Source: Bacteroides sp. (GTDB lineage: Bacteria; Bacteroidota; Bacteroidia; Bacteroidales; Bacteroidaceae). Taken from it: a stretch of DNA of 64,000 bases. The translations under genes and the position numbers were made by a program. The stretch is from positions 1-64,000 of the forward strand of contig JALCME010000008.1 of assembly GCA_022648295.1 (NCBI GenBank), given 5' to 3'. Shown in pieces: positions 1-64,000 of the stretch (position 1 is its first letter; each line of letters begins with the position of its first letter). The notes below the pieces were generated by a model. That model ran no database searches and was not told the DNA's origin. It worked only from the letters and a program-made list of their open reading frames with translations.

Positions 1-114
1 TGCCAGACAGGCTTCCAGTTCTTCAAGATCCGCATTCAACAGATAATTATCACTCCGGACACTGGTATCCGGCATTTCACTACATTCCACAACAGTATAG
101 TTTTTATTTTTCAA
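1..114 (-). CDS. Possible 5' end of an unidentified gene, cut by the window start
   Basis: An open frame runs off the left edge on the minus strand. Its longest form starts at a TTG at 114-112, just after an in-frame TAA. A GTG at 90-88 and an ATG at 75-73 are alternatives. The roughly 38 visible residues begin MKNKNYTVVECSEMPD if TTG is used and end in an acidic leucine-rich stretch. I do not recognise a family, and the piece is too short to exclude chance. It would be read away from the repeat array at 176-277. Confidence 0.3.
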   Translation of the reverse strand, partial: MKNKNYTVVECSEMPDTSVRSDNYLLNADLEELEACLA

Positions 115-175
115 TTAAGTTTTTATTCAATCTCTCTCATCAGCTTTACCTATTGTAACCACAAAAGAATTGTGG

Positions 176-277
176 CAAACTGACCGTCTGTTAAGTATCA
201 ACAGACTATCTATCAGAGGTTAACAGACTATCTGTCTGTACTCAACTGACTATCTCTTCCGGTGCAACAGACCATCT
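176..277. repeat. Five 13-bp direct repeats at a 22-bp period
   Basis: Five near-identical copies of CAACAGACTATCT start at 176, 199, 221, 243 and 265 (variants CAAACTGACCGTCT, TAACAGACTATCT, CAACTGACTATCT, CAACAGACCATCT). The spacing is 22-23 bp, about two helical turns. The array lies between the end of the pilus operon and a possible gene at the window edge. It could be an iterated protein-binding site upstream of that gene or a small minisatellite. The sequence alone does not decide. Confidence 0.7.
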
Positions 278-344
278 AATTTCCATGATCTACGAACTTG
301 ATTTATATTCCATCTCTACATGCTTTTTAGTTTTAACTTTTAAA

Positions 345-375
345 AGTTCCCCGTGCACTCCTGCACCGGGGAACT
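345..375 (-). terminator. Terminator of the pilus operon
   Basis: AGTTCCCCGTGCA (345-357) and TGCACCGGGGAACT (362-375) form a GC-rich hairpin with one bulged base and a four-base loop. On the minus strand it is followed by a TTTTAAAAG tract. It lies about 80 bp past the stop of the last pilus gene. Confidence 0.8.
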
Positions 376-453
376 CTAACAAACAAACAAAAAATAAAAC
401 CGTGATTCACATCAGGGTATCCAAATATATTTTTATTTCACTCAAGAAACAGT

Positions 454-2706
454 CTATTCTTTGACACACCGGACAGGATATCCACAAGAGCGAAAACCTA
501 TATTCGATGGCAAGACAAAATCGGCATACAAATAAAGATAATATGCACTCCTACTCTGTCCTATACTTGGAGATGCCGACCAACAAAAGCCTTCCCCCTC
601 GGAGTTTTCATGAAGTGTTCCATAGGTCTGAGCACGATATCCTGTTACTGGATAGTAAGTAGATTTTCCATCATGAGTAAAATTCCACCCTCTAAACGTC
701 GTTCCATCATAAAACTTGCTTCCTCCATAACTGCTATTTTCCCAGTTTGTAAAAGATGATTCGGAAGGATATTCCACATAATCAAAATAACGCCATGGTG
801 AATAATTGTCATTCGAAGGAATGTTTACTGTCTCTGAATAGGCCGGCACACGCCATCCGGCAGGGCAGGGATCGTATATGGTTTTGCCTCCTGAAGAAGC
901 AGAATTCCACAGATAAAGACTATTGATGGAATCAGCAGAAGTAGCAGCATCCATCCATCCTGTTCTTATTGCCAGAAATTCATCTGGGTGAGCTATTGCA
1001 TAAGCAATACCCGAATTATCAAGTGTTAGAGGCGTGGCCGATAAAGTAGTAGCATCACCATAATAGGCAATATCGGGATTTGTATATGATTCTGTATCCC
1101 AACTGGGTATGCCAGGAAAAGGGTCTTTCCGCCCCCACTGATAAAGAAGTCCACAAACTCCGGTATCTGAAGCATCATAATCATTGCGTGTTGCCCCCAA
1201 ATTGCGATCCATAAACACATAATCCCGATAACCGTTATTAGCTGTATAGGTTGCATCCGTAACATTTGGATTATAATTCGTCACCCAGATATGCCAGGAC
1301 CACAAAGCTTTACTTGTATCGTCATTATCAACAACCTTTATCACGGCATTACCAGGCGAAATACCAGCCGGAACCATTACTGTAAAATAGGTATCCGCAC
1401 CCAAAGCATCCCTCACTCCGGTGCCTGTGGCATTACTGAGTGTCACTAATCCTAGTGCTGTTTGCCACACCACACTTGCAGTCCATGAAGTAGAAGTTCT
1501 TATTTGAGCAGTACCTGCACTATTGGCTCTCCTAACCGGAATATTCACAGAACCTCCCGGAGGAACAATATAACAATTGGACAATCCGTCCGAGGCAGCG
1601 GACTGCACCCCGTTTAAAACGGTAACTCTTGAATCAGCCTCATTACACTTTAACTTAATGTTATAAATGTATTTGTAGTTTCGCTTAATATTGAAATTCG
1701 TTGTATTATCCGCACCCAAATAGACTCTCCATACCGCTTTATACCCCAGAGCCTCCCCATTGATCAGTACATAGGTGGCACTGTCGGAAGGTGCATTGTA
1801 CTGTGTCTTTTGATTTTGGGAAGCAATAGTAGAATTTACTCCACGACGATTCTCATACATATAAAAAAAGCCTTTAACCTCACTAGCTCCAGCGGCATCT
1901 ATTGAGCCACTCGTTACCCAATCATCACTGGTCGACGGGTTCCCGGAATCATCACCGGTTTCTCCCGCATTGTCGGCTACAGAACCTTCTGTTGTCAAGG
2001 AACGGTTTACATAGTATGTACTCGCAGGCAGACTACAAATAGCATAATTATCAATCGTAATACCACTACCCTCTTCCACGGTAATATCCAAATCCACCCG
2101 AGCAACCATACGGGTCACTGTCATTCCGGAGGAGAGAGTACTCTCTCCCGCATTGATATCGGTTATTACACTTCCACACATCGGCAAATAAGTCGTTTCA
2201 GTAGAAGTGGAATTCAGTCCTCCCCAAGCTGCAATCCGACTGGTCAGACTTTTCAATTTTAATTCGGTATTCACTACATCCCCATTAAAAATATCTGGAT
2301 TATTGGTATTGGCTATGGCATAGATCGTACAATTCTTCCCGCTACGTGCTTTCACTGTTACAGAGCATGAAGAAGCTACCGCGTCAAAAGTGGAATAATT
2401 CATCCCTATAATATCGCCGGCACTATTATACACCAATATATACATATCATGTATCACATCTTCATTCACACTACGGGTAGTAACCTCTTGTGGAGTTTCG
2501 GCCGTTATTTGAAACTTGATTATTGCAGTATTGTCCTCTTCCGTTGTAGAAGAAGACAGATCATCTGTACAGGCAGCTAAGCATGAAAGAACGAAACATA
2601 TGCAAAGAAGAAACAGCCATAATCGTCCTTCTTTGCACATATTCAGCAAATTCGCTCTTCTTTCACTCCCTTTCCACACTCTATTTATACTTCTATTACA
2701 ACTCAT
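454..2706 (-). CDS. Pilus-tip/adhesin candidate: fimbrillin-like N-terminus with C-terminal FISUMP domain
   Basis: Likely surface lipoprotein acting as tip or accessory subunit of the type V pilus encoded by this operon. The start at 2706 is chosen because AAGAGGG lies just upstream. An ATG at 2640 gives a shorter signal peptide, and the frame stays open to a GTG at 2802. A hydrophobic stretch ends in the lipobox LAAC, about residue 46. The next ~300 residues look like a Mfa/FimE-type fimbrillin region ('VARVDLDITVEEG', 'GFFYMYENRRG'). A BACON-like Ig-fold segment follows, then about 240 residues of FISUMP domain ('VFMDRNLGATRN', 'LYQWGRKDPFPG', 'CPAGWRVP', 'GFRSCGYPVRCV'). FISUMP is an extracellular domain of unsettled function, so the tip role is inferred from gene order. 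Confidence 0.85.
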   Translation of the reverse strand: MSCNRSINRVWKGSERRANLLNMCKEGRLWLFLLCICFVLSCLAACTDDLSSSTTEEDNTAIIKFQITAETPQEVTTRSVNEDVIHDMYILVYNSAGDIIGMNYSTFDAVASSCSVTVKARSGKNCTIYAIANTNNPDIFNGDVVNTELKLKSLTSRIAAWGGLNSTSTETTYLPMCGSVITDINAGESTLSSGMTVTRMVARVDLDITVEEGSGITIDNYAICSLPASTYYVNRSLTTEGSVADNAGETGDDSGNPSTSDDWVTSGSIDAAGASEVKGFFYMYENRRGVNSTIASQNQKTQYNAPSDSATYVLINGEALGYKAVWRVYLGADNTTNFNIKRNYKYIYNIKLKCNEADSRVTVLNGVQSAASDGLSNCYIVPPGGSVNIPVRRANSAGTAQIRTSTSWTASVVWQTALGLVTLSNATGTGVRDALGADTYFTVMVPAGISPGNAVIKVVDNDDTSKALWSWHIWVTNYNPNVTDATYTANNGYRDYVFMDRNLGATRNDYDASDTGVCGLLYQWGRKDPFPGIPSWDTESYTNPDIAYYGDATTLSATPLTLDNSGIAYAIAHPDEFLAIRTGWMDAATSADSINSLYLWNSASSGGKTIYDPCPAGWRVPAYSETVNIPSNDNYSPWRYFDYVEYPSESSFTNWENSSYGGSKFYDGTTFRGWNFTHDGKSTYYPVTGYRAQTYGTLHENSEGEGFCWSASPSIGQSRSAYYLYLYADFVLPSNIGFRSCGYPVRCVKE

Positions 2707-2758
2707 CCTAATCCCTCTTAGATACAGACTTGAAGTCTTTAATACCACACAACCTATT

Positions 2759-3739
2759 TTAAATTTGCACATCTTGTTCGTTCGTTCCCCAAGGTTCCAC
2801 ACTAACCGTCACATGCAGACGTGCATAGTGGAAATCAACCGTGATATAAGTTTCCACGCCGGAAAGTGCCTTCAATATATTGCCATCATCATCCGTGGTA
2901 ATAGTGAATAATAAGGTACTATCCTTATATAAATCAATGCATATATGCTGATCGTCATTAGTGGGGAACACCCGAAAAAGCGGAGCATACCATTCATCTT
3001 TACCACTTACAGCTTGCATAGGCGGAGCATAACCGGCCTCGTCATCCGACGGTTCACCAAGGAAGTTCAGTGCACTGCCAGTGCCACGCACCACCATATG
3101 CAAGTCCACATTCGAACTACTGAAATATTCAGCTGCATGACTCACACGAACAGACAATCCGGCAGCTAAACGCTCCATCACCAGTTTTACCGTATCACTT
3201 TGTAAACTTCTGGTTGAAGTACCAGACAATTCACGCCGGGTATAAAAAAGATCAGTAACCGGCAGACTATAACCGTTTGCAGTCTGCAATAACTCAATCT
3301 TAGCTTCCTGTAAAGAGGTTCCTACAGAGAGTTGGGGAAGTTTAAGGCTGTCCCCTTTCAAATTTCCCCAGGCTACCAAAGTCAACCTTTTATTCTTCTC
3401 CTCTCCGAAAAGAAAATCAGAAGAGCTTCCACGGGGTATGGTACGAACAAAACCATCTTCATCAAATAAATAGAGATCTATTGAAGTCACCGTCCCCGAA
3501 GACGTTACATCCACCCCCTGCGGATCAACAGCCTTTACCGTAAGCTCATACTGCATACAGCTATCCATCTGCTCACGCACGCAACCTTGTAAGAATTGGG
3601 CAAAGACCAATAGCAAAACAAAAGCCGGCAAACTGAAGAATGCAACTTTGTCTGTAAAAACAGAAATGCTGACCATACGTAGATAAGAACTGCGCTGTAA
3701 CCTGCTAAAAAAATAATATGTCTGTAGGACAAACTTCAT
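2759..3739 (-). CDS. FimB/Mfa2-family pilus anchor lipoprotein
   Basis: Member of the Mfa2/FimB family (DUF1812), which caps and anchors type V pili to the outer membrane. A long hydrophobic signal region ends in the lipobox LQGC, followed by two nearby cysteines (VREQMDSC). The core shows the family's 'LYLFDEDGFVRTI', 'LTLVAWGN' and 'YITVDFHYARLHVTV' strands. The frame opens with a TTG at 3757 that overlaps the upstream TGA stop. The first ATG is at 3739, and an ATG at 3676 would give a more ordinary signal-peptide length. It sits directly after the fimbrillin, the same order as FimA-FimB in Porphyromonas. Confidence 0.87.
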   Translation of the reverse strand: MKFVLQTYYFFSRLQRSSYLRMVSISVFTDKVAFFSLPAFVLLLVFAQFLQGCVREQMDSCMQYELTVKAVDPQGVDVTSSGTVTSIDLYLFDEDGFVRTIPRGSSSDFLFGEEKNKRLTLVAWGNLKGDSLKLPQLSVGTSLQEAKIELLQTANGYSLPVTDLFYTRRELSGTSTRSLQSDTVKLVMERLAAGLSVRVSHAAEYFSSSNVDLHMVVRGTGSALNFLGEPSDDEAGYAPPMQAVSGKDEWYAPLFRVFPTNDDQHICIDLYKDSTLLFTITTDDDGNILKALSGVETYITVDFHYARLHVTVSVEPWGTNEQDVQI

Positions 3740-3753
3740 CAAAGCTTTCTTTA

Positions 3754-4989
3754 TCAATTAAAAGCCACACTCTGTTCAATGGCTGTAGGCCAAGGAGTTA
3801 CACTTATATTGATAGATAAAGCAGCAGGAGCAATATTATCCGTAGGCAAAGCAGCCCCCTTAGTTCTGATGGTAACAGACAAATTATAAAGTTGATTACG
3901 AGAGATGCTACCGGTAGAAGTTCCTGTATTATCACCATTATAGGTTGTACCGGACTGGGTTTTATTTACAATAACCGGATAAAATACTGTTTCAGGAGCA
4001 GCTGTCTCCCCATCGCCATCAGAATCAAATAGACCTTGAATGACAAAAGCTGTAGGACTTGCGCTTCCATCATTTGCAAAAGCATAAAACCAATAATAGG
4101 GAACGGTTCCCGGTATAGGCGAACTTGATCCAATGGCAGGCTCACTTCCTGCTGTCTGGACATTAAACAGATAATTATTTATATCACTAGTCCATTTCTT
4201 TTCTGTATTGTCCCAAGTACCTCCTCCTTTAATGTAACTGCCTGACATTTCTTCACTAATAATAGTTGAGGGAGTGACCTTCGTTCCATCAATAGCATCC
4301 CTGAGAAATACCCGCTGTAATTTAAAGGTTGCGCCAGAATAAGCTGTTCCTGTAAAATTAGTACTAATACCAGTCAATGTGATGCGGGATACCATACGTA
4401 CGAGAGATACAGATAAATCACTTGTTGTATTACCTGGAGAAAGAGTAAAAGTCTGCGCATTAGCATTGTCAGCCACATTACCTGACATAGGAAGATTTGT
4501 TGAAACCTGTACCTCCCCATCGGAAGAAGCAGTGGAACTGCTCAAACCAATAATAGTTCCGATAAAAGAGGACTTTATTTTAACATTATTCAAAGTAGCA
4601 ACCACAGACGCCGGTACATTTGCCACTGCTACCGCGGTGCAACCATTCATTGTTCCTTTCACTAAAGGTACCTCTATTGAAGCAGATTTAGATACATCTG
4701 GATTTGTCACACTCTTAATAATTAAAGTATTACCATATGAATCAAAAACCCCCACAACAATATTATTCACCTTCTGCTCACCTATTGGATTGCCATCTTC
4801 ATCCGTATTCTCAGATGGTGCAGTCCCTCCACTTGCCCGGGTACCGGCATTAGCTCCCGTAAGGGTCAATTCTATTTTGGCAGTCTGTTGCTGCCCTGAT
4901 TCCGGCGTTACACTCTCGTCATTACTGCACGAAGTGAAAAATGTCACACATAAAGTTACGATAAAAAAAACTTTTCTTTTCATTTTCAT
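3754..4989 (-). CDS. Fimbrillin family major pilus subunit (FimA/Mfa1-like lipoprotein)
   Basis: Type V pilus structural subunit. A short signal peptide ends in a lipobox (FTSC), followed by the threonine- and alanine-rich start of the mature protein. 'NAGTRASGG' offers an arginine site. In Porphyromonas fimbrillins an arginine protease cuts at such a site to expose the donor-strand groove, and the equivalent here is inferred. The body has the alternating strands of the family ('IVVGVFDSYGNTLI', 'LVRMVSRITLTGI') and a C-terminal 'INISVTPWPTAIEQSVAF', the segment expected to act as donor strand. ATG at 4989 or 4983. The gene overlaps the anchor gene by four bases if the latter uses its TTG start. 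Confidence 0.88.
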   Translation of the reverse strand: MKMKRKVFFIVTLCVTFFTSCSNDESVTPESGQQQTAKIELTLTGANAGTRASGGTAPSENTDEDGNPIGEQKVNNIVVGVFDSYGNTLIIKSVTNPDVSKSASIEVPLVKGTMNGCTAVAVANVPASVVATLNNVKIKSSFIGTIIGLSSSTASSDGEVQVSTNLPMSGNVADNANAQTFTLSPGNTTSDLSVSLVRMVSRITLTGISTNFTGTAYSGATFKLQRVFLRDAIDGTKVTPSTIISEEMSGSYIKGGGTWDNTEKKWTSDINNYLFNVQTAGSEPAIGSSSPIPGTVPYYWFYAFANDGSASPTAFVIQGLFDSDGDGETAAPETVFYPVIVNKTQSGTTYNGDNTGTSTGSISRNQLYNLSVTIRTKGAALPTDNIAPAALSINISVTPWPTAIEQSVAFN

Positions 4990-5062
4990 ATTTTATTAAT
5001 TAGATCATTATCTGGTTTACGTCTACTATACTTATGTTATTTATATCTTACCAATAAATATT

Positions 5063-6553
5063 TCACTTTACCTGTTTCCTCAAATATGTCAAAGCCTGCC
5101 GGGCTTCTTTCACCCCGTTAGCTGCGGCCATTTGCAAATAAACTTCAGCTTTATCGCGATTGCCTTCAAGCAGGTAAAGGATGCCCATGTTATTATAAGC
5201 CAGCGGAAGTGTGGCATACTTTTCAAGATAGGCACGAGCTTTCTTTACATCGCGTTTGCTCAAAGCCACTGCAGCAGCATTGATAGCAGCCTCCGGACTA
5301 TCGGGAAACAAACGTGCGGCAAGATCGAAAGCATCATTATATTCGTTGGAACCTTTGGGGTAGCTCATCGCCACGGCAAAGAACTCGGAAAGTTTTAAGG
5401 AGCGTGAACCCATTTCAAACAAACGACGTCCCTCGGCTGTGCCCAAATGATGTTGAACATAGTCAATAGAATATTCCACACGTCTTACTTTTGGGAAAAT
5501 ATACTCTACAAGGTATTTATATGGAGCTCCATCCGCCAACTTCAACAGCGTCCGTTCACGACCCTTAGTCAAATCAACCGTATTGATAATATCTGCCACC
5601 GCCTGCCGAAGAGGCATATTGGAATCCCTCACCAACGTACGAATAGAATCCCAGTCTTCGGCCACCCAGTTCACCTCAAAAGGTACATTGCCCGCCACGT
5701 AGTTTTCACGCAAATAATCCTTCAAGGCAAGTGCACGACGTAAGGAAACCTTCTCATTTTTGCGATAATCTCCTTCCGGAGAACCATACCCCATTACTTT
5801 TAATCGGGTAACCGTGAGACCGCTTTGATGTTCGAGAGAATGTATGGCTTCACGAAGGCGGAAACAAATTTCATAGTCTTGCTTACCGGTAGAGAGCTGG
5901 TCCAGACCATTACTGCCCCAATACGGAATACAGCCTTTTTGCACATGAAGAGTATCTTCTCCATCAACCAATGGAACAATATTAGTCAAGGCCAAATAAC
6001 AACTATCAATATCAGTTCCTATGGATGAAGTATGCAACCGGGACATCTTCACACCTTCCGCTATTTTATCCTCATAGATACCAGCTGGTTTACCATTACA
6101 ACCACATTCACTGGTGCGAAGAACCAAGGATGCACCCTCCATCCAGTCCAGATAAGGAACTTGAATATTATAGGCCAGTTGACGCACCTTTTTGCGATTA
6201 TTCTTCGCGACAACAGCAGGTGCAGAGGACGCAGATGCAGGTTTCAACCGGGAGCGTTGTTTGGAAGACAGCACTTGCTTGCGGTGATAGACCCGTTGCC
6301 TGATGCACCCGTTCACCACCATGGGAGGAAGTTCCAACACACATTTCTCCGATTTCAATAACGGGGTGAGAGTTAGTGACTCATTGGAGGATAATTGCAA
6401 ATTTTCGTAATTGACACTCATACCCACATGCAGTTTTCCTTTTGAAACGGACAAGTCTTTATCGGTGATGTCCAATTGCCCTTTATATACCTGCTGGGCA
6501 TAGACTTCTGCTCCAAGCAAAAGCAAGCACAATACAATTAATTTTTTTTTCAT
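5063..6553 (-). CDS. DUF3868 protein with OmpA-like and TPR-like regions, pilus accessory
   Basis: Conserved partner of Bacteroidales fimbrillin operons. The ATG at 6553 is chosen because it gives a clean signal peptide (MKKKLIVLCLLLLGAEVYAQ). The N-terminal third is the DUF3868 region (QQVYKGQLDI..., 'VYHRKQVLSSKQRSRL', 'YLDWMEGASL'). The middle resembles an OmpA C-terminal peptidoglycan-binding fold ('LKVMGYGSPEGDYRKNEKVSLRRALALKDYL'), with the Gly-Ser-Pro-Glu-Gly and Arg-Arg-Ala features of that family. The last ~110 residues look like TPR helices ('AAINAAAVALSKRDVKKAR', 'YNNMGILYLLEGNRDKAEVY'). Its position between DUF3575 and the major subunit suggests an outer-membrane base or assembly role. 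That is inferred. Confidence 0.85.
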   Translation of the reverse strand: MKKKLIVLCLLLLGAEVYAQQVYKGQLDITDKDLSVSKGKLHVGMSVNYENLQLSSNESLTLTPLLKSEKCVLELPPMVVNGCIRQRVYHRKQVLSSKQRSRLKPASASSAPAVVAKNNRKKVRQLAYNIQVPYLDWMEGASLVLRTSECGCNGKPAGIYEDKIAEGVKMSRLHTSSIGTDIDSCYLALTNIVPLVDGEDTLHVQKGCIPYWGSNGLDQLSTGKQDYEICFRLREAIHSLEHQSGLTVTRLKVMGYGSPEGDYRKNEKVSLRRALALKDYLRENYVAGNVPFEVNWVAEDWDSIRTLVRDSNMPLRQAVADIINTVDLTKGRERTLLKLADGAPYKYLVEYIFPKVRRVEYSIDYVQHHLGTAEGRRLFEMGSRSLKLSEFFAVAMSYPKGSNEYNDAFDLAARLFPDSPEAAINAAAVALSKRDVKKARAYLEKYATLPLAYNNMGILYLLEGNRDKAEVYLQMAAANGVKEARQALTYLRKQVK

Positions 6554-6634
6554 TGTCGCTATTATATACCTTGATACTCTGATTATTTCTGATTCTATAA
6601 AAAGCATGATTTAACACACAGTCCCCCTACTAAC

Positions 6635-7219
6635 CTATTTCAAAAGATAAACCACAGAAATAGCAGCCTTTGTCGGCCCTAAATAAATCTTATGACCTTT
6701 GCCAGTCCGCTCACCACAATGTACACAGCGATAGCGTTCATAACCGACATGAACGTAACCCGCTCCCAATTCAGCTTCTATTCCCCAGCGGGGAGAAAGA
6801 ATCCACTGGTAGCCATAAGAAAGTCCTCCCCCAAGCACAGCCCCTTCGTAACGAGAAGAATGTGTACCGGGATAAAGACCAAAAGGAAGATTTTTATGTG
6901 CAATATTGTATTCGCCGGTTAAGAAGTGAATTCCAAAAAAATGGCTACTAAAAGGTTCACAACTCCAAAAACGCAGTTCAGGTTGAAACAGCCAATGCCG
7001 CCAGCGATATAGGCTTTCTTTTGAATAGAAGGGATAATAATGCCCACAAAGATCTAGTGTGAGACTTGTCCCTAATTTCACCTCTAAACTAACATTCGGA
7101 GAGCCCATAGCATTTGCAATCAAGTTCGTTTTCACCGCAACAACCTGGCCAAAAGAATCTACATGGGTAAACAGACTGCATAATAGAGCCAACAGAATCA
7201 TTTTCTTCTTTGTCATCAT
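6635..7219 (-). CDS. DUF3575 outer-membrane barrel protein of the pilus operon
   Basis: 194-residue protein with a signal peptide ending near SFGQ and alternating aromatic strands typical of a small outer-membrane beta-barrel. 'AVKTNLIANAMGSPNVSLEVKLGTS' is the DUF3575 signature start, and 'YHWRHW'-like and 'GGGLSYGYQWILSPRWGIEAELGAGY' segments follow. DUF3575 and DUF3868 proteins commonly travel together with fimbrillin genes in Bacteroides. The biochemical role is unknown. Its ATG overlaps the stop of the upstream regulator-like gene by four bases, so the two are probably translationally coupled. Confidence 0.85.
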   Translation of the reverse strand: MMTKKKMILLALLCSLFTHVDSFGQVVAVKTNLIANAMGSPNVSLEVKLGTSLTLDLCGHYYPFYSKESLYRWRHWLFQPELRFWSCEPFSSHFFGIHFLTGEYNIAHKNLPFGLYPGTHSSRYEGAVLGGGLSYGYQWILSPRWGIEAELGAGYVHVGYERYRCVHCGERTGKGHKIYLGPTKAAISVVYLLK

Positions 7220-7638
7220 TCTGTCATCATCTTATCATATCGTCCTTCGGGAAGAATAACCTCAACCAATCTAATTTCCGAGAAAAAACGACAAGCCATA
7301 TCATTCATCACACTCAAACGATGCCCCACAATACCACAACTCTCATTCAAACATTCATCTGGTTCTGTGTATAAACGAAGATACCCCCCGGTAACACGCA
7401 ATACATCATAAAGCGTAATATCTTGCAAGGGACGGGAAAGAGCATAGCGGAAACAAAGCAAATCATCACCCGAAGACTCAACGATGCGCAACAAACCACT
7501 ACGCCAAAGGCAGCCTAACAATTCACGCGCCTGTCCCCGGGAAGATTCCGGAAGGGATCGTTCACATAGCGCATAACCTTGCATATAACTGATTTCTTTC
7601 AACAAGGAAATCGTTTCTCTCATTTCTCGGGTAAGCAT
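7216..7638 (-). CDS. Rrf2-like winged-helix protein, first gene of the pilus operon
   Basis: 140 residues, the usual Rrf2 length. The N-terminal part fits a winged helix ('ARELLGCLWRSGLLRIV' matches the recognition helix and wing of Rrf2 proteins). 'ITLYDVLRVTGGYLRLY' matches the family's dimerisation-helix start. Cys96, Cys101, His106 and Cys116 lie where IscR-type members carry their Fe-S ligands, but the spacing is not the canonical one. The start is fixed by an in-frame TAG just upstream. The ATG is only 20 bp from the left inverted repeat of the invertible segment, so this gene is the first read when the promoter is ON. A regulatory role in pilus expression is inferred. Confidence 0.65.
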   Translation of the reverse strand: MLTREMRETISLLKEISYMQGYALCERSLPESSRGQARELLGCLWRSGLLRIVESSGDDLLCFRYALSRPLQDITLYDVLRVTGGYLRLYTEPDECLNESCGIVGHRLSVMNDMACRFFSEIRLVEVILPEGRYDKMMTE

Positions 7639-7658
7639 AATCTATTTTTTCCTTTTCT

Positions 7659-7678
7659 GTTACTTCACAGGTAACGGA
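7659..7678 (+). repeat. Left inverted repeat of the invertible segment
   Basis: GTTACTTCACAGGTAACGGA, the exact reverse complement of 8150-8169. The repeat contains the dyad GTTAC-N7-GTAAC (N7 = TTCACAG), a core described for small invertible promoter regions in Bacteroides fragilis. It is the expected binding and crossover site of the neighbouring tyrosine recombinase. Confidence 0.92.
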
Positions 7679-8103
7679 AATAGATGAAAAGAATGTAAGC
7701 CTGAGGGCTGTAAAAGGCATTTCTGATAGTACGGAAACATGACGTTCTTCCTTTGGTATGCAATCATTACCACAGGAAAAGATGGATACTTGCATCCAAA
7801 TTAAGGGAGAAAGGAACAAAACATGGAAAAATGTTTTAAACAGAAGACTTTCAAACAAGAATAGATAAAAAACCGCATTTCAAACGGTTAAAACGTCAAC
7901 ACAAAATAACTTTTAGTTATCGTTGCTAAAAAAAAGCAAAACAAAGAACAGATATAAAGACGAAACTTGTCTAAATATCTAAATAATGAGGAACAGAAAT
8001 ATTATCATACACTTCTTTTGTGAGCAATGAAAATGCGTAAACCGAAAAAATCAACCCCTATAAAGTGTTTTTTAGGCTAATATCTGATTTTATAACACTT
8101 TTA

Positions 8104-8135
8104 TTTGGTTGTTAATGAAAATATTTCAATATTTG
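8104..8135 (+). promoter_or_regulatory. Promoter inside the invertible segment, pointing away from the pilus operon
   Basis: -33 box TTTG at 8104-8107, 20-bp spacer, -7 box AATATTTG at 8128-8135 (one mismatch to TAnnTTTG). It ends about 15 bp before the right inverted repeat, so a transcript would run through the repeat into the region convergent with the recombinase gene. Confidence 0.6.
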
Positions 8136-8149
8136 CACTTACAAATAAA

Positions 8150-8169
8150 TCCGTTACCTGTGAAGTAAC
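8150..8169 (-). repeat. Right inverted repeat of the invertible segment
   Basis: TCCGTTACCTGTGAAGTAAC, perfect inverted copy of 7659-7678. Pairing breaks at once on both sides apart from an isolated match, as expected for a defined recombination site. Confidence 0.92.
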
Positions 8170-8297
8170 GGCGTGTCATCAGGCTTTTTAAACAGCCTAT
8201 TCATAGTACTTTAATCAATTCACGACTTAACAGAAATGTCATATCAATCTTCTTTCACACCTTCCCTATATCCGGGAAATATTATTTAACTGAAATG

Positions 8298-9302
8298 CTA
8301 CAAATTCCATCTACCAGAGTTCCGTTTTCCGAACAGCTCATGACAAGATGCATCATCACGGGTCACCAGAGCAATAACCTTACGGTTTGCACGGTTCAAC
8401 GTCCGGTTATCAAAAGAAGCCAGATAAGTATAAGTCACCTTCTCTGAAGCATGTCCCAGGGACTCACTGATCACCGAAACCGGAATGCCCTGATGATAAG
8501 CGGCCGTAGCCCATGAATGGCGCGCTACATAAGAGGTCAATTTCACTTTTAACTCCAATAGTGCAGATAGTTGCCCTAAGTGGTGGTTATAACGCCGGAG
8601 CGCACTTTGATACTGACGATAACCCGCATCTCCCTCCTGAGTGATTATTGGAAGCAGGTAGGGAGAACCCTTCACTTGTGAAGCATACTTCTTCAGGAGG
8701 ACTCTTGCACAAGGCTCGATGGATACAGTTAGCAGACGATCGGTCTTGCTACGGCGGTAGCGCAGAACGTCTTTACTGATATCACTTTCCCGTAGGCGGA
8801 TCAAATCTACAAAGGGAATGCCACGAAGGTAAAAGGATAGCAAAAAGCAATCACGGGTAGCCTCCAACAAAGGGTAGCTACTCAAGTCGGCATCGTGCAG
8901 GTGACGGATCACCGACGGGGACACGGCACGTTTCTCGGAAGTATCTGTCCCCGTAAACACATCATCGAACAACCCCGGTGGAATCTGCGCTATGCCACGA
9001 CGAGAGGCCTGATTACAAATGGAGCGCAACATGCGCAGGTAGAGGGACACCGTGTTACGTTTGCAACCTTCCAACAGCAGATGTTGTTCGTAGCGTTTCA
9101 ACAAACATGGGGTTAGAGCACTGAAAGGAAATTCAGGATTTCCTGTAAAACGGGTCAACCGCCTCATCGAAGAGCGGTAGGAATGAGCCGTTCCATGGCG
9201 CCCGGCAAGGGCAAGTTCATCCACTAACAAAGACACAAAAGTGTTGAGTGATTCCATAAGCATAGGTCGTTTGTTCGTTTTTTGTCCAAGTCGTTTCATC
9301 AT
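8298..9302 (-). CDS. Tyrosine recombinase, likely invertase of the pilus promoter
   Basis: 334 residues. The N-terminal SAM-like core-binding domain spans roughly residues 15-110 and the catalytic domain follows. 'YVARHSWATAAYHQG' carries the His-x-x-Arg-type box, 'ISESLGHASEKVTYTYL' supplies the second His and the tyrosine nucleophile, and the first arginine lies in the 'FYLRGIPFVDLIRLRESD' stretch. The length and lack of an arm-binding domain match Bacteroides DNA invertases (Tsr/Mpi type), not integrases of mobile elements. It lies 129 bp outside the right inverted repeat and is not itself inverted. A second ATG is three bases downstream. Confidence 0.92.
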   Translation of the reverse strand: MMKRLGQKTNKRPMLMESLNTFVSLLVDELALAGRHGTAHSYRSSMRRLTRFTGNPEFPFSALTPCLLKRYEQHLLLEGCKRNTVSLYLRMLRSICNQASRRGIAQIPPGLFDDVFTGTDTSEKRAVSPSVIRHLHDADLSSYPLLEATRDCFLLSFYLRGIPFVDLIRLRESDISKDVLRYRRSKTDRLLTVSIEPCARVLLKKYASQVKGSPYLLPIITQEGDAGYRQYQSALRRYNHHLGQLSALLELKVKLTSYVARHSWATAAYHQGIPVSVISESLGHASEKVTYTYLASFDNRTLNRANRKVIALVTRDDASCHELFGKRNSGRWNL

Positions 9303-9379
9303 AACTCTTTTCTTTTTAAGTTCATCCTATAATGATAAACGAAATGCATTGCACTCCAAAAAAGCATTAAGATGACATT

Positions 9380-9400
9380 AACTTGAATTTTGTTGAAGTT
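9380..9400. repeat. Near-palindrome upstream of the recombinase gene
   Basis: AACTTGAA and TTGAAGTT flank a five-base centre with one mismatch between the arms. It lies in the leader of the recombinase gene, between its putative promoter and the ATG. It may be an operator or an RNA hairpin. Confidence 0.35.
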
Positions 9401-9465
9401 ATAATATAATTAATTGTTTGTTTTGTCTATCAACACGTAATAACAGGGTCAATAGGAAAAGCGAA

Positions 9466-9496
9466 CAAAGCTAATAAAAAATAGCTATATACTAAA
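9466..9496 (-). promoter_or_regulatory. Putative promoter of the recombinase gene
   Basis: On the minus strand, -33 TTTA (9493-9496), 19-bp spacer, -7 TAGCTTTG (9466-9473). It would give a leader of about 155 bases. The 373-bp gap 9303-9675 otherwise holds the palindrome at 9380-9400 and the proS terminator. Confidence 0.45.
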
Positions 9497-9586
9497 CAGA
9501 TCATAAATAATACCAAGCTCATTAGAAACTAGCTTAAAGAGCATTCAGCTAATATCAGAGACAACAGGAAGTAAAACTATATAAAG

Positions 9587-9619
9587 GCCCTTATTACAGC
9601 CAACAACCATAATAAGGGC
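9587..9619 (-). terminator. Terminator of proS
   Basis: Perfect 10-bp arms GCCCTTATTA (9587-9596) and TAATAAGGGC (9610-9619), followed on the minus strand by CCTTTATAT. It lies about 57 bp after the proS stop. Confidence 0.8.
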
Positions 9620-9675
9620 AAATAAATATTGTACAAAACCTCAGTCAGAAGAAAAAGGCCTTTCTACAGAATAAA

Positions 9676-11169
9676 TCAATAAGAACGGGCAAACAATACG
9701 CGGCATACCGATGGTTTGCCTGTCACCATACACTTACCAGGTTCCTTATCTCCTTCTATGAATGTATCAAAAGGAATGCAGCGGATGGTTGCCTTTGTTT
9801 CTTCTTTAATGCGCTCCTCTGTTTCAGTTGTTCCATCCCAGTGGGCAAGAATAAATCCGCCTTCTTCAATTTTCTCTTTGAACTCATCGTAGCTATCCAC
9901 CTTAATGATACGCGCATTACGATAGGTCAAAGCTTTCTGATAAATATTCTGTTGAATGTTCTCCAGCAAATCTCTAACATATTCTTCTATGCCATCGCAA
10001 GAACGGGTCTCTTTTTCGAGTGTATCACGGCGCATCACTTCCACGGTATTACTTTCCAGATCACGGCCTCCCATCACCAAACGTACAGGAACACCCCTCA
10101 ACTCATAATCGGCAAACTTAAAGCCCGGACGCTTATTATCGGCATTATCATATTTAACGGAAACGCCCATTGCTTTGAGTTTTGTTACAATGCCCGCAAT
10201 TTTTTCGTCAATCTTTTGAAGTTGTTCGGCATTCTTATAAATAGGCACAATCACTACTTGAATAGGAGCCAAATGAGGAGGTAGAACCAGTCCGTTATCA
10301 TCGGAATGGGTCATGATAAGAGCTCCCATCAAACGAGTGGATACTCCCCAGGAAGTGGCCCATACATATTCCATTTTATTCTCCTTATTGACAAACTGCA
10401 CATCGAATGCTTTAGCAAAATTCTGCCCGAGAAAGTGCGATGTACCACTTTGCAAAGCTTTACCATCCTGCATCATAGCTTCAATGGTATAAGTATCAAT
10501 AGCTCCTGCAAAACGCTCATTAGCAGATTTCACTCCTTTAATAACCGGAACAGCCATATATTTCTCTGCAAATTCACCATAAACATTCAGCATTCGCTTA
10601 GCTTCTTCCTCTGCTTCCTCACGCGTGGCATGTGCCGTGTGCCCTTCTTGCCACAAAAATTCGGCGGTACGCAAAAACAGGCGGGTACGCATTTCCCAAC
10701 GGAAAACGTTCGCCCACTGATTACACAAAATAGGAAGATCGCGATAGGAATTAATCCAATTCTTATAGGTGTTCCAGATAATAGTTTCAGAAGTAGGACG
10801 GATAATCAATTCTTCTTCCAACTTGGCGGCAGGATCGACCACTATTCCGGAGCCATCCTCAGCATTCTTCAAACGATAGTGGGTGACTACGGCACACTCC
10901 TTGGCAAAGCCTTCCACATGCTCAGCCTCACGGCTCAGGAACGATTTGGGTATTAACAACGGAAAATAAGCATTTACATGCCCGGTCTCCTTGAACATAT
11001 CGTCTAGTTGACGTTGTATTTTCTCCCAAATAGCATATCCGTAAGGTTTAATCACCATACAGCCCCTCACAGCTGATTGTTCTGCAAGGTCTGCTTTAAC
11101 CACCAATTCGTTGTACCACTGCGAATAATTTTCGCTGCGTTTGGTCAGATTCTTTAATTCTACTGCCAT
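9676..11169 (-). CDS. proS: Prolyl-tRNA synthetase, archaeal/eukaryotic type
   Basis: Cytoplasmic class II synthetase charging tRNA-Pro. At 497 residues, with no inserted editing domain and a C-terminal zinc-binding-like tail ('[18 protein letters not shown]'), it is the short archaeal/eukaryotic type common in Bacteroidetes. Motif 2 is '[28 protein letters not shown]'. Motif 1 lies in '[18 protein letters not shown]'. '[17 protein letters not shown]' supplies proline-site residues. The ATG at 11169 gives the family's usual N-terminus ([20 protein letters not shown]). It is a single gene with its own terminator. Confidence 0.97.
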
Positions 11170-11481
11170 TTTATTTCGTTTTTTTAATTCTCAAACTTGC
11201 CTCTATTAAACAATCGGCAAAAGTACTAAATTTTACCGGTAAATGCACCAGCTAAGAATCGTTCTTTATCAAAGAGTTGGCAAAAGTGCTAAAATCCACA
11301 TTAATCATCTAAAAAAGGCTAAAAAACAGAATCAAAAACGGACTGGACAGCTCTATAACCAGTTTTGTCAACAATCGCCCCTCACTGAAACAAGAACATT
11401 ACCAATAGTTTTTGCGTTCTGTGATATAATATAAGGTAAAAAGAAAATAGAAATTAATATTAAGTTAAAAAAGGATAGATT
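11170..11481. other. Intergenic region between proS and the nitroreductase gene
   Basis: 312 bp between two divergent genes. I see no gene, repeat or clear terminator. A loose promoter-like TTTG (about 11364) and a TTTTTG stretch near 11412 precede the nitroreductase start, but the spacing between TA and TTTG is one base too long for a confident call. Confidence 0.5.
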
Positions 11482-12153
11482 ATGAATACAAAAGTACAAG
11501 AAATCACCGAGGCGTTTAAATTCCGTCACGCGTGCAAACTATTCGACAAAAACAGAGTGATTCCCGAAGAAACATTCAATATGATACTGGAAGCCGGACG
11601 CTTATCCCCAAGCTCTTTCGGACTGGAACCCTGGAAATTTCTTATTGTGCAAAGTAAGGAACTCAGGGAGAAATTATACCCAATATCATGGGGTGCTCAA
11701 AACAGTCTGGATGGAGCTAGTCATTTTGTTATCATTCTGGCTCGTAAGAAAATAGATACCCTATACGACTCCGAATATGTCAACCACATCCTGACTGACA
11801 TCAAAGGATTTTCTCCGGATGTTACCGAACAATTTTTAAAAGCATACGAGCTATTCCAAAAAGAAGGTTTCAAGCTTTTGGAAGGTGACCGGGCTATTTT
11901 TGACTGGGCCAGCAAACAGACTTACATTGCTTTGGCCAACATGCTTACTGTTGCTGCAATGCTTGGAGTGGACTCCTGCCCCATTGAAGGATTTGTTCCG
12001 GAACCCATTAACAAACTATTGGAAGATGAAGGAATTATTGATGGCAAACATTTCGGAGTATCGGTTATGGCAGGATTTGGTTATCGCGCTGAAGAGCCTC
12101 ATCATCCACAAACTCGTCAGGCCGCTAAAGACGTAATTCAATGGATAAAGTAA
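11482..12153 (+). CDS. Nitroreductase-family NAD(P)H oxidoreductase (NfsB-like)
   Basis: Flavin-dependent oxidoreductase of the nitroreductase fold, 223 residues. 'FRHACKLFD' is the N-terminal FMN phosphate-binding Arg-x-x-x-Lys-x-Phe segment. 'LEAGRLSPSSFGLEPWKFLIV' is the typical second FMN motif. 'MLGVDSCPIEGF' and 'HFGVSVMAGFGYRAEEPHH' complete the fold near the C-terminus. The physiological substrate cannot be read from sequence. Monocistronic, convergent with the MBL gene 36 bp away. Confidence 0.9.
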   Translation: MNTKVQEITEAFKFRHACKLFDKNRVIPEETFNMILEAGRLSPSSFGLEPWKFLIVQSKELREKLYPISWGAQNSLDGASHFVIILARKKIDTLYDSEYVNHILTDIKGFSPDVTEQFLKAYELFQKEGFKLLEGDRAIFDWASKQTYIALANMLTVAAMLGVDSCPIEGFVPEPINKLLEDEGIIDGKHFGVSVMAGFGYRAEEPHHPQTRQAAKDVIQWIK

Positions 12154-12189
12154 TATAGGAGTTAGTAAATCACGACGTATCCACCTTGT

Positions 12190-12900
12190 TTACTGCATCT
12201 GGCGGATACGTACTTCAATATCCGGATAAGCTTTTAACTTTTCCGGATATTGTTTTATATCCGTATCTCCATAATGATATGGATACAAGACGTGTGGCTT
12301 TATCATTTCGGCTGCATGAACAGCTTGCTTTATTGTCATCGTATACGGCTGGTTTACTGGAATAAAAGCGATATCCACCTTTCCCAGATAGGACATTTCC
12401 GGTATATCTTCCGTATCTCCTGCAATGTAGATACGAGTGCCTCCCAAGGTCAACAAATATCCATTATCCCTACCTTTAGGATGAAACATAGTCCGGTCTG
12501 GAGTCAGGTTATAAGCTGGCACGGCTTTTATATGCATCCACGAAAGTGGTTGCAACTCATCACCATTTTTCACGACTTGTCCTTTTCCAAGCTTCTTTTG
12601 TGCCGATTCACTAATAAATATCCGGGTTCCTTTTTTTTCTACTTCCGCAACAGCTTTAGGATCTAAATGATCTGCATGCTCATGAGTAATCAAAATAACA
12701 TCCGCTTTAGGTAGTTTGGAATAGTCAGCATAAAGGGAAACCGGGTCAACATAGATATTTTTTCCATCGTAACCCAATATCAAACTTCCATGCTTGATAA
12801 AAGTAATTTCAAGCGTTTTCCCATCCCGGGTCTTAAAAGTATCAACATCAAAAGATTGCGCCATAGCAACCTCTTGTACAGGAGGAGGAGGAGTCATCAT
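12190..12900 (-). CDS. MBL-fold metal-dependent hydrolase
   Basis: 236 residues. The metallo-beta-lactamase metal motif is THEHADHLD, followed by 'IYIAGDTEDIPEM' (the Asp bridging the metals) and a distal His in 'YPYHYGDTD'. It resembles the UlaG/L-ascorbate-6-phosphate lactonase-like group widespread as unassigned hydrolases. The N-terminus begins MMTPPPPVQEVAMAQ without a convincing signal peptide. An internal ATG before AQSFDVD may be the true start. Substrate unknown. Confidence 0.85.
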   Translation of the reverse strand: MMTPPPPVQEVAMAQSFDVDTFKTRDGKTLEITFIKHGSLILGYDGKNIYVDPVSLYADYSKLPKADVILITHEHADHLDPKAVAEVEKKGTRIFISESAQKKLGKGQVVKNGDELQPLSWMHIKAVPAYNLTPDRTMFHPKGRDNGYLLTLGGTRIYIAGDTEDIPEMSYLGKVDIAFIPVNQPYTMTIKQAVHAAEMIKPHVLYPYHYGDTDIKQYPEKLKAYPDIEVRIRQMQ

Positions 12901-12960
12901 CTTATTTCATAATTTAAAAACAATATATGTAGTAACAACCATGATGCCCGAATAGTTGAA

Positions 12961-13416
12961 TCACTCTCTATTCATTAAGCGTCGTTCTGCCATCTGCTCA
13001 AACTTGGTACCAATACGGCCGTAATTGGCATAAGGATAGATGGATATGCCACCACGCGGAGTAAAAAAGCCTGTGACTTCAATATATTTGGGATTCATCA
13101 GGTGAATAAGGTCTTTCATGATGATATTGACGCAATCTTCATGGAAAGCCCCATGATTGCGAAAACTGAAAAGATAAAGCTTCAAACTTTTGCTCTCCAC
13201 CATTTTTACATCAGGAATATAGCTGATACGAATTTCAGCAAAATCCGGTTGCCCTGTAATAGGACACAAACTGGTAAATTCAGGACAATTGAAACGCACC
13301 CAATAATCATTTCCGGAATGTTTATTATCAAAAGCTTCCAATACTTCAGGAGCATAATCCTGTTTATATTCCGTCTTTCTTCCGAGCAAGGAAAGCTGAT
13401 CTTTTAACTCTGCCAT
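12961..13416 (-). CDS. queF: NADPH-dependent 7-cyano-7-deazaguanine reductase
   Basis: Reduces preQ0 to preQ1 in queuosine synthesis. It has the short (type I, ~150 residue) QueF length. The catalytic Cys lies in '[14 protein letters not shown]' and the substrate Glu in '[10 protein letters not shown]'. '[16 protein letters not shown]' is the conserved C-terminal strand. The ATG at 13416 ([12 protein letters not shown]) is preferred over the upstream frame start at 13449. It follows queC by 48 bp and is the last gene of the queuosine cluster. Confidence 0.95.
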
Positions 13417-13464
13417 AATTATTACATTTAAATGTTCAATAACAAACAAAAGCCTACATTAATC

Positions 13465-14121
13465 CTACTTTTTACTGTTTAAATACTTCTCCAATCCTTC
13501 ACGACGAAGCTTGCAAGACGGGCAATGTCCACAACCATCGCCGGGAATGCCATTATAACAAGTCAACGTTTCATTGCGTACCAGCTCCAGTACTCCCAAC
13601 TCATCAGCCAGCGCCCAAGTCTGCGCCTTGTCAATCCACATCAATGGGGTATGAATAACAAATTGATTGTCCATCGCCAGATTCAAGGTCACATTAAGAG
13701 ATTTGATAAAGCCATCACGACAATCGGGATAACCGCTAAAATCAGTTTGAGAAACACCTGTTATAATATGGTTGATGCCCCGTTCGCGTGCATAAACCGC
13801 TGCAATACTCAGAAAGAACAAATTACGCCCCGGTACAAATGTATTTGGATAACTATCCGCTGGCTTTTCCTGATCCATCACCATAGAAGTATCCGTAAGT
13901 GAATTATGACCAAGTTTACCAATAAAGGAAACATCCATTACGTCAAAATCAACTTCTGCCTTATGGGCAATTTCCCGTGCCAACTCCACTTCTTTCTGAT
14001 GTTTTTGTCCATAAAGAAAGCTCAGGGCAACAACTTTTTTAAACTCACGTTTCGCCCAAAACAAACAGGTGGTAGAGTCTTGTCCGCCACTGAAAACCAC
14101 TAAAGCTACATCCTTATTCAT
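13465..14121 (-). CDS. queC: 7-cyano-7-deazaguanine synthase
   Basis: ATP-dependent conversion of 7-carboxy-7-deazaguanine to preQ0. It has the PP-loop '[17 protein letters not shown]' near the N-terminus and the C-terminal zinc site '[22 protein letters not shown]' with four cysteines. 218 residues is the usual length. It lies between the queuosine-precursor transporter (15 bp upstream) and queF. queD and queE are not in this window and must be elsewhere if the pathway is complete. Confidence 0.96.
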
Positions 14122-14136
14122 AATTTATCTCTATTT

Positions 14137-14817
14137 TCAGAGTTCTTTTATTTTCAATACATTATACGATATATCTTCATCGTATACATCGCTACCATCA
14201 ACACGTTTAATCGTGTTGACCACGCGAATAGTTATCGGCAAAACGACTACCTCATACATTGTTTTCAACACAATCTGAACTCCCATCATAATTAACAGTT
14301 CGTTCCAGACAATGACTCCACCGAAAGCTATCGGAAAGAAAATTAATGAATCGCCGGTCTCACCTACCACAGTAGACCAAATGGCACGTGCAGAAAAATG
14401 TTTGCCCGCACTTGCCACCTTCATACGGCTCATAACATAAGCATTGAGAAACGAACCAACTAAAAAAGCAGATAAGCTGGCTACAACAATGCGGGGAGCC
14501 ATGCCAAATACAAAATTGAAATGCACTCCTCCCTGCCAGAAGGGTGCTGCCGGTAAAGCTACGGCTATCAAACCCAAAGCCACGACAAAGAAGTTCATGG
14601 CAAAACCACTCCAAATGATCAGGCGGGCCTTCTTAAATCCCCACACTTCGGCAATGCAATCATTAATAATATAGGAAATAGGAAAAACCAGCAACCCCGC
14701 TGTTACGGTGATGCCGAACACTTGAATAACTTTTGTTTCAAGAAGATTGGCTGCAATAAGGCAGACATTAAAGAGAATGCCCAACAGCATAAATGGGACA
14801 GATACTTTTTGTTTCAT
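14137..14817 (-). CDS. yhhQ: Queuosine-precursor transporter, YhhQ/DUF165 family
   Basis: Inner-membrane protein of 226 residues with about six hydrophobic segments, importing preQ0/preQ1-type precursors. 'FPISYIINDCIAEVWGFKKAR' and 'GETGDSLIFFPIAFGG' are hallmark segments of the family. It heads the yhhQ-queC-queF cluster, so uptake and the last two synthesis steps are probably expressed together. Its short leader may carry a preQ1-responsive element. Confidence 0.93.
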   Translation of the reverse strand: MKQKVSVPFMLLGILFNVCLIAANLLETKVIQVFGITVTAGLLVFPISYIINDCIAEVWGFKKARLIIWSGFAMNFFVVALGLIAVALPAAPFWQGGVHFNFVFGMAPRIVVASLSAFLVGSFLNAYVMSRMKVASAGKHFSARAIWSTVVGETGDSLIFFPIAFGGVIVWNELLIMMGVQIVLKTMYEVVVLPITIRVVNTIKRVDGSDVYDEDISYNVLKIKEL

Positions 14818-14870
14818 ACTCCTGTTTTTTACGTGGTGCTCTAGAATACACGGCCGCTATTCACGGCATC
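14818..14870 (-). promoter_or_regulatory. Candidate preQ1-I-like riboswitch in the yhhQ leader
   Basis: Read on the minus strand, CGTG (P1) is followed by a TATTCTAGAGCAC loop, then CACG (P1'), an A-rich tail TAAAAAACAGGAG and the ATG. This resembles preQ1-I aptamers (hairpin loop with TTCTAG, A6 tail, Shine-Dalgarno within the tail). The loop-tail pseudoknot CTAG/CAGG has one mismatch, so the call is tentative. The gene downstream moves a queuosine precursor, which supports it. Confidence 0.4.
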
Positions 14871-14890
14871 ATACATTTTTATTCCGGGTG

Positions 14891-14898
14891 CAAAGATA
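14891..14898 (-). promoter_or_regulatory. -7 box for the yhhQ-queC-queF operon
   Basis: TATCTTTG on the minus strand fits TAnnTTTG. An ATTG-like -33 element is present but 17 bp away, shorter than usual. It predicts a leader of about 67 bases. Confidence 0.45.
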
Positions 14899-14935
14899 AC
14901 GTTTTATTGTAAAATCAATTTAATTTCTATAATTC

Positions 14936-16555
<1,620 letters not shown>

Positions 16556-16590
16556 TTAATTTATTTAATACCTAAAGTGTATATCTGCTG

Positions 16591-16598
16591 CAAAGATA
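16591..16598 (-). promoter_or_regulatory. -7 box for the ABC-F gene
   Basis: TATCTTTG on the minus strand, about 45 bp before the ATG at 16546. No clear -33 element. Confidence 0.4.
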
Positions 16599-16652
16599 GG
16601 CTTTTTCTATGAATACCCTTGAATATTCACTGTCAATCTGGCATAAAAGCAT

Positions 16653-16660
16653 TACCTTTG
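16653..16660 (+). promoter_or_regulatory. -7 box for grpE-dnaJ
   Basis: TACCTTTG, an exact TAnnTTTG match, about 78 bp before the grpE ATG. The -33 position lacks TTTG. No CIRCE-type repeat is seen. Confidence 0.5.
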
Positions 16661-16737
16661 CCCCTCCTTCACTCCAATAAATGATTTGGCAAAGTTTTTG
16701 TTGGGAAATGAACAGTAAAGAAAGATCGTGAACTACA

Positions 16738-17448
16738 ATGGAAAATAAGAGGAAGAAAAATATGAGCCCGAAAGAACAAGAACAGATTAAGGAAGATAAT
16801 TTAAAACAAGGAACAAGTGAAACTATGACTTCTCAGGAAACCGGAGGGACTACAACATGCGAAAAAGAAGCATCGCGTAACGGATCTGATGATACACAGA
16901 AAAAAAAACTGAATCAACAGGAACCCTCAGAAAAAGAAGAGAATCAGGAAGGAAAAGCCGAAGAGAAAAAAGTCCTGTCTGAAGAAGAAAAGTTAATTCA
17001 GGAAGTAGAAGCAGCCCAAAAAGAAGCAGAAAATTGGAAAGACAAATATCTGCGCCTATCTGCCGAGTTTGACAACTATCGCAAACGGACAATGAAAGAA
17101 AAAGCTGAGCTTATTTTAAATGGCAGTGAAAAAAGCATTAGCAGCATTCTTCCCGTAGTGGACGATCTGGAGCGAGCTATAAAGAATATGGAAACGGCAA
17201 GTGAACTAGCTCCTATAAAAGAAGGAATTGATTTAATTTACAATAAGTTTTTATCCATATTGGGACAGAATGGCGTGAAGGTAATTGAGACAAAGGAAAA
17301 GACACTCGATACCGACTATCATGAAGCAATTGCTGTAATTCCAGCTCCCAACGACACTTTGAAGGGTAAGATATTGGATTGCGTACAAACAGGTTATACG
17401 CTAAACGACAGAGTAATGCGTCATGCCAAAGTAGTAGTAGGAGAATAA
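16738..17448 (+). CDS. grpE: GrpE nucleotide exchange factor
   Basis: Releases ADP from DnaK. 236 residues. The first ~80 residues are a charged, low-complexity Lys/Glu/Gln tail. A coiled coil follows ('[32 protein letters not shown]'), then the four-helix and beta-wing domain ending in '[21 protein letters not shown]' and '[18 protein letters not shown]'. A Met at residue 9 is an alternative start. dnaJ begins 10 bp after the stop, so the pair forms an operon. dnaK is not in the window. Confidence 0.96.
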
Positions 17449-17458
17449 GACAAGAAAG

Positions 17459-18637
17459 ATGGAAAAAAGAGACTATTATGAAGTGCTGGGCGTTGAGAAG
17501 AATGCATCGGCAGATGAAATAAAGAAAGCTTACCGAAAAAAAGCTATACAATATCATCCGGACAAGAATCCCGGTGATAAAGTAGCCGAAGAAAAATTTA
17601 AGGAAGCAGCCGAAGCATATGATGTATTGAGCAATCCCGATAAGCGTGCACGTTATGATCAGTTTGGTCATGCAGGCATGAGTGGTGCAGCAGGCAACGG
17701 AGGACCATTTGGAGGATTCAGTGGTGGTATGTCCATGGACGATATATTCTCTATGTTCGGCGATATTTTTGGAGGGCACGGCGGCGGATTCGGTGGTGGA
17801 TTCAGCGGTTTTGGCGGAGGATTCAGTAGTAGTTCTCAACGTCCCCGCTATCGCGGCTCTGATTTAAGAGTAAAGGTGAAACTAACTCTGAAAGAAATAT
17901 CCAACGGAGTTGAAAAGAAATTCAAACTAAAAAAATATGTGCCATGTACTCATTGTCATGGTACGGGTGCGGAAGGTAGCGGAGGCAGTGAAACTTGTCC
18001 GACGTGTAAAGGTAGCGGTACGGTAATTCGCAATCAACAAACCATCCTTGGTACCATGCAAACTCGCACCGCATGTCCAACATGTGGAGGCGAAGGTAAA
18101 ATTATTAAAAATAAATGTAAGGAATGTGCAGGAGAAGGTATTGTATATGGTGAAGAAGTAGTTACCGTAAAAATACCTGCCGGAGTTGCCGAAGGCATGC
18201 AACTATCAATGGGTGGTAAGGGTAATGCAGGAAAGCACAACGGAATAGCCGGAGATTTATTAATTCTAGTGGAAGAAGAGCCAGACAAAGATTTGATTCG
18301 TGATGAAAACGATTTGATCTACAATTTACTTCTCAGCTTCCCCACGGCAGCCTTAGGAGGAGCAGTAGAAATACCAACCATTGATGGAAAAGTTAAAGTA
18401 AAGATCGAATCAGGTACCCAACCGGGAAAAGTGCTCCGTTTGCGGGGTAAAGGATTACCTAATGTCAACGGATATGGCACCGGTGACTTACTAGTAAATG
18501 TCAGCGTATATGTACCGGAGGCTCTAAATAAAGAAGAAAAAAGCACCCTAGAGAAGATGGAAAGTTCTGAAAACTTCCAACCCAATACCTCAGTAAAAGA
18601 GAAGATCTTTAAAAAGTTCAAAAGTATGTTTGACTAA
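17459..18637 (+). CDS. dnaJ: Chaperone DnaJ
   Basis: Full-length type I DnaJ, 392 residues. J domain (about 4-68) with the HPD triad in YHPDKNPGD, then a Gly/Phe-rich linker (about 75-130). Four CxxCxGxG zinc repeats follow ([32 protein letters not shown], about 160-230), then the C-terminal substrate-binding domains. It stimulates DnaK ATPase and presents clients. Second gene of the grpE-dnaJ operon. Confidence 0.98.
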
Positions 18638-18650
18638 GAATATTTAATAT

Positions 18651-18692
18651 TCTGCACAACAATAAACCTCAAAATTTATTATTGTGCAGAAA
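18651..18692. terminator. Bidirectional terminator between dnaJ and the PUL
   Basis: TTCTGCACAACAATAAA and its near-complement TTTATTATTGTGCAGAA form a 17-bp stem with one mismatch, between two convergent transcription units. Confidence 0.8.
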
Positions 18693-18694
18693 TA

Positions 18695-19882
18695 TCAAAA
18701 TTTATTAGAGGCAAATAAAATCACACAGCTTCCGTGATCATGTGAGTATATATCTATAGAAGACGTTCTTTTTCTGACATCAATGCCTTTAATCTTTTCC
18801 ATTATCATAAAATTTCGATTCTTATACTTTTCAGGAAGAGTAATGTTTAAAGTGCCTTTTCTTTTACAATTCACAAAAATGGCATCCTGACCATTTATGA
18901 TGCCTTCATAGCACAAAATATTATCATTATCTTTAAGGGGAGTTCTAAACCACGTATATACACCACTCCAAAAATCAAAATCTCCATATTTACGTGATTG
19001 ATCAGAAATAAGCTTATGGTAACACTTCCCATATGAGTTGCCAATAAATACAACATCAGAATCAGATACTTCAGCATGATTCCCCAAGCCATCTTTCAAT
19101 AAATAGGATGATTGATAAGCTATAGAATTTTTTTCAATGAAGCACCGGAAATAAGGATAATCTTGTTTAGTAAATCGCGAAACTTTAGATATTGGCGTCC
19201 AATCATAGTATTGGCCATTTGCTGTTAGAATAAAGACCTCATTCTCAAACATAGACTGCATACCATAGTATTTTCGTACAATAACAGGACTTTCATTCTT
19301 ATATTCATGTTTAACAGATACTTGAATATTATTTTTTATAATTTCATATGTAACACTTTCAATACAGAATATATCATTTAAAGAACTAATTCCCTCTTTT
19401 TCAGTAGCTCTTACCGGATTCAGAATATCGTTCTTTACTATAATTTTAATATTATCAGATAAGGCTAGCGTATCATGTTTTAATTCAAATCCATTTATAA
19501 AGACCCGATAACTAACATTCCTTGCAGTCCTAATCTCATTTTTATAGGAATGATTACCTCCGCACCATCCCCCTCCATTTATATCAAAGGGCCCAATATT
19601 ATCACTATAAGCCCAATTCAGAAGAGTCATAGGAATACTATCTGATATTGTGGAAGGAGAACAAAGACGATCATCTATTAAAGCGACTTTATAGAAGGTG
19701 AAAAGTTCATTAAACATACATTTTTTGAACCAATATAAAATATCGGCAGTACTATCCAGCTTAGATATAATATATATATTTTCACCTTCCTTTCTTATCC
19801 ACTGTGATCCGACATTCTGCCCCAAAAGTGGTAGAATCATCGATAAGTTCAATAATAGAGATACTATAATAGACTTGAACAT
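18695..19882 (-). CDS. Secreted protein of unknown function, last gene of the PUL
   Basis: 395 residues with a signal peptide (hydrophobic core then LLGQ). I do not recognise the family. The sequence is rich in aromatic and beta-strand segments. It has a glycine- and cysteine-containing motif 'GGGWCGGNHSYKNE' (about 105-118), a 'HEYKNESPVIVRKYYGMQSMF' region, 'FYGDFDFWSGVYTWFRTPL'-like aromatic patches and a C-terminal all-beta tail. His and Trp clusters of this sort could line a carbohydrate site. It follows the DUF4855 gene by 21 bp and ends at the shared terminator. A role in glycan degradation is inferred from position only. Confidence 0.75.
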   Translation of the reverse strand: MFKSIIVSLLLNLSMILPLLGQNVGSQWIRKEGENIYIISKLDSTADILYWFKKCMFNELFTFYKVALIDDRLCSPSTISDSIPMTLLNWAYSDNIGPFDINGGGWCGGNHSYKNEIRTARNVSYRVFINGFELKHDTLALSDNIKIIVKNDILNPVRATEKEGISSLNDIFCIESVTYEIIKNNIQVSVKHEYKNESPVIVRKYYGMQSMFENEVFILTANGQYYDWTPISKVSRFTKQDYPYFRCFIEKNSIAYQSSYLLKDGLGNHAEVSDSDVVFIGNSYGKCYHKLISDQSRKYGDFDFWSGVYTWFRTPLKDNDNILCYEGIINGQDAIFVNCKRKGTLNITLPEKYKNRNFMIMEKIKGIDVRKRTSSIDIYSHDHGSCVILFASNKF

Positions 19883-19903
19883 AAACTAATATATCCCTTT
19901 ACA

Positions 19904-21013
19904 TCATTTTATGACATACTTATGTCGTTTTGCTATAAGACCAGCTAATCGGTCCATTACTTCTTTATCTTTGATATTATCTGATTTATACATGCTAAGG
20001 ATAGCACTTCCACCACTATAATAAGCAATAGCTGATTTTCTGAACACATCCCATTTCTCAAAATAATCAAGATATGCAACAAAACGATTATAAAAAGAAT
20101 CCTTTGACTCGTATAAAGCTCTTTGGTCAAATTCCATTTCCATCCCCATATTGTGCTCCACGGCAAATTTGCATGCTTCATCTAATCGCTCATCAGGAAT
20201 AGATGCATTAAAAAAATGATTTGGCTGCTGATAGGCAATATCAAAGCCTAGCTCTTTCCAATTATCAGATCCACGTGCTTTCCAATATGGAATCCAATAA
20301 AGCTGTTTCTTTTGAGCATGAATATGGGCACTTAATGGTATGGTAATATCCTTACTTGATATAACGTCTTCTTCTACCCAATAAAAACCTGCTAATTCCA
20401 GATTTTTATAGCTTGCCTCTTTAAAACGAATCATCAATTCGCTTATATACCAATAAATTACGTCTAATTGATCCTGCCTATTCGAAAAATCCATCACCTT
20501 GCCATTCAATTCTCCCCAATCGGTCTGTCCAGGATGTGGCATTGGTAAACCTAAAACAATTTGATGTTTAAAATTAGGAGCTCCAATTTCCTCCTTTTGG
20601 GACTGTATACATTGGTCTAAAGCTGACAAAGATTTATTTTTTTCAAATATACGATCTAGCAACCATGTCCACTCCACTTTACGGGCATTTTTCTTAGTAT
20701 ACCCAGTTGCATAGCAATAACCCTTACCATCTGCAAATTCCAAAAAGAGAAATCCATCAAACAGCCAGTCTTTGTGCCCATCTTGATATTCATGTACCAC
20801 ATATGGAAGGAATTGATCAGCCGTCCAATCTAACCGATTGACTCCTCCCTGATAAATCAAAGCAAGATCAGAAATCTTATTATTTTTGTACTGGTTTTCT
20901 AATGGCTCTTGACTGCACCCCGTTCCAGTAACAAAAAACAAGAAAAAGCAAAAAACAGAAACCTTCTTAAAAAAGGAAGTCAACGCATAAGGTAAATTTA
21001 TTAGACACTTCAT
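19904..21013 (-). CDS. DUF4855 lipoprotein of the PUL
   Basis: 369 residues. The signal peptide ends in a lipobox-like GTGC, suggesting an outer-membrane lipoprotein. The DUF4855 domain opens with 'DLALIYQGGVNRLDWTADQFLPYVVH' and contains 'DWLFDGFLFLEF', 'YWYISELMIRFKEA', 'LAGFYWVEEDVISS' and 'YWIPYWKARG'. These alternate beta strands and acidic loops as in a TIM barrel. The family is found in carbohydrate loci but its activity is unassigned to my knowledge. The Glu pair in 'YWVEEDV' and an acidic C-terminal region are candidates for catalysis (inference). Confidence 0.8.
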   Translation of the reverse strand: MKCLINLPYALTSFFKKVSVFCFFLFFVTGTGCSQEPLENQYKNNKISDLALIYQGGVNRLDWTADQFLPYVVHEYQDGHKDWLFDGFLFLEFADGKGYCYATGYTKKNARKVEWTWLLDRIFEKNKSLSALDQCIQSQKEEIGAPNFKHQIVLGLPMPHPGQTDWGELNGKVMDFSNRQDQLDVIYWYISELMIRFKEASYKNLELAGFYWVEEDVISSKDITIPLSAHIHAQKKQLYWIPYWKARGSDNWKELGFDIAYQQPNHFFNASIPDERLDEACKFAVEHNMGMEMEFDQRALYESKDSFYNRFVAYLDYFEKWDVFRKSAIAYYSGGSAILSMYKSDNIKDKEVMDRLAGLIAKRHKYVIK

Positions 21014-21044
21014 ATTACTAAATATATTTTGTTTATAACTCTTT

Positions 21045-22145
21045 TTATTTTAATATTCCCTCTAATATGGGATACAATAGATTAACATACCGCATAAAAC
21101 CAACATCAGTAAAATGTATGCCATCTACAGTCGCCTCGCCATCTGTCCCTAACATGTTTTTAGATAATATCATAAATATATGAGTTTCACCCTCTTCTTT
21201 TAAAACTCTATATATATATCCTAATGCTTTATTCTTATCTGCAACTTCCTGGGCTATCTTCTGATCGAATACAGCATGGGTAAAAACAGGATCTTCGACA
21301 AAAATAATAGGAACATCTGGATGCTGCTTCCTAATTATCCGATAAAAGGGAATAGTTCGTTCTCTTATCTGACTAACAGAAGCATTAGGGATAAAATCAA
21401 GGACATAAATACTTGCATCAACTTGTCCTAGCACCTCTGCTATTTCCAAATCGAGAAAAGCATTGCCGCTAAATCCCAAATTTATGGTTTCACGGTTTAA
21501 TAATCGTGATATTATATTTGTAGATGCCATTCCCGGACGAGAAGCACATCCGCCCTCTAATATACTTGTTCCATAGAAAGCAATAGGCTTATTCCGATAG
21601 GATTTTTGAATCTTAGGTTGACTTATTTCGGCTAGAGAATCAATGCCGATTGACAGAGAAACAATTCCATCGTACAGTGGTAAATATAACATATATTCCC
21701 TTTCCTTTGCTTCCATATTGGCAATAATAACAGCATCATTCTGCTTTCCTGTAGGACGCCCACTATTCACAAAACGCCATTTTCCATCTTTCAAACAATA
21801 CAGATCAAGCCCCTTTACTCCCGTCGCTGTCATATGATTCATTGAGTTATTAAGTCTAACCTCCCATTTAGCACCGATCCTTGTTGAATTCGATCGAAAG
21901 CGGATAGACAACCCTGCCGTATTTTGACTTAAATTCCAAAGAGCAGGACGAATCTTATTTTTCAAAGAATCGGGTAAACGTGAATATAGAGGTCGGGAAT
22001 CCTTTATTGCCTTGCCTAATAATGGGAATTCAGCTGCATCGTAATAGACCATTTGCATGGAACTCTTTTGTACAGATAACGTATCCTCTGCATACATGTT
22101 AAAACTAACAAGAGTCATTATTAAGGCTGTAAAAAACAATTTCAT
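21045..22145 (-). CDS. SGNH/GDSL hydrolase with N-terminal GxDLY domain
   Basis: 366 residues from the ATG at 22145, chosen for its signal peptide (MKLFFTALIMTLVSFNMYA). The N-terminal beta-sandwich carries the GxDLY motif ('KGLDLYCL', about residue 115). The C-terminal SGNH domain has block I 'IAFYGTSILEGG' (catalytic Ser), block II 'NLGFSGNAF', block III-like 'LDFIPNAS' and block V 'DGIHFTDVGF' (Asp-x-x-His). This architecture is typical of Bacteroides PUL esterases that remove acyl groups from glycans. The acyl group here is not known. It begins 7 bp after the GH3 stop. Confidence 0.9.
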   Translation of the reverse strand: MKLFFTALIMTLVSFNMYAEDTLSVQKSSMQMVYYDAAEFPLLGKAIKDSRPLYSRLPDSLKNKIRPALWNLSQNTAGLSIRFRSNSTRIGAKWEVRLNNSMNHMTATGVKGLDLYCLKDGKWRFVNSGRPTGKQNDAVIIANMEAKEREYMLYLPLYDGIVSLSIGIDSLAEISQPKIQKSYRNKPIAFYGTSILEGGCASRPGMASTNIISRLLNRETINLGFSGNAFLDLEIAEVLGQVDASIYVLDFIPNASVSQIRERTIPFYRIIRKQHPDVPIIFVEDPVFTHAVFDQKIAQEVADKNKALGYIYRVLKEEGETHIFMILSKNMLGTDGEATVDGIHFTDVGFMRYVNLLYPILEGILK

Positions 22146-22152
22146 ATCATAT

Positions 22153-24474
22153 TTATTTTGAAGAAGTAACAATCATATTCATCGATTTCACTTTAGCAAC
22201 AGGAGCTAAGACTCTATTGACTTTCCACTTCTTTTCCGTAGATACATAATATGGAACAGACGCCCGTATATCATCCACGGAACTTCCAAATAAAACGTTA
22301 TATTTTCCTCTATCCATAGTCCAAGAAGAAGACCGTTCATCAAAAGAAGCTATATCATAATCAGAGAAAGTCATAATTACAACTTCACTTTCTCCTGCTG
22401 GCAATAACTTAGTCTTTGCAAAAGCCTTTAACTCATAAGTAGGTTTTTCTAGGTTCGATTGAGGTGCTTTCACATATAACTCAACCACTTCTCGTCCTGA
22501 TCGATCTCCAACATTAGTCACTTTTATTCTAGCTTCCCATTTTCCATTCTTACGCTTTACAACAGGACGATCATAGACAAATTTAGTATATGATAAACCA
22601 TAGCCAAATGGAAAAGAGACTAGTTTATTAAAAGTAGAGAAATATCTATATCCCACCCAAATTCCTTCTTCATAATTAGTATAATCAAAATCTTTTCCTT
22701 TAGTTATCTGTCCTACAATAGGAAAGTTTTTGGAAGAAGGGATATCTGTATATGCGCATGGAAAAGTCACAGGTAACTTCCCTGAAGGAGTAACTTTGCC
22801 TTTTAATACATCAGCAATAGCATTACCACATTCTTGTCCGGGGAACCATGCAAGTAAAATAGCATCAGGAAAATCTTTCCAAGAAACAGTCTCCATAACT
22901 CCACAGATATTCAGAATAACAACTACTTTTTTATTCTGTGCATGAAACTCTGTGCACACTTTTTTTATAAGATAGTGTTCCGCATCAGTTAAATAAAAAT
23001 CATCATTTAGAATACGGTCCGACTCTTCTCCTGATCCGCGTCCTATTACAATTATTGCCATATCTGATTTTTGCGCCTGTTCAGCTACAAGATTTTTATT
23101 TTTTCTAATATCCATCTCGGGTAGAACAGGACGAAAGTAAGACAACTTTTCCCAATCTTTTGCTTTTGGACTAATCATTAAAGAGTTTTGAAAATCCTTA
23201 TATTTTGAATATATATCTTTTAAAAAAGAGTCCACAACAAAACTTGCATTCTCTAATCCTTTCACAATATCAATAATATATGGTTTGTTTACATTTGAAG
23301 ATCCTGTGCCTCCAGCTATTGATTCATAAGCTGTTGCACCAAAGAGAGAGATTTTTTTAGTCTCATCGAAAGGTAAAGTGTTTCTTTCGTTCTTTAACAA
23401 AACCATACCTTGAGTAGCTACATCTCTTGATAGAATAGCATTCTTCTTTAAATCAGGATTATTGGAATATACATATTTTTTAAAACTAAGAGTCTTTGTT
23501 ATGTACTCCAAGATATGCTTAACAGAAAGATCAACATCCTTTTCTGACAAATTCCCCTTAGTAACCGCCTCCTCAATCTCCTTTACTTGTAATAATTCTC
23601 CAGGCATCATTAAATCTGTACCACCATGAACTTGATCAACTGTATTTCGTTTTTTATACCAATCAGTCATAACCATGCCTGTATAGTGCCACTCATCTCT
23701 AAGCACAGTCTTTAATAGCTCGGCATTTGCCTGTGTATAAACGCCACATAACTTATTATAAGATGACATCATAGTCCATGGAGATGATGTCCTAACACAT
23801 ATCTCAAAATTTCTAAGGTATATTTCTCTCAAAGCCCGTTGAGATACTCTTGCATCATTACCCAATTTATTGGTTTGCTGATTATTAGCAATAAAATGTT
23901 TAACACAAGCTGCTACTCCTTCGCTTTGAATTCCACGAACAACTCCTGCTCCCATTCTACCTGAAAGTACCGGATCTTCAGATAAATACTCGAAATTTCT
24001 ACCGCAGAGTGGATTTCTCATAATATTTATTCCCGGAGTTAGCAAAACATCAACGCCATATTCCCGAGCTTCATTCCCCATTGCCTTACCCTCTTGCGTA
24101 GCTAAATCAGTATCCCATGTCGAAGCAAGTAAAGTACTTGAAGGAAATGCGGTACAATAAGAAGTGTGTACATCTTTAGAACGAATAGGACTTATACGAA
24201 CACCCACGGGACCATCAGCCATGAGAGTCATTGGAATTCCCAAGCGGTCAAGAGCAATTGTATGCCCAGCTACTCCATCAACATTATGTGCTGTTTTTGA
24301 CAAGGGCATTGTTATCTCCGCTCCGACCAATAGCATAGCTTTCTCATGTAGAGTCATTGCTGCAATTATGTGATCTACAGACTTCGCATCTAATTGCGAA
24401 GCTCTTTGCGCATAACCTTCTTCGCATACTAAAACTAAGCAAATGATAGGAAACACTACCTGAAATTTCTTCAT
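22153..24474 (-). CDS. Glycoside hydrolase family 3 (beta-glucosidase type)
   Basis: Three-domain GH3 enzyme with signal peptide from the ATG at 24474 (MKKFQVVFPIICLVLVCEEGYAQ). The N-terminal barrel contains the nucleophile Asp in 'GMVMTDWYKKRNTVDQVHGG' and the substrate-binding 'CVKHFIANNQQ'. The second domain contains 'AGGTGSSNVN' and the likely acid/base Glu in 'IGRGSGEESDR'. A C-terminal fibronectin type III-like domain covers the last ~90 residues. Probably periplasmic exo-acting enzyme on a beta-linked sugar. GH3 includes glucosidases, xylosidases and others, and I cannot set the specificity. Confidence 0.95.
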   Translation of the reverse strand: MKKFQVVFPIICLVLVCEEGYAQRASQLDAKSVDHIIAAMTLHEKAMLLVGAEITMPLSKTAHNVDGVAGHTIALDRLGIPMTLMADGPVGVRISPIRSKDVHTSYCTAFPSSTLLASTWDTDLATQEGKAMGNEAREYGVDVLLTPGINIMRNPLCGRNFEYLSEDPVLSGRMGAGVVRGIQSEGVAACVKHFIANNQQTNKLGNDARVSQRALREIYLRNFEICVRTSSPWTMMSSYNKLCGVYTQANAELLKTVLRDEWHYTGMVMTDWYKKRNTVDQVHGGTDLMMPGELLQVKEIEEAVTKGNLSEKDVDLSVKHILEYITKTLSFKKYVYSNNPDLKKNAILSRDVATQGMVLLKNERNTLPFDETKKISLFGATAYESIAGGTGSSNVNKPYIIDIVKGLENASFVVDSFLKDIYSKYKDFQNSLMISPKAKDWEKLSYFRPVLPEMDIRKNKNLVAEQAQKSDMAIIVIGRGSGEESDRILNDDFYLTDAEHYLIKKVCTEFHAQNKKVVVILNICGVMETVSWKDFPDAILLAWFPGQECGNAIADVLKGKVTPSGKLPVTFPCAYTDIPSSKNFPIVGQITKGKDFDYTNYEEGIWVGYRYFSTFNKLVSFPFGYGLSYTKFVYDRPVVKRKNGKWEARIKVTNVGDRSGREVVELYVKAPQSNLEKPTYELKAFAKTKLLPAGESEVVIMTFSDYDIASFDERSSSWTMDRGKYNVLFGSSVDDIRASVPYYVSTEKKWKVNRVLAPVAKVKSMNMIVTSSK

Positions 24475-24531
24475 ACTCTTGATTACTCTTTCCATTATTA
24501 TTATTTTTGGTCAAACAATTCTTTTAGAAGG

Positions 24532-24562
24532 CCCCGATCCGAATTTATAGTTCGAATCAGGG
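24532..24562 (-). terminator. Intra-operon RNA hairpin between the DUF6259 and GH3 genes
   Basis: A 12-bp stem (24532-24543 with 24551-24562) that pairs fully only as minus-strand RNA, where two positions are G-U pairs. On the plus strand those positions mismatch. A short pyrimidine-A stretch follows, not a strong U-tract. It may be an attenuator or a processing/stability element separating the SusCD end of the operon from the downstream enzymes. Confidence 0.5.
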
Positions 24563-24591
24563 TTCCTACTGAAATCCAAACAACAAAATCA

Positions 24592-26628
24592 TCAATGGCC
24601 AATTCTAATCCCCATTAAACCATCAATTTCTATATATTTGTTATCAGGCAATAAGATGCGATGAGCAACATCGTCTATGTTGACAACAAATAAAACTTTT
24701 TCTCCTTTAGGTGTCATCCATTCAGTGGCATGAACAACATTTTGCTTTCCAAAAGTTGGAATGCTCTTCATTGGATTATCACCACCAGGTATAAATTCTT
24801 GTACAAAACGGCCTGCATTAAATAATTCATGTTGTTTACTCCGCAATTCAACTAATCGTTTTAAAAATATGGCCTCTTGCTTTGATTCATCTTTCATTAA
24901 TAACGTTGGGTCAACCCAACCAAGTTGAGAACCATATAAAAAACATTGCATATTTTCATAACGAAAATCACCTTTTGTCAACTTATCAGTCGGAGTATAA
25001 GTAAACGCACATGTGATAACTCGATCAGAATAAATAAGAGGAAATAAAGGCACTATTCTGCAATCATTATGAGGTGTATTTACCGTAAGTAATAAATCAA
25101 ACATATCAATATAGCATTCTGAATTTTCTTCTGATATCAATATATTATCTTTTTTCAAATGTCCATTTCTAATTGTATCGATCATTTTCCGGTACGCCAT
25201 ATACCAAAAATCACCTCCACCCTTCGCATGCCCATGATTCTCCGCCCAACAAGGCTGTGGTGCAGCAGCTGCTATTTGATCGATATACACTCCATCTGTT
25301 CTCAGTTCCTTCTGAATTTTATCTGTTAAACCTACAATAATTTTTTGCCACAAAGGGGACGCAGGACAAGTAACCGTATTTAAGACTTTAGATGTTGGAT
25401 ATATTTCGGTATATAATGTTCCATCAGCTTTACGGCAAGAAGCAGAAGCTCCATTTAGTTTATCATAACTTGGAGTGGCTGGATCCCATAAACGCCCATT
25501 AATATATGGAATAACTTGCCCTCCTCTCTCATGCACCTCATTTATCATCTCAGAGAAGTCCTCCTTAGCAGGGAAATAATCCGGATAATGAGTATCATAA
25601 GGATAATGATGCCAATAGTACCAATGTACACCAACACCTTTCCCATAATACTTTATAGCTTCATTGACTGCATGCATTACGGTATCATTTACACCTTTAG
25701 CCCTAATCCACAAATCTTTATTAGATAGCCATTTAGGAATATTCCGAGAGATTAAAGGCTTACTACCCCATTCCGTGGTAAATGTAAATGGCCGATACCA
25801 CTTTAAAGCTGCTCTTTGCCATCCATCTGCGGTATACCCCATCACCGTTTTCCATGGCAAATTAAAATCACAGTTTAAGCTATCTGTCCAACCTTCAGAT
25901 GCCACCACATCTGTAGTAAAAGTGACCATTTTTTCGTCACACACTGCGTTAAGAGTCTTTCCACATGCGTTTTTATCCTCAGTGGCATAATAAAAGGCCC
26001 CTTGAGAGTTGTGCATTAATAAAAGTTGCATTGATCCAGAATGTGAAGGATAATTTTCAGAATATGTTTGTAACTTCATATCATACTCATTTCCCCATCC
26101 TGCTGAAGTAATAATTTTACCATTCTCCGGGCTATTTAGCACAATATGAGGAAACTGCACATTAGTAATAACCCAACCTTTAGGCAAATTAGCATTAATC
26201 CCCCAATAAACTAATTCTGAATGATCCGGTAATGTAACAGACATATTAATTGGATATAATGGTCCATAAGAGAGTCTCATTTCCCACGTAAAGACAAGAG
26301 TTTTAGAACTCTTGTCATCTTTAACTTTATATCCTTTATAAATTCCATGTGAAGGAAGAAGTACCGGATTTTCACCCTTCGGTCCTTTATAAGTTAGTGC
26401 CCAAGGTACAGAGTTGAAACCTAGTGATGTTATTAAGTTTTTCCCACCTAAAGACATTGATTGAATATCAAAAGACGCTGCTTTAGGGAAAACAAGCTTA
26501 ACAAAATTATTTGATAAAACAATTTCATGATCTCTTTCAACTACAGTAGTATGAATTTGCGAAGAAAGAGAGGATATATTACCGATAATAAGAAGGATCA
26601 CAAAGATCCTTCTTATCATAAAGTTCAT
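24592..26628 (-). CDS. DUF6259 protein, putative glycoside hydrolase
   Basis: 678 residues from the ATG at 26628, one base after the SusD stop. Signal peptide then a beta-sandwich of about 270 residues, then a TIM-barrel-like region. That region has 'GVGVHWYYWHHYPYDTHYPDY', 'GGQVIPYINGRLWDP' and 'TDGVYIDQIAAAAPQPCW', where the Asp would fit a nucleophile. 'NILISEENSECYIDMFD' supplies a possible acid/base Glu, and a C-terminal beta domain ends the protein. The plan resembles GH36/GH31-like clans, but DUF6259 proteins are mostly uncharacterised. Catalytic assignments are inferred. Confidence 0.82.
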   Translation of the reverse strand: MNFMIRRIFVILLIIGNISSLSSQIHTTVVERDHEIVLSNNFVKLVFPKAASFDIQSMSLGGKNLITSLGFNSVPWALTYKGPKGENPVLLPSHGIYKGYKVKDDKSSKTLVFTWEMRLSYGPLYPINMSVTLPDHSELVYWGINANLPKGWVITNVQFPHIVLNSPENGKIITSAGWGNEYDMKLQTYSENYPSHSGSMQLLLMHNSQGAFYYATEDKNACGKTLNAVCDEKMVTFTTDVVASEGWTDSLNCDFNLPWKTVMGYTADGWQRAALKWYRPFTFTTEWGSKPLISRNIPKWLSNKDLWIRAKGVNDTVMHAVNEAIKYYGKGVGVHWYYWHHYPYDTHYPDYFPAKEDFSEMINEVHERGGQVIPYINGRLWDPATPSYDKLNGASASCRKADGTLYTEIYPTSKVLNTVTCPASPLWQKIIVGLTDKIQKELRTDGVYIDQIAAAAPQPCWAENHGHAKGGGDFWYMAYRKMIDTIRNGHLKKDNILISEENSECYIDMFDLLLTVNTPHNDCRIVPLFPLIYSDRVITCAFTYTPTDKLTKGDFRYENMQCFLYGSQLGWVDPTLLMKDESKQEAIFLKRLVELRSKQHELFNAGRFVQEFIPGGDNPMKSIPTFGKQNVVHATEWMTPKGEKVLFVVNIDDVAHRILLPDNKYIEIDGLMGIRIGH

Positions 26629-26629
26629 T

Positions 26630-28405
26630 TTACTTATAACCATCATTTTGTATAATATTTGGATCACGATCTATTTCAATTTGCGGAATAGGCCATAATG
26701 CGAATTTAGAATCCCAGTAACGATTTGCATCACGAACCTTTAGCTTGTCTTTATAATTTTCATATGACGCAATATCATTAAGATCATGTCTTGTATCTGT
26801 GACATAATTAGGAATATCAGTCATGCCTTCATACTTTATGGAAGAAAGAGGTATGCCATAGCATGGATGCTCATTTTCTAAATCTCCAATCCCCCATCTT
26901 CTCATATCTGCAAAATGGAGACCTTCCATGATTAATTCAACTTTTCTCTCACGACGAACTAATTGGCGCATCTTATCTTGACTATCCTTCTTATCATCTG
27001 AAACACTCGGCATACCAGCACGGTTGCGTACAGCATTGATAGCATCGTAAACAGATTGGTCTTTAAATTCTCCCAGTTCAATTTTAGCTTCTGCGTATGT
27101 CAACAAGATTTCTGCATAACGCATAACAGCAATATTACACGTTTGAGCACTTAAACTCTCTATTGTTTCTCCTGTATATTTCTGCCACAAATAGCCACAT
27201 CCCGCATTCACAAAACTAGTCCACGCAGCAGTACTATTTATATCTTTATTTGCACTATAGAACCAAAAATTCCCTGAGCCAGAATAAAATTTTGTCTGAG
27301 CATCATAAGCATTAATAATTACCTTATTAACCCCGGTTGTCGTATAATAATCCACAGTATCGTTATGCATACGTAATGTTGCTTCAAAACGTGGATCCCT
27401 ATTCCAATTCGGATGTTTAGGATCATATAAAGGAGACTCATCTATTCTTTTACCATCAACGCACTCATAAGTATCAGCCAATAAACTAGTCGGATGGCGC
27501 CCTGATTGTCCATAGTTACGGGAAGCCTGACCTAAACCAACCCAATGATAATTTTGTGTACCAGCACTCGAATACATCAATTCCCATAACATTTCATCAC
27601 GAACATCGCTTTTAGCCTGACCTGTTAAAGTAAATAAATCGCTATAATTAGCAGCTAGATGCCTTTTTCCGATCACTTTACCTGAAGATTCAGCCGCAAT
27701 CTTAAAATAATCACTTCCTTTACCATCATAATTCAAACTTCCCCCTAGCAATCCTGCACGTGCCTCCAAACCGTAAGCCACAGCTTTATCCACACGCCCT
27801 CTCTCTGAAGCCATCCAAGGCAAGTAGTTAGCTGCATCTTCCAGATCTTCTATTACGAAATCTAAGATTTTAACTTTTGATACTTTCGCAGCATCATACT
27901 CATCTACTGTAACAGGCTCTGTGAAGAAAGGTACATCACCCCAAGTAGATATTAAATTATAATAGGCATAAGCTCTCAATACTTTCGCCTCAGAATAATA
28001 TTGCTTAGCCGCATCACTCATATTAGAAATTCTTTTTGAAGCACCATAGATTACTGCATTGGCCCGCGCAATAATAGTATATAAAGAACTCCAATAAGCC
28101 TGAATTTTAGCATTATCAGGAGTACATCCCGCACCAGCCCCAATAGTAGTATTTTGGTTACGTTCAACACACAAACCTGTAAAATGATCTAAGTATATAA
28201 CAGTAGGACAATGTGAAGCAAATACATTATCCATATAAATGCAATTATATACTCCTACCACCCCATCACGAATCCCCGCTTCTGTCTCATAAAAACCATC
28301 AGAATCATATGACGGAGATCTTCTATCCAAAAAATCGGAACATGATGTAATCAAGAGTCCCACATAGAAGATAACAAATATCTTACTTAATTTATTTTTT
28401 TTCAT
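26630..28405 (-). CDS. SusD/RagB-family surface glycan-binding lipoprotein
   Basis: 591 residues. The signal peptide ends in the lipobox ITSC. 'DFLDRRSPSYDSDGFYETEAGIRDGVVGVYN' is the typical SusD N-terminus. TPR-like helices follow ('AKVLRAYAYYNLISTWGDVPF', 'RYAEILLTYAEAKIELGE', 'VRRERKVELIMEGLHFADMRRW') and the C-terminus is 'FALWPIPQIEIDRDPNIIQNDGY'. It caps the SusC transporter as a hinged lid and binds the oligosaccharide. It is 11 bp after SusC and translationally close to DUF6259. Confidence 0.96.
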   Translation of the reverse strand: MKKNKLSKIFVIFYVGLLITSCSDFLDRRSPSYDSDGFYETEAGIRDGVVGVYNCIYMDNVFASHCPTVIYLDHFTGLCVERNQNTTIGAGAGCTPDNAKIQAYWSSLYTIIARANAVIYGASKRISNMSDAAKQYYSEAKVLRAYAYYNLISTWGDVPFFTEPVTVDEYDAAKVSKVKILDFVIEDLEDAANYLPWMASERGRVDKAVAYGLEARAGLLGGSLNYDGKGSDYFKIAAESSGKVIGKRHLAANYSDLFTLTGQAKSDVRDEMLWELMYSSAGTQNYHWVGLGQASRNYGQSGRHPTSLLADTYECVDGKRIDESPLYDPKHPNWNRDPRFEATLRMHNDTVDYYTTTGVNKVIINAYDAQTKFYSGSGNFWFYSANKDINSTAAWTSFVNAGCGYLWQKYTGETIESLSAQTCNIAVMRYAEILLTYAEAKIELGEFKDQSVYDAINAVRNRAGMPSVSDDKKDSQDKMRQLVRRERKVELIMEGLHFADMRRWGIGDLENEHPCYGIPLSSIKYEGMTDIPNYVTDTRHDLNDIASYENYKDKLKVRDANRYWDSKFALWPIPQIEIDRDPNIIQNDGYK

Positions 28406-28416
28406 CGTACTAAGAA

Positions 28417-31400
28417 TTAAAAGTCAATATTAAGTCCAAAAGTAAAAGTTTTCATAATAGGATAAAAACTCCCAAAAGAGCCTCCATTTTCAGGATCATA
28501 CCCCTTATAAGCATTAGAGATAGTAAAAAGATTCTGAGCATTAACATAAAATCTTATATTATCAATAGAAAGCTTTTGCAACATCTTTTTAGGTAAAGTA
28601 TATCCTAATACTACACTTTTCAAACGGAGATATGCACCACTCTTAATCCAAAAATCAGAAACTATATTATTACTATTACTGCTACTAGTTCCATCTATTA
28701 ACAAAATAGGAAATTTTGCATTTCTATTATCTTCACTCCAAGTATCAAGCTGATTCTTATAAAGCGTATATCCGGAATACAAAGGACGAGCACCTGCTCC
28801 AGAGTAAAAGACATCTTTCTTACCTACTCCCTGAAAAAATAAAGAGAAATCAAAACCTTTACAATCACCCCCCAAGGTTAGTCCATATCCATATCTAGGA
28901 GTAGGATTTCCGATAATAGTACGATCTTTCGAATCTATAGCGTCATCATGGTTTATATCTTTATATTTTATATATCCAGGTTTTATGTTATTCTTATTGC
29001 CACCATACACACATACTGCATTATCTATTTCTTCTTGTGACTGAAAGTAACCATCTGAAACATAGCCATAGTATGAATTAATAGACTCCCCTTCTTTGGT
29101 AATAGTAGAACTTCCAATATACTCATTACCATACAAGTTTGTAACCTTATTTTTCACATCTGAAAGATTTCCAGTTACATAATATGAAAAACTATTTATT
29201 TTATCTCTCCAAGAAAGAGACAATTCCCAACCATTATTTCTCATAGAACCTGCATTCTTCCATGGAGAACTCATAGCCACATACAAAGGTAAAGGAAAAG
29301 TTTGTAACATATTAGAAATATTCCTAACATAGTAATCAAAAGTCAAGCCTAATTTTGAATTAAACAAAGAAATATCAATACCAGCATTAAGCTGTTTCGA
29401 TTTTTCCCAAGTAATTTTTTCATTAGCTAATTGAGTTTGAGCAACACCTGTTACAAGTTGCTTATCAAACCAATATCCATATCCAGCATTACTACTTACC
29501 GAAGCCGCAAATGGATAGTAGCTATTAATAGATTGATTACCAAGCACTCCATATGAAGCTCTTAATTTTAAATTATCTACTACACTTTTAATAGGCAGCC
29601 AGAATTTTTCTTCTGATATTCTCCACCCAGCCGAAAAAGAGGGAAAGAAACCCCAACGAGAATCTTTTAAAAATCGAGATGTCCCATCATAGCGCCCATC
29701 CAGCTCCAAAAGATACTTATTTGCATATGAATAATTAACACGATATAAATATGAAACCTGAGCCCAATCATAGTGAGTACTTGAATTACCCATTGTACTA
29801 ACATCTCCATTAGCTAAATCTTCATAGCCTTCATAATTAAAATTTTTTCTGCTGGCAAATAGATAATTATAGTTCAATTCATCTGTTTGCATTCCTGCCA
29901 AAAGTTTAAAATAATGGTTGGAGATCGTTTTTTCATAAGAGGCTTGGACATTAAATTGCTTGCTAATAGATTTGCTACGTTCTTCAGTCTTTGTTGAGCC
30001 AGAAGCCGGATATGACATCTTAAATATTCCATTTTCATAAGTATCATAAGGATCTACAAACGCATTAGACTCTGTTTCTACTTGACGAAAACTATACCCC
30101 GCAAGTATATTCATACCTTGAAAAGGAGTGATGTTTATTCGACCTTTTATCCCCACTTCCGGAGAAATGTCATTACGTATGCCACCATCTTCAGCTATAG
30201 CAATAGGATTATACCCATTTTGTCCATATCCCCATGTACCATCACTATTAATTCCAGACATAATAGGAGTCAATGTCAACGCTTTACCGACAATACCAGT
30301 TGCACTATCCATTGTTGGACGTTTTGCTTTTGTTTGTCTCATATTGATATCCAAACTCAATTTTATCCATTTACGCAATTGAATATCAGAATTGGTACGT
30401 AAAGTAGCACGAGAAAAGTTATTATTTTCTATAATACCATCTTGAGCATAATACCCCGCATTAGCAAAGAACTTGACAATATCATTGCCTGCACTTATGC
30501 TAAGCGAATGATTTTGTAAGAACGCTGATTTTTTTAATACTTCATTCTTCCAATCTGTATCATAATAATTAGAATTATCTACAGCTCCATTTTTATAAAC
30601 ATCTATTACATCTGTAGAGTAAATGGGAGCCTGATCTGCATTGACACAAGCCTGATTAATCGCCTCCATATACTCTAAGCCACTTACAGGTTTAGGCAAA
30701 TTCGTAGGAGTATTGAAGCCAAGATATGTGTTATATGAAACCTTAACTTTACCAGCAGCTCCACGCTTAGTAGTGATCAATATTACACCGTTTGAAGCTC
30801 GAGATCCATAAATAGAAGCCGAGGCTGCATCTTTTAAAACTGAAATAGACTCTACTGAATTTAAATCAATTCTATTCATATCTCCCTCAACACCATCTAT
30901 TAAAATCAAGGGAGATGTAGAAGAATTTAAAGAACCCGTTCCCCGGATACTTATTGAAGCGTTGTCTGCACCTGGTTGTCCCGAAGATTGCACAGCGGTA
31001 AGACCTGGAACTAGTCCTTGTAAAGCAACAGATGCAGTAGAGGTATTACGCTTGATAAGATCACGACCAGCAACACTTTGAACAGAACCGGTTAAATTGA
31101 CTTTCTTTTGTGTACCATATCCCACAACCACTAACTCATTCAACTGGTTCAAATCATCCTTTAAAGTAACATTAACAACATCCCTTTTACCAACCTTAAC
31201 AGTAACAGGTAACATGCCAACATAAGAAAATTTTAGCACATCTTTTTCGTTTACCTGAATGGCATATTTTCCTTCTAAATTAGTACTTACGCCATTTTTT
31301 GTGCCATCAACGAGTACAGTAACACCAATAAGAGCATCTCCATTGCTATCAGTAACTATACCCTTAACTGTTTTTTGTGCAAATGCCAATGTCGGCAATA

Positions 31401-31437
31401 CACAAAATAACAATAATGAAAACAATATTTGTTTCAT
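28417..31437 (-). CDS. SusC/RagA-family TonB-dependent outer-membrane transporter
   Basis: 1006 residues from the ATG at 31437, which gives a clean signal peptide (MKQILFSLLLFCVLPTLAFA). A carboxypeptidase-regulatory-like domain (about 22-105) precedes the TonB-box region 'NELVVVGYGTQKK', then the plug ('SVAGRDLIKRNT', 'PLILIDGVEG', 'LKDAASASIYGSRASNGVILITTKRG'), then a 22-strand barrel ending in 'FTFGLNIDF'. It imports oligosaccharides with energy from TonB. No anti-sigma-interacting extension is present, consistent with control by the ROK protein and not by an ECF/anti-sigma pair. Confidence 0.97.
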   Translation of the reverse strand: MKQILFSLLLFCVLPTLAFAQKTVKGIVTDSNGDALIGVTVLVDGTKNGVSTNLEGKYAIQVNEKDVLKFSYVGMLPVTVKVGKRDVVNVTLKDDLNQLNELVVVGYGTQKKVNLTGSVQSVAGRDLIKRNTSTASVALQGLVPGLTAVQSSGQPGADNASISIRGTGSLNSSTSPLILIDGVEGDMNRIDLNSVESISVLKDAASASIYGSRASNGVILITTKRGAAGKVKVSYNTYLGFNTPTNLPKPVSGLEYMEAINQACVNADQAPIYSTDVIDVYKNGAVDNSNYYDTDWKNEVLKKSAFLQNHSLSISAGNDIVKFFANAGYYAQDGIIENNNFSRATLRTNSDIQLRKWIKLSLDINMRQTKAKRPTMDSATGIVGKALTLTPIMSGINSDGTWGYGQNGYNPIAIAEDGGIRNDISPEVGIKGRINITPFQGMNILAGYSFRQVETESNAFVDPYDTYENGIFKMSYPASGSTKTEERSKSISKQFNVQASYEKTISNHYFKLLAGMQTDELNYNYLFASRKNFNYEGYEDLANGDVSTMGNSSTHYDWAQVSYLYRVNYSYANKYLLELDGRYDGTSRFLKDSRWGFFPSFSAGWRISEEKFWLPIKSVVDNLKLRASYGVLGNQSINSYYPFAASVSSNAGYGYWFDKQLVTGVAQTQLANEKITWEKSKQLNAGIDISLFNSKLGLTFDYYVRNISNMLQTFPLPLYVAMSSPWKNAGSMRNNGWELSLSWRDKINSFSYYVTGNLSDVKNKVTNLYGNEYIGSSTITKEGESINSYYGYVSDGYFQSQEEIDNAVCVYGGNKNNIKPGYIKYKDINHDDAIDSKDRTIIGNPTPRYGYGLTLGGDCKGFDFSLFFQGVGKKDVFYSGAGARPLYSGYTLYKNQLDTWSEDNRNAKFPILLIDGTSSSNSNNIVSDFWIKSGAYLRLKSVVLGYTLPKKMLQKLSIDNIRFYVNAQNLFTISNAYKGYDPENGGSFGSFYPIMKTFTFGLNIDF

Positions 31438-31504
31438 TATATCAGATTTGATTTTAGAGTTAGACTCCATAGATTTTAAATATATAAAGTTAATTAATAA
31501 AGAA

Positions 31505-32671
31505 CTATAATCTCTCTAATATCTGCCAACATTGATATAATCCCCTTGGCACATGAAAACATCCCTTCCATTTTCCTCCTTTCAACGGTAGCAAAACTTC
31601 CCCGCTACGGTTAAGATAGCCGAACCATTCTGGGTATGATGAATCTTTGAAATTACTCCAGACATAGCTGTGGACCTTACAAAACCAGTCAAGACATTTT
31701 TTATCTCCTGTTAACTCATAACCTTTTAACATCGAAATAAGAGCTTCAATATGCACCCACCAAAGTTTCTGATCCCATTCTAATTGTTGTGTAGGATATC
31801 CTAACCTATCTTTATAATAAAAGATACCACCATACTTTTCATCCCAGCCATATTCAATCATTTTCAAAGCTATATTTTTAGCTTTCATTATTAACTCTGG
31901 CTTGTTTAAACGTTGACCTAAATCCATAATGAACCACATTGCCTCTATAGAATGACCTGGATTTACTAACCGTCCATCAAAGGTATCAGACAGAGAACCA
32001 TCCAATGCTACATTCTCAATTATAAGATCTCCTAATTCTGGACGACAAAAAACATCCATGACTTCATGTATGCAAACATCTATTGCATTTCTTAAATAGT
32101 TATGATCCAGTAAATGCTCAATTTCTAGGGCCAAATTGCATAAAATCATAGGTAAAGCAAAGTTCTTCAGTTCACGAGTACCCGGATGAATTTTATTCCA
32201 TTTACCCTTAGGGTTATCCACTTTCGAAAGGATAATCTCAAAAGTCCTCTTTGCAATATCAGCATATTCCTGATTCCCTGTAGCTAAACTCAATTGTCCA
32301 AAAGCCATGGTGGCAAATGTATAAGAGAATATATTATAAGGCTCAACAAGAGGATTTCCTTTACGATCCAAAGAAAAATACCAATTATAATGTCCGTCAT
32401 GCCCATATTTCTTCAGGAATTCTCCTCCTTGTACGGCGCAATCCAACCATTTTTCATTCTTTTCTACTTTATTATACAGCATGGAAAACATCCAAACTTC
32501 ACGTCCTTGCAACCAAACAAATTTATCGGTATCAAACACCTTACCATCACGTTCCAAACAAGTGAAATAACCGCCACACTCCAAGTCCTGAGAATATTCC
32601 AACCAAAAAGGTATAACATTCTCAAACAGTTCATTTTTATACTGTTCTGCCAGTTGTTTAAAATTTATCAT
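31505..32671 (-). CDS. AGE-family (N-acylglucosamine 2-epimerase-like) epimerase
   Basis: Cytoplasmic (alpha/alpha)6-barrel enzyme, 388 residues, interconverting C2 epimers of a sugar. 'GRLVNPGHSIEAMWFIMDLG' matches the renin-binding-protein/GlcNAc 2-epimerase form, not the GHDIE-type cellobiose or mannobiose epimerases. A second catalytic His lies in 'KGCFHVPRGLYQCWQIL', and 'FVWLQGREVWMFSMLYN' is the N-terminal substrate motif. Related enzymes act on GlcNAc, glucose or mannose. Its place in the PUL suggests that the imported sugar is epimerised before use. No sialic acid lyase is seen nearby. Confidence 0.88.
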   Translation of the reverse strand: MINFKQLAEQYKNELFENVIPFWLEYSQDLECGGYFTCLERDGKVFDTDKFVWLQGREVWMFSMLYNKVEKNEKWLDCAVQGGEFLKKYGHDGHYNWYFSLDRKGNPLVEPYNIFSYTFATMAFGQLSLATGNQEYADIAKRTFEIILSKVDNPKGKWNKIHPGTRELKNFALPMILCNLALEIEHLLDHNYLRNAIDVCIHEVMDVFCRPELGDLIIENVALDGSLSDTFDGRLVNPGHSIEAMWFIMDLGQRLNKPELIMKAKNIALKMIEYGWDEKYGGIFYYKDRLGYPTQQLEWDQKLWWVHIEALISMLKGYELTGDKKCLDWFCKVHSYVWSNFKDSSYPEWFGYLNRSGEVLLPLKGGKWKGCFHVPRGLYQCWQILERL

Positions 32672-32693
32672 TCCTATATATATATTATTAAGG

Positions 32694-34103
32694 TCAATTT
32701 TTTCTTAGCCAATAACGTTCTATGTCTTCCAAAGATTTCCCAGTAGTTTCTGGTACCAATTTCCAAACTATCAAGATATAAGGTATACACATCAAAGCAA
32801 AAAGAAGGAATGTTCCAGTGGGGGTAAAGTTCTGGAGCATCCAGGGGGTTAACTGCCCAATGAGGTAAGTACCAATCCATAAAGCAAATCCAGCAATAGA
32901 CATAGCCAGGCCACGAATACGAGTAGGATACATCTCCGATAACAGTACAAATATCACGGCAGAGATGGATATAGCACAACAGAATACATAAAACAAGAAG
33001 AATGATAAAAGAAGAATGTTAGGCAAAGCCCATGCAACAGCATAGTGAAAATAAAAACCTATCAACAATAGAGAAAGAATCATTCCTGAAACACCGTAAT
33101 ACACCAATTTTTTACGACCGACCCTATCAATAATAACCACAGCAATAATGGTTGTTACCATATTTACAACACCCACAAGTACTTGACTAAAAAGAGCATC
33201 TCCTCCAGACAATCCAGCTTGTTCAAAAATAGAAGGGCCATAATATAATACTGCATTAACACCCATAAATTGTCCAAGAATAGCTATTCCCGCACCTATT
33301 GCAACGGCTTTCAATATGCCTGGTTGCAATAAAAGACGAAAATCGGACTTTGACTCACCTTCAAGAACTTTCTTTATATCATTCAGTTGTGCATTTACAT
33401 CTATATCTGACCGATTAATTTTAAAAAGAATACGACGAGCTATTTGCTCTTTTCCACGCAGAATTAGCCAACGTGGACTTTCCGGTATAAAGAAAATCAC
33501 CATAAAGAATAAAATAGCAGGCAACGTTTCCAAGCCTAACATACCGCGCCAGACTTCCTTTACTACAATTTTGTCCAACCAAGCAGCAGTAGGCTCAACA
33601 CCATTTAGAGAGAAATGAAGCAATTGATAATTAGCTAGATAAGCTCCTAAGAATCCCACAGTAACAGCCAATTGATAAAGAGCGACCAATCGTCCTCTGT
33701 ATTTAGCTATCGAGATCTCAGATATATAAAGAGGTGATACGATTGAGACAACACCAATACCAATTCCACCGATAATTCGCCAAAAGACAAGCTGTTGAAA
33801 TGTCAAAGAGAATGCACAACCAATGGCAGAAGCAGAAAAGAGAACTGCAGAAGCGATCATAGTAAGCCTGCGTCCCAGATGATCACTCAAACGTCCGGCA
33901 AATAAAACACCAATAATAGATCCAACTAAAGCACACCCGACATACCATCCTTCTTGAATCTTATCTAAGTCAAATTGCGTAGCCACTTGAGAAATTGTTC
34001 CTGATATAACTGCAGTATCATAGCCAAAAAGAAAGCCTCCTAATGCTGCAACAATTGACAGAAACAAAAGATATCTGATATTTATACTTGAATTTAAACT
34101 CAT
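32694..34103 (-). CDS. Sugar-porter MFS transporter (XylE/GLUT family)
   Basis: Inner-membrane proton-sugar symporter, 469 residues, 12 hydrophobic segments. Family motifs are 'GFLFGYDTAVISG' (helix 1), 'GRLSDHLGRR' (loop 2-3), 'SPLYISEISIAKYRGRLVALYQLAVT', 'PESPRWLILRGK' (end of helix 6), 'DRVGRKKL' (loop 8-9) and 'PETTGKSLEDIE' (after helix 12). It probably brings the monosaccharide released by the periplasmic enzymes into the cytoplasm, next to the epimerase encoded 22 bp downstream. Confidence 0.94.
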   Translation of the reverse strand: MSLNSSINIRYLLFLSIVAALGGFLFGYDTAVISGTISQVATQFDLDKIQEGWYVGCALVGSIIGVLFAGRLSDHLGRRLTMIASAVLFSASAIGCAFSLTFQQLVFWRIIGGIGIGVVSIVSPLYISEISIAKYRGRLVALYQLAVTVGFLGAYLANYQLLHFSLNGVEPTAAWLDKIVVKEVWRGMLGLETLPAILFFMVIFFIPESPRWLILRGKEQIARRILFKINRSDIDVNAQLNDIKKVLEGESKSDFRLLLQPGILKAVAIGAGIAILGQFMGVNAVLYYGPSIFEQAGLSGGDALFSQVLVGVVNMVTTIIAVVIIDRVGRKKLVYYGVSGMILSLLLIGFYFHYAVAWALPNILLLSFFLFYVFCCAISISAVIFVLLSEMYPTRIRGLAMSIAGFALWIGTYLIGQLTPWMLQNFTPTGTFLLFALMCIPYILIVWKLVPETTGKSLEDIERYWLRKN

Positions 34104-34114
34104 AACGTTTAATT

Positions 34115-35215
34115 CTATTTAATATTAAAATACTCCCTATACCTGTCGTATAAATGACCCGCTTGTAAATAGGCTGATTGGGGACTCATGAAATGTGAAA
34201 ATTCAAACGTTATTGCTTTATCATATCCTGCTCTTTTCGCAGCTTCCAATTTCATTCGAAGTTTATCAAATTTTATAGGAAAGAAATGAATGGGCATATC
34301 ACGGTCAAAAGATTCTGCGTTCGTCCAACATTGCATACCATATTTATCTGCCAGCTTCTTATTCACGGTAAAGAAGGCATCCAATTCATCATAGTCAATA
34401 TGTCCATCCTGAAAGGCACAAGCATTTACAACCTCATGAATACCATCAAAAATCTCATTCCATTCTCTTTCGTGTTCTTCTACAGAAATTGCATCTTCAC
34501 GAGTTAATTTACCGGTTCCCATTATTGCCTTTTTACCATCAATCCAAGGCGATATAAAAGTAGGAAGCCCACCCGAAACATCCTTGCATTGTTTACCCAT
34601 TGCATAAAAGGAATCAATGGCTCCTTTAGTATTACGACTGATTTCTGTACTGATATACCAACCACCAAAACTTTTGTATTTCTCACCATACATCTTCCAG
34701 ACTTCATCAATGATATACTTATTATACTCCACCTCCCATGACATATCTCCCGTATCCCAATAATGTCCGGTGTCATATAAACCAAAATAAAATTTCATAT
34801 TATATTTCTCAGCTAAACGCAAGTACATATCCACCAAATCGACTGATGGCATATAACAACCTTTTTTTAGTAAGAATTTAGAGGGATAAGTGATAAATTT
34901 GCGATAACCGGAGCGAATCATAATAACAGTGTCAATTCCGATGCTCTTCATGTACTGGAAATCGTTCTCCCACTCTTTTTCACCCCAATTCTGATGAGGA
35001 ATATCATGAGAAATCTCATCAAGAAAAGTGCCAGAAATCATTAACCCATTGTTTTTGGGAATTATGAGGTTACCTTGATGGCCGTTTTCTAACTCCAGTA
35101 AGGAACTCGCAGAGTCACTCCCTCCTGCCGCTTTCAAAATACTTGGAGCTACCAAAACTGAAGCCCCTGTCAACGTTACTTTCTTTATGAAATCCCTACG
35201 GCTATTCATTTTCAT
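34115..35215 (-). CDS. DUF4434 protein with Tat-type signal, first gene of the PUL
   Basis: About 366 residues from the ATG at 35215. ATGs at 35239 and 35209 are alternatives. The N-terminus carries a twin-arginine motif (SRRDFIKK) and a hydrophobic stretch ending near LKAAGG, indicating export in a folded state. The mature part is a TIM-barrel-like DUF4434 domain: 'GLMISGTFLDEISHDIPHQNWGEKEW', 'MKSIGIDTVIMIRSGY', 'MKFYFGLYDTGHYW', 'GWYISTEISRN' with a Glu at the end of a strand, and 'CWTNAESFDRD' with another. Two acids at strand ends fit a retaining hydrolase (inference). Activity is not established for the family. Confidence 0.82.
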   Translation of the reverse strand: MKMNSRRDFIKKVTLTGASVLVAPSILKAAGGSDSASSLLELENGHQGNLIIPKNNGLMISGTFLDEISHDIPHQNWGEKEWENDFQYMKSIGIDTVIMIRSGYRKFITYPSKFLLKKGCYMPSVDLVDMYLRLAEKYNMKFYFGLYDTGHYWDTGDMSWEVEYNKYIIDEVWKMYGEKYKSFGGWYISTEISRNTKGAIDSFYAMGKQCKDVSGGLPTFISPWIDGKKAIMGTGKLTREDAISVEEHEREWNEIFDGIHEVVNACAFQDGHIDYDELDAFFTVNKKLADKYGMQCWTNAESFDRDMPIHFFPIKFDKLRMKLEAAKRAGYDKAITFEFSHFMSPQSAYLQAGHLYDRYREYFNIK

Positions 35216-35304
35216 AGATTTTACATAATTATTAGACATTAAGTACTGTATCTTTCACACTTAATATTTAAATTATTCGAGTTGAATTAATTAAATACCG
35301 ACAG

Positions 35305-35335
35305 CAAATATAGATATATTTATTTAAATAGCAAT
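35305..35335 (-). promoter_or_regulatory. Main promoter of the PUL operon
   Basis: On the minus strand, -33 ATTG (35332-35335), 19-bp spacer, -7 TATATTTG (35305-35312). It predicts a start near 35298 and a leader of about 60-85 bases before DUF4434. Confidence 0.65.
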
Positions 35336-35344
35336 ATATAATAA

Positions 35345-35366
35345 ATTATTTTATTATTAAAATGAT
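35345..35366. promoter_or_regulatory. Candidate operator for the ROK regulator
   Basis: ATTATTTTA and TAAAATGAT flank a four-base centre, eight of nine positions symmetric. It lies just upstream of the PUL promoter in the divergent region. ROK repressors use AT-rich palindromes of this size. The whole region is AT-rich, so chance is a real alternative. Confidence 0.35.
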
Positions 35367-35531
35367 TTATTGTCCTTATATTAATTATATAATATACATT
35401 TATTAATAATAAAAGCATTTATGCTTGGCATTATTAAAGCGAAAAGAGAAAAGAAAAGAATAACATAGCTTATAATCACATGCGAAAACAATTTTTCCAT
35501 CTTATACGATATACATAATAAATATATTAAG

Positions 35532-35539
35532 TATATTTG
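35532..35539 (+). promoter_or_regulatory. -7 box for the ROK regulator gene
   Basis: TATATTTG, exact TAnnTTTG and identical to the -7 box of the divergent PUL promoter. It predicts a very short leader before the ATG at 35567. No TTTG at -33. Confidence 0.5.
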
Positions 35540-35566
35540 TATTATATAATAAAATAGCGAAATCAA

Positions 35567-36781
35567 ATGTACCAACAGTTCCTAAAAGAAATAGAAATGG
35601 GGTCAAAGAATGCCCTTATTAAAAAGAGAATCATCACCTATTATATATATAACGGTAGCTCTACAATTCCAGACTTATCTAAGGAATTAGACCTAAGCGT
35701 TCCTACTGTTACAAAATTTATAGGTGAAATGTGCGAAGAAGGATACATAAATGATTATGGAAAGTTAGAGACCAGTGGTGGACGCCATCCTAATTTATAC
35801 GGATTAAATCCTAAATCAGGCTATTTCATAGGAGTGGATATCAAAAAGTTCTCCGTAAATGTTGGATTAATAAATTTCAAAGGAGAAATGGTAGATCTGA
35901 AAATGGATATACCTTATAACTTTGAGAATTCCGTTGAAGGCATGAATGAACTTTGCAACCTTATTCTTAAATTTATTGCAGGATCACCTGTAGATAATGA
36001 GAAAATTCTCAATATCAATGTTAATGTATCGGGCCGAGTAAATCCAGAATCAGGATATAGCTTCAGTCAATTTAATTTTGAGGAACGCCCTTTAGCTGAT
36101 GTATTAAGTGAAAAATTAAAATTTCCCGTTACCATCGATAATGATACAAGAGCAATGACTTATGGAGAATATATGCAAGGGTGTGTTAAAGGAGAAAAAG
36201 ATATTATTTTTATAAACGTTAGTTGGGGATTAGGTATAGGCATTATTATTGATGGCAAAATATATAAAGGTAAATCTGGATTTTCAGGAGAATTTGGTCA
36301 TGTAAGTACCTATGATAATGAGATCATTTGCCACTGTGGAAAGAAAGGTTGTTTAGAAACAGAAGCCTCTGGCTCTGCACTATACCGAATTTTATTAGAA
36401 CGTGTTCACAATGGAGAAAACTCAATATTATCAAATAGAATTGCAGAAAAAGATCATCCATTAACACTAGACGAAGTAATAACAGCTGTGAATAAGGAAG
36501 ATCTCTTATGTATCGAAATAGTTGAAGAAATCGGGCAAAAACTGGGAAAACAGATCGCTGGGCTTATTAATATATTTAATCCGGAACTAGTGATCATTGG
36601 AGGAACTCTCTCCCTTACAGGAGACTACATTACACAGCCCATTAAGACAGCTATAAGAAAATATTCACTAAATTTGGTAAATAAAGATTCGGTAATTACA
36701 ACCTCAAAATTAAAAGACAAAGCAGGAATTATAGGGGCTTGTATGCTAGCTAGAAGCAGGATGTTTGAAGGGACGAACTAA
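35567..36781 (+). CDS. ROK-family transcriptional regulator (NagC/XylR type)
   Basis: 404 residues. N-terminal winged HTH ('SSTIPDLSKELDLSVPTVTKFIGEMCEEGYI', about 28-60) fused to a ROK sugar-kinase-like domain. 'FIGVDIKKFSVNVGLIN' is the nucleotide-fold strand. 'GFSGEFGHVSTYDNEIICHCGKKGCLETEASG' has the EFGH and CxCGxxGCxE zinc signature. 'INVSWGLGIGIIIDG' would contact sugar. It is transcribed divergently from the PUL, so it most likely senses a sugar from that pathway. Repressor action relieved by a mono- or phosphosugar is inferred from the family. Confidence 0.93.
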   Translation: MYQQFLKEIEMGSKNALIKKRIITYYIYNGSSTIPDLSKELDLSVPTVTKFIGEMCEEGYINDYGKLETSGGRHPNLYGLNPKSGYFIGVDIKKFSVNVGLINFKGEMVDLKMDIPYNFENSVEGMNELCNLILKFIAGSPVDNEKILNINVNVSGRVNPESGYSFSQFNFEERPLADVLSEKLKFPVTIDNDTRAMTYGEYMQGCVKGEKDIIFINVSWGLGIGIIIDGKIYKGKSGFSGEFGHVSTYDNEIICHCGKKGCLETEASGSALYRILLERVHNGENSILSNRIAEKDHPLTLDEVITAVNKEDLLCIEIVEEIGQKLGKQIAGLINIFNPELVIIGGTLSLTGDYITQPIKTAIRKYSLNLVNKDSVITTSKLKDKAGIIGACMLARSRMFEGTN

Positions 36782-36790
36782 AAAAAGTTG

Positions 36791-37936
36791 TTACACACTT
36801 TCAATTGCATCTTCTTTAATTTGAGCAGTCTTCTTTTTCCAACCTTTAATTAAATCTTTTACAAATAAAATCCAACCAACACTACCCACTCCCGCTAAAA
36901 AGATAAATCCTATCAAAATCATAATTTTATTTGGCTTGGATGGACGCAAGGGGACCGTCGCTGGCTGAACAACTGTATACACTGGGGTTATTTCTTGAAC
37001 TTTCGCTTTAGCCATTTGTAGCTGCTGAGCAACCTGAGAATATACATTATAAGCTAAAGTCATTTCATTCTGTAAACGTTCCTGCTCTGCACGATAACTC
37101 AGCAAAATAATATTTTGATTAGCATCTACAAAAGTGGCATATTTCTTTTGAGCGTCTGCGTAATTTGCTTTAGCTTCTTTATACAACTTTTCAGCAAAAG
37201 CCAAATCATGTCGAGCTTTGTTAGTTCTATAATCTGTAATATAATTCTGTAAGCGATGCATTACAGTATCTGTTAAAGACGCAGATATCAAAGGATCTTG
37301 CATGGTAACAGTTAAAGTCGTCACACCTGTTTTTTTATCAACTGAGACAGCGAGACGCTGATTTAAAGCATCAGCTATAGCTGATTCATCTTTCGTTAAT
37401 CTAAAAGAATTAAATTTCCCATTATTTGGATTTAACTTCTCCTCCTCTTTAAATAAAGAAATAGCCCAGCCAACTGCCTTAAAAGGAGCAGACAGAACAA
37501 CCCCCCACCAAGGAGTGCGTTGATACTGATCTAAATAAGTATATAAAGTAGTGTCAATTCTACTTTTCTGATCTTGAATTCTCACATCGAAAAGTTCTAC
37601 CAAAAAAGGAGTAGAACTAACAATATCAGGATAAAGCTCAGGCGAAAGAGCATCTTCCCCAGAGGAACTTCCTAAATTTATACCTGCCATTGCCGCCAAA
37701 GCCCCCATACTTCCACCTGTTGTCTTACTGGTCGTTTCAGGAGCTAACGTAACACTTGTCGAATATTCTTTAGGAATACTAAAAGCAACAACCAAACCAA
37801 GTAACATTGCATACCCACACGATTTAAAAACAAACTTACGATTTGACCAAACTTTTTGGGCAAGCTCTAATAAATCAATTTCTTGTTCACTCGTTGTCTG
37901 TTGAGGCATAGCCTTTTTATTTTCTTCACTCATCAT
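36791..37936 (-). CDS. Wzz/GumC-type chain-length determinant protein
   Basis: Inner-membrane polysaccharide co-polymerase, 381 residues. A cytoplasmic N-terminal tail of about 35 residues precedes TM1 ('CGYAMLLGLVVAFSIP'). A large periplasmic region with coiled-coil helices follows ('FAEKLYKEAKANYADAQKKYATFVDANQN'), then the Pro-rich 'QPATVPLRPSKPNK' that precedes TM2. There is no C-terminal tyrosine-kinase domain. It follows the Wza-like gene by 3 bp and ends 9 bp from the convergent ROK gene. Confidence 0.9.
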   Translation of the reverse strand: MMSEENKKAMPQQTTSEQEIDLLELAQKVWSNRKFVFKSCGYAMLLGLVVAFSIPKEYSTSVTLAPETTSKTTGGSMGALAAMAGINLGSSSGEDALSPELYPDIVSSTPFLVELFDVRIQDQKSRIDTTLYTYLDQYQRTPWWGVVLSAPFKAVGWAISLFKEEEKLNPNNGKFNSFRLTKDESAIADALNQRLAVSVDKKTGVTTLTVTMQDPLISASLTDTVMHRLQNYITDYRTNKARHDLAFAEKLYKEAKANYADAQKKYATFVDANQNIILLSYRAEQERLQNEMTLAYNVYSQVAQQLQMAKAKVQEITPVYTVVQPATVPLRPSKPNKIMILIGFIFLAGVGSVGWILFVKDLIKGWKKKTAQIKEDAIESV

Positions 37937-37939
37937 AAA

Positions 37940-40384
37940 TTACTTAAAAAGATTGACTATCGTAGCAATCATAGCAGCAAGAGAAGCAGTCGTAGTACCT
38001 ATTCCTAACACTTCAGCAGTACTCATTTTCTTCTTAACTTCTTTATTAGGAACAATAATTTCACATCCAGGCTCTATTGTTTTCGAATTCTTTCCTTTTA
38101 AACGAGATACAGTACCATTCAAATAAACGACATATGCTTTTCTCTTTTTCGCATCACTACCATACCCTCCAGCCTGATTAATATAGTAACTAAGAGTCTC
38201 ATTCTTTCTATACAATACAGTATTAGGATACATCACTGCGCCGCTAATTTTTACAGTATTAATATATTCAGGAATCCACAAAATATCTCCCTCTCTCAAT
38301 ACCAAGTCATAATCCGAATGAGGGCTAGTCAGTGCTTTTTCCAAATCTATGCCAACAGTATAAATATCCGAAATATTTAACTTTTTAATGGATATGGAAT
38401 CTTTAGAAGACCCATTCTCTGCCATACGTAATGCATCTTCTTGCCTGTGACGCTCATCTTCAGTCATTTTACGTAAAAGCCTTGCTCCTTTTACATAAGC
38501 ATCTGGAGTCACTCCACCAGCCTTTTTTATCAAATCAGACAATCGTTCATTCTTTTTTTCTAATGCATAACTACCATCAAAAAGGACTTCCCCTTTCACC
38601 ATGACATTCTGTTGTTTTCGATATGCCGGGCTCTTACGTATATAAACAGCATCAAAAGGTTCTAAATAGAAATGACTTCCATTCACAACTAAACCATCTT
38701 TTATATCTAATGAAAAAGTTTTGCCTAATATACTACTAAAAGAAATACTTTTAGGATCTTTTATTCGGCGAGTAACCTCAACTCTGGTAGTAGCTGCTGC
38801 TTCAAGCAAACCACCAGCTTGAATAAGTAAATCCTCGATTGTCATATTCTCTGAATATAAGAAAGTCCCTGGATTAGCAACTTCACCATATATTGCAACT
38901 GTTTGTTCTTCCTTTAAATCATTTACACTCGGCACATATAAAATATCATTTTTTTGCAATGGAATATCTGCCACTTTTCCATTCAACAAACCAGCCAAAT
39001 CTACCGCTATCATTTCATGAGACAAGTCCTCATGTTCACGATCCAAAAGAGCTCGGGATAAAAAGGCATCTCCACGAAGTCCTTCTGCTTTCTTAATCAA
39101 TTGCTTTACAGTATTAACCCCACCGTTCAATTGATACATTCCAGATCTATAAACAGCACCTCTAACTTCCACACGATTTTCAAAGCGTTCCAATACAGCA
39201 TCCACAGTAAGCATATCACCATCATCTAGCCGAAATACAGAATAATCCATCTCATCCACATTATAGACCTGATGTTCACGACCACTTTTACGGACAATCC
39301 GAACTGCCTTCTTATAGGCATCTCCTGTAAAACCACCAGCATACTTCAATATGTTTGCAACAGTTTCCGTTGATTTCATTTCATAATACATGGGACGCTT
39401 TACTTTTCCTATTATTTCAACTAAAGATTTATAAGGACTAACAATAATTACATCACCTTCCTGAAGACGTATATCATCATTCATCTTTCCTCGCATAATG
39501 AATTCATATACATCCAAATCTGCGATAATTTTTCCATTACGAACAACTTTTATATCACGAAGGCTCCCTATTTTATTAACTCCTCCCGCACGATAAAGTG
39601 CATGAAATACTGAAGAAAAAGCAGAAAGAGTATAAGTCCCAGGTACAGCAACTTCGCCCATTATATTAATTTGAATAGTTCGAATATCACCTAAGGTTAA
39701 TTTTATTTGCGAACTAGGATCCTTACCAGAAATTCCTGAATATATTTTAGAAAACTCACGTTGTAGGTAGGCATTTGCTTCCTTTACGGTCATTCCATTC
39801 AAATGAACTGGCCCTAATCCACTTACTAAAATAGTTCCTTCAGGAGAAATTGTCTGGCGAATTGTATTTTCCGAAGCTCCCCAAATATCAATAATAACCT
39901 CATCTCCTGGACCTAATCGATAATCAACTGGAGTTGCCAAATTAGCACTTGGCTCAAAAGTCAAATTAGTATTTGTGAATAAATTATGACCAAATATTTG
40001 TATTTCTGACGCTTCAGGAACAGCTTTACTATCACGTTCTAAGTCTATAACATCTTTTTGTGCTTCTACTTCCGCCTTATCGTAAGAATTACCACGAACT
40101 ACATTACCATCCATTTGAGAAGAATTATGTTCGCGAAGCTGAGACGGCTTATTATTCTCTCCATCTGTCGCAGAACTATTTTCAGCATATTTTTCTCGTA
40201 TCCGAAGCACTTGTTCTTTTGTAACACCCCGACGCAATAGTTCTGTAGTCATTTCTTTCTGAGACTTTCCTGTCTTTTGAGCATTCTTTACATACTGAAC
40301 AACCTGTTCATCTGACATTTGTTGAGCAAAAGCCACACCAGAAAGAATAAAAACAGAAAACAGTAGAACAATAAATCTACGCAT
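37940..40384 (-). CDS. Wza-like polysaccharide export protein with SLBB domains
   Basis: Outer-membrane polysaccharide export channel component, 814 residues, signal peptide ending SGVAFAQ. After a charged helical region (about 20-120), the Poly_export domain starts near 'YRLGPGDEVIIDIWGASENTIRQTISPEGTILVSGLGPV'. It is followed by several SLBB beta-grasp repeats ('VAVPGTYTLSAFSSVFHALYRAGGV', 'YGEVANPGTFLYSENMTIEDLLIQAGG', 'MVKGEVLFDGSYALEKKNERLSDLIKKAGG', 'SGAVMYPNTVLYRKNETLSYYINQAGG'). A C-terminal hydrophobic helix could be the membrane-spanning element. Usually part of a capsule locus, but here it is paired only with the Wzz-like gene. Confidence 0.93.
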   Translation of the reverse strand: MRRFIVLLFSVFILSGVAFAQQMSDEQVVQYVKNAQKTGKSQKEMTTELLRRGVTKEQVLRIREKYAENSSATDGENNKPSQLREHNSSQMDGNVVRGNSYDKAEVEAQKDVIDLERDSKAVPEASEIQIFGHNLFTNTNLTFEPSANLATPVDYRLGPGDEVIIDIWGASENTIRQTISPEGTILVSGLGPVHLNGMTVKEANAYLQREFSKIYSGISGKDPSSQIKLTLGDIRTIQINIMGEVAVPGTYTLSAFSSVFHALYRAGGVNKIGSLRDIKVVRNGKIIADLDVYEFIMRGKMNDDIRLQEGDVIIVSPYKSLVEIIGKVKRPMYYEMKSTETVANILKYAGGFTGDAYKKAVRIVRKSGREHQVYNVDEMDYSVFRLDDGDMLTVDAVLERFENRVEVRGAVYRSGMYQLNGGVNTVKQLIKKAEGLRGDAFLSRALLDREHEDLSHEMIAVDLAGLLNGKVADIPLQKNDILYVPSVNDLKEEQTVAIYGEVANPGTFLYSENMTIEDLLIQAGGLLEAAATTRVEVTRRIKDPKSISFSSILGKTFSLDIKDGLVVNGSHFYLEPFDAVYIRKSPAYRKQQNVMVKGEVLFDGSYALEKKNERLSDLIKKAGGVTPDAYVKGARLLRKMTEDERHRQEDALRMAENGSSKDSISIKKLNISDIYTVGIDLEKALTSPHSDYDLVLREGDILWIPEYINTVKISGAVMYPNTVLYRKNETLSYYINQAGGYGSDAKKRKAYVVYLNGTVSRLKGKNSKTIEPGCEIIVPNKEVKKKMSTAEVLGIGTTTASLAAMIATIVNLFK

Positions 40385-40425
40385 AAAATAAATATTTGGA
40401 TTATATTTAATATTATAATTGAGTA

Positions 40426-40433
40426 CAAAGGTA
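40426..40433 (-). promoter_or_regulatory. -7 box for the Wza-Wzz pair
   Basis: TACCTTTG on the minus strand, exact TAnnTTTG, about 42 bp before the ATG at 40384. No good -33 match at the usual distance, and no inverted repeats of the capsule-promoter kind were found around it. Confidence 0.5.
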
Positions 40434-40591
40434 ATATTTTATTTTCAAAATATACATTCATATTATTCTTAAATTCTGAAGAGATATTGAAAACAGCTCT
40501 AGTCTTAAAGAGGCGTAATCTAGACACTCCAGCGTTATTCCGAGCATTTCCAAGCGACAAAATAATATTTTACCAAAAAATATCATTATTA

Positions 40592-40623
40592 TTTTCGTAG
40601 TTCCAAAGAAAGCTCTAAATTTG
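40592..40623 (+). promoter_or_regulatory. Promoter of tRNA-Thr
   Basis: -33 TTTT (40592-40595), 20-bp spacer, -7 TAAATTTG (40616-40623), ending 16 bp before the tRNA. Confidence 0.6.
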
Positions 40624-40639
40624 CACTCCGAAGAAAGAC

Positions 40640-40712
<73 letters not shown>

Positions 40713-40807
40713 CAAACAAGAAAAATCATAAAGCACTCATACATAGAGCTTTAAAAGCCACCACCAAAGTTACATTTCTCAGATTTATAGATTAAAAAAA
40801 AGGATAA

Positions 40808-40827
40808 TATGTCCACCAATGGACATA
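40808..40827. repeat. Palindrome beside the integrase remnant
   Basis: TATGTCC (40808-40814) and GGACATA (40821-40827) form a perfect 7-bp inverted repeat. A GCGTATCC direct repeat follows (about 40830-40849). It lies between the tRNA and the integrase remnant, where attachment or integrase-control sites would be expected. Confidence 0.5.
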
Positions 40828-40866
40828 ATTGCGTATCCGAGGCGTATCCTTAAATTTTGATATATT

Positions 40867-40990
40867 ATGGCAACAATCAGATTAACCATTTTCAAAGCGA
40901 AGCCTTTAAAAGACGGAAGAATAAAGTAAAAGTTCATACCTACTACAAACAGAAAACATATTGTATTTAGACGAGAGCCGTTATTTATGG
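40867..40990 (+). pseudogene. Remnant of the N-terminus of a Bacteroides-type integrase
   Basis: The 20-codon frame at 40867-40929 (MATIRLTIFKAKPLKDGRIK then stop) has the arm-domain start typical of Bacteroides tyrosine integrases. After a one-base shift the next frame from 40920 reads NKVKVHTYYKQKTYCI, a stop, then TRAVIY. That fits the family's continuing 'HKVRI...TYIVTRF' pattern. One frameshift and one nonsense codon have killed it, and nothing of the catalytic domain remains. Family match is from memory. Confidence 0.6.
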
Positions 40991-41190
40991 TTTATCAAAG
41001 CAATAAAGCATATAAGAAGCATGTAGTTACATAAAATGAAGAAGTACCAAAAAACATGTTAAATACTTACCAAAACTTTCTAATCAAACAAAATGCCATC
41101 TCTCTTTGTATATCAAAAAGGAATATAGAGAACAATATACTTTACGACTTGCAGTAATTATAAATATGAGAATTAAATTTATATAATAAA

Positions 41191-41895
41191 TTACCTAACT
41201 TTTTCCAATATGCTTGGATCATTAGGCACCTTTTTCAGAAAATCATTACGAATAATATAAGCATCCATTTTATCTGCATCATAAGGAATAAGAAGATTCT
41301 CAATATCTGATTTAGACAACAATGGATCAAGCCAGTCCTTTTCGTTATCTTTAGAAAGGATTACAGGCATACGGTGCTTAGTATTATGAATATAATCTGT
41401 TAACCTGTTTGCCTCTGTTGTAATTATAGAAAATGATGTAAACACATCGCCAGCCTCTTTATCTCGCCAAATATCATAAATGCCTGCCATAGAAAAGACT
41501 TCCTCATTGGGAAGATAAATAAAATATGGAATCGTCCGGTCTCTCTCATGCCTCCATTCAAAATAACCAGTAGAAGGTATTAGACATCTGCGTCGAAGGA
41601 TGGGTTCACTAAATGAGGCCCTGTCAAATACATTATCGGAGCGTGCATTAATTGTAAATTTTCGAATTTCTTGTGCTTCTTTTACTGTTTTTGTCCACGA
41701 AGGAATTAATCCCCAATTAAAGAATTGTATATTGGGAGCAGAAGTTATTACGGGATACTCGGCAAAAGCAAAGGCATTAGCATGATACTTTTGCTCTTCT
41801 AATATTTTTTCCGCAATTTCTACTACACTAATATTCTTACCATATCGTACAGCAAGTTTTGAGGCCTTTACGAATATAGAATTATGAAAACACAT
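41191..41895 (-). CDS. SOS response-associated peptidase (YedK/HMCES)
   Basis: Forms a thiazolidine crosslink with abasic sites in single-stranded DNA. The ATG at 41895 is chosen because the catalytic Cys must be residue 2 (MCFHNS). The upstream frame start at 41922 would bury it. Conserved elements are 'WGLIPSW', 'TINARSDN' (substrate Asn and Arg), 'RRCLIPSTGYFEWRH' (active-site Glu) and 'IHNTKHRMPVIL' (His). 234 residues is the usual length. Monocistronic. The 478-bp gap before it holds the tRNA-proximal integrase remnant. Confidence 0.94.
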   Translation of the reverse strand: MCFHNSIFVKASKLAVRYGKNISVVEIAEKILEEQKYHANAFAFAEYPVITSAPNIQFFNWGLIPSWTKTVKEAQEIRKFTINARSDNVFDRASFSEPILRRRCLIPSTGYFEWRHERDRTIPYFIYLPNEEVFSMAGIYDIWRDKEAGDVFTSFSIITTEANRLTDYIHNTKHRMPVILSKDNEKDWLDPLLSKSDIENLLIPYDADKMDAYIIRNDFLKKVPNDPSILEKVR

Positions 41896-42084
41896 ACAAC
41901 TCTTTTTTTTATTATAAATCAATATCTATCAATAATATAACATTCAAAAAAGAGTTCTTGTTTAAATTTACATTTATACCTAGTTCACGGAACCGTCAAC
42001 TAACAATATGTTTCAATTAGACATTTAGTATTTCAATAATCTTCATAAATCTCTCGTTTTTTGCTCACCAAAATATTACATAAA

Positions 42085-42801
42085 TCATTGCTTTTCTATA
42101 TTCTCTACTTTCTTTAGTATTTCAGACAATATATCCAACTGGGTTTTATGAATATCAAGCAACTCCTGTTGTTCATTTATAACTAAATGATCAACCTTTT
42201 CCTGAAGCATTTCTATTTCCAGCTCTGCCTTGAGGTTCACCATATAATCTTTCTGTGCCCGTTCGCGATCTTTATCTTCTTGCCGATTCTGACTCATCAT
42301 TATTATTGGGGCCTGAAATGCGGCCAATGTGGATAAGATCAAGTTTAACAGAATAAATGGATAAGGATCAAATGTTCTATTGGCCAGCCAAAACACATTC
42401 AAGCAAATCCATATCAACAAAAAAGACATAAAAGAAAGAATAAAAGTCCAGCTTCCCCCAAAATCAGCTATACGATCGGCAACCCGTTGTCCAAAAGTCA
42501 AAGAGCTTTTATTATCCTGCTCTTCTTCGGAAATAGTTTTCTTTTCTGTTAAAGAAGCCAGAACCTTTTTCTCTAATTTAGAAATTTTTCCGACCTGCTT
42601 TTTCATGAAAAGTTCAATATACTTTTCCCGATAGCTATATAGTTCAGAAAGCGAAATAAATTGCTGATCCGTAAAATCAGGATGTTCATTCTGGATTAAT
42701 TGTAAAATTGACGGACGAATGGATTTTCCAGATACTCTTTCCTTAATAGGAAATTCTTTTTTAGACAAATCACTAACAAAAGTCTTCATAACTTTATCCA
42801 T
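42085..42801 (-). CDS. DUF1003 membrane protein
   Basis: 238 residues. A soluble N-terminal part of about 95 residues includes a possible zinc- or DNA-independent helical segment. It is followed by the DUF1003 core 'FGQRVADRIADFGGSWTFILSFMSFLLIWICLNVFW' and 'FDPYPFILLNLILSTLAAFQAPIIMMSQNRQEDKDR', which hold two transmembrane helices. The C-terminal ~60 residues are an amphipathic coiled coil ('LEIEMLQEKVDHLVINEQQELLDIHKTQLDIL'). Function of the family is unknown. Probably an inner-membrane protein. Confidence 0.88.
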   Translation of the reverse strand: MDKVMKTFVSDLSKKEFPIKERVSGKSIRPSILQLIQNEHPDFTDQQFISLSELYSYREKYIELFMKKQVGKISKLEKKVLASLTEKKTISEEEQDNKSSLTFGQRVADRIADFGGSWTFILSFMSFLLIWICLNVFWLANRTFDPYPFILLNLILSTLAAFQAPIIMMSQNRQEDKDRERAQKDYMVNLKAELEIEMLQEKVDHLVINEQQELLDIHKTQLDILSEILKKVENIEKQ

Positions 42802-42987
42802 ATTGAAATTAATAAATTCGAAATATTATATACTCTATAATACAAATTCCATCTATACACAGTAAATAATTCCCCTACAGTGTTTTCATTCATGTATTAG
42901 TGTAACTGCAAGACAATATTCACTCAATAATTAAGCAGTACAACAGCTAATCTTTAAATCTCCTAAGCTAATATTCAGCAAACTGCA

Positions 42988-43467
42988 TTAGACATCCTTT
43001 ACCAAGTACACTATTTTTTCAAGATAATAGCTATCTATTTCATCAAAGTCGTTTAAATGCTCACTATCGATATCGAGTACTCCCCATATTCCACGAACAT
43101 TATTAATCAGTGGAATCACTATTTCGGAACGAGACAATGAACTACAAGCAATATGTCCGGGAAATTCGTCTACATTAGCAACTACAATAGTTTCTGCTCT
43201 AGACCAAGCTGTTCCACAAACTCCCTTTCCTTTCTTTATACGAGTACAGGCAACCGGCCCTTGAAAAGGACCCAAAACTAGTTCGTCTCCATCCACCAAA
43301 TAAAACCCGACCCAAAAGAAACCAAATGTTTCTTTCAAAGCTGCCGATACATTTGCTAAATTAGCAATTTGGTTATCTTCCCCTTCTATCAAACTCTCAA
43401 CTTGCATGAGCAAAGTCCGATATTTATCTTCTTTATTGCCGCTACTAATATATAAATCTTCTGCCAT
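42988..43467 (-). CDS. msrC: Free methionine-(R)-sulfoxide reductase, GAF domain
   Basis: 159-residue single GAF domain of the fRMsr family, reducing free L-methionine-R-sulfoxide. Cysteines sit at the family positions in 'PVACTRIKKGKGVCGTAW' and 'HIACSSLSRSEIVIPL'. 'FWVGFYLV' and 'GIWGVLDIDSE' complete the pocket. Monocistronic, and the redox partner (thioredoxin) is not nearby. Confidence 0.92.
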   Translation of the reverse strand: MAEDLYISSGNKEDKYRTLLMQVESLIEGEDNQIANLANVSAALKETFGFFWVGFYLVDGDELVLGPFQGPVACTRIKKGKGVCGTAWSRAETIVVANVDEFPGHIACSSLSRSEIVIPLINNVRGIWGVLDIDSEHLNDFDEIDSYYLEKIVYLVKDV

Positions 43468-43612
43468 CCTATTTTCTTACTAAATTATGAAGTATTAATT
43501 TTATTTTATATGCCCTTTTCCAGCAAAGATATATATTTTAACGTGAGCTCAATAAATTAATTCAAAATAATATAAGCCGTTTATATCTTTCAAAAAAGGG
43601 TCATAAGATATT

Positions 43613-43670
43613 TTTCGCATGCAATTATATCTTTTGATTGAAGTATCGTTAACTATCGTTTCATGCGAAA
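43613..43670. repeat. Spaced inverted repeat TTTCGCATG/CATGCGAAA
   Basis: Perfect 9-bp arms at 43613-43621 and 43662-43670 with 40 bp between them, in the 679-bp gap between msrC and mltG. A 76-codon minus-strand frame covers the site but has no recognisable features. Confidence 0.5.
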
Positions 43671-43829
43671 GTTCCCCCTGAGCAAGTTCATCCCCGAAGT
43701 TTGCAGAAACTCTTTCAATAAAGATGAGGCACTGATATTTCACTTCCAATTCATTCAAAATAAAGGACAAAAATAACAAACATTCCGTACTTTACAAGCA
43801 ATATTTTCAAATAAGAATAAATCAGTATT

Positions 43830-43922
43830 TACCATTGCCTACCTCAGTTCCTACCTTTGCCTACCTCAGTTCCTACCTTTCCCTATCTCAGTCCCTACCT
43901 TTGCCCACCCCTGCCAGACAGT
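43830..43922. repeat. 22-bp tandem repeat array upstream of mltG
   Basis: Units of TTGCCTACCTCAGTTCCTACCT: two exact copies (43835-43856, 43857-43878), one diverged (43879-43900) and a partial fourth. Each period carries TACCTTTG or a one-base variant, at 43830, 43852, 43874 and 43896. That is the Bacteroides -7 consensus repeated every 22 bp. Confidence 0.85.
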
Positions 43923-43936
43923 ATTCTGGCGGGGGT
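43908..43936. terminator. GC-rich hairpin next to the tandem repeat
   Basis: CCCC(T)GCCAGA and TCTGGCGGGG pair with one bulged T around a short loop, overlapping the end of the repeat array. It is followed by TAAAAC, not a U-run. No gene ends here on the plus strand, so it may be part of a repeat element and not a true terminator. Confidence 0.4.
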
Positions 43937-44111
43937 AAAACGATCGTTCCATTTCTCTTGATTCACAAGCATAATGAAAGTAAAAAAACATATCTAAGGA
44001 TTGATAAAAAGGCTATTGAAGAAAAAGATCGTGCACATCAAAACTTTTTTTTTCCTGCTCGATGAAAAAGGAAACAACTTCCAGATAGCATCATATTCCA
44101 CCAATTATATT

Positions 44112-44119
44112 TACCTTTG
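44112..44119 (+). promoter_or_regulatory. -7 box for mltG
   Basis: TACCTTTG, exact TAnnTTTG, 27 bp before the ATG. The same octamer occurs in the tandem array about 210-280 bp upstream. Confidence 0.5.
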
Positions 44120-44146
44120 CCCGACTAAAAAAGCACTAAAAAGTAA

Positions 44147-45184
44147 ATGAAAAAAAGGACTCAAAGAAATCTCTTCAAGGGATTTACCATCTTGGTAATA
44201 GCGGGTGTTATCTGCGCAGGATATGTCTATTATTGTCTGTTCTTCCCGCAATTTCACCCCCAAAAGAAGGTATATGTTTACATTGACCGAAACGACAACA
44301 TCGACTCTATATATAATAAGGTGAAAGATAAAGGCAATGTAAGTTGCTTTACAGGTTTCCGGTGGATGAGCAAGTACCGCAACTATGCTTCCAACATTCA
44401 CACAGGACGTTATGCTATTCATCCGGGAGAAAATATCTATCATGTTTTCAGTAGAATGTACCGGGGGTTTCAAGAGCCGGTAAATCTCACTGTCGGAAGT
44501 GTTCGAACAATTGGCAAACTGGCGCGTAGTGTCAGCAGGCAACTGATGGCCGATTCAACAGAAATCGCCACATTGATGAATGATTCGGTATTTGAGCAAA
44601 AAATGGGATATACCAAAGAAACAATGCCATGTCTGTTTGTTCCGAATACATACCAAATGTACTGGGATATCACGGTACAAGATTTCTTTAAGCGCATGCA
44701 GCTAGAACATAACAAGTTTTGGAACAAGGACCGACTGGGCAAAGCACAAGCCATTGGACTTACGCCTGTTGAAGTTTGCACTTTGGCCTCCATCGTTGAA
44801 GAAGAGACCAACAATAATCAGGAAAAGCCTATGGTGGCAGGGCTTTATATCAATCGGCTACATGCAGGAATGCCGTTACAAGCCGATCCCACAATAAAGT
44901 TTGCTTTGCAGAACTTCGCTCTCCGCCGCATCTCAAACGAGCATTTGAATACAAATTCTCCTTATAATACCTATCGCAATACCGGATTACCCCCGGGACC
45001 AATACGCATTGCATCACCTGTTGGTATTGATGCCGTGCTAAACTACGTAAAACATAACTACATGTACATGTGCGCCAAAGAAGATTTCTCCGGTACACAC
45101 AACTTTGCCTCAAACTACAACGAACATATGAAAAATGCAAGAAAATATTGGAAAGCATTAAATGAAAGAAAGATTTTTCAATAA
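44147..45184 (+). CDS. mltG: Endolytic murein transglycosylase MltG
   Basis: Inner-membrane lytic transglycosylase that cuts nascent glycan strands. 345 residues. One TM helix near the N-terminus ('FTILVIAGVICAGYVYYCLFF'), a LysM-like subdomain, then the YceG fold. The catalytic Glu is in 'LASIVEEETNNNQEKPMVAGLYINRL', followed by 'GMPLQADPTIKFAL', 'NSPYNTYRNTGLPPGPI' and 'FSGTHNFASNYNEHMKNARKYW'. Monocistronic. Confidence 0.96.
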   Translation: MKKRTQRNLFKGFTILVIAGVICAGYVYYCLFFPQFHPQKKVYVYIDRNDNIDSIYNKVKDKGNVSCFTGFRWMSKYRNYASNIHTGRYAIHPGENIYHVFSRMYRGFQEPVNLTVGSVRTIGKLARSVSRQLMADSTEIATLMNDSVFEQKMGYTKETMPCLFVPNTYQMYWDITVQDFFKRMQLEHNKFWNKDRLGKAQAIGLTPVEVCTLASIVEEETNNNQEKPMVAGLYINRLHAGMPLQADPTIKFALQNFALRRISNEHLNTNSPYNTYRNTGLPPGPIRIASPVGIDAVLNYVKHNYMYMCAKEDFSGTHNFASNYNEHMKNARKYWKALNERKIFQ

Positions 45185-45211
45185 AACAACTATAAACCAA
45201 AAGCAAAAAGT

Positions 45212-45219
45212 TATATTTG
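45212..45219 (+). promoter_or_regulatory. Possible -7 box for iorA
   Basis: TATATTTG, 127 bp before iorA. Between it and the gene lies a 9-bp inverted repeat ATTATGCAA (45236-45244) / TTGCATAAT (45284-45292), which may be an operator or leader hairpin. Confidence 0.4.
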
Positions 45220-45345
45220 CAAGTGAAAAGATGCCATTATGCAAGGAAAGCAATTTCTCTATTTCTAGATAAATTGTACATCTTTGCATAATTTGTTTTT
45301 ATGAAATGCAAACCCTATGACTAACACTAAAATAATCCATATAAT

Positions 45346-46944
45346 ATGAGCAAGCAACTCTTACTTGGCGATGAAGCCATCGCACAAGGTGCATTAGATG
45401 CCGGACTTTCAGGCGTATATGCCTATCCCGGCACTCCTTCTACAGAAATAACAGAATACATTCAAATGGCGCCTATTAGCGCAGAACGGTCTATACACAA
45501 CCGTTGGTGCGCCAACGAAAAAACGGCGATGGAAGCCGCCTTGGGCATGTCTTTTGTTGGAAAAAAAGCACTGGTTTGCATGAAACACGTAGGTATGAAT
45601 GTGGCAGCAGACTGTTTTATTAACGCCGCCATCACCGGAGCAAAAGGTGGACTAATTGTAGTTGCCGCCGATGACCCCAGCATGCATTCCTCACAAAATG
45701 AACAAGACAGCCGTTTCTATGGCGATTTTGCACTAATACCAATGTATGAGCCCAGCAATCAGCAAGAAGCCTATGACATGGTATACAGCGGCTTCGCTTT
45801 TTCTGAAAAAATAGGGGAACCATTATTAATGCGTATGGTAACGCGGTTAGCACATTCCCGTTCCGGAGTTGAGCGCAAAGAACCACAGCAACAAAATGAG
45901 TTGTCATTTAGTAGTGATCCGCGCCAATTTGTACTGTTGCCCGGCATTGCCCGTAAACGCTACAAAGCCCTGCTGGAACGTCAGGCAAGTTTCATTGAAG
46001 CCTCGGAAAACTCACCTTATAACAAATACTTTGACGGACCAAACAAAAAACTCGGAATAGTGGCATGTGGCATTGGCTACAACTACCTAATGGAAAATTA
46101 TCCCGAAGGCTGTGAATATCCCGTATTAAAAATAGGCCAATACCCATTACCCAAAAAGCAACTCATGCAGCTTATCGAAAGCTGTGAAGAAATCCTCGTA
46201 TTGGAAGACGGACAACCATTCGTAGAAAAGCACTTAAAGGGCTACCTTGGCATTGGAATAAAAGTAAAAGGACGCTTAGACGGAACCCTGTCGCAAGACG
46301 GTGAACTAACTCCTGACTCTGTAGCTCGAGCCGTAGGCAAAGAAAACAAGTCCAGTTTTACCGTACCAACCATTGTTGCAATGCGCCCACCCGCTCTATG
46401 CGAAGGTTGCGGGCACCGAGATATGTACAATGCGCTAACGCAAGTGTTAAAAGAAGAATACCCCAATCATAAAGTATTCAGTGACATAGGCTGCTACACT
46501 TTGGGAGCCAATGCCCCCTTCAACGCCATAAATTCTTGCGTAGACATGGGAGCTTCCATTACAATGGCAAAAGGAGCAGCTGATGGTGGCTTACATCCAT
46601 CAGTAGCCGTCATCGGAGATTCGACCTTTACTCACTCGGGGATGACCGGACTACTTGACTGTGTAAACGAAAATACCAATGTTACCATTGTTATTTCCGA
46701 CAACGAAACCACAGCCATGACAGGAGGACAAGATTCTGCAGGGACTGGACGTATCGAAGCTATTTGTATAGGAATTGGTGTCAACCCGGAACATATTCGT
46801 GTAGTCATTCCGCTTAAAAAAAATTATGAAGAGATGAAACAAGTTCTACGTGAAGAAATAGACTATCAAGGAGTCTCCATTGTCATACCTCGCAGAGAAT
46901 GCATTCAAACTTTAGCACGTAAAAAAACAAAAAAAGTAAAATAA
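45346..46944 (+). CDS. iorA: Indolepyruvate:ferredoxin oxidoreductase, alpha subunit
   Basis: Oxidises arylpyruvates (from Trp, Phe, Tyr transamination) to aryl-acetyl-CoA with ferredoxin. 532 residues. The N-terminal pyrimidine-binding domain contains 'GVYAYPGTPSTEITEYI' and 'NEKTAMEAALGMSF'. The C-terminal TPP domain contains 'CEGCGHRDMYNALTQVL', 'SDIGCYTLGANAPF' and the Mg-TPP 'IGDSTFTHSGMTGLLDCVNENTNVTIVISDNETTAMTGGQ'. The C-terminal 2[4Fe-4S] domain of classical IorA is absent here: the protein ends at 'RRECIQTLARKKTKKVK'. It may need a separate ferredoxin. Overlaps iorB by one base. Confidence 0.93.
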   Translation: MSKQLLLGDEAIAQGALDAGLSGVYAYPGTPSTEITEYIQMAPISAERSIHNRWCANEKTAMEAALGMSFVGKKALVCMKHVGMNVAADCFINAAITGAKGGLIVVAADDPSMHSSQNEQDSRFYGDFALIPMYEPSNQQEAYDMVYSGFAFSEKIGEPLLMRMVTRLAHSRSGVERKEPQQQNELSFSSDPRQFVLLPGIARKRYKALLERQASFIEASENSPYNKYFDGPNKKLGIVACGIGYNYLMENYPEGCEYPVLKIGQYPLPKKQLMQLIESCEEILVLEDGQPFVEKHLKGYLGIGIKVKGRLDGTLSQDGELTPDSVARAVGKENKSSFTVPTIVAMRPPALCEGCGHRDMYNALTQVLKEEYPNHKVFSDIGCYTLGANAPFNAINSCVDMGASITMAKGAADGGLHPSVAVIGDSTFTHSGMTGLLDCVNENTNVTIVISDNETTAMTGGQDSAGTGRIEAICIGIGVNPEHIRVVIPLKKNYEEMKQVLREEIDYQGVSIVIPRRECIQTLARKKTKKVK

Positions 46945-47525
46945 TGAAAAAAGATATCATACTTTCTGGCGTTGGAGGACAAGGTATTCTCTCCATCGCC
47001 ACCGTAATAGGCAAAGCAGCCCTTAAAGACGGACTATACATGAAACAAGCAGAAGTTCATGGCATGAGCCAACGGGGCGGAGACGTACAATCAAACTTAC
47101 GCATTAGCACCACTCCCATTGCTTCAGATCTTATCCCTACAGGAAAATGTGATTTAATCATTTCTTTAGAGCCAATGGAAGGACTACGCTACCTCCCCTA
47201 TCTAAACCCCGAGGGCTGGTTGGTAACCAATGAAACTCCATTTATCAATATCCCGAATTATCCGGAAGAAACTCTATTAAAAGAGGAACTCAACAAATTA
47301 CCTCACAAAGTAATACTCAACGTAGACAAAATAGCCAAAGAGATAGGATCGACACGCATAGCCAATATTGTCTTGCTTGGTGCTACGATTCCTTTTTTGG
47401 GCATTGAATATGAGAAGATACAAAGCAGCATTACCGAAATCTTTGAACGCAAGGGAGAAGAGATTGTACAATTGAACTTAAAAGCATTGGACGCAGGTAA
47501 AAAAATTGCAGAGGACCTAATATAA
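46944..47525 (+). CDS. iorB: Indolepyruvate:ferredoxin oxidoreductase, beta subunit
   Basis: 193 residues, the gamma-type domain of 2-oxoacid:ferredoxin oxidoreductases that binds CoA. 'ILSGVGGQGILSIATVIGKAAL' is the glycine-rich start and 'QAEVHGMSQRGGDVQSNLRI' the conserved core. 'CDLIISLEPMEGLRYLPYL' and 'ANIVLLGATIPFLGI' complete the domain. Its ATG overlaps the iorA stop, so the subunits are translationally coupled. Confidence 0.94.
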   Translation: MKKDIILSGVGGQGILSIATVIGKAALKDGLYMKQAEVHGMSQRGGDVQSNLRISTTPIASDLIPTGKCDLIISLEPMEGLRYLPYLNPEGWLVTNETPFINIPNYPEETLLKEELNKLPHKVILNVDKIAKEIGSTRIANIVLLGATIPFLGIEYEKIQSSITEIFERKGEEIVQLNLKALDAGKKIAEDLI

Positions 47526-47640
47526 ATCAATCACCATTTAATATAGGAGATTTTATAAGGAAGACACACCTTTTACTACATCAAAGTGAAATTTCGCCCG
47601 CAAACTCTTGAAAGACAAAACAACTAAAATTTCATATACC

Positions 47641-48948
47641 ATGAATACACAATACTGGGAAAAAGAAATAGAGACAATGAATCGGGACGAATTGCAAGAA
47701 CTGCAACTTCAACGATTAAAAAAAACAATTGATATTGCCTCTAATTCGCCATATTATCACGAGGTTTTTAAAAGTAAAGGAATTACAGCAGATCAAATTC
47801 ATTCACTCAATGATATTCACAGAATTCCATTTACAACGAAGGCAGACATGCGTGCCAACTACCCATTCGGATTAGTATCAGGCAACATGCTTGAAGACGG
47901 AGTGCGCATTCACTCCTCCAGTGGTACAACTGGCACTCCAACCGTAATAGTCCATTCTCAGCATGATTTGGATTCTTGGACTAATCTCGTGGCACGATGC
48001 CTTTATATGGTAGGAATCAGAAAGACAGATGTCTTTCAAAACAGTTCAGGCTATGGCATGTTCACAGGCGGACTAGGCTTCCAATATGGTGCCGAACGTT
48101 TAGGAACATTGACTGTCCCTGCAGCCGCAGGTAATAGCAAACGACAAATCAAATTTATTACGGATTTTCACACAACAGCCTTGCATGCTATTCCCAGTTA
48201 TGCCATTCGTTTAGCGGAAGTTTTTCAAGAAGAAGGAATAAATCCGGCAGACACCAGTCTAAAAACCCTTATTATTGGAGCTGAGCCACACACCGACGAA
48301 CAACGCAAAAAGATCGAACGATTATTAGGAGTCAAAGCATATAATTGCTTTGGAATGACAGAGATGAACGGTCCGGGTGTTGCCTTTGAATGCCAAGAGC
48401 AAAACGGAATGCACTTATGGGAAGACTGTTACTATGCAGAAATTATCAATCCCGAAACCGGAGAACCAGTCCCCGATGGAGAAATAGGAGAATTAGTACT
48501 CACTACCCTAGACCGTGAAATGATGCCATTAATAAGATACCGCACCCGAGATCTAACCCGTATTCTACCTGGAGAATGTCCCTGCGGACGTACTCATATT
48601 CGCATAGACCGTATTAAAGGCCGCAGTGATGACATGTTTATCATCAAAGGAGTGAATATATTTCCAATGCAAGTGGAAAAAATACTAGTCCGGTTTCCTG
48701 CGTTAGGAAGTAATTATCTAATTACTCTAGAAACGGTAAATAGTCAAGATGAAATGATAGTAGAAGTGGAACTTAGTGATCTTTCAACTGATAATTACAT
48801 TGAGTTAGAACAAGTACGTAAAACAATAACCCGATTATTAAAAGATGAAATATTACTCACTCCAAAAGTAAAATTAGTAAAGAAAGGTTCACTCCCTCAA
48901 AATGAAGGTAAAGCCATTAGAGTGAAGGATTTGCGGAATAATAAATAA
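47641..48948 (+). CDS. paaK: Phenylacetate-CoA ligase
   Basis: Adenylate-forming ligase, 435 residues from the ATG at 47641 (MNTQYWEKEIETM), preferred over a frame start at 47608. P-loop 'RIHSSSGTTGTPTVIVHS', adenylation motifs 'YNCFGMTEMNGPGVAFEC' and 'IRYRTRDLTRILPGECPCG', and the C-terminal domain 'RSDDMFIIKGVNIFPMQVEKIL'. Directly after iorAB it links aryl-acetyl-CoA and arylacetate. In fermenting anaerobes it may run toward ATP formation, which is inferred. Confidence 0.95.
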   Translation: MNTQYWEKEIETMNRDELQELQLQRLKKTIDIASNSPYYHEVFKSKGITADQIHSLNDIHRIPFTTKADMRANYPFGLVSGNMLEDGVRIHSSSGTTGTPTVIVHSQHDLDSWTNLVARCLYMVGIRKTDVFQNSSGYGMFTGGLGFQYGAERLGTLTVPAAAGNSKRQIKFITDFHTTALHAIPSYAIRLAEVFQEEGINPADTSLKTLIIGAEPHTDEQRKKIERLLGVKAYNCFGMTEMNGPGVAFECQEQNGMHLWEDCYYAEIINPETGEPVPDGEIGELVLTTLDREMMPLIRYRTRDLTRILPGECPCGRTHIRIDRIKGRSDDMFIIKGVNIFPMQVEKILVRFPALGSNYLITLETVNSQDEMIVEVELSDLSTDNYIELEQVRKTITRLLKDEILLTPKVKLVKKGSLPQNEGKAIRVKDLRNNK

Positions 48949-49041
48949 AACGATATTCGAAAATAAAGAATAAGACAGGTTTACATTAAAACGGATCAGG
49001 GTCACTTTATCAGAATACGTTCGTCCTGACAAACATAAAAA

Positions 49042-49077
49042 AGGAGGATTATCTTTATTGATAATCACTCCTTTTAT
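49042..49077. terminator. Terminator after paaK
   Basis: AAAAGGAG-GATTATC and GATAATC-ACTCCTTTT pair with one internal mismatch around TTTATT, followed by TTTTATT. It suits the plus strand and has an A-run on the other side, so it can act in both directions. Confidence 0.8.
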
Positions 49078-49368
49078 TAGGAAGCCGCACCGATGATGTG
49101 ATGAAACTCCGAATGACATGATTTGAGTGCTCGTCCTCTTTGTAATCCACTGACTCAAAGGTTACCCCGAAGGGCGTGGCCCGCCATTGAGAAGCGAAGC
49201 TTGTCTCGGTATTTCATAATTTTTTTGATGAGTTTCCCGATCCAATCAATGCGGCTATATTTTTCTATCACAAATATAACTAGTTCTTATTAAAAAAACA
49301 AACAATAATAGAAATTTGTTCGTCCAACGCCACAATATCTATGATAGATAACTCCTTCTAATAAACAA
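49078..49368. other. Intergenic stretch with structured GC-rich segment
   Basis: Between the paaK and rplT terminators. The part 49140-49205 is more GC-rich than its surroundings. It contains small hairpins (GAGA-AGC-GAA-GCT-TG-TCTC near 49178-49200, and CCGAAGGGCG). I see no gene. It may be a dispersed repeat element or remnant. Confidence 0.4.
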
Positions 49369-49369
49369 G

Positions 49370-49401
49370 AAGTGCCGATTATTTACTTATAATCAGCACT
49401 T
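49370..49401 (-). terminator. Terminator of rplT
   Basis: AAGTGCCGATTAT (49370-49382) pairs with ATAATCAGCACTT (49389-49401) with one mismatch. A T-rich run follows on the minus strand (CTTGTTTATT). Confidence 0.8.
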
Positions 49402-49427
49402 TGTAAATTATCAGCTAAGCTATAAAT

Positions 49428-49778
49428 TTAAGCAGCTTTTGCTTTTGCAACGATTGCTTTGAATGCTTCAGGATGGTTCGCCGCTAAATCAGCCAAAACT
49501 TTCCGATTAATTTCAATACCTGCCTTATGTAAGGATCCCATTAACTTAGAATAAGACATTCCTTCCAAACGGGCAGCAGCATTGATACGCTGAATCCACA
49601 ACGCACGAAAATTCCTTTTCTTATTTTTACGATCGCGATACGCATACGTTAAACCTTTCTCCCAAGTATTCTTGGCAACAGTCCATACATTCTTTCTTGC
49701 ACCAAAGTAACCTCTGGTCAATTTCAAAATTTTCTTTCTACGTGCTTTAGAAGCAACATGATTTACTGATCTTGGCAT
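49428..49778 (-). CDS. rplT: 50S ribosomal protein L20
   Basis: 116 residues, basic, with the family's '[30 protein letters not shown]' start and '[40 protein letters not shown]' core. Binds 23S rRNA early in 50S assembly and in many bacteria represses its own operon through an mRNA leader. Third gene of infC-rpmI-rplT. Confidence 0.99.
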
Positions 49779-49871
49779 AGTTTTACTACTTTTTGAATGC
49801 TAGCGCCGTCATTTTCCATAACGAACTTAAAGCTAATACATTCGGTTTAATACTTTAAATACTTTACGCTT

Positions 49872-50069
49872 TTACTTCATCGCTAAGAGCTCCTTGACTT
49901 GGCTCAAGTTTGTTACATCAACGAGAGTTGAATAGCACAAATTCCTCTTTTGCTTCTTTGTCTTTTTAGTCAAAATATGACTGTGAAAAGCGTGCTTTCT
50001 TTTGATTTTACCTGTTCCGGTAAGAGTAAATCTTTTTTTAGAACCGGAGTTAGTCTTCATCTTTGGCAT
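49872..50069 (-). CDS. rpmI: 50S ribosomal protein L35
   Basis: 65 residues, very basic: '[44 protein letters not shown]' is the L35 pattern. Located between infC and rplT in the conserved order. Confidence 0.99.
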
Positions 50070-50127
50070 CTTAATTATTTTTTAATTATTAATGATAAAG
50101 CAACGCACTATACCCTTGGCGTTACTT

Positions 50128-50727
50128 TTATTCTTCTTCCTTTTTATCTAACAGGCTTGAAACCTTCTCATCCGGTTTCTGCACAACTATTTTTTTGTGT
50201 ATTTCCTTTTTCTTGGGCGAAAGTTGAATCGTCATACGCTTGCCTTCCAATATAGGCATTTGATCAACTTTTGCATAATCTTCCAAATCATTAGCAAAAC
50301 GAAGCAACAAAACTTCACCCTGTTCTTTAAACAATATAGAACGACCTTTAAAGAACACATATGCTTTTACCTTATCGCCATCTTCCAAGAAACCTATAGC
50401 ATGCTTCAGCTTGAAATTATAGTCATGATCATCCGTTTGTGGACCAAAACGTATTTCTTTCACATTAACCTTTACTTGTTTTGCTTTTTGTTCTTTTTGA
50501 CGTTTCTTTAACTGATAAAGGAATTTTGAGTAATCAATAATTCTGCACACAGGTGGCTGTGCATTGGGAGATATTTCCACAAGATCAGCCTCATGCTCTT
50601 CAGCTAATCGCAATGCCTGAGCTATCGTATACACCTTTGATTCTATTTCATCGCCTACTATGCGAACTTCTTTAGCACGGATCTGCTCATTAATCCGATA
50701 TTGTCCTTTTAAGCTGTCATTCTTCAT
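50128..50727 (-). CDS. infC: Translation initiation factor IF-3
   Basis: 199 residues from the ATG at 50727 ([25 protein letters not shown]). The frame stays open to a TTG at 50772. The N-domain is followed by the basic linker ('[14 protein letters not shown]') and C-domain ('[41 protein letters not shown]'). A Bacteroides-style charged tail ends the protein. It prevents premature subunit joining and checks the initiator tRNA. Translation of rpmI and rplT follows in the same operon. Confidence 0.97.
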
Positions 50728-50790
50728 TAAATAACGATTACTTCTAGTTTCTTTCTTTTTTATTACTCCCAAATCATTTATTGTTTTAAA

Positions 50791-50831
50791 GTAAAAGCAA
50801 ATTCCACCGCCTCCTATCTATGCGCTTTTAC
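50791..50831 (-). promoter_or_regulatory. Stem-loop in the infC leader
   Basis: GTAAAAGC and GCTTTTAC form a perfect 8-bp stem around a 25-base loop that, on the minus strand, contains TAGGAGGCGG. It lies between thrS and infC, where IF3/L20 autoregulatory leaders are found in other bacteria. A -7-like TAAATTTG lies at 50842-50849. The hairpin has no U-run, so it is not a typical terminator. Confidence 0.45.
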
Positions 50832-50846
50832 AAGTTGGCCGCAAAT

Positions 50847-52787
50847 TTACCATTTATTTATCATATTTTGAACTTCTTCATTTAAAATTTTAGCAAATTC
50901 CTCAAATTTCATACTTCCCTTATCACCTTCACCCTGTTTACGTACTGCAACCTCTCCATTCTCAGCCTCTTTTTCACCGACAATCAACATATATGGAATA
51001 CGCTTCATTTCATTGTCGCGAATTTTACGCCCTATTTTTTCATTGCGATTATCAACAATAGCACGAATATCACACTTCTTTAAGAAAGTCTTTACTTTTT
51101 CGGCATAATCATTGAATTTTTCGCTAATAGGTAAAATAGCAACTTGATCCGGTGTTAACCATAAAGGGAATTTACCAGCCGTATGTTCAATAAGAACAGC
51201 AACAAAACGTTCCATTGATCCAAAAGGTGCACGATGAATCATTACAGGACGATGCTTTTGATTATCCGATCCTGTATATTCTAGTTCAAAACGTTCCGGC
51301 AAATTATAATCAACCTGAATGGTTCCTAACTGCCAACGTCGTCCAATAGCATCCTTTACCATAAAATCAAGCTTAGGACCATAAAAAGCAGCTTCACCAT
51401 ATTCAATCTTCGCACTTAAACCTTTCTCTTGGCATGCTTCAATGATAGCTTGCTCTGCCTTCTCCCAATTATCATCACTCCCTATATATTTCTCACGGTT
51501 TACTTTATCACGTAAAGAAATCTGAGCTTCAAAGTTTGCAAAGTCCATAGAACGGAATACGATAGATATAATGTCCATAACCCGGAGAAACTCATCTTTT
51601 ACTTGGTCAGGACGACAAAATATGTGGGCATCATCCTGAGTAAAACTACGTACACGAGTCAAACCATGTAATTCACCACTCTGCTCATAACGACAAACTG
51701 TACCAAACTCTGCCAATCGTAATGGCAAATCCTTATACGAACGTGGAGAATTTTTATAAATCATACAATGATGGGGACAGTTCATAGGCTTCAGGAAATA
51801 TTCTTCTCCTTCTTCAGGAGTATGAATCGGCTGAAACGAATCTTTCCCATATTTTGCATAATGTCCCGAAGTTATATATAAGAGTTTATTTCCAATCGGA
51901 GGAGTAATGACTTCCTGATAGTCATAACGAGCCTGAATACGTCGCAAGAACGTTTGTAGCCGTAAGCGTAAAGCTGTACCTTTAGGCAACCACATAGGCA
52001 GCCCCTTACCAACTGTATCAGAAAACATAAAAAGCTCCATTTCCTTTCCAATCTTACGGTGATCACGCTTTTTAGCCTCTTCTAATAAGACTAAATACTC
52101 ATCTAACATCTTTTTCTTTGGAAACGTAATACCGTAGATACGGGTCATCATTTTTCGATCTTCATGACCACGCCAATATGCTCCAGCCACCGATGTCAAC
52201 TTGATAGCCTTGATAGGAGTAGTAGCCATCAAATGTGGCCCCCTACACAAATCGGTAAATGAACCTTGAGTATATGTTGTAATATGCCCATCCTCCAATT
52301 CAGAAATCAACTCACATTTGTAAGTTTCTCCACGATCACCAAACTTTTTCAATGCATCTGTCTTCGATATAGAATTTCGGACAACAGCTTCTTTCTTCGC
52401 CACTAATTCAGCCATTTTGGCCTCAATAACAGGCAAATCGGCCTCTTTAATAACTGCTTCTCCGGGATCCACATCGTAATAAAATCCATTTTCAATGGCA
52501 GGTCCAATACCAAACTGAATACCTGGATATAGTTCTTGCAGTGCTTCAGCAAGTAAATGGGCACTTGTATGCCAAAAAGCATGTTTACCTTCTTCATCTT
52601 CCCACTTATAAAGGACAAAAGCTGAATCGTTTTGAATAGGACGACCTAAATCATAAGTCTCACCATTAACACCACACGCTAATACTTCTTGCGCCAAACG
52701 GGAACTAATACTTTCTGCAATCTGCAGCCCCGTAATTCCTTCATTATACTCATGGATAGAACCATCCGGAAAAGTTATTTTAATCAT
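50847..52787 (-). CDS. thrS: Threonyl-tRNA synthetase
   Basis: 646 residues, full length. N-terminal TGS domain (1-62), editing domain with [11 protein letters not shown] and the distal 'FTDLCRGPH', class II core with motif 2 ('[31 protein letters not shown]') and motif 3 ('[18 protein letters not shown]'). Zinc ligands Cys ('[12 protein letters not shown]') and His are present, and an anticodon-binding domain spans the last ~110 residues. It precedes infC-rpmI-rplT in a common arrangement. A -7 box TATTTTTG lies at 52816-52823 on the minus strand. Confidence 0.98.
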
Positions 52788-52864
52788 GATTTAATATATT
52801 TCTATTTTTAAGATGCAAAAATAACTAAATATTCTTTTTATTCTATAGCTTAAGCAAAAGAATA

Positions 52865-54907
52865 TTACTCTCTTATTTGCGTAAAACGTTTTATAATATT
52901 ATAAGCAGGAACAATACCCAATTCACCTGCCTTACTTAAGTCTGAAATGCCCTGTTTATTGTCTCCGAGAAAAATATGAGTTAATCCACGATTGAAATAA
53001 GCTTCAGCAAAGTCCTTATTTAATTCTATCGCTTTATTATAATCCGCCAAAGCTCCACGATAGTCTTTTAAGATAGAGGAAACATTAGCACGATTATAAT
53101 ATCCATAAACAAAGTCAGGAGCCAACTGAATCACACGATCCAGATCTTTCTTTACTATATTATAGTCAACTGCAGTCACATCATTATGATTATCAGATTT
53201 ATCCTCTCCTGCTACAGAAGGCCCTTTATCATCCATCTCAGCTTCAGCCTTTTCATATTCCAATTGTTTATATCGCACTAACGCACGCATAAAGTAGGCA
53301 GGGAAAAAAGTATCATCCAACAAAATAGCCTTTGTAAAATCAGCTACGGAACTTGCAAAATCCTGCACTAAATAAAAATCCATTCCACGCAAGAATCTTT
53401 TCTTAGCATCTTTATCATCTGCAACGATATCCGAAGTGTGAGCATCAATTAATGCAAAATGGTACTTCACTTGCTCTTCTGTCAAAGGTGCCTCCATATT
53501 AGTAATTTTCAATGGCTTAGGAAATATCTTCGATTGATTTAGGGCATCTATGTATTTATAGAAATGCACAGTGCCTTTCACATCGCTTATTTTCTCATAA
53601 TAAGTTAAAGCATACATTGACTCAGGCTTAATTGTAACATTACGATCTTGAACCCGCCCACGATAATAACTTTTATATTTTTGATCTATTTCCGAATCAT
53701 CCGCAATTACAATTTTCCGATAATTATCCATATTTTTATCAGACTTCTTACGAGTCCTGCTATCCTTTTCACTTTGTTTTGCATTATCTGCAACATCTTT
53801 ATTATTTGAAGTAGCACCATTTCGCTTATCAATCTGCATTTTCATCACCTTAAACTCGTCTTGCTCAGCTCCCTTACGATCACCTATTTTTTTACGAGCA
53901 TCCGCACGATGATAATATCCTGCCGTGAAATTAGGATATTCAGCTATGACTTTGGAATAATCACTAATTGCTCCTCTATAATTGCCTGTTTGAGCTCGTA
54001 ATAACCCCCTATTAAATGTTGCCATCATGTTATCTGGCTCCATTTTCAAAACAAAATCAAAATCTTCAATTGCACGATTATCATCTCCAACCTGCGCACG
54101 CAATAAACCACGGTTATAATGTCCCAGAAAATTATTTGGATCAATATCTAACGCCAAATCATAGTCTCCCATAGCTCCTCTCAAATTGTTTTGATGAAAA
54201 CGAGCCAAAGCGCGATTTATATAATTGCCAGCATTCTTCACACTTAAATGAATTGCATGATTTAAATCAGCCTCAGCATCAGCATACTTCCCTTGCTGAA
54301 TACAAACAATAGCCCGTGCTCCCCATGCATCAGGATCATAACGATCTATTGTTATAGCAAAATCGAAATCCCGTAAAGCTTGTATAGTATCCTTTTCCTT
54401 TAAGAATACTTCCCCCCGCATTAAATAGGCTTTAGTATTTTTGGGTGCAATCTTTAAAAGTCTTTCCAAGTCTTCTTTAGCAGATTGATAATCGTTCTTT
54501 TGCATATGACAAAGCGAAAGATTATGCCAAAGCACAACGTTCTCGGGATCATACTTCAATGCACTCTTGTAGTCGTCAATAGCTCCGTCATAATTATCCT
54601 GACGTATACGAGCTAACCCTCTCACCTGATATGCTCCTACCACAAATGGATTGCGATCAATGGCTGCATCGCAGTCTTCTTCAGCTCCTTGGTAATCATC
54701 AAGATTAAATTTCGCTAATCCTCTAAAAAAATAAGGCTCATATAAATAGGGTTTAACGCTAATTATCTGATTAAAATATTGGATAGAAAGTACATAATCT
54801 TCAAAATACAGCGCATTACGAGCAATAGTCATCACCCGCTCCGTATTAATCTGTGCATACAGAAACGAAGGCAATAGCAAAAATACCGTTAAAATGTGTT
54901 TTACCAT
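52865..54907 (-). CDS. Secreted tetratricopeptide-repeat protein
   Basis: 680 residues from the ATG at 54907, which gives the signal peptide MVKHILTVFLLLPSFLYAQ. About ten TPR units run through residues 20-360, with motifs such as 'PYFFRGLAKFNLDDYQGAEEDCDAAI' and 'GHYNRGLLRAQVGDDNRAIEDF'. A charged, low-complexity spacer (about 360-400) follows, then a non-TPR part ('YYRGRVQDRNVTIKPESMYALTYYEK'), then further TPRs at the C-terminus. Probably a periplasmic scaffold. Partner unknown. It lies between def and thrS, as often seen in Bacteroides. Confidence 0.9.
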   Translation of the reverse strand: MVKHILTVFLLLPSFLYAQINTERVMTIARNALYFEDYVLSIQYFNQIISVKPYLYEPYFFRGLAKFNLDDYQGAEEDCDAAIDRNPFVVGAYQVRGLARIRQDNYDGAIDDYKSALKYDPENVVLWHNLSLCHMQKNDYQSAKEDLERLLKIAPKNTKAYLMRGEVFLKEKDTIQALRDFDFAITIDRYDPDAWGARAIVCIQQGKYADAEADLNHAIHLSVKNAGNYINRALARFHQNNLRGAMGDYDLALDIDPNNFLGHYNRGLLRAQVGDDNRAIEDFDFVLKMEPDNMMATFNRGLLRAQTGNYRGAISDYSKVIAEYPNFTAGYYHRADARKKIGDRKGAEQDEFKVMKMQIDKRNGATSNNKDVADNAKQSEKDSRTRKKSDKNMDNYRKIVIADDSEIDQKYKSYYRGRVQDRNVTIKPESMYALTYYEKISDVKGTVHFYKYIDALNQSKIFPKPLKITNMEAPLTEEQVKYHFALIDAHTSDIVADDKDAKKRFLRGMDFYLVQDFASSVADFTKAILLDDTFFPAYFMRALVRYKQLEYEKAEAEMDDKGPSVAGEDKSDNHNDVTAVDYNIVKKDLDRVIQLAPDFVYGYYNRANVSSILKDYRGALADYNKAIELNKDFAEAYFNRGLTHIFLGDNKQGISDLSKAGELGIVPAYNIIKRFTQIRE

Positions 54908-55022
54908 CTTGTCTTGTAAATGCTTATAAACGAAAACAAAATTAATGTTTTTCATTCATACCACAGGATTAGCAGAAAACTTTTTATATTTTTTGAGCCT
55001 TTTATATCATATATAAAGTTAA

Positions 55023-55577
55023 TTATTTAATAGCCTTAACTTTATATGTACAATGAGCTTTCCCTCTTAACATTGCATTTAACTTTCCCTTAATCATCTG
55101 CTTGCGCAAAGCTGATAGATGGTCAATAAATAGCTTTCCTTCCAAATGGTCAAATTCATGCTGCATCACACGCGCCAAATAGCCTTCAACAATTTCATCG
55201 TGTTCTACCAGATCTTCATCTAAATATTTCACTCTAATTTTATTGCCACGCTTTACAGCTTCATGGATTCCAGGAAGGCTTAAGCATCCCTCTTCCATGG
55301 ACACCTCCTCACCAGAAACCTCCAAAATATGGGCATTTATATATGCTTTGCGAAATCCTTTATATTTAGGATAATCATCTGACAGGACATCCAAATTAAT
55401 GACTACCACCCGGATAGATAAGCCTATTTGAGGAGCTGCAAGTCCTACGCCCTCCGCATATTCCATGGTTTCAAACATATTTTCAATTAAGTCCTTTAAA
55501 TTAGGATATTCAGCAGTAATATCTTCTGCCACTTTTCTTAATACGGATTGTCCGTATATATAAACAGGTAAAATCAT
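55023..55577 (-). CDS. def: Peptide deformylase
   Basis: Removes the N-formyl group from nascent proteins. 184 residues with all three motifs: GVGLAAPQIG, EEGCLSLPG (metal Cys) and QHEFDHLEG (metal His pair and catalytic Glu). Located 45 bp after ruvX and likely co-transcribed with it. Confidence 0.97.
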   Translation of the reverse strand: MILPVYIYGQSVLRKVAEDITAEYPNLKDLIENMFETMEYAEGVGLAAPQIGLSIRVVVINLDVLSDDYPKYKGFRKAYINAHILEVSGEEVSMEEGCLSLPGIHEAVKRGNKIRVKYLDEDLVEHDEIVEGYLARVMQHEFDHLEGKLFIDHLSALRKQMIKGKLNAMLRGKAHCTYKVKAIK

Positions 55578-55622
55578 TTCTTGTATATAATATATTTCAT
55601 TTTTAATGCATTCACAATCAGA

Positions 55623-56045
55623 TCACAATAGAGAACGCTTACTTTCCAAATAAGTTTGCAAAATAATCGTTGCACTAATTTCATCCACCAAACCTTTATT
55701 TTGGCGATCTTTCTTTTTTAACCCAGCATCAATCATCGTCCTATGCGCTATAACAGAAGTAAAGCGCTCATCAACATATTCAATAGGGATATTCTCTATT
55801 CTTTTCTTTAAAGAAAAGACAAAAGGCTCAATATTCTCCATATTTTCAGAAAGAGTATTATCCATTCGCTTAGGAAGACCGATAAGAATCCGTTCCACTG
55901 GCTCTTTCTTTACATATTCAAGAACAAAAGACAATAATTCATGCGTAGGCACGGTTGTTAACCCATTCGCTATTATCTGTAAAGCATCACTTACCGCAAT
56001 GCCAGTACGTTTACGGCCATAATCAATAGCTAGAATTCTTCCCAT
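55623..56045 (-). CDS. ruvX: Holliday junction resolvase-like protein RuvX/YqgF
   Basis: 140 residues, RNase H-like fold: 'ILAIDYGRKRTGIAVSD' (first acidic residue), 'RILIGLPKRMDNTLSE', 'PIEYVDERFTSVIAHRTM' and 'KGLVDEISATIILQTYLES'. In other bacteria YqgF is needed for 16S rRNA 5' processing or acts on branched DNA. Confidence 0.95.
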   Translation of the reverse strand: MGRILAIDYGRKRTGIAVSDALQIIANGLTTVPTHELLSFVLEYVKKEPVERILIGLPKRMDNTLSENMENIEPFVFSLKKRIENIPIEYVDERFTSVIAHRTMIDAGLKKKDRQNKGLVDEISATIILQTYLESKRSLL

Positions 56046-56106
56046 AAATGGCTACAAAATTACAATTAAAATTTGAAATCTATTCGATTCCTTACATATA
56101 AACAAA

Positions 56107-56136
56107 AAAGGTGTCCAATTTTCATTGAACACCTTT
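56107..56136 (-). terminator. Terminator of the YjbH-DUF3869-YjbH-OmpA operon
   Basis: AAAGGTGTCCAAT (56107-56119) pairs with ATTGAACACCTTT (56124-56136), one mismatch. On the minus strand it is followed by TTTGTTT. Confidence 0.8.
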
Positions 56137-56172
56137 CAATTTTAAAGCGATTCACGCTCTAACACCCACATT

Positions 56173-57363
56173 TTATTCCATAATAACTACACGATTCAAG
56201 TAGTTCTTTCCAAACATGTTAGCTGTACCGCCAAAACCAACTAATTCAAGTTGATCCTTATCCACGCCTTCTTTTATCAAGGCATCATAAACTGCCTGTG
56301 CACGTTTTTCCGATAATTTCTGATTCCATGTACTACTTCCGGTGGCCTTATCCGCATAGCCTGCAACCTTATATTTTTTATCAGGATTAGCCTTTAAGAT
56401 TTTAGCAGCCAGTTGAATATTTACCTTACCATAATCATCAATACGTGCACTACCTATACGGAAGAATATAGCACGAGGACCAGCAACTTGTACTTCCTTA
56501 GTCACTTCTTTCACTTCAGGTCTTACATTAGCCAACGCATTCTTAGCATCTGCTAAATCAGCTTGAGCTTGTGCCAATTCAGTTCTATATTTATTAACTT
56601 CCTCATTAATAGCATTTTGATCAACCTTTGCTCCACAAGAAATAAATTTCTTACCACCAAAAGTATAAGTAACACCTGCTGTTAAATAAATATTTCCAGT
56701 AGTATTGGCAGAACATAAAGTTCCGAAATAAGAAGGAGATAATTCACCTCTTGCTTCAAGATCAATATCCCAATATTTATTGAGATTAAACTTACCTTGT
56801 AAACCAACAGACCCATTTACATAAGCACGAGTTTTTTTGTCGCTTTTGACTTTACTCCAAGTATCATCCCCGTTATTTACTATTTCCTGAGAAGTGTAAG
56901 GTTTAGCAATAGTCAACCCAGGTCCTGCAAAGACTGATAAATTAAAAAGGCGATCAGGATTATACCCACAGAAAGCATTAGAAAGATTAAACATTCCATC
57001 CAAACGGATTCTTCCCGTAGTCATGTCATGATCCTTTTTCTCCCCTGCTAACGCATATCCATTAGCATCAATAGCTCCTGATTCACCCCATCCGGTATTT
57101 ACCTTATCATTCCATAAGCCTATTTGCCCACGCACAGCCCAAACCGGAGTAAACCATTTACCAAGAGATATTGTAACATGCGGCGAAATGGCCTTCCCTA
57201 AATCAAAGCCATCCTCTTTGTACATTGAAGCGGATGCTCCAACGCCTACGCTGACAAAGATATTATCCGAAGCTTTCTCGCTCACGAATTTCTCTTTAGT
57301 CTGGGCTGTTGCTGTAGATGCGGCAGCCACCATTAAAGACAATATTACTAATTTACTTTTCAT
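56173..57363 (-). CDS. OmpA-family outer-membrane protein
   Basis: 396 residues. Signal peptide ending near ATAQ. An N-terminal 8-strand-type barrel ('VSVGVGASASMYKEDGFDLGKAISPHVTISLGKWF', 'FNLSVFAGPGLTIAKP') and a coiled linker ('YRTELAQAQADLADAKNALANVRPE') precede the OmpA C-terminal peptidoglycan-binding domain. That domain includes 'IFFRIGSARIDDYGKVNIQLAAKILKANPDKKYKVAGYADKATGS' and 'NQKLSEKRAQAVYDALI'. Last gene of the envelope operon. It probably ties the outer-membrane assembly to the wall. Confidence 0.94.
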   Translation of the reverse strand: MKSKLVILSLMVAAASTATAQTKEKFVSEKASDNIFVSVGVGASASMYKEDGFDLGKAISPHVTISLGKWFTPVWAVRGQIGLWNDKVNTGWGESGAIDANGYALAGEKKDHDMTTGRIRLDGMFNLSNAFCGYNPDRLFNLSVFAGPGLTIAKPYTSQEIVNNGDDTWSKVKSDKKTRAYVNGSVGLQGKFNLNKYWDIDLEARGELSPSYFGTLCSANTTGNIYLTAGVTYTFGGKKFISCGAKVDQNAINEEVNKYRTELAQAQADLADAKNALANVRPEVKEVTKEVQVAGPRAIFFRIGSARIDDYGKVNIQLAAKILKANPDKKYKVAGYADKATGSSTWNQKLSEKRAQAVYDALIKEGVDKDQLELVGFGGTANMFGKNYLNRVVIME

Positions 57364-57419
57364 TGCTTTTAATTTTTTATATTCAACTCTTTTATTTTTT
57401 TACTTGCTCCGGCCATTTC

Positions 57420-58178
57420 CTACTTTAAATATATTTTATAAGTGAGCCCGCCGGTAAAATATTTCATTTTTTGCAATTCTACCTGCGCATGCAAATGGTT
57501 GAAAAGCAAATAGGTAATACCACACGCAAAATCTTTAGCATCATATTCTGCAATCACCCTTAATTGAGGTTTAACAGAAGGATTATAAGTAACGCCACAC
57601 GCAAATCCATTTAGTTTATAATCTTTACGATTATTATAAAGATAGGATAAATGAACTCCGATCTCTTCGCTACCGACAGAAATGTGTCTCATTGCCGCGA
57701 TGTAAAACCGACAAAAATATCCATTACCATCAACAGAGGAAATTTGGCCTTCACCAGACTCAGTATAAGGATCCGAGGTGCCTATCACCACAGCTGGCAT
57801 ATACTTCCAAAATTGTCCTTCTTTCAAAACTCTCATTCGAGCAGAAAAATATCTGTCCTGATTTGTAAATCCTGAATAACCATAAGGACCTAACCCCAAA
57901 GCTTCCGCTTTAAAAAGTGTACATGTGTATGCCACCTCTAACCACGGAAATATAGTTACATTCAAGAAATAATTATACGTATGGTAATACCACGTAGGAG
58001 GAGTTATCTCCTTGTTTAAAAAGTTACCACCAATCATCACCGTTTTATCTCTTTGCATCTCGGCAGAAGGCATATGTAACAAACCAGTGGTACCATATGT
58101 CAATTGAGCAGAAAGCAAGAAAGGAAAGCAAAACAAACATTCACTAAGAATTATTTTTTTCAGAAGCTCCTTCTTCAT
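57420..58178 (-). CDS. YjbH-domain outer-membrane protein
   Basis: 252 residues from the ATG at 58178 (MKKELLKKIILSECLFCFPFLLSA). The mature protein starts 'QLTYGTTGLLHMPSAEMQRDKTVMIGGNF', the YjbH hallmark. It then shows repeated aromatic amphipathic strands ('TWYYHTYNYFLNVTIFPWLEVAYTCTLF', 'QFWKYMPAVVIGTSDPYTES', 'QLRVIAEYDAKDFACGITY'). YjbH proteins in proteobacteria sit in exopolysaccharide operons. It is one of two YjbH-like genes in this operon. Confidence 0.85.
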   Translation of the reverse strand: MKKELLKKIILSECLFCFPFLLSAQLTYGTTGLLHMPSAEMQRDKTVMIGGNFLNKEITPPTWYYHTYNYFLNVTIFPWLEVAYTCTLFKAEALGLGPYGYSGFTNQDRYFSARMRVLKEGQFWKYMPAVVIGTSDPYTESGEGQISSVDGNGYFCRFYIAAMRHISVGSEEIGVHLSYLYNNRKDYKLNGFACGVTYNPSVKPQLRVIAEYDAKDFACGITYLLFNHLHAQVELQKMKYFTGGLTYKIYLK

Positions 58179-58220
58179 CACTTTCTTTTTCAATATAAGC
58201 AAAAGCGTATACTTTCGTAA

Positions 58221-59249
58221 TTATTCAAAGATACCACCACCTGCATTTAAATCACCACCATGACCGTGACCATGACCGTGACCATGATAATTCTCTGTAG
58301 TTACTTGAGTATTAGAAAAAGCTACACTAACAACACGTTTAACAACTATACTATAAGTTGTATCAGCATAGGTAAAAGTATAATTCTTTGTCTCATAAGT
58401 GTAAGAAACAGTTAAATTTTTCAATGCTGTCTTAGGAGCTAATACAAATGTATATGTAAGCGTTTCAGAATCAAATGTAGGAGTTGGATCTGTCCCACCT
58501 AAATCAGCCTTAATATAATCCTTAATAGCAGTTAATACATCGTCCGTAGCACGCGTTTTAGCCCCATAAATATTTCCGGAATTTCCAATCACCATAGGAG
58601 CAGTTGCATATCCATAAATATTTTCAGAATCTCCAGTTACCATAGCACCTTTACTTACAGTAACAGATTTTGTAACTTGCAGAGGATCATCAGTATCATT
58701 TATAATATCAAGATTTTCCACATAGTTATCCGCTGTTTCATCTTCGCCACTATACACAAATACATGACTTGAAGTTGTAGCAGAAGAAGAGACCTTCAAT
58801 CCTTCCGGAATATAAGTTGTATAATTTACTACTATATTTTTATAATAAGTAATTGCCTGACCATTAGCTACTGCTTCTGCGCTAATTGAAGCAGAAGCTG
58901 CATCATAATTAGAAGTACCAGCTATACTTACAGTTACAGTACCACCAGCGAATTTACCACTACCTGTTTGGTCCTTCTTTACAACGATCTGATACCCACC
59001 ATTCGAGTCAGTGGTAGCAGAGCCAGAAATAGTACCACCACTAATAGTAACACTAGCACCAGAAACAGCTTGTCCTGTCACATCATTTGTTACAGTACCA
59101 ACGAATGAATAGACAGCGTCCGGCGCCTTGTATGGAACGGTCACATCACCATTTTCAGTGTCATAGCAACTTGTAAACAGTGACCCTACAGCCAAAATGG
59201 CTAATGCTAACTTAGCATTAAGACCAAAAAATTTACTTTTCATTTTCAT
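58221..59249 (-). CDS. DUF3869 lipoprotein with C-terminal His-Gly repeat
   Basis: 342 residues. Lipoprotein signal with lipobox FTSC. A carboxypeptidase-regulatory/Ig-like domain spans about 45-125 ('VGTVTNDVTGQAVSGASVTISGG', 'TTDSNGGYQIVVKKD'). The beta-rich DUF3869 body follows. The C-terminus is five His-Gly pairs (about 322-331) then Gly-rich 'GDLNAGGGIFE'. The His-Gly run is encoded by short DNA repeats (CATGACCGTGAC units) near 58255-58290. It may bind metal or change length by slippage. Function unknown. Enclosed by two YjbH-like genes. Confidence 0.85.
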   Translation of the reverse strand: MKMKSKFFGLNAKLALAILAVGSLFTSCYDTENGDVTVPYKAPDAVYSFVGTVTNDVTGQAVSGASVTISGGTISGSATTDSNGGYQIVVKKDQTGSGKFAGGTVTVSIAGTSNYDAASASISAEAVANGQAITYYKNIVVNYTTYIPEGLKVSSSATTSSHVFVYSGEDETADNYVENLDIINDTDDPLQVTKSVTVSKGAMVTGDSENIYGYATAPMVIGNSGNIYGAKTRATDDVLTAIKDYIKADLGGTDPTPTFDSETLTYTFVLAPKTALKNLTVSYTYETKNYTFTYADTTYSIVVKRVVSVAFSNTQVTTENYHGHGHGHGHGGDLNAGGGIFE

Positions 59250-59259
59250 CTCAATAAAA

Positions 59260-60510
59260 TTAATAATTCAGTAATTCTGATTCAATAAAATATGGGTTAA
59301 AACTATTATCACTAGCTATATTATCATATACACGCGGATTAAACGAACGCCCATAATACTGTTCATTACCCGCATTGTATGACATTCCAAAGTATTCTGA
59401 AGGCAATATTCTTGGAATATATCCCTTCCTTTTATATTTATAGGGCGGCAACGCAATCTGAAATCTAAACCCTCCATTAAAGCCCTTATTCCCCGCATGT
59501 TGCACTTTCATTCCATAAAATCCAATAGAAGTATATCTAAAGTGACGTATCATCTGGAATTGAATTCCTTTTTCACTTAATAAATATTGTTCCAGAGTAA
59601 GTGCAAACTGCGTATTATATTTCGGCCAATAAAAATTAGCCCCAATACTCCAAGTTAAACGTTTTATAGGACTAACTTTCCATCGCCAATCAGTAAACCT
59701 CGAACGCCCCGTATATCCAACACTCCCTTCTATAAAAAAGCGTTCGTCCTTAAATATATATTTTGCACTTAAGTCTCCCCCCCAACGAGAATTATTAAAA
59801 GTCCCAATTGTAGCAGTAAGAAAAATATTATGAGGGAATCTCAACGATTGGGATAATGTTATATACCCCTGACGTACCTGACTGTAACTACTTCCATATT
59901 CATTATAAATAGGTATAATCACTTGCCCCATGACCTTCATCCCGTTCCACAATGATACTTCTATCGCCGGATTGAGATTAAACAAGACTTGATATATCTG
60001 TGTAATAACTAAATTTTTCAACTTCAATTCCGGATATACCACAAAATCAACCTTAAACAAAGAACTATTTTTCCTCTTTACCTTTCGGACTTGTTTCCAA
60101 ACACGTCCTAAATCTGAACTTACCTTCCAATCCCGTCGGTTTACTTGAGGAACTGTATCTCCTATTATTGGATGGTAATAGAGAGAGACTTGAGGAACAT
60201 TATTATCTAAAACGATTATTCTGCACGATTTGTTAACAGGTAATCCCATTTTTTGGATAATATCTACTGCCTTTCCAATACCTACACCATTAAGGCGATA
60301 TGCAGAATTTTGTAATATATAGACTCGTTCATTACAGGCTTCAGAACATCCAACGTTCTCAAAACCCATTTTGATTAAGACATCTATCACATTTTTTTCT
60401 TCTTGCGCACCTCCTTTCAAAAACAATACACTAAAAAAAAAGAAAATCCAATATCGCGCCACAATTTTAGCAGCCAAATAATTTCTTATATTAGAGTTTA
60501 CGAACCTCAT
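59260..60510 (-). CDS. YjbH-like outer-membrane barrel protein, first gene of the envelope operon
   Basis: 416 residues. Signal peptide ('YWIFFFFSVLFLKGGAQ'), a soluble region of about 110 residues ('NVIDVLIKMGFENVGCSEACNERVYILQNSAYRLNGVGIGKAVDIIQKMG', probably a small alpha-beta domain with two cysteines), then a beta-barrel. Barrel strands resemble the YjbH C-terminal half ('EVSLWNGMKVMGQVIIPIYNEYG', 'GYITLSQSLRFPHNIFLTATIGTFNNSRWGGDLSAKYIFKDERFFIEGSVGYTG'). Together with the 252-residue protein it may be a split YjbH. Classification is from pattern, moderately sure. Confidence 0.75.
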   Translation of the reverse strand: MRFVNSNIRNYLAAKIVARYWIFFFFSVLFLKGGAQEEKNVIDVLIKMGFENVGCSEACNERVYILQNSAYRLNGVGIGKAVDIIQKMGLPVNKSCRIIVLDNNVPQVSLYYHPIIGDTVPQVNRRDWKVSSDLGRVWKQVRKVKRKNSSLFKVDFVVYPELKLKNLVITQIYQVLFNLNPAIEVSLWNGMKVMGQVIIPIYNEYGSSYSQVRQGYITLSQSLRFPHNIFLTATIGTFNNSRWGGDLSAKYIFKDERFFIEGSVGYTGRSRFTDWRWKVSPIKRLTWSIGANFYWPKYNTQFALTLEQYLLSEKGIQFQMIRHFRYTSIGFYGMKVQHAGNKGFNGGFRFQIALPPYKYKRKGYIPRILPSEYFGMSYNAGNEQYYGRSFNPRVYDNIASDNSFNPYFIESELLNY

Positions 60511-60554
60511 TATTCTTTATTCAAGTTTCGCATCAAAAGACACAAAATACGTTG

Positions 60555-60585
60555 CAAATATATACACTTTTTTAATAAAATCAAA
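60555..60585 (-). promoter_or_regulatory. Promoter of the YjbH-DUF3869 operon
   Basis: On the minus strand, -33 TTTG (60582-60585), 19-bp spacer, -7 TATATTTG (60555-60562). This is the closest match to the Bacteroides consensus in the window. It predicts a start about 40 bases before the ATG at 60510. Confidence 0.75.
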
Positions 60586-60870
60586 CAAATCCACACAAAA
60601 AAGAAAAATTAATATATTTATATTAAAAAAGACCTATAAAAAACAAATGAAAAAAGATTCATTATACCTATGCGATTTTACTCAGGGAATAAATATTACG
60701 TATAAGTTCATAAACACAAAAAGATCTCTAAATCCGCAAACAAGATTAACAAAACAACAATATTACAGCAAACTACACAAAATAAGAGGTATAAATTATT
60801 TTCAACTTAGGGCAAAAAAGGAATACTTGCATACAGAATACACTATTCTAACAATAATATGTATACAAAA

Positions 60871-60908
60871 TTGTCCAAGTCTATGTTACAAACATAAAAC
60901 TTGGACAA
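60871..60908 (-). terminator. Terminator of the SPOR gene
   Basis: TTGTCCAAGT (60871-60880) and ACTTGGACAA (60899-60908), with inner arms TATGTT/AACATA extending the stem. Followed by TTTTG on the minus strand. The rest of the 60511-60967 gap holds the promoter above and an AT-rich frame without recognisable features. Confidence 0.75.
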
Positions 60909-60967
60909 ATAAATAGTTTATTATCCAGAGCAGCGAAGATTAGCCTTCTCCCATATCTACAATAAGG

Positions 60968-61465
60968 CTATTTAATGCGGTATAACAACCACGAGCCCTG
61001 AAAATCCTTACGATTAGAATATTTCGCTTTAAAAGCATCGCGTGCACTCTCAGCCGATGATCTATCAGCATATGTAGAAACTATAACACGATACATAGCA
61101 GCATCTGAATTAAAGGCAATGACAGCATTATATCCTTCCTTATCCAAAAAATCTTTCAATCCCTCCGCATTAGCCTTTACACCAAAACTACCACAAACAA
61201 CACTATAATCCTTCAATCCATCCACACCAGAAACGACTTCCACTTTTTCCCGTCGAACTCCAACCGGAGCACTTTCTACAACTTTTGCCTCAACCGGAGC
61301 ACTTACCAACGGGGCTACGTCTGTCGGTACGGTATTTTGTGGTTCAGTTAGTTCTTTTTGTTTTGCTTTTTCATATGCTTTTTTATAAGCACTTTCACTT
61401 GATTTACAAGAGGAGAATGCCAAGACAATACACATCCCCATTCCTAATACAACTAATTTCCTCAT
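60968..61465 (-). CDS. SPOR-domain lipoprotein
   Basis: 165 residues. Lipobox FSSC, a charged and Pro/Val-rich linker (about 25-85) and a C-terminal SPOR domain ('LKDYSVVCGSFGVKANAEGLKDFLDKEGYNAVIAFNSDAAMYRVIVSTYADRSSAESARDAFK'). SPOR domains bind denuded peptidoglycan glycan strands, so a cell-wall or division-site role is likely. Monocistronic with its own terminator. Confidence 0.93.
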   Translation of the reverse strand: MRKLVVLGMGMCIVLAFSSCKSSESAYKKAYEKAKQKELTEPQNTVPTDVAPLVSAPVEAKVVESAPVGVRREKVEVVSGVDGLKDYSVVCGSFGVKANAEGLKDFLDKEGYNAVIAFNSDAAMYRVIVSTYADRSSAESARDAFKAKYSNRKDFQGSWLLYRIK

Positions 61466-62166
61466 AATTCCATAGCTATTTATTAATAAATACTTTTTTA
61501 TGCTTGATACATTTTAGAAAGATAAAATACATATATTAAGAATAAACAAAGAGTAGAAGCCTTCAATACCCTAAACAACCCTAACTTTATTTCCTAACAT
61601 TGCATGCAATTATAATTATAACCAAGACTTTCCGGCAGCAAAATAATAGAAATTTTATTTCCTTTCAAAGAATATCTTCTAAAAAAACACATCTTCTCCC
61701 TGATTCTTTTAATAAACAATAATAAAAAACCTACTTTTATTCAAAAGCACGGAACACTTTATCAAGATATGCATCAATGCAACAGCACCTTAATAATCTA
61801 ACTTTTCAATAAGTCAAACAAAAAAAATAATAAAAAAGCAAAGAAAGGATACTTTTTCTATATCACCATTATAACTCTCAATTAAAAATGAGAAAGGAAA
61901 CAATATCATACCAAACAAAACTTTCTACAGTAGCCATATAAGTAACAAAAAAAAATACGATAGTAGTCAAAGATATATCAAAACAATGAAATACAACATC
62001 TATTCATAAAACATGATATCAATTCTATATCAGTTTTTATAATTGAGATTTCTCATAAAGTAAAAGGGTATTAGAGTCAACAAAAAAAATAATAAAAATA
62101 TTCCTATTCTTAAGGAAAATCATTAACTTTACATTATTTTTTCTAAAATATAAAAGAAGAACGATT
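61466..62166. other. AT-rich intergenic region without recognisable genes
   Basis: 700 bp between divergent genes. I see no coding frame of quality, repeat array or RNA gene. A weak -7-like TAACTTTA lies at 62124-62131 before the YtxH gene. The composition is markedly AT-rich. Confidence 0.5.
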
Positions 62167-62376
62167 ATGAAAGGACTAAACGTATTTGCAGCATTTTTAG
62201 GAGGAGTTGTTGCTGGGGCAACATTGGGTATTTTATTCGCTCCTGAAAAAGGAGAAGACACTCGTCGTAAAATAGCGGAAATTCTTCGCAAAAAGGGAAT
62301 TCGCTTGAATCATACTGAAATGGAACAATTAGTAAATGATATTGCAGCGGAAATTAAAGGTGAAACGGCAGAATAA
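62167..62376 (+). CDS. YtxH-domain small membrane protein
   Basis: 69 residues: one TM helix ('VFAAFLGGVVAGATLGILFAP') then 'EKGEDTRRKIAEILRKKGI', the YtxH signature. Usually a stress-associated membrane protein of unknown action. First of three small genes on the plus strand. Confidence 0.9.
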   Translation: MKGLNVFAAFLGGVVAGATLGILFAPEKGEDTRRKIAEILRKKGIRLNHTEMEQLVNDIAAEIKGETAE

Positions 62377-62399
62377 ACCAGAGAAAAGGAAAGGGCACT

Positions 62400-62750
62400 A
62401 TGTTTACAAGCGATAAAGACATTAAAACGATTGAGCAATTGTTTGTTGAGGTAAAGGAATACATAAAACTTCAAAAAGATTACATAAAATTAGAATTAGC
62501 CGAGAAACTAACGACTTTGCTTTCTACTTTTATTCTTTTATTCATTGCTCTCAGCCTTGGCATAGTGACCCTGTTTTATTTATCAATAGCTCTTGCGTAC
62601 ATATTATCTCCTATTGTTGGAGGACTAACAATAAGCTTTATAATTATAGCATTTGTCCAAATCATATTAATTACATTAGTTATAATATTCCGAAGAAAGA
62701 TCATAATCAATCCAATAGCAAAGTTTATTGCAACACTTTTTTTTAAATAA
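62400..62750 (+). CDS. Holin-X/phage-holin-3_6-like membrane protein
   Basis: 116 residues. An amphipathic N-terminal helix ('TIEQLFVEVKEYIKLQKDYIKLELAEKLTTLLS') precedes two TM helices ('FILLFIALSLGIVTLFYLSIALAYIL' and 'ISFIIIAFVQIILITLVIIF'). The fold matches the Actinobacterial holin-X family, which is chromosomal and found with YtxH genes. No phage genes are nearby, so the holin name should not be read as lysis function. 23 bp after the YtxH gene. Confidence 0.85.
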   Translation: MFTSDKDIKTIEQLFVEVKEYIKLQKDYIKLELAEKLTTLLSTFILLFIALSLGIVTLFYLSIALAYILSPIVGGLTISFIIIAFVQIILITLVIIFRRKIIINPIAKFIATLFFK

Positions 62751-62767
62751 CGAAAAATAGGTTCATT

Positions 62768-63046
62768 ATGAAAGATAAAAGACCTTTTTCCTTTACCACA
62801 TTGAGTGCAATAGCCCGGCAAAAGGAAGATACTCTAAGAAAGATCCGAAAACAAGAAGAGATCATATCAAATCTGACAAAAGACATATTTACCCCACCTG
62901 AATCACCTGCCACAAAAGGACAAGCAATAATTCGCATGTTGAACATCAGCACGACCTTTTTCGAAGGGATAATGTTCGGAATAAAGCTTATGAGAAGGAT
63001 CAAAAAAATATTTCATCTTCAAAAAACAAGAAAGGCTGCATTTTGA
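62768..63046 (+). CDS. Conserved small hypothetical protein
   Basis: 92 residues, basic, with a coiled helix at the start ('ARQKEDTLRKIRKQEEIISNLTKDIF') and a short hydrophobic patch ('TFFEGIMFGIKLM'). No recognised family. It follows the holin-like gene by 17 bp and probably belongs to the same small operon, with a peripheral-membrane role implied only by context. Confidence 0.7.
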   Translation: MKDKRPFSFTTLSAIARQKEDTLRKIRKQEEIISNLTKDIFTPPESPATKGQAIIRMLNISTTFFEGIMFGIKLMRRIKKIFHLQKTRKAAF

Positions 63047-63060
63047 TATAAAATACAACC
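63034..63060 (-). terminator. Terminator of manA, overlapping the end of the convergent gene
   Basis: Arms 63034-63044 and 63050-63060 pair fully only as minus-strand RNA, with two G-U pairs. A T-run (TTTCTTGTTTTTT) follows on that strand. It lies 25 bp past the manA stop and covers the last codons of the gene at 62768-63046. Confidence 0.65.
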
Positions 63061-63084
63061 TCTCTCTCTTTTTTAAATTATAAG

Positions 63085-64000
63085 TCAAACATAAGTCTCA
63101 AGCAGTTTTACCCCACTACCTTTTGGAGTAATAGTAATATCCTGTACGGTGGCAGGTATCAAGATTGTTTCACCCACACGTAACGATACCTCATTATGAG
63201 CATCATCTACCATATAACATTCACCTTCAATACAAATGAAAATAACAAAAGAATCTAACTCCGAATAGTCACAAGAAATTTCTTCTGTCATATCATACAG
63301 AGAGGTTGTAAAATAAGGACTTGCAACAAGTTCTACCGGTTCATTTTTTCTTTGGTCATAATGGGTACGAAAATCATCTTGGACATCTGCAAAATTAATA
63401 GCATCTATTGCTTGATTAGTATGTAATTCACGCAAATTACCATTCTTATCTTTCCGATTATAATCATAAATACGATAAGTGACATCAGAGGTCTGTTGTA
63501 TCTCAGCGACAAAAGACCCAGCCCCGATCCCATGCACCCGCCCTGCTGGTACATAAAACACATCACCTGGCTGAATCGGGCATGTCTGCAAAACATCTGC
63601 AAAGGTTCCAGCATGAACTCTTTCTTTATATTCTTTCGGAGTAATCTGTTTGGAAAAACCAGAAATCAAATTAGCGTTCTTCTCCGCAGAAATAACATAC
63701 CACATCTCATTTTTACCAAAAGAATTATGCCGTTTTTTAGCCAACTCATCTCCAGGGTGTACTTGTATGGACAAGTCCAACCTAGCATCAATAAATTTAA
63801 TCAATAAGGGGAAATTGGTACCAAAACGCGCATAATTAGCTTCGCCAATAAGCTCCTCACGGTATTTGCGTACCATTTCAGGTAGAGTAAGCCCTTTATC
63901 AGAACCATTAGCTACCACCGATTCGCTATTTTCTACTGCTGAGATCTCCCAGCTTTCCCCCACCCCTGATATCGTTTCATTCAAGTGTTTAAATGCAATA
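63085..64000 (-). CDS. manA: Mannose-6-phosphate isomerase, type I (5' end outside window)
   Basis: Cupin enzyme interconverting mannose-6-phosphate and fructose-6-phosphate. Zinc ligands are visible in 'LDLSIQVHPGDELAKK' (Gln and His), 'GKNEMWYVI' (Glu) and 'VPAGRVHGIGAG' (His). The frame stays open to the window edge, reading IAFKHLNETISGVGESWEIS, and lacks the usual first ~25 residues, so the start lies beyond 64000. A TTG inside the visible part is not the start. The C-terminal half is a second cupin-like domain. Confidence 0.95.
   Translation of the reverse strand, partial: IAFKHLNETISGVGESWEISAVENSESVVANGSDKGLTLPEMVRKYREELIGEANYARFGTNFPLLIKFIDARLDLSIQVHPGDELAKKRHNSFGKNEMWYVISAEKNANLISGFSKQITPKEYKERVHAGTFADVLQTCPIQPGDVFYVPAGRVHGIGAGSFVAEIQQTSDVTYRIYDYNRKDKNGNLRELHTNQAIDAINFADVQDDFRTHYDQRKNEPVELVASPYFTTSLYDMTEEISCDYSELDSFVIFICIEGECYMVDDAHNEVSLRVGETILIPATVQDITITPKGSGVKLLETYV

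Follow-up and report, generated by a model that had tools for sequence, protein, structure and literature searches.

The 511-bp segment at positions 7659-8169 of the window (the whole 64-kb stretch of Bacteroides DNA analysed here, on contig 8 of a 4.26-Mb genome in 42 contigs) is very probably a promoter inversion switch that is flipped by the neighbouring tyrosine recombinase, with the pili apparently OFF at present. A phase-variable pilus promoter, apparently OFF, had been proposed in a preliminary description of this DNA, and the proposal is supported by the recurrence of the architecture, by a motif at the cassette edge in 20 of 23 cassettes and by two orthologous sets in which the cassette is inverted.

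The inverted repeats and the genes around them

The features of the locus are as follows.

454..2802, reverse strand: tip-like protein with DUF4906 (PF16249, 91.6 bits); the actual start could be internal to the listed ORF
2759..3757, reverse strand: Mfa2-type anchor pilin (PF08842, 107.8 bits)
3754..4989, reverse strand: FimA-type stalk pilin (PF06321 and PF22492 over cut-off; lipobox-like FFTSC in the translation)
5063..6607, reverse strand: DUF3868 / OmpA-like / TPR protein (PF12984, 55.9 bits; OmpA and TPR below cut-off)
6635..7219, reverse strand: DUF3575 protein of the pilus operon (PF12099, 211 bits)
7216..7638, reverse strand: ORF1, first gene of the operon, Rrf2-fold winged-helix protein according to its predicted structure
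7659..8169, no strand: putative invertible cassette, repeat to repeat (511 bp, outer span)
7659..7678, forward strand: left inverted repeat, 20 bp (core GTTAC-TTCACAG-GTAAC plus GGA)
8104..8135, forward strand: promoter-like TTTG-N20-AATATTTG, pointing away from the operon (apparent OFF; relaxed motif match at a conserved edge position)
8150..8169, reverse strand: right inverted repeat, 20 bp (exact reverse complement of the left arm)
8298..9302, reverse strand: tyrosine recombinase, predicted invertase of the cassette (PF00589, PF13102)

The cassette lies between the recombinase gene (8298-9302) and the FimA/Mfa2-type operon (7638 down to 454), which belongs to the type V (FimA/Mfa) pilus operons by its stalk, anchor and tip genes (PF06321, PF08842 and PF16249, all over cut-off). 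Both neighbours are as first described, and so are the perfect 20-bp inverted repeats spanning 511 bp, whose arms are exact reverse complements. The chance expectation for a perfect 20-bp inverted repeat within 1 kb is about 0.00017 per 64 kb. The window contains the core GTTAC-N7-GTAAC at two places, one per arm, against 0.02 occurrences expected; PMC12118408 agrees with the initial statement that this core is known from invertible regions of Bacteroides. Over the whole genome, the bare core shows no enrichment (15 sites vs 18 for the reversed control pattern), so that the signal is carried by the pairing of cores: 10 of the 15 sites form five pairs, each 431-512 bp end to end. No Rfam family matched positions 6500-9800 at the gathering threshold.

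The promoter-like motif and its orientation

The motif at 8104-8135 lies inside the repeats and points away from the operon, as had been noted before, and it is the sole relaxed promoter match (spacing 19-21, either strand) in 7000-9700. Compared with the Bacteroides consensus TAnnTTTG (given in PMC4747536), its -7 element has a different first base. The locus has two traits of the Bacteroidales promoter invertons, namely inverted repeats around a short intergenic segment and, inside it, a predicted promoter able to face the operon once inverted. After inversion, 54 nt would separate the -7 element from the ATG at 7638; with a start site about 7 nt further on, this agrees with the roughly 48 bases given originally.

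The proposed mechanism is as follows. The neighbouring recombinase is predicted to flip the 511-bp segment. In the present orientation the predicted promoter would fire away from the pilus operon, leaving the pili OFF. The flip would bring its end to 54 nt before ORF1, from where it would transcribe this gene together with the pilus genes as one operon. ORF1 would be made first and could then tune its own or other pilus operons.

For 21 related cassettes, we searched the same motif and summarized its location. In 20 of them, with G54b brought into the common orientation beforehand, the full motif stands at a distance of 30-45 bp from the recombinase-side edge, vs 0.01 from shuffles, while none of the 21, in the same orientation, has it at the mirror place of the opposite edge; these cassettes are related to each other, and the counts therefore show conservation rather than independent events. 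The single miss, G93b, has a changed last base in the -7 motif, which is intact in its sister copies. Two further cassettes, G136a and G136b, carry the -7 element TATATTTG at the recombinase-side edge without TTTG at -33. With both included, the full edge motif is present in 20 of 23 cassettes and the -7 element in 22 of 23.

The edge motif is directed at the recombinase 3' end in 19 of the 21 cassettes (G54b is opposite and G93b lacks it). This would fit a role in which the outward promoter matters mainly in its present position, where antisense RNA over the recombinase 3' end limits flipping and pilus control is secondary. Against this stand the fact that the motif direction follows from geometry alone and the terminator-like hairpins in the cassettes, which have no directional pattern (7 of 21 in one direction, 6 of 21 in the other), and we regard it as very unlikely. 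The same hairpin counts led us to reject a terminator lock inside the cassette, which a hairpin at 7889-7871 had suggested.

Some relatives carry a second motif. The four G093 cassettes G93a-d (L066-L069) have a TTTG-N20/21-NANNTTTG motif mid-cassette which points toward the operon, and three cassettes of the B. fragilis group (f80a, f123a and f14a; L129, L136 and L137) combine a second motif toward the operon with an edge -7 element facing the recombinase. In these seven cassettes the label OFF may be leaky or wrong, and their pilus may be partly constitutive.

The recombinase and its relatives

The window recombinase has the domains and catalytic residues of the Tsr19-type tyrosine invertases. 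R160, K186, R261, H284 and Y293 are invariant across the five paralogues in the genome; their catalytic roles are assigned from the motif spacing. Tyr258 presumably sits where many relatives have His. In the tree, which is a quick one with 39 rows, long branches and three rows dropped, the Tsr19/EPS recombinases (8 rows, SH-aLRT 85) and the group of the window (22 rows, SH-aLRT 91) form separate branches; G17c, counted with the group elsewhere, was not placed. The window recombinase is predicted to work like Tsr19, yet it is not grouped with it. No relatives were found among viral contigs, and an order-wide search at E <= 1e-105 returned relatives in the genus of the window only (2 of 393 genomes sampled).

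In the main comparison, an inverted-repeat pair lies 51-221 bp past the recombinase gene for 22 of 23 recombinases; for the recombinase group alone, with G136 (two pairs) and G122 (none) added, the count is 23 of 25. The order of recombinase, repeats and promoter cassette given in the preliminary description therefore recurs, both in five cassettes of this genome and behind these 22 recombinases. Convincing repeat pairs were not found at G93h, G122, G091, L022, L028, L038, f80g, f123f and g133a, and L034 and L036 have unrelated repeats only. The G17b recombinase contains an in-frame stop. At L073 (G93h), a serpin gene is preceded by a partial recombinase match that has an in-frame stop and lacks repeats. 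L113 (G122) is likely a solo ORF1 site by the lengths of the following genes, where the recombinase is kept and neither the repeat pair nor ORF1 was found.

Inversion of the cassette between related genomes

Two orthologous sets combine collinear flanks with a reversed cassette. Between G54b and G59, the recombinase is 93% identical and the flanks, at 89% on the left and 95% on the right, are collinear, while the cassette is 86% identical only when reversed; a third orthologue, G38b, agrees with the orientation of G59. In the second set, whose recombinases (G38c, G54d and G59c) are about 40% identical to that of the window and have the same core, the flanks of G38c and G59c are collinear (89% and 77%) and the cassette is 82% identical in reverse. 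G54d is also reversed relative to G59c, with a collinear right flank (79%) and a left flank cut by the contig end. By motif and alignment, G38c and G54d are ON and G59c is OFF. At both naturally flipped loci ORF1 stands behind the cassette, and no pilin genes were found after it. Inversion of the cassette at related non-pilin loci is supported by these comparisons.

That the repeats are instead a terminator or a chance feature without recombination has in its favour that short hairpins can form in both arms, one of them terminator-like. This reading is contradicted by the cassette inversions at related loci, the perfect repeats and their chance expectation of 0.00017, as well as by the like repeats beside 22 of 23 recombinases, and we consider it extremely improbable.

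By the edge motif, 20 of the 21 cassettes are apparently OFF (G93b via alignment to its sisters) and one is apparently ON; for G136a and G136b, only the -7 element indicates OFF. Among the 16 pilus-linked cassettes of the recombinase group, none has the edge motif facing the operon: in 14 it points away (in G93b as an aligned remnant), and in G136a and G136b the edge -7 element points away. Besides, no flips were found at pilus loci among three B. fragilis-group genomes, where orthologous cassettes share one orientation. These pilus-linked cassettes, never seen reversed, would suit a frozen relic, in which the repeats and the recombinase persist, the cassette no longer flips and the operon is silent or otherwise driven; degraded relatives (the stop in G17b, the broken G93h without repeats, G122 without a pair, the changed -7 of G93b) point the same way. 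However, the recombinase of the window is intact and keeps the invariant catalytic positions, the repeats beside it are perfect, relatives do differ by inversion, and a bias to OFF is also known for the working Tsr19 switch, so a relic is unlikely here and a live promoter switch is the reading we prefer.

Five putative sister switches in one genome

The five paired cores of the genome correspond to five cassettes on contigs 1, 8, 13, 15 and 16, each 51-128 bp behind a recombinase that is 61-100% identical to that of the window. Downstream lie FimA/Mfa2/DUF4906 operons on contigs 8, 13 and 16, and contigs 1 and 15 have Mfa-like genes there; the three FimA-type operons account for all four Mfa2 matches of the genome. 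The five cassettes have a common orientation relative to the recombinase. For example, those of contigs 8 and 16 align at 82% as they are and at 11% reversed. The contig 15 cassette aligns weakly (38% vs 31%), and its orientation was taken from the promoter motif. The 7-bp spacer is TTCACAG on contigs 8, 13 and 15, and TTTACAG on contigs 1 and 16.

With recombination cores that are identical or differ by one base, cross-action of the recombinases is plausible, and each recombinase might act on the cassettes of the other units too. Such cross-talk of local recombinases is directly testable here, since one genome holds five closely similar switches. Five cassettes with ORF1 alone have TTGA(A/C/T)AG spacers. 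Where the same genome also has pilus cassettes, the spacers of these are different, which may keep the switches separate.

Two more GTTAC-core cassettes of the genome, L005 (contig 3, 143125-143432; 308 bp) and L007 (contig 5, 149828-150139; 312 bp), become visible once one arm may vary, and their two recombinases pair together in the tree. Elsewhere, at L071 (G93f), a pilus-group cassette stands before glycan genes (glycosyltransferase, epimerase) rather than pilins.

A possibly portable module

Among contigs 8, 13 and 16, DNA identity is 83-86% for the recombinase gene, 74-82% for the non-coding cassette and 48-72% for the operon genes, and it falls from 80-84% to 39-48% about 150 bp upstream of the recombinase. 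A similar pattern was found between copies b and c of G093, with 97.5% for the recombinase, 99.6% for the cassette and 97.5% for ORF1, against 57.5% for FimA and 53.6% for Mfa2, while copies c and d are alike throughout (98-100%), as plain duplication would be. Since the non-coding cassette is more conserved than the genes that follow, the comparison suggests that recombinase and cassette have been copied or exchanged between loci, as a portable switch fitted to different pili. Selection acting only on the switch, or rapid change in the pilins, could explain the same contrast in identity.

The module also stands alone, with ORF1 and no pilin genes found, at two sites. A wider picture is possible, which we put forward tentatively and with some doubt: recombinase, promoter and Rrf2-fold regulator would travel as a module on varied pili, with cross-acting recombinases, a combinatorial pilus wardrobe and a regulator that links the switches.

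ORF1, a candidate regulator

ORF1 stays below the cut-offs of the Rrf2 family (18.3 vs 30 bits in Pfam, 16 vs 73.3 bits in NCBIfam), while its predicted model (pLDDT 76) has the Rrf2 fold. In the structure comparison, the best 20 rows by Z (11.1-7.4) carry an Rrf2 title or belong to that family; the best Foldseek E is 0.0024, with none under 0.001. We found 63 relatives of ORF1 in 158 genomes, and an inverted-repeat cassette precedes 50 of the 63. At 40 ORF1 loci, the edge motif points away in 17 and toward ORF1 in none, and is not readable in 23.

ORF1 is, judging from the model, likely a new candidate regulator. It represents an unnamed gene family that marks inverton-linked pilus operons and would be a natural candidate for coordinating them, a role that could be likened to that of the UpxY proteins for capsules in the literature. 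Among the open-licence papers found, Rrf2, Bacteroides, fimbriae and phase-variable are mentioned together in just one, a small-RNA review, which is weak evidence of novelty.

Comparison with known systems

Invertons before surface operons of Bacteroides, including fimbrillin genes, are known (PMC11892184 and PMC12632263). The inverton-before-fimbrillin type itself is thus not new, and the most noteworthy parts are the set of five sister units and the recurring ORF1. Together they make a clear example, present in several copies, of pili that are likely controlled by DNA inversion as capsules are, and the Bacteroides lineage concerned is absent from the papers we found.

One of the closest known systems is Tsr19/BF2766 with IVp-I of the B. 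fragilis EPS. There, too, the recombinase is directly followed by an inverted-repeat promoter cassette of its own and then by a surface operon, with a bias to OFF (PMC4747536 and PMC3090145). Tsr19 was experimentally shown to invert its local promoter, which is mostly OFF in broth culture (PMC4747536) and OFF in all three genome sequences (PMC3090145). It differs in protein (about 50-53% identity to the window recombinase, on a separate tree branch), in its CTTAC core vs GTTAC, and in its EPS cargo vs the pilus.

The capsule invertons with a GTTAC core share the palindromic core, the GGA tail and the logic of promoter flipping, but have capsule (UpxY) cargo and shorter cassettes; for instance, the one of B. 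xylanisolvens has the 20-bp repeat GTTACTTCTTAGGTAACGGA and is 290 bp long (PMC12118408). A phase-variable surface-protein/fimbria locus of B. fragilis (Weinacht 2004, as cited in PMC12632263) likewise combines a tyrosine recombinase with a phase-variable pilus-like operon. The B. fragilis-type locus L130 has the order recombinase, GTTAC cassette, ORF1, DUF3575 and a DUF3868-like gene, the last label coming from a local profile where Pfam gives no family.

The Tsr19 locus in B. fragilis Q1F2 was recognised by a head-to-head (divergent) resolvase gene, as described beside the invertase for mpi and BF2766 (PMC4747536). The identity of the Tsr19 group is also indicated by the three following genes, which match the lengths of the Pfam-tested EPS genes on contig 21 of the window genome; these lengths fit the published order WbaP-Wza-Wzc (PMC3090145). 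On that contig (L083:7831-8859 and downstream), a Tsr19-like recombinase is followed by a CTTAC-core cassette of 325 bp and then by EPS genes of the Bac_transf, Poly_export and Wzz/GNVR types.
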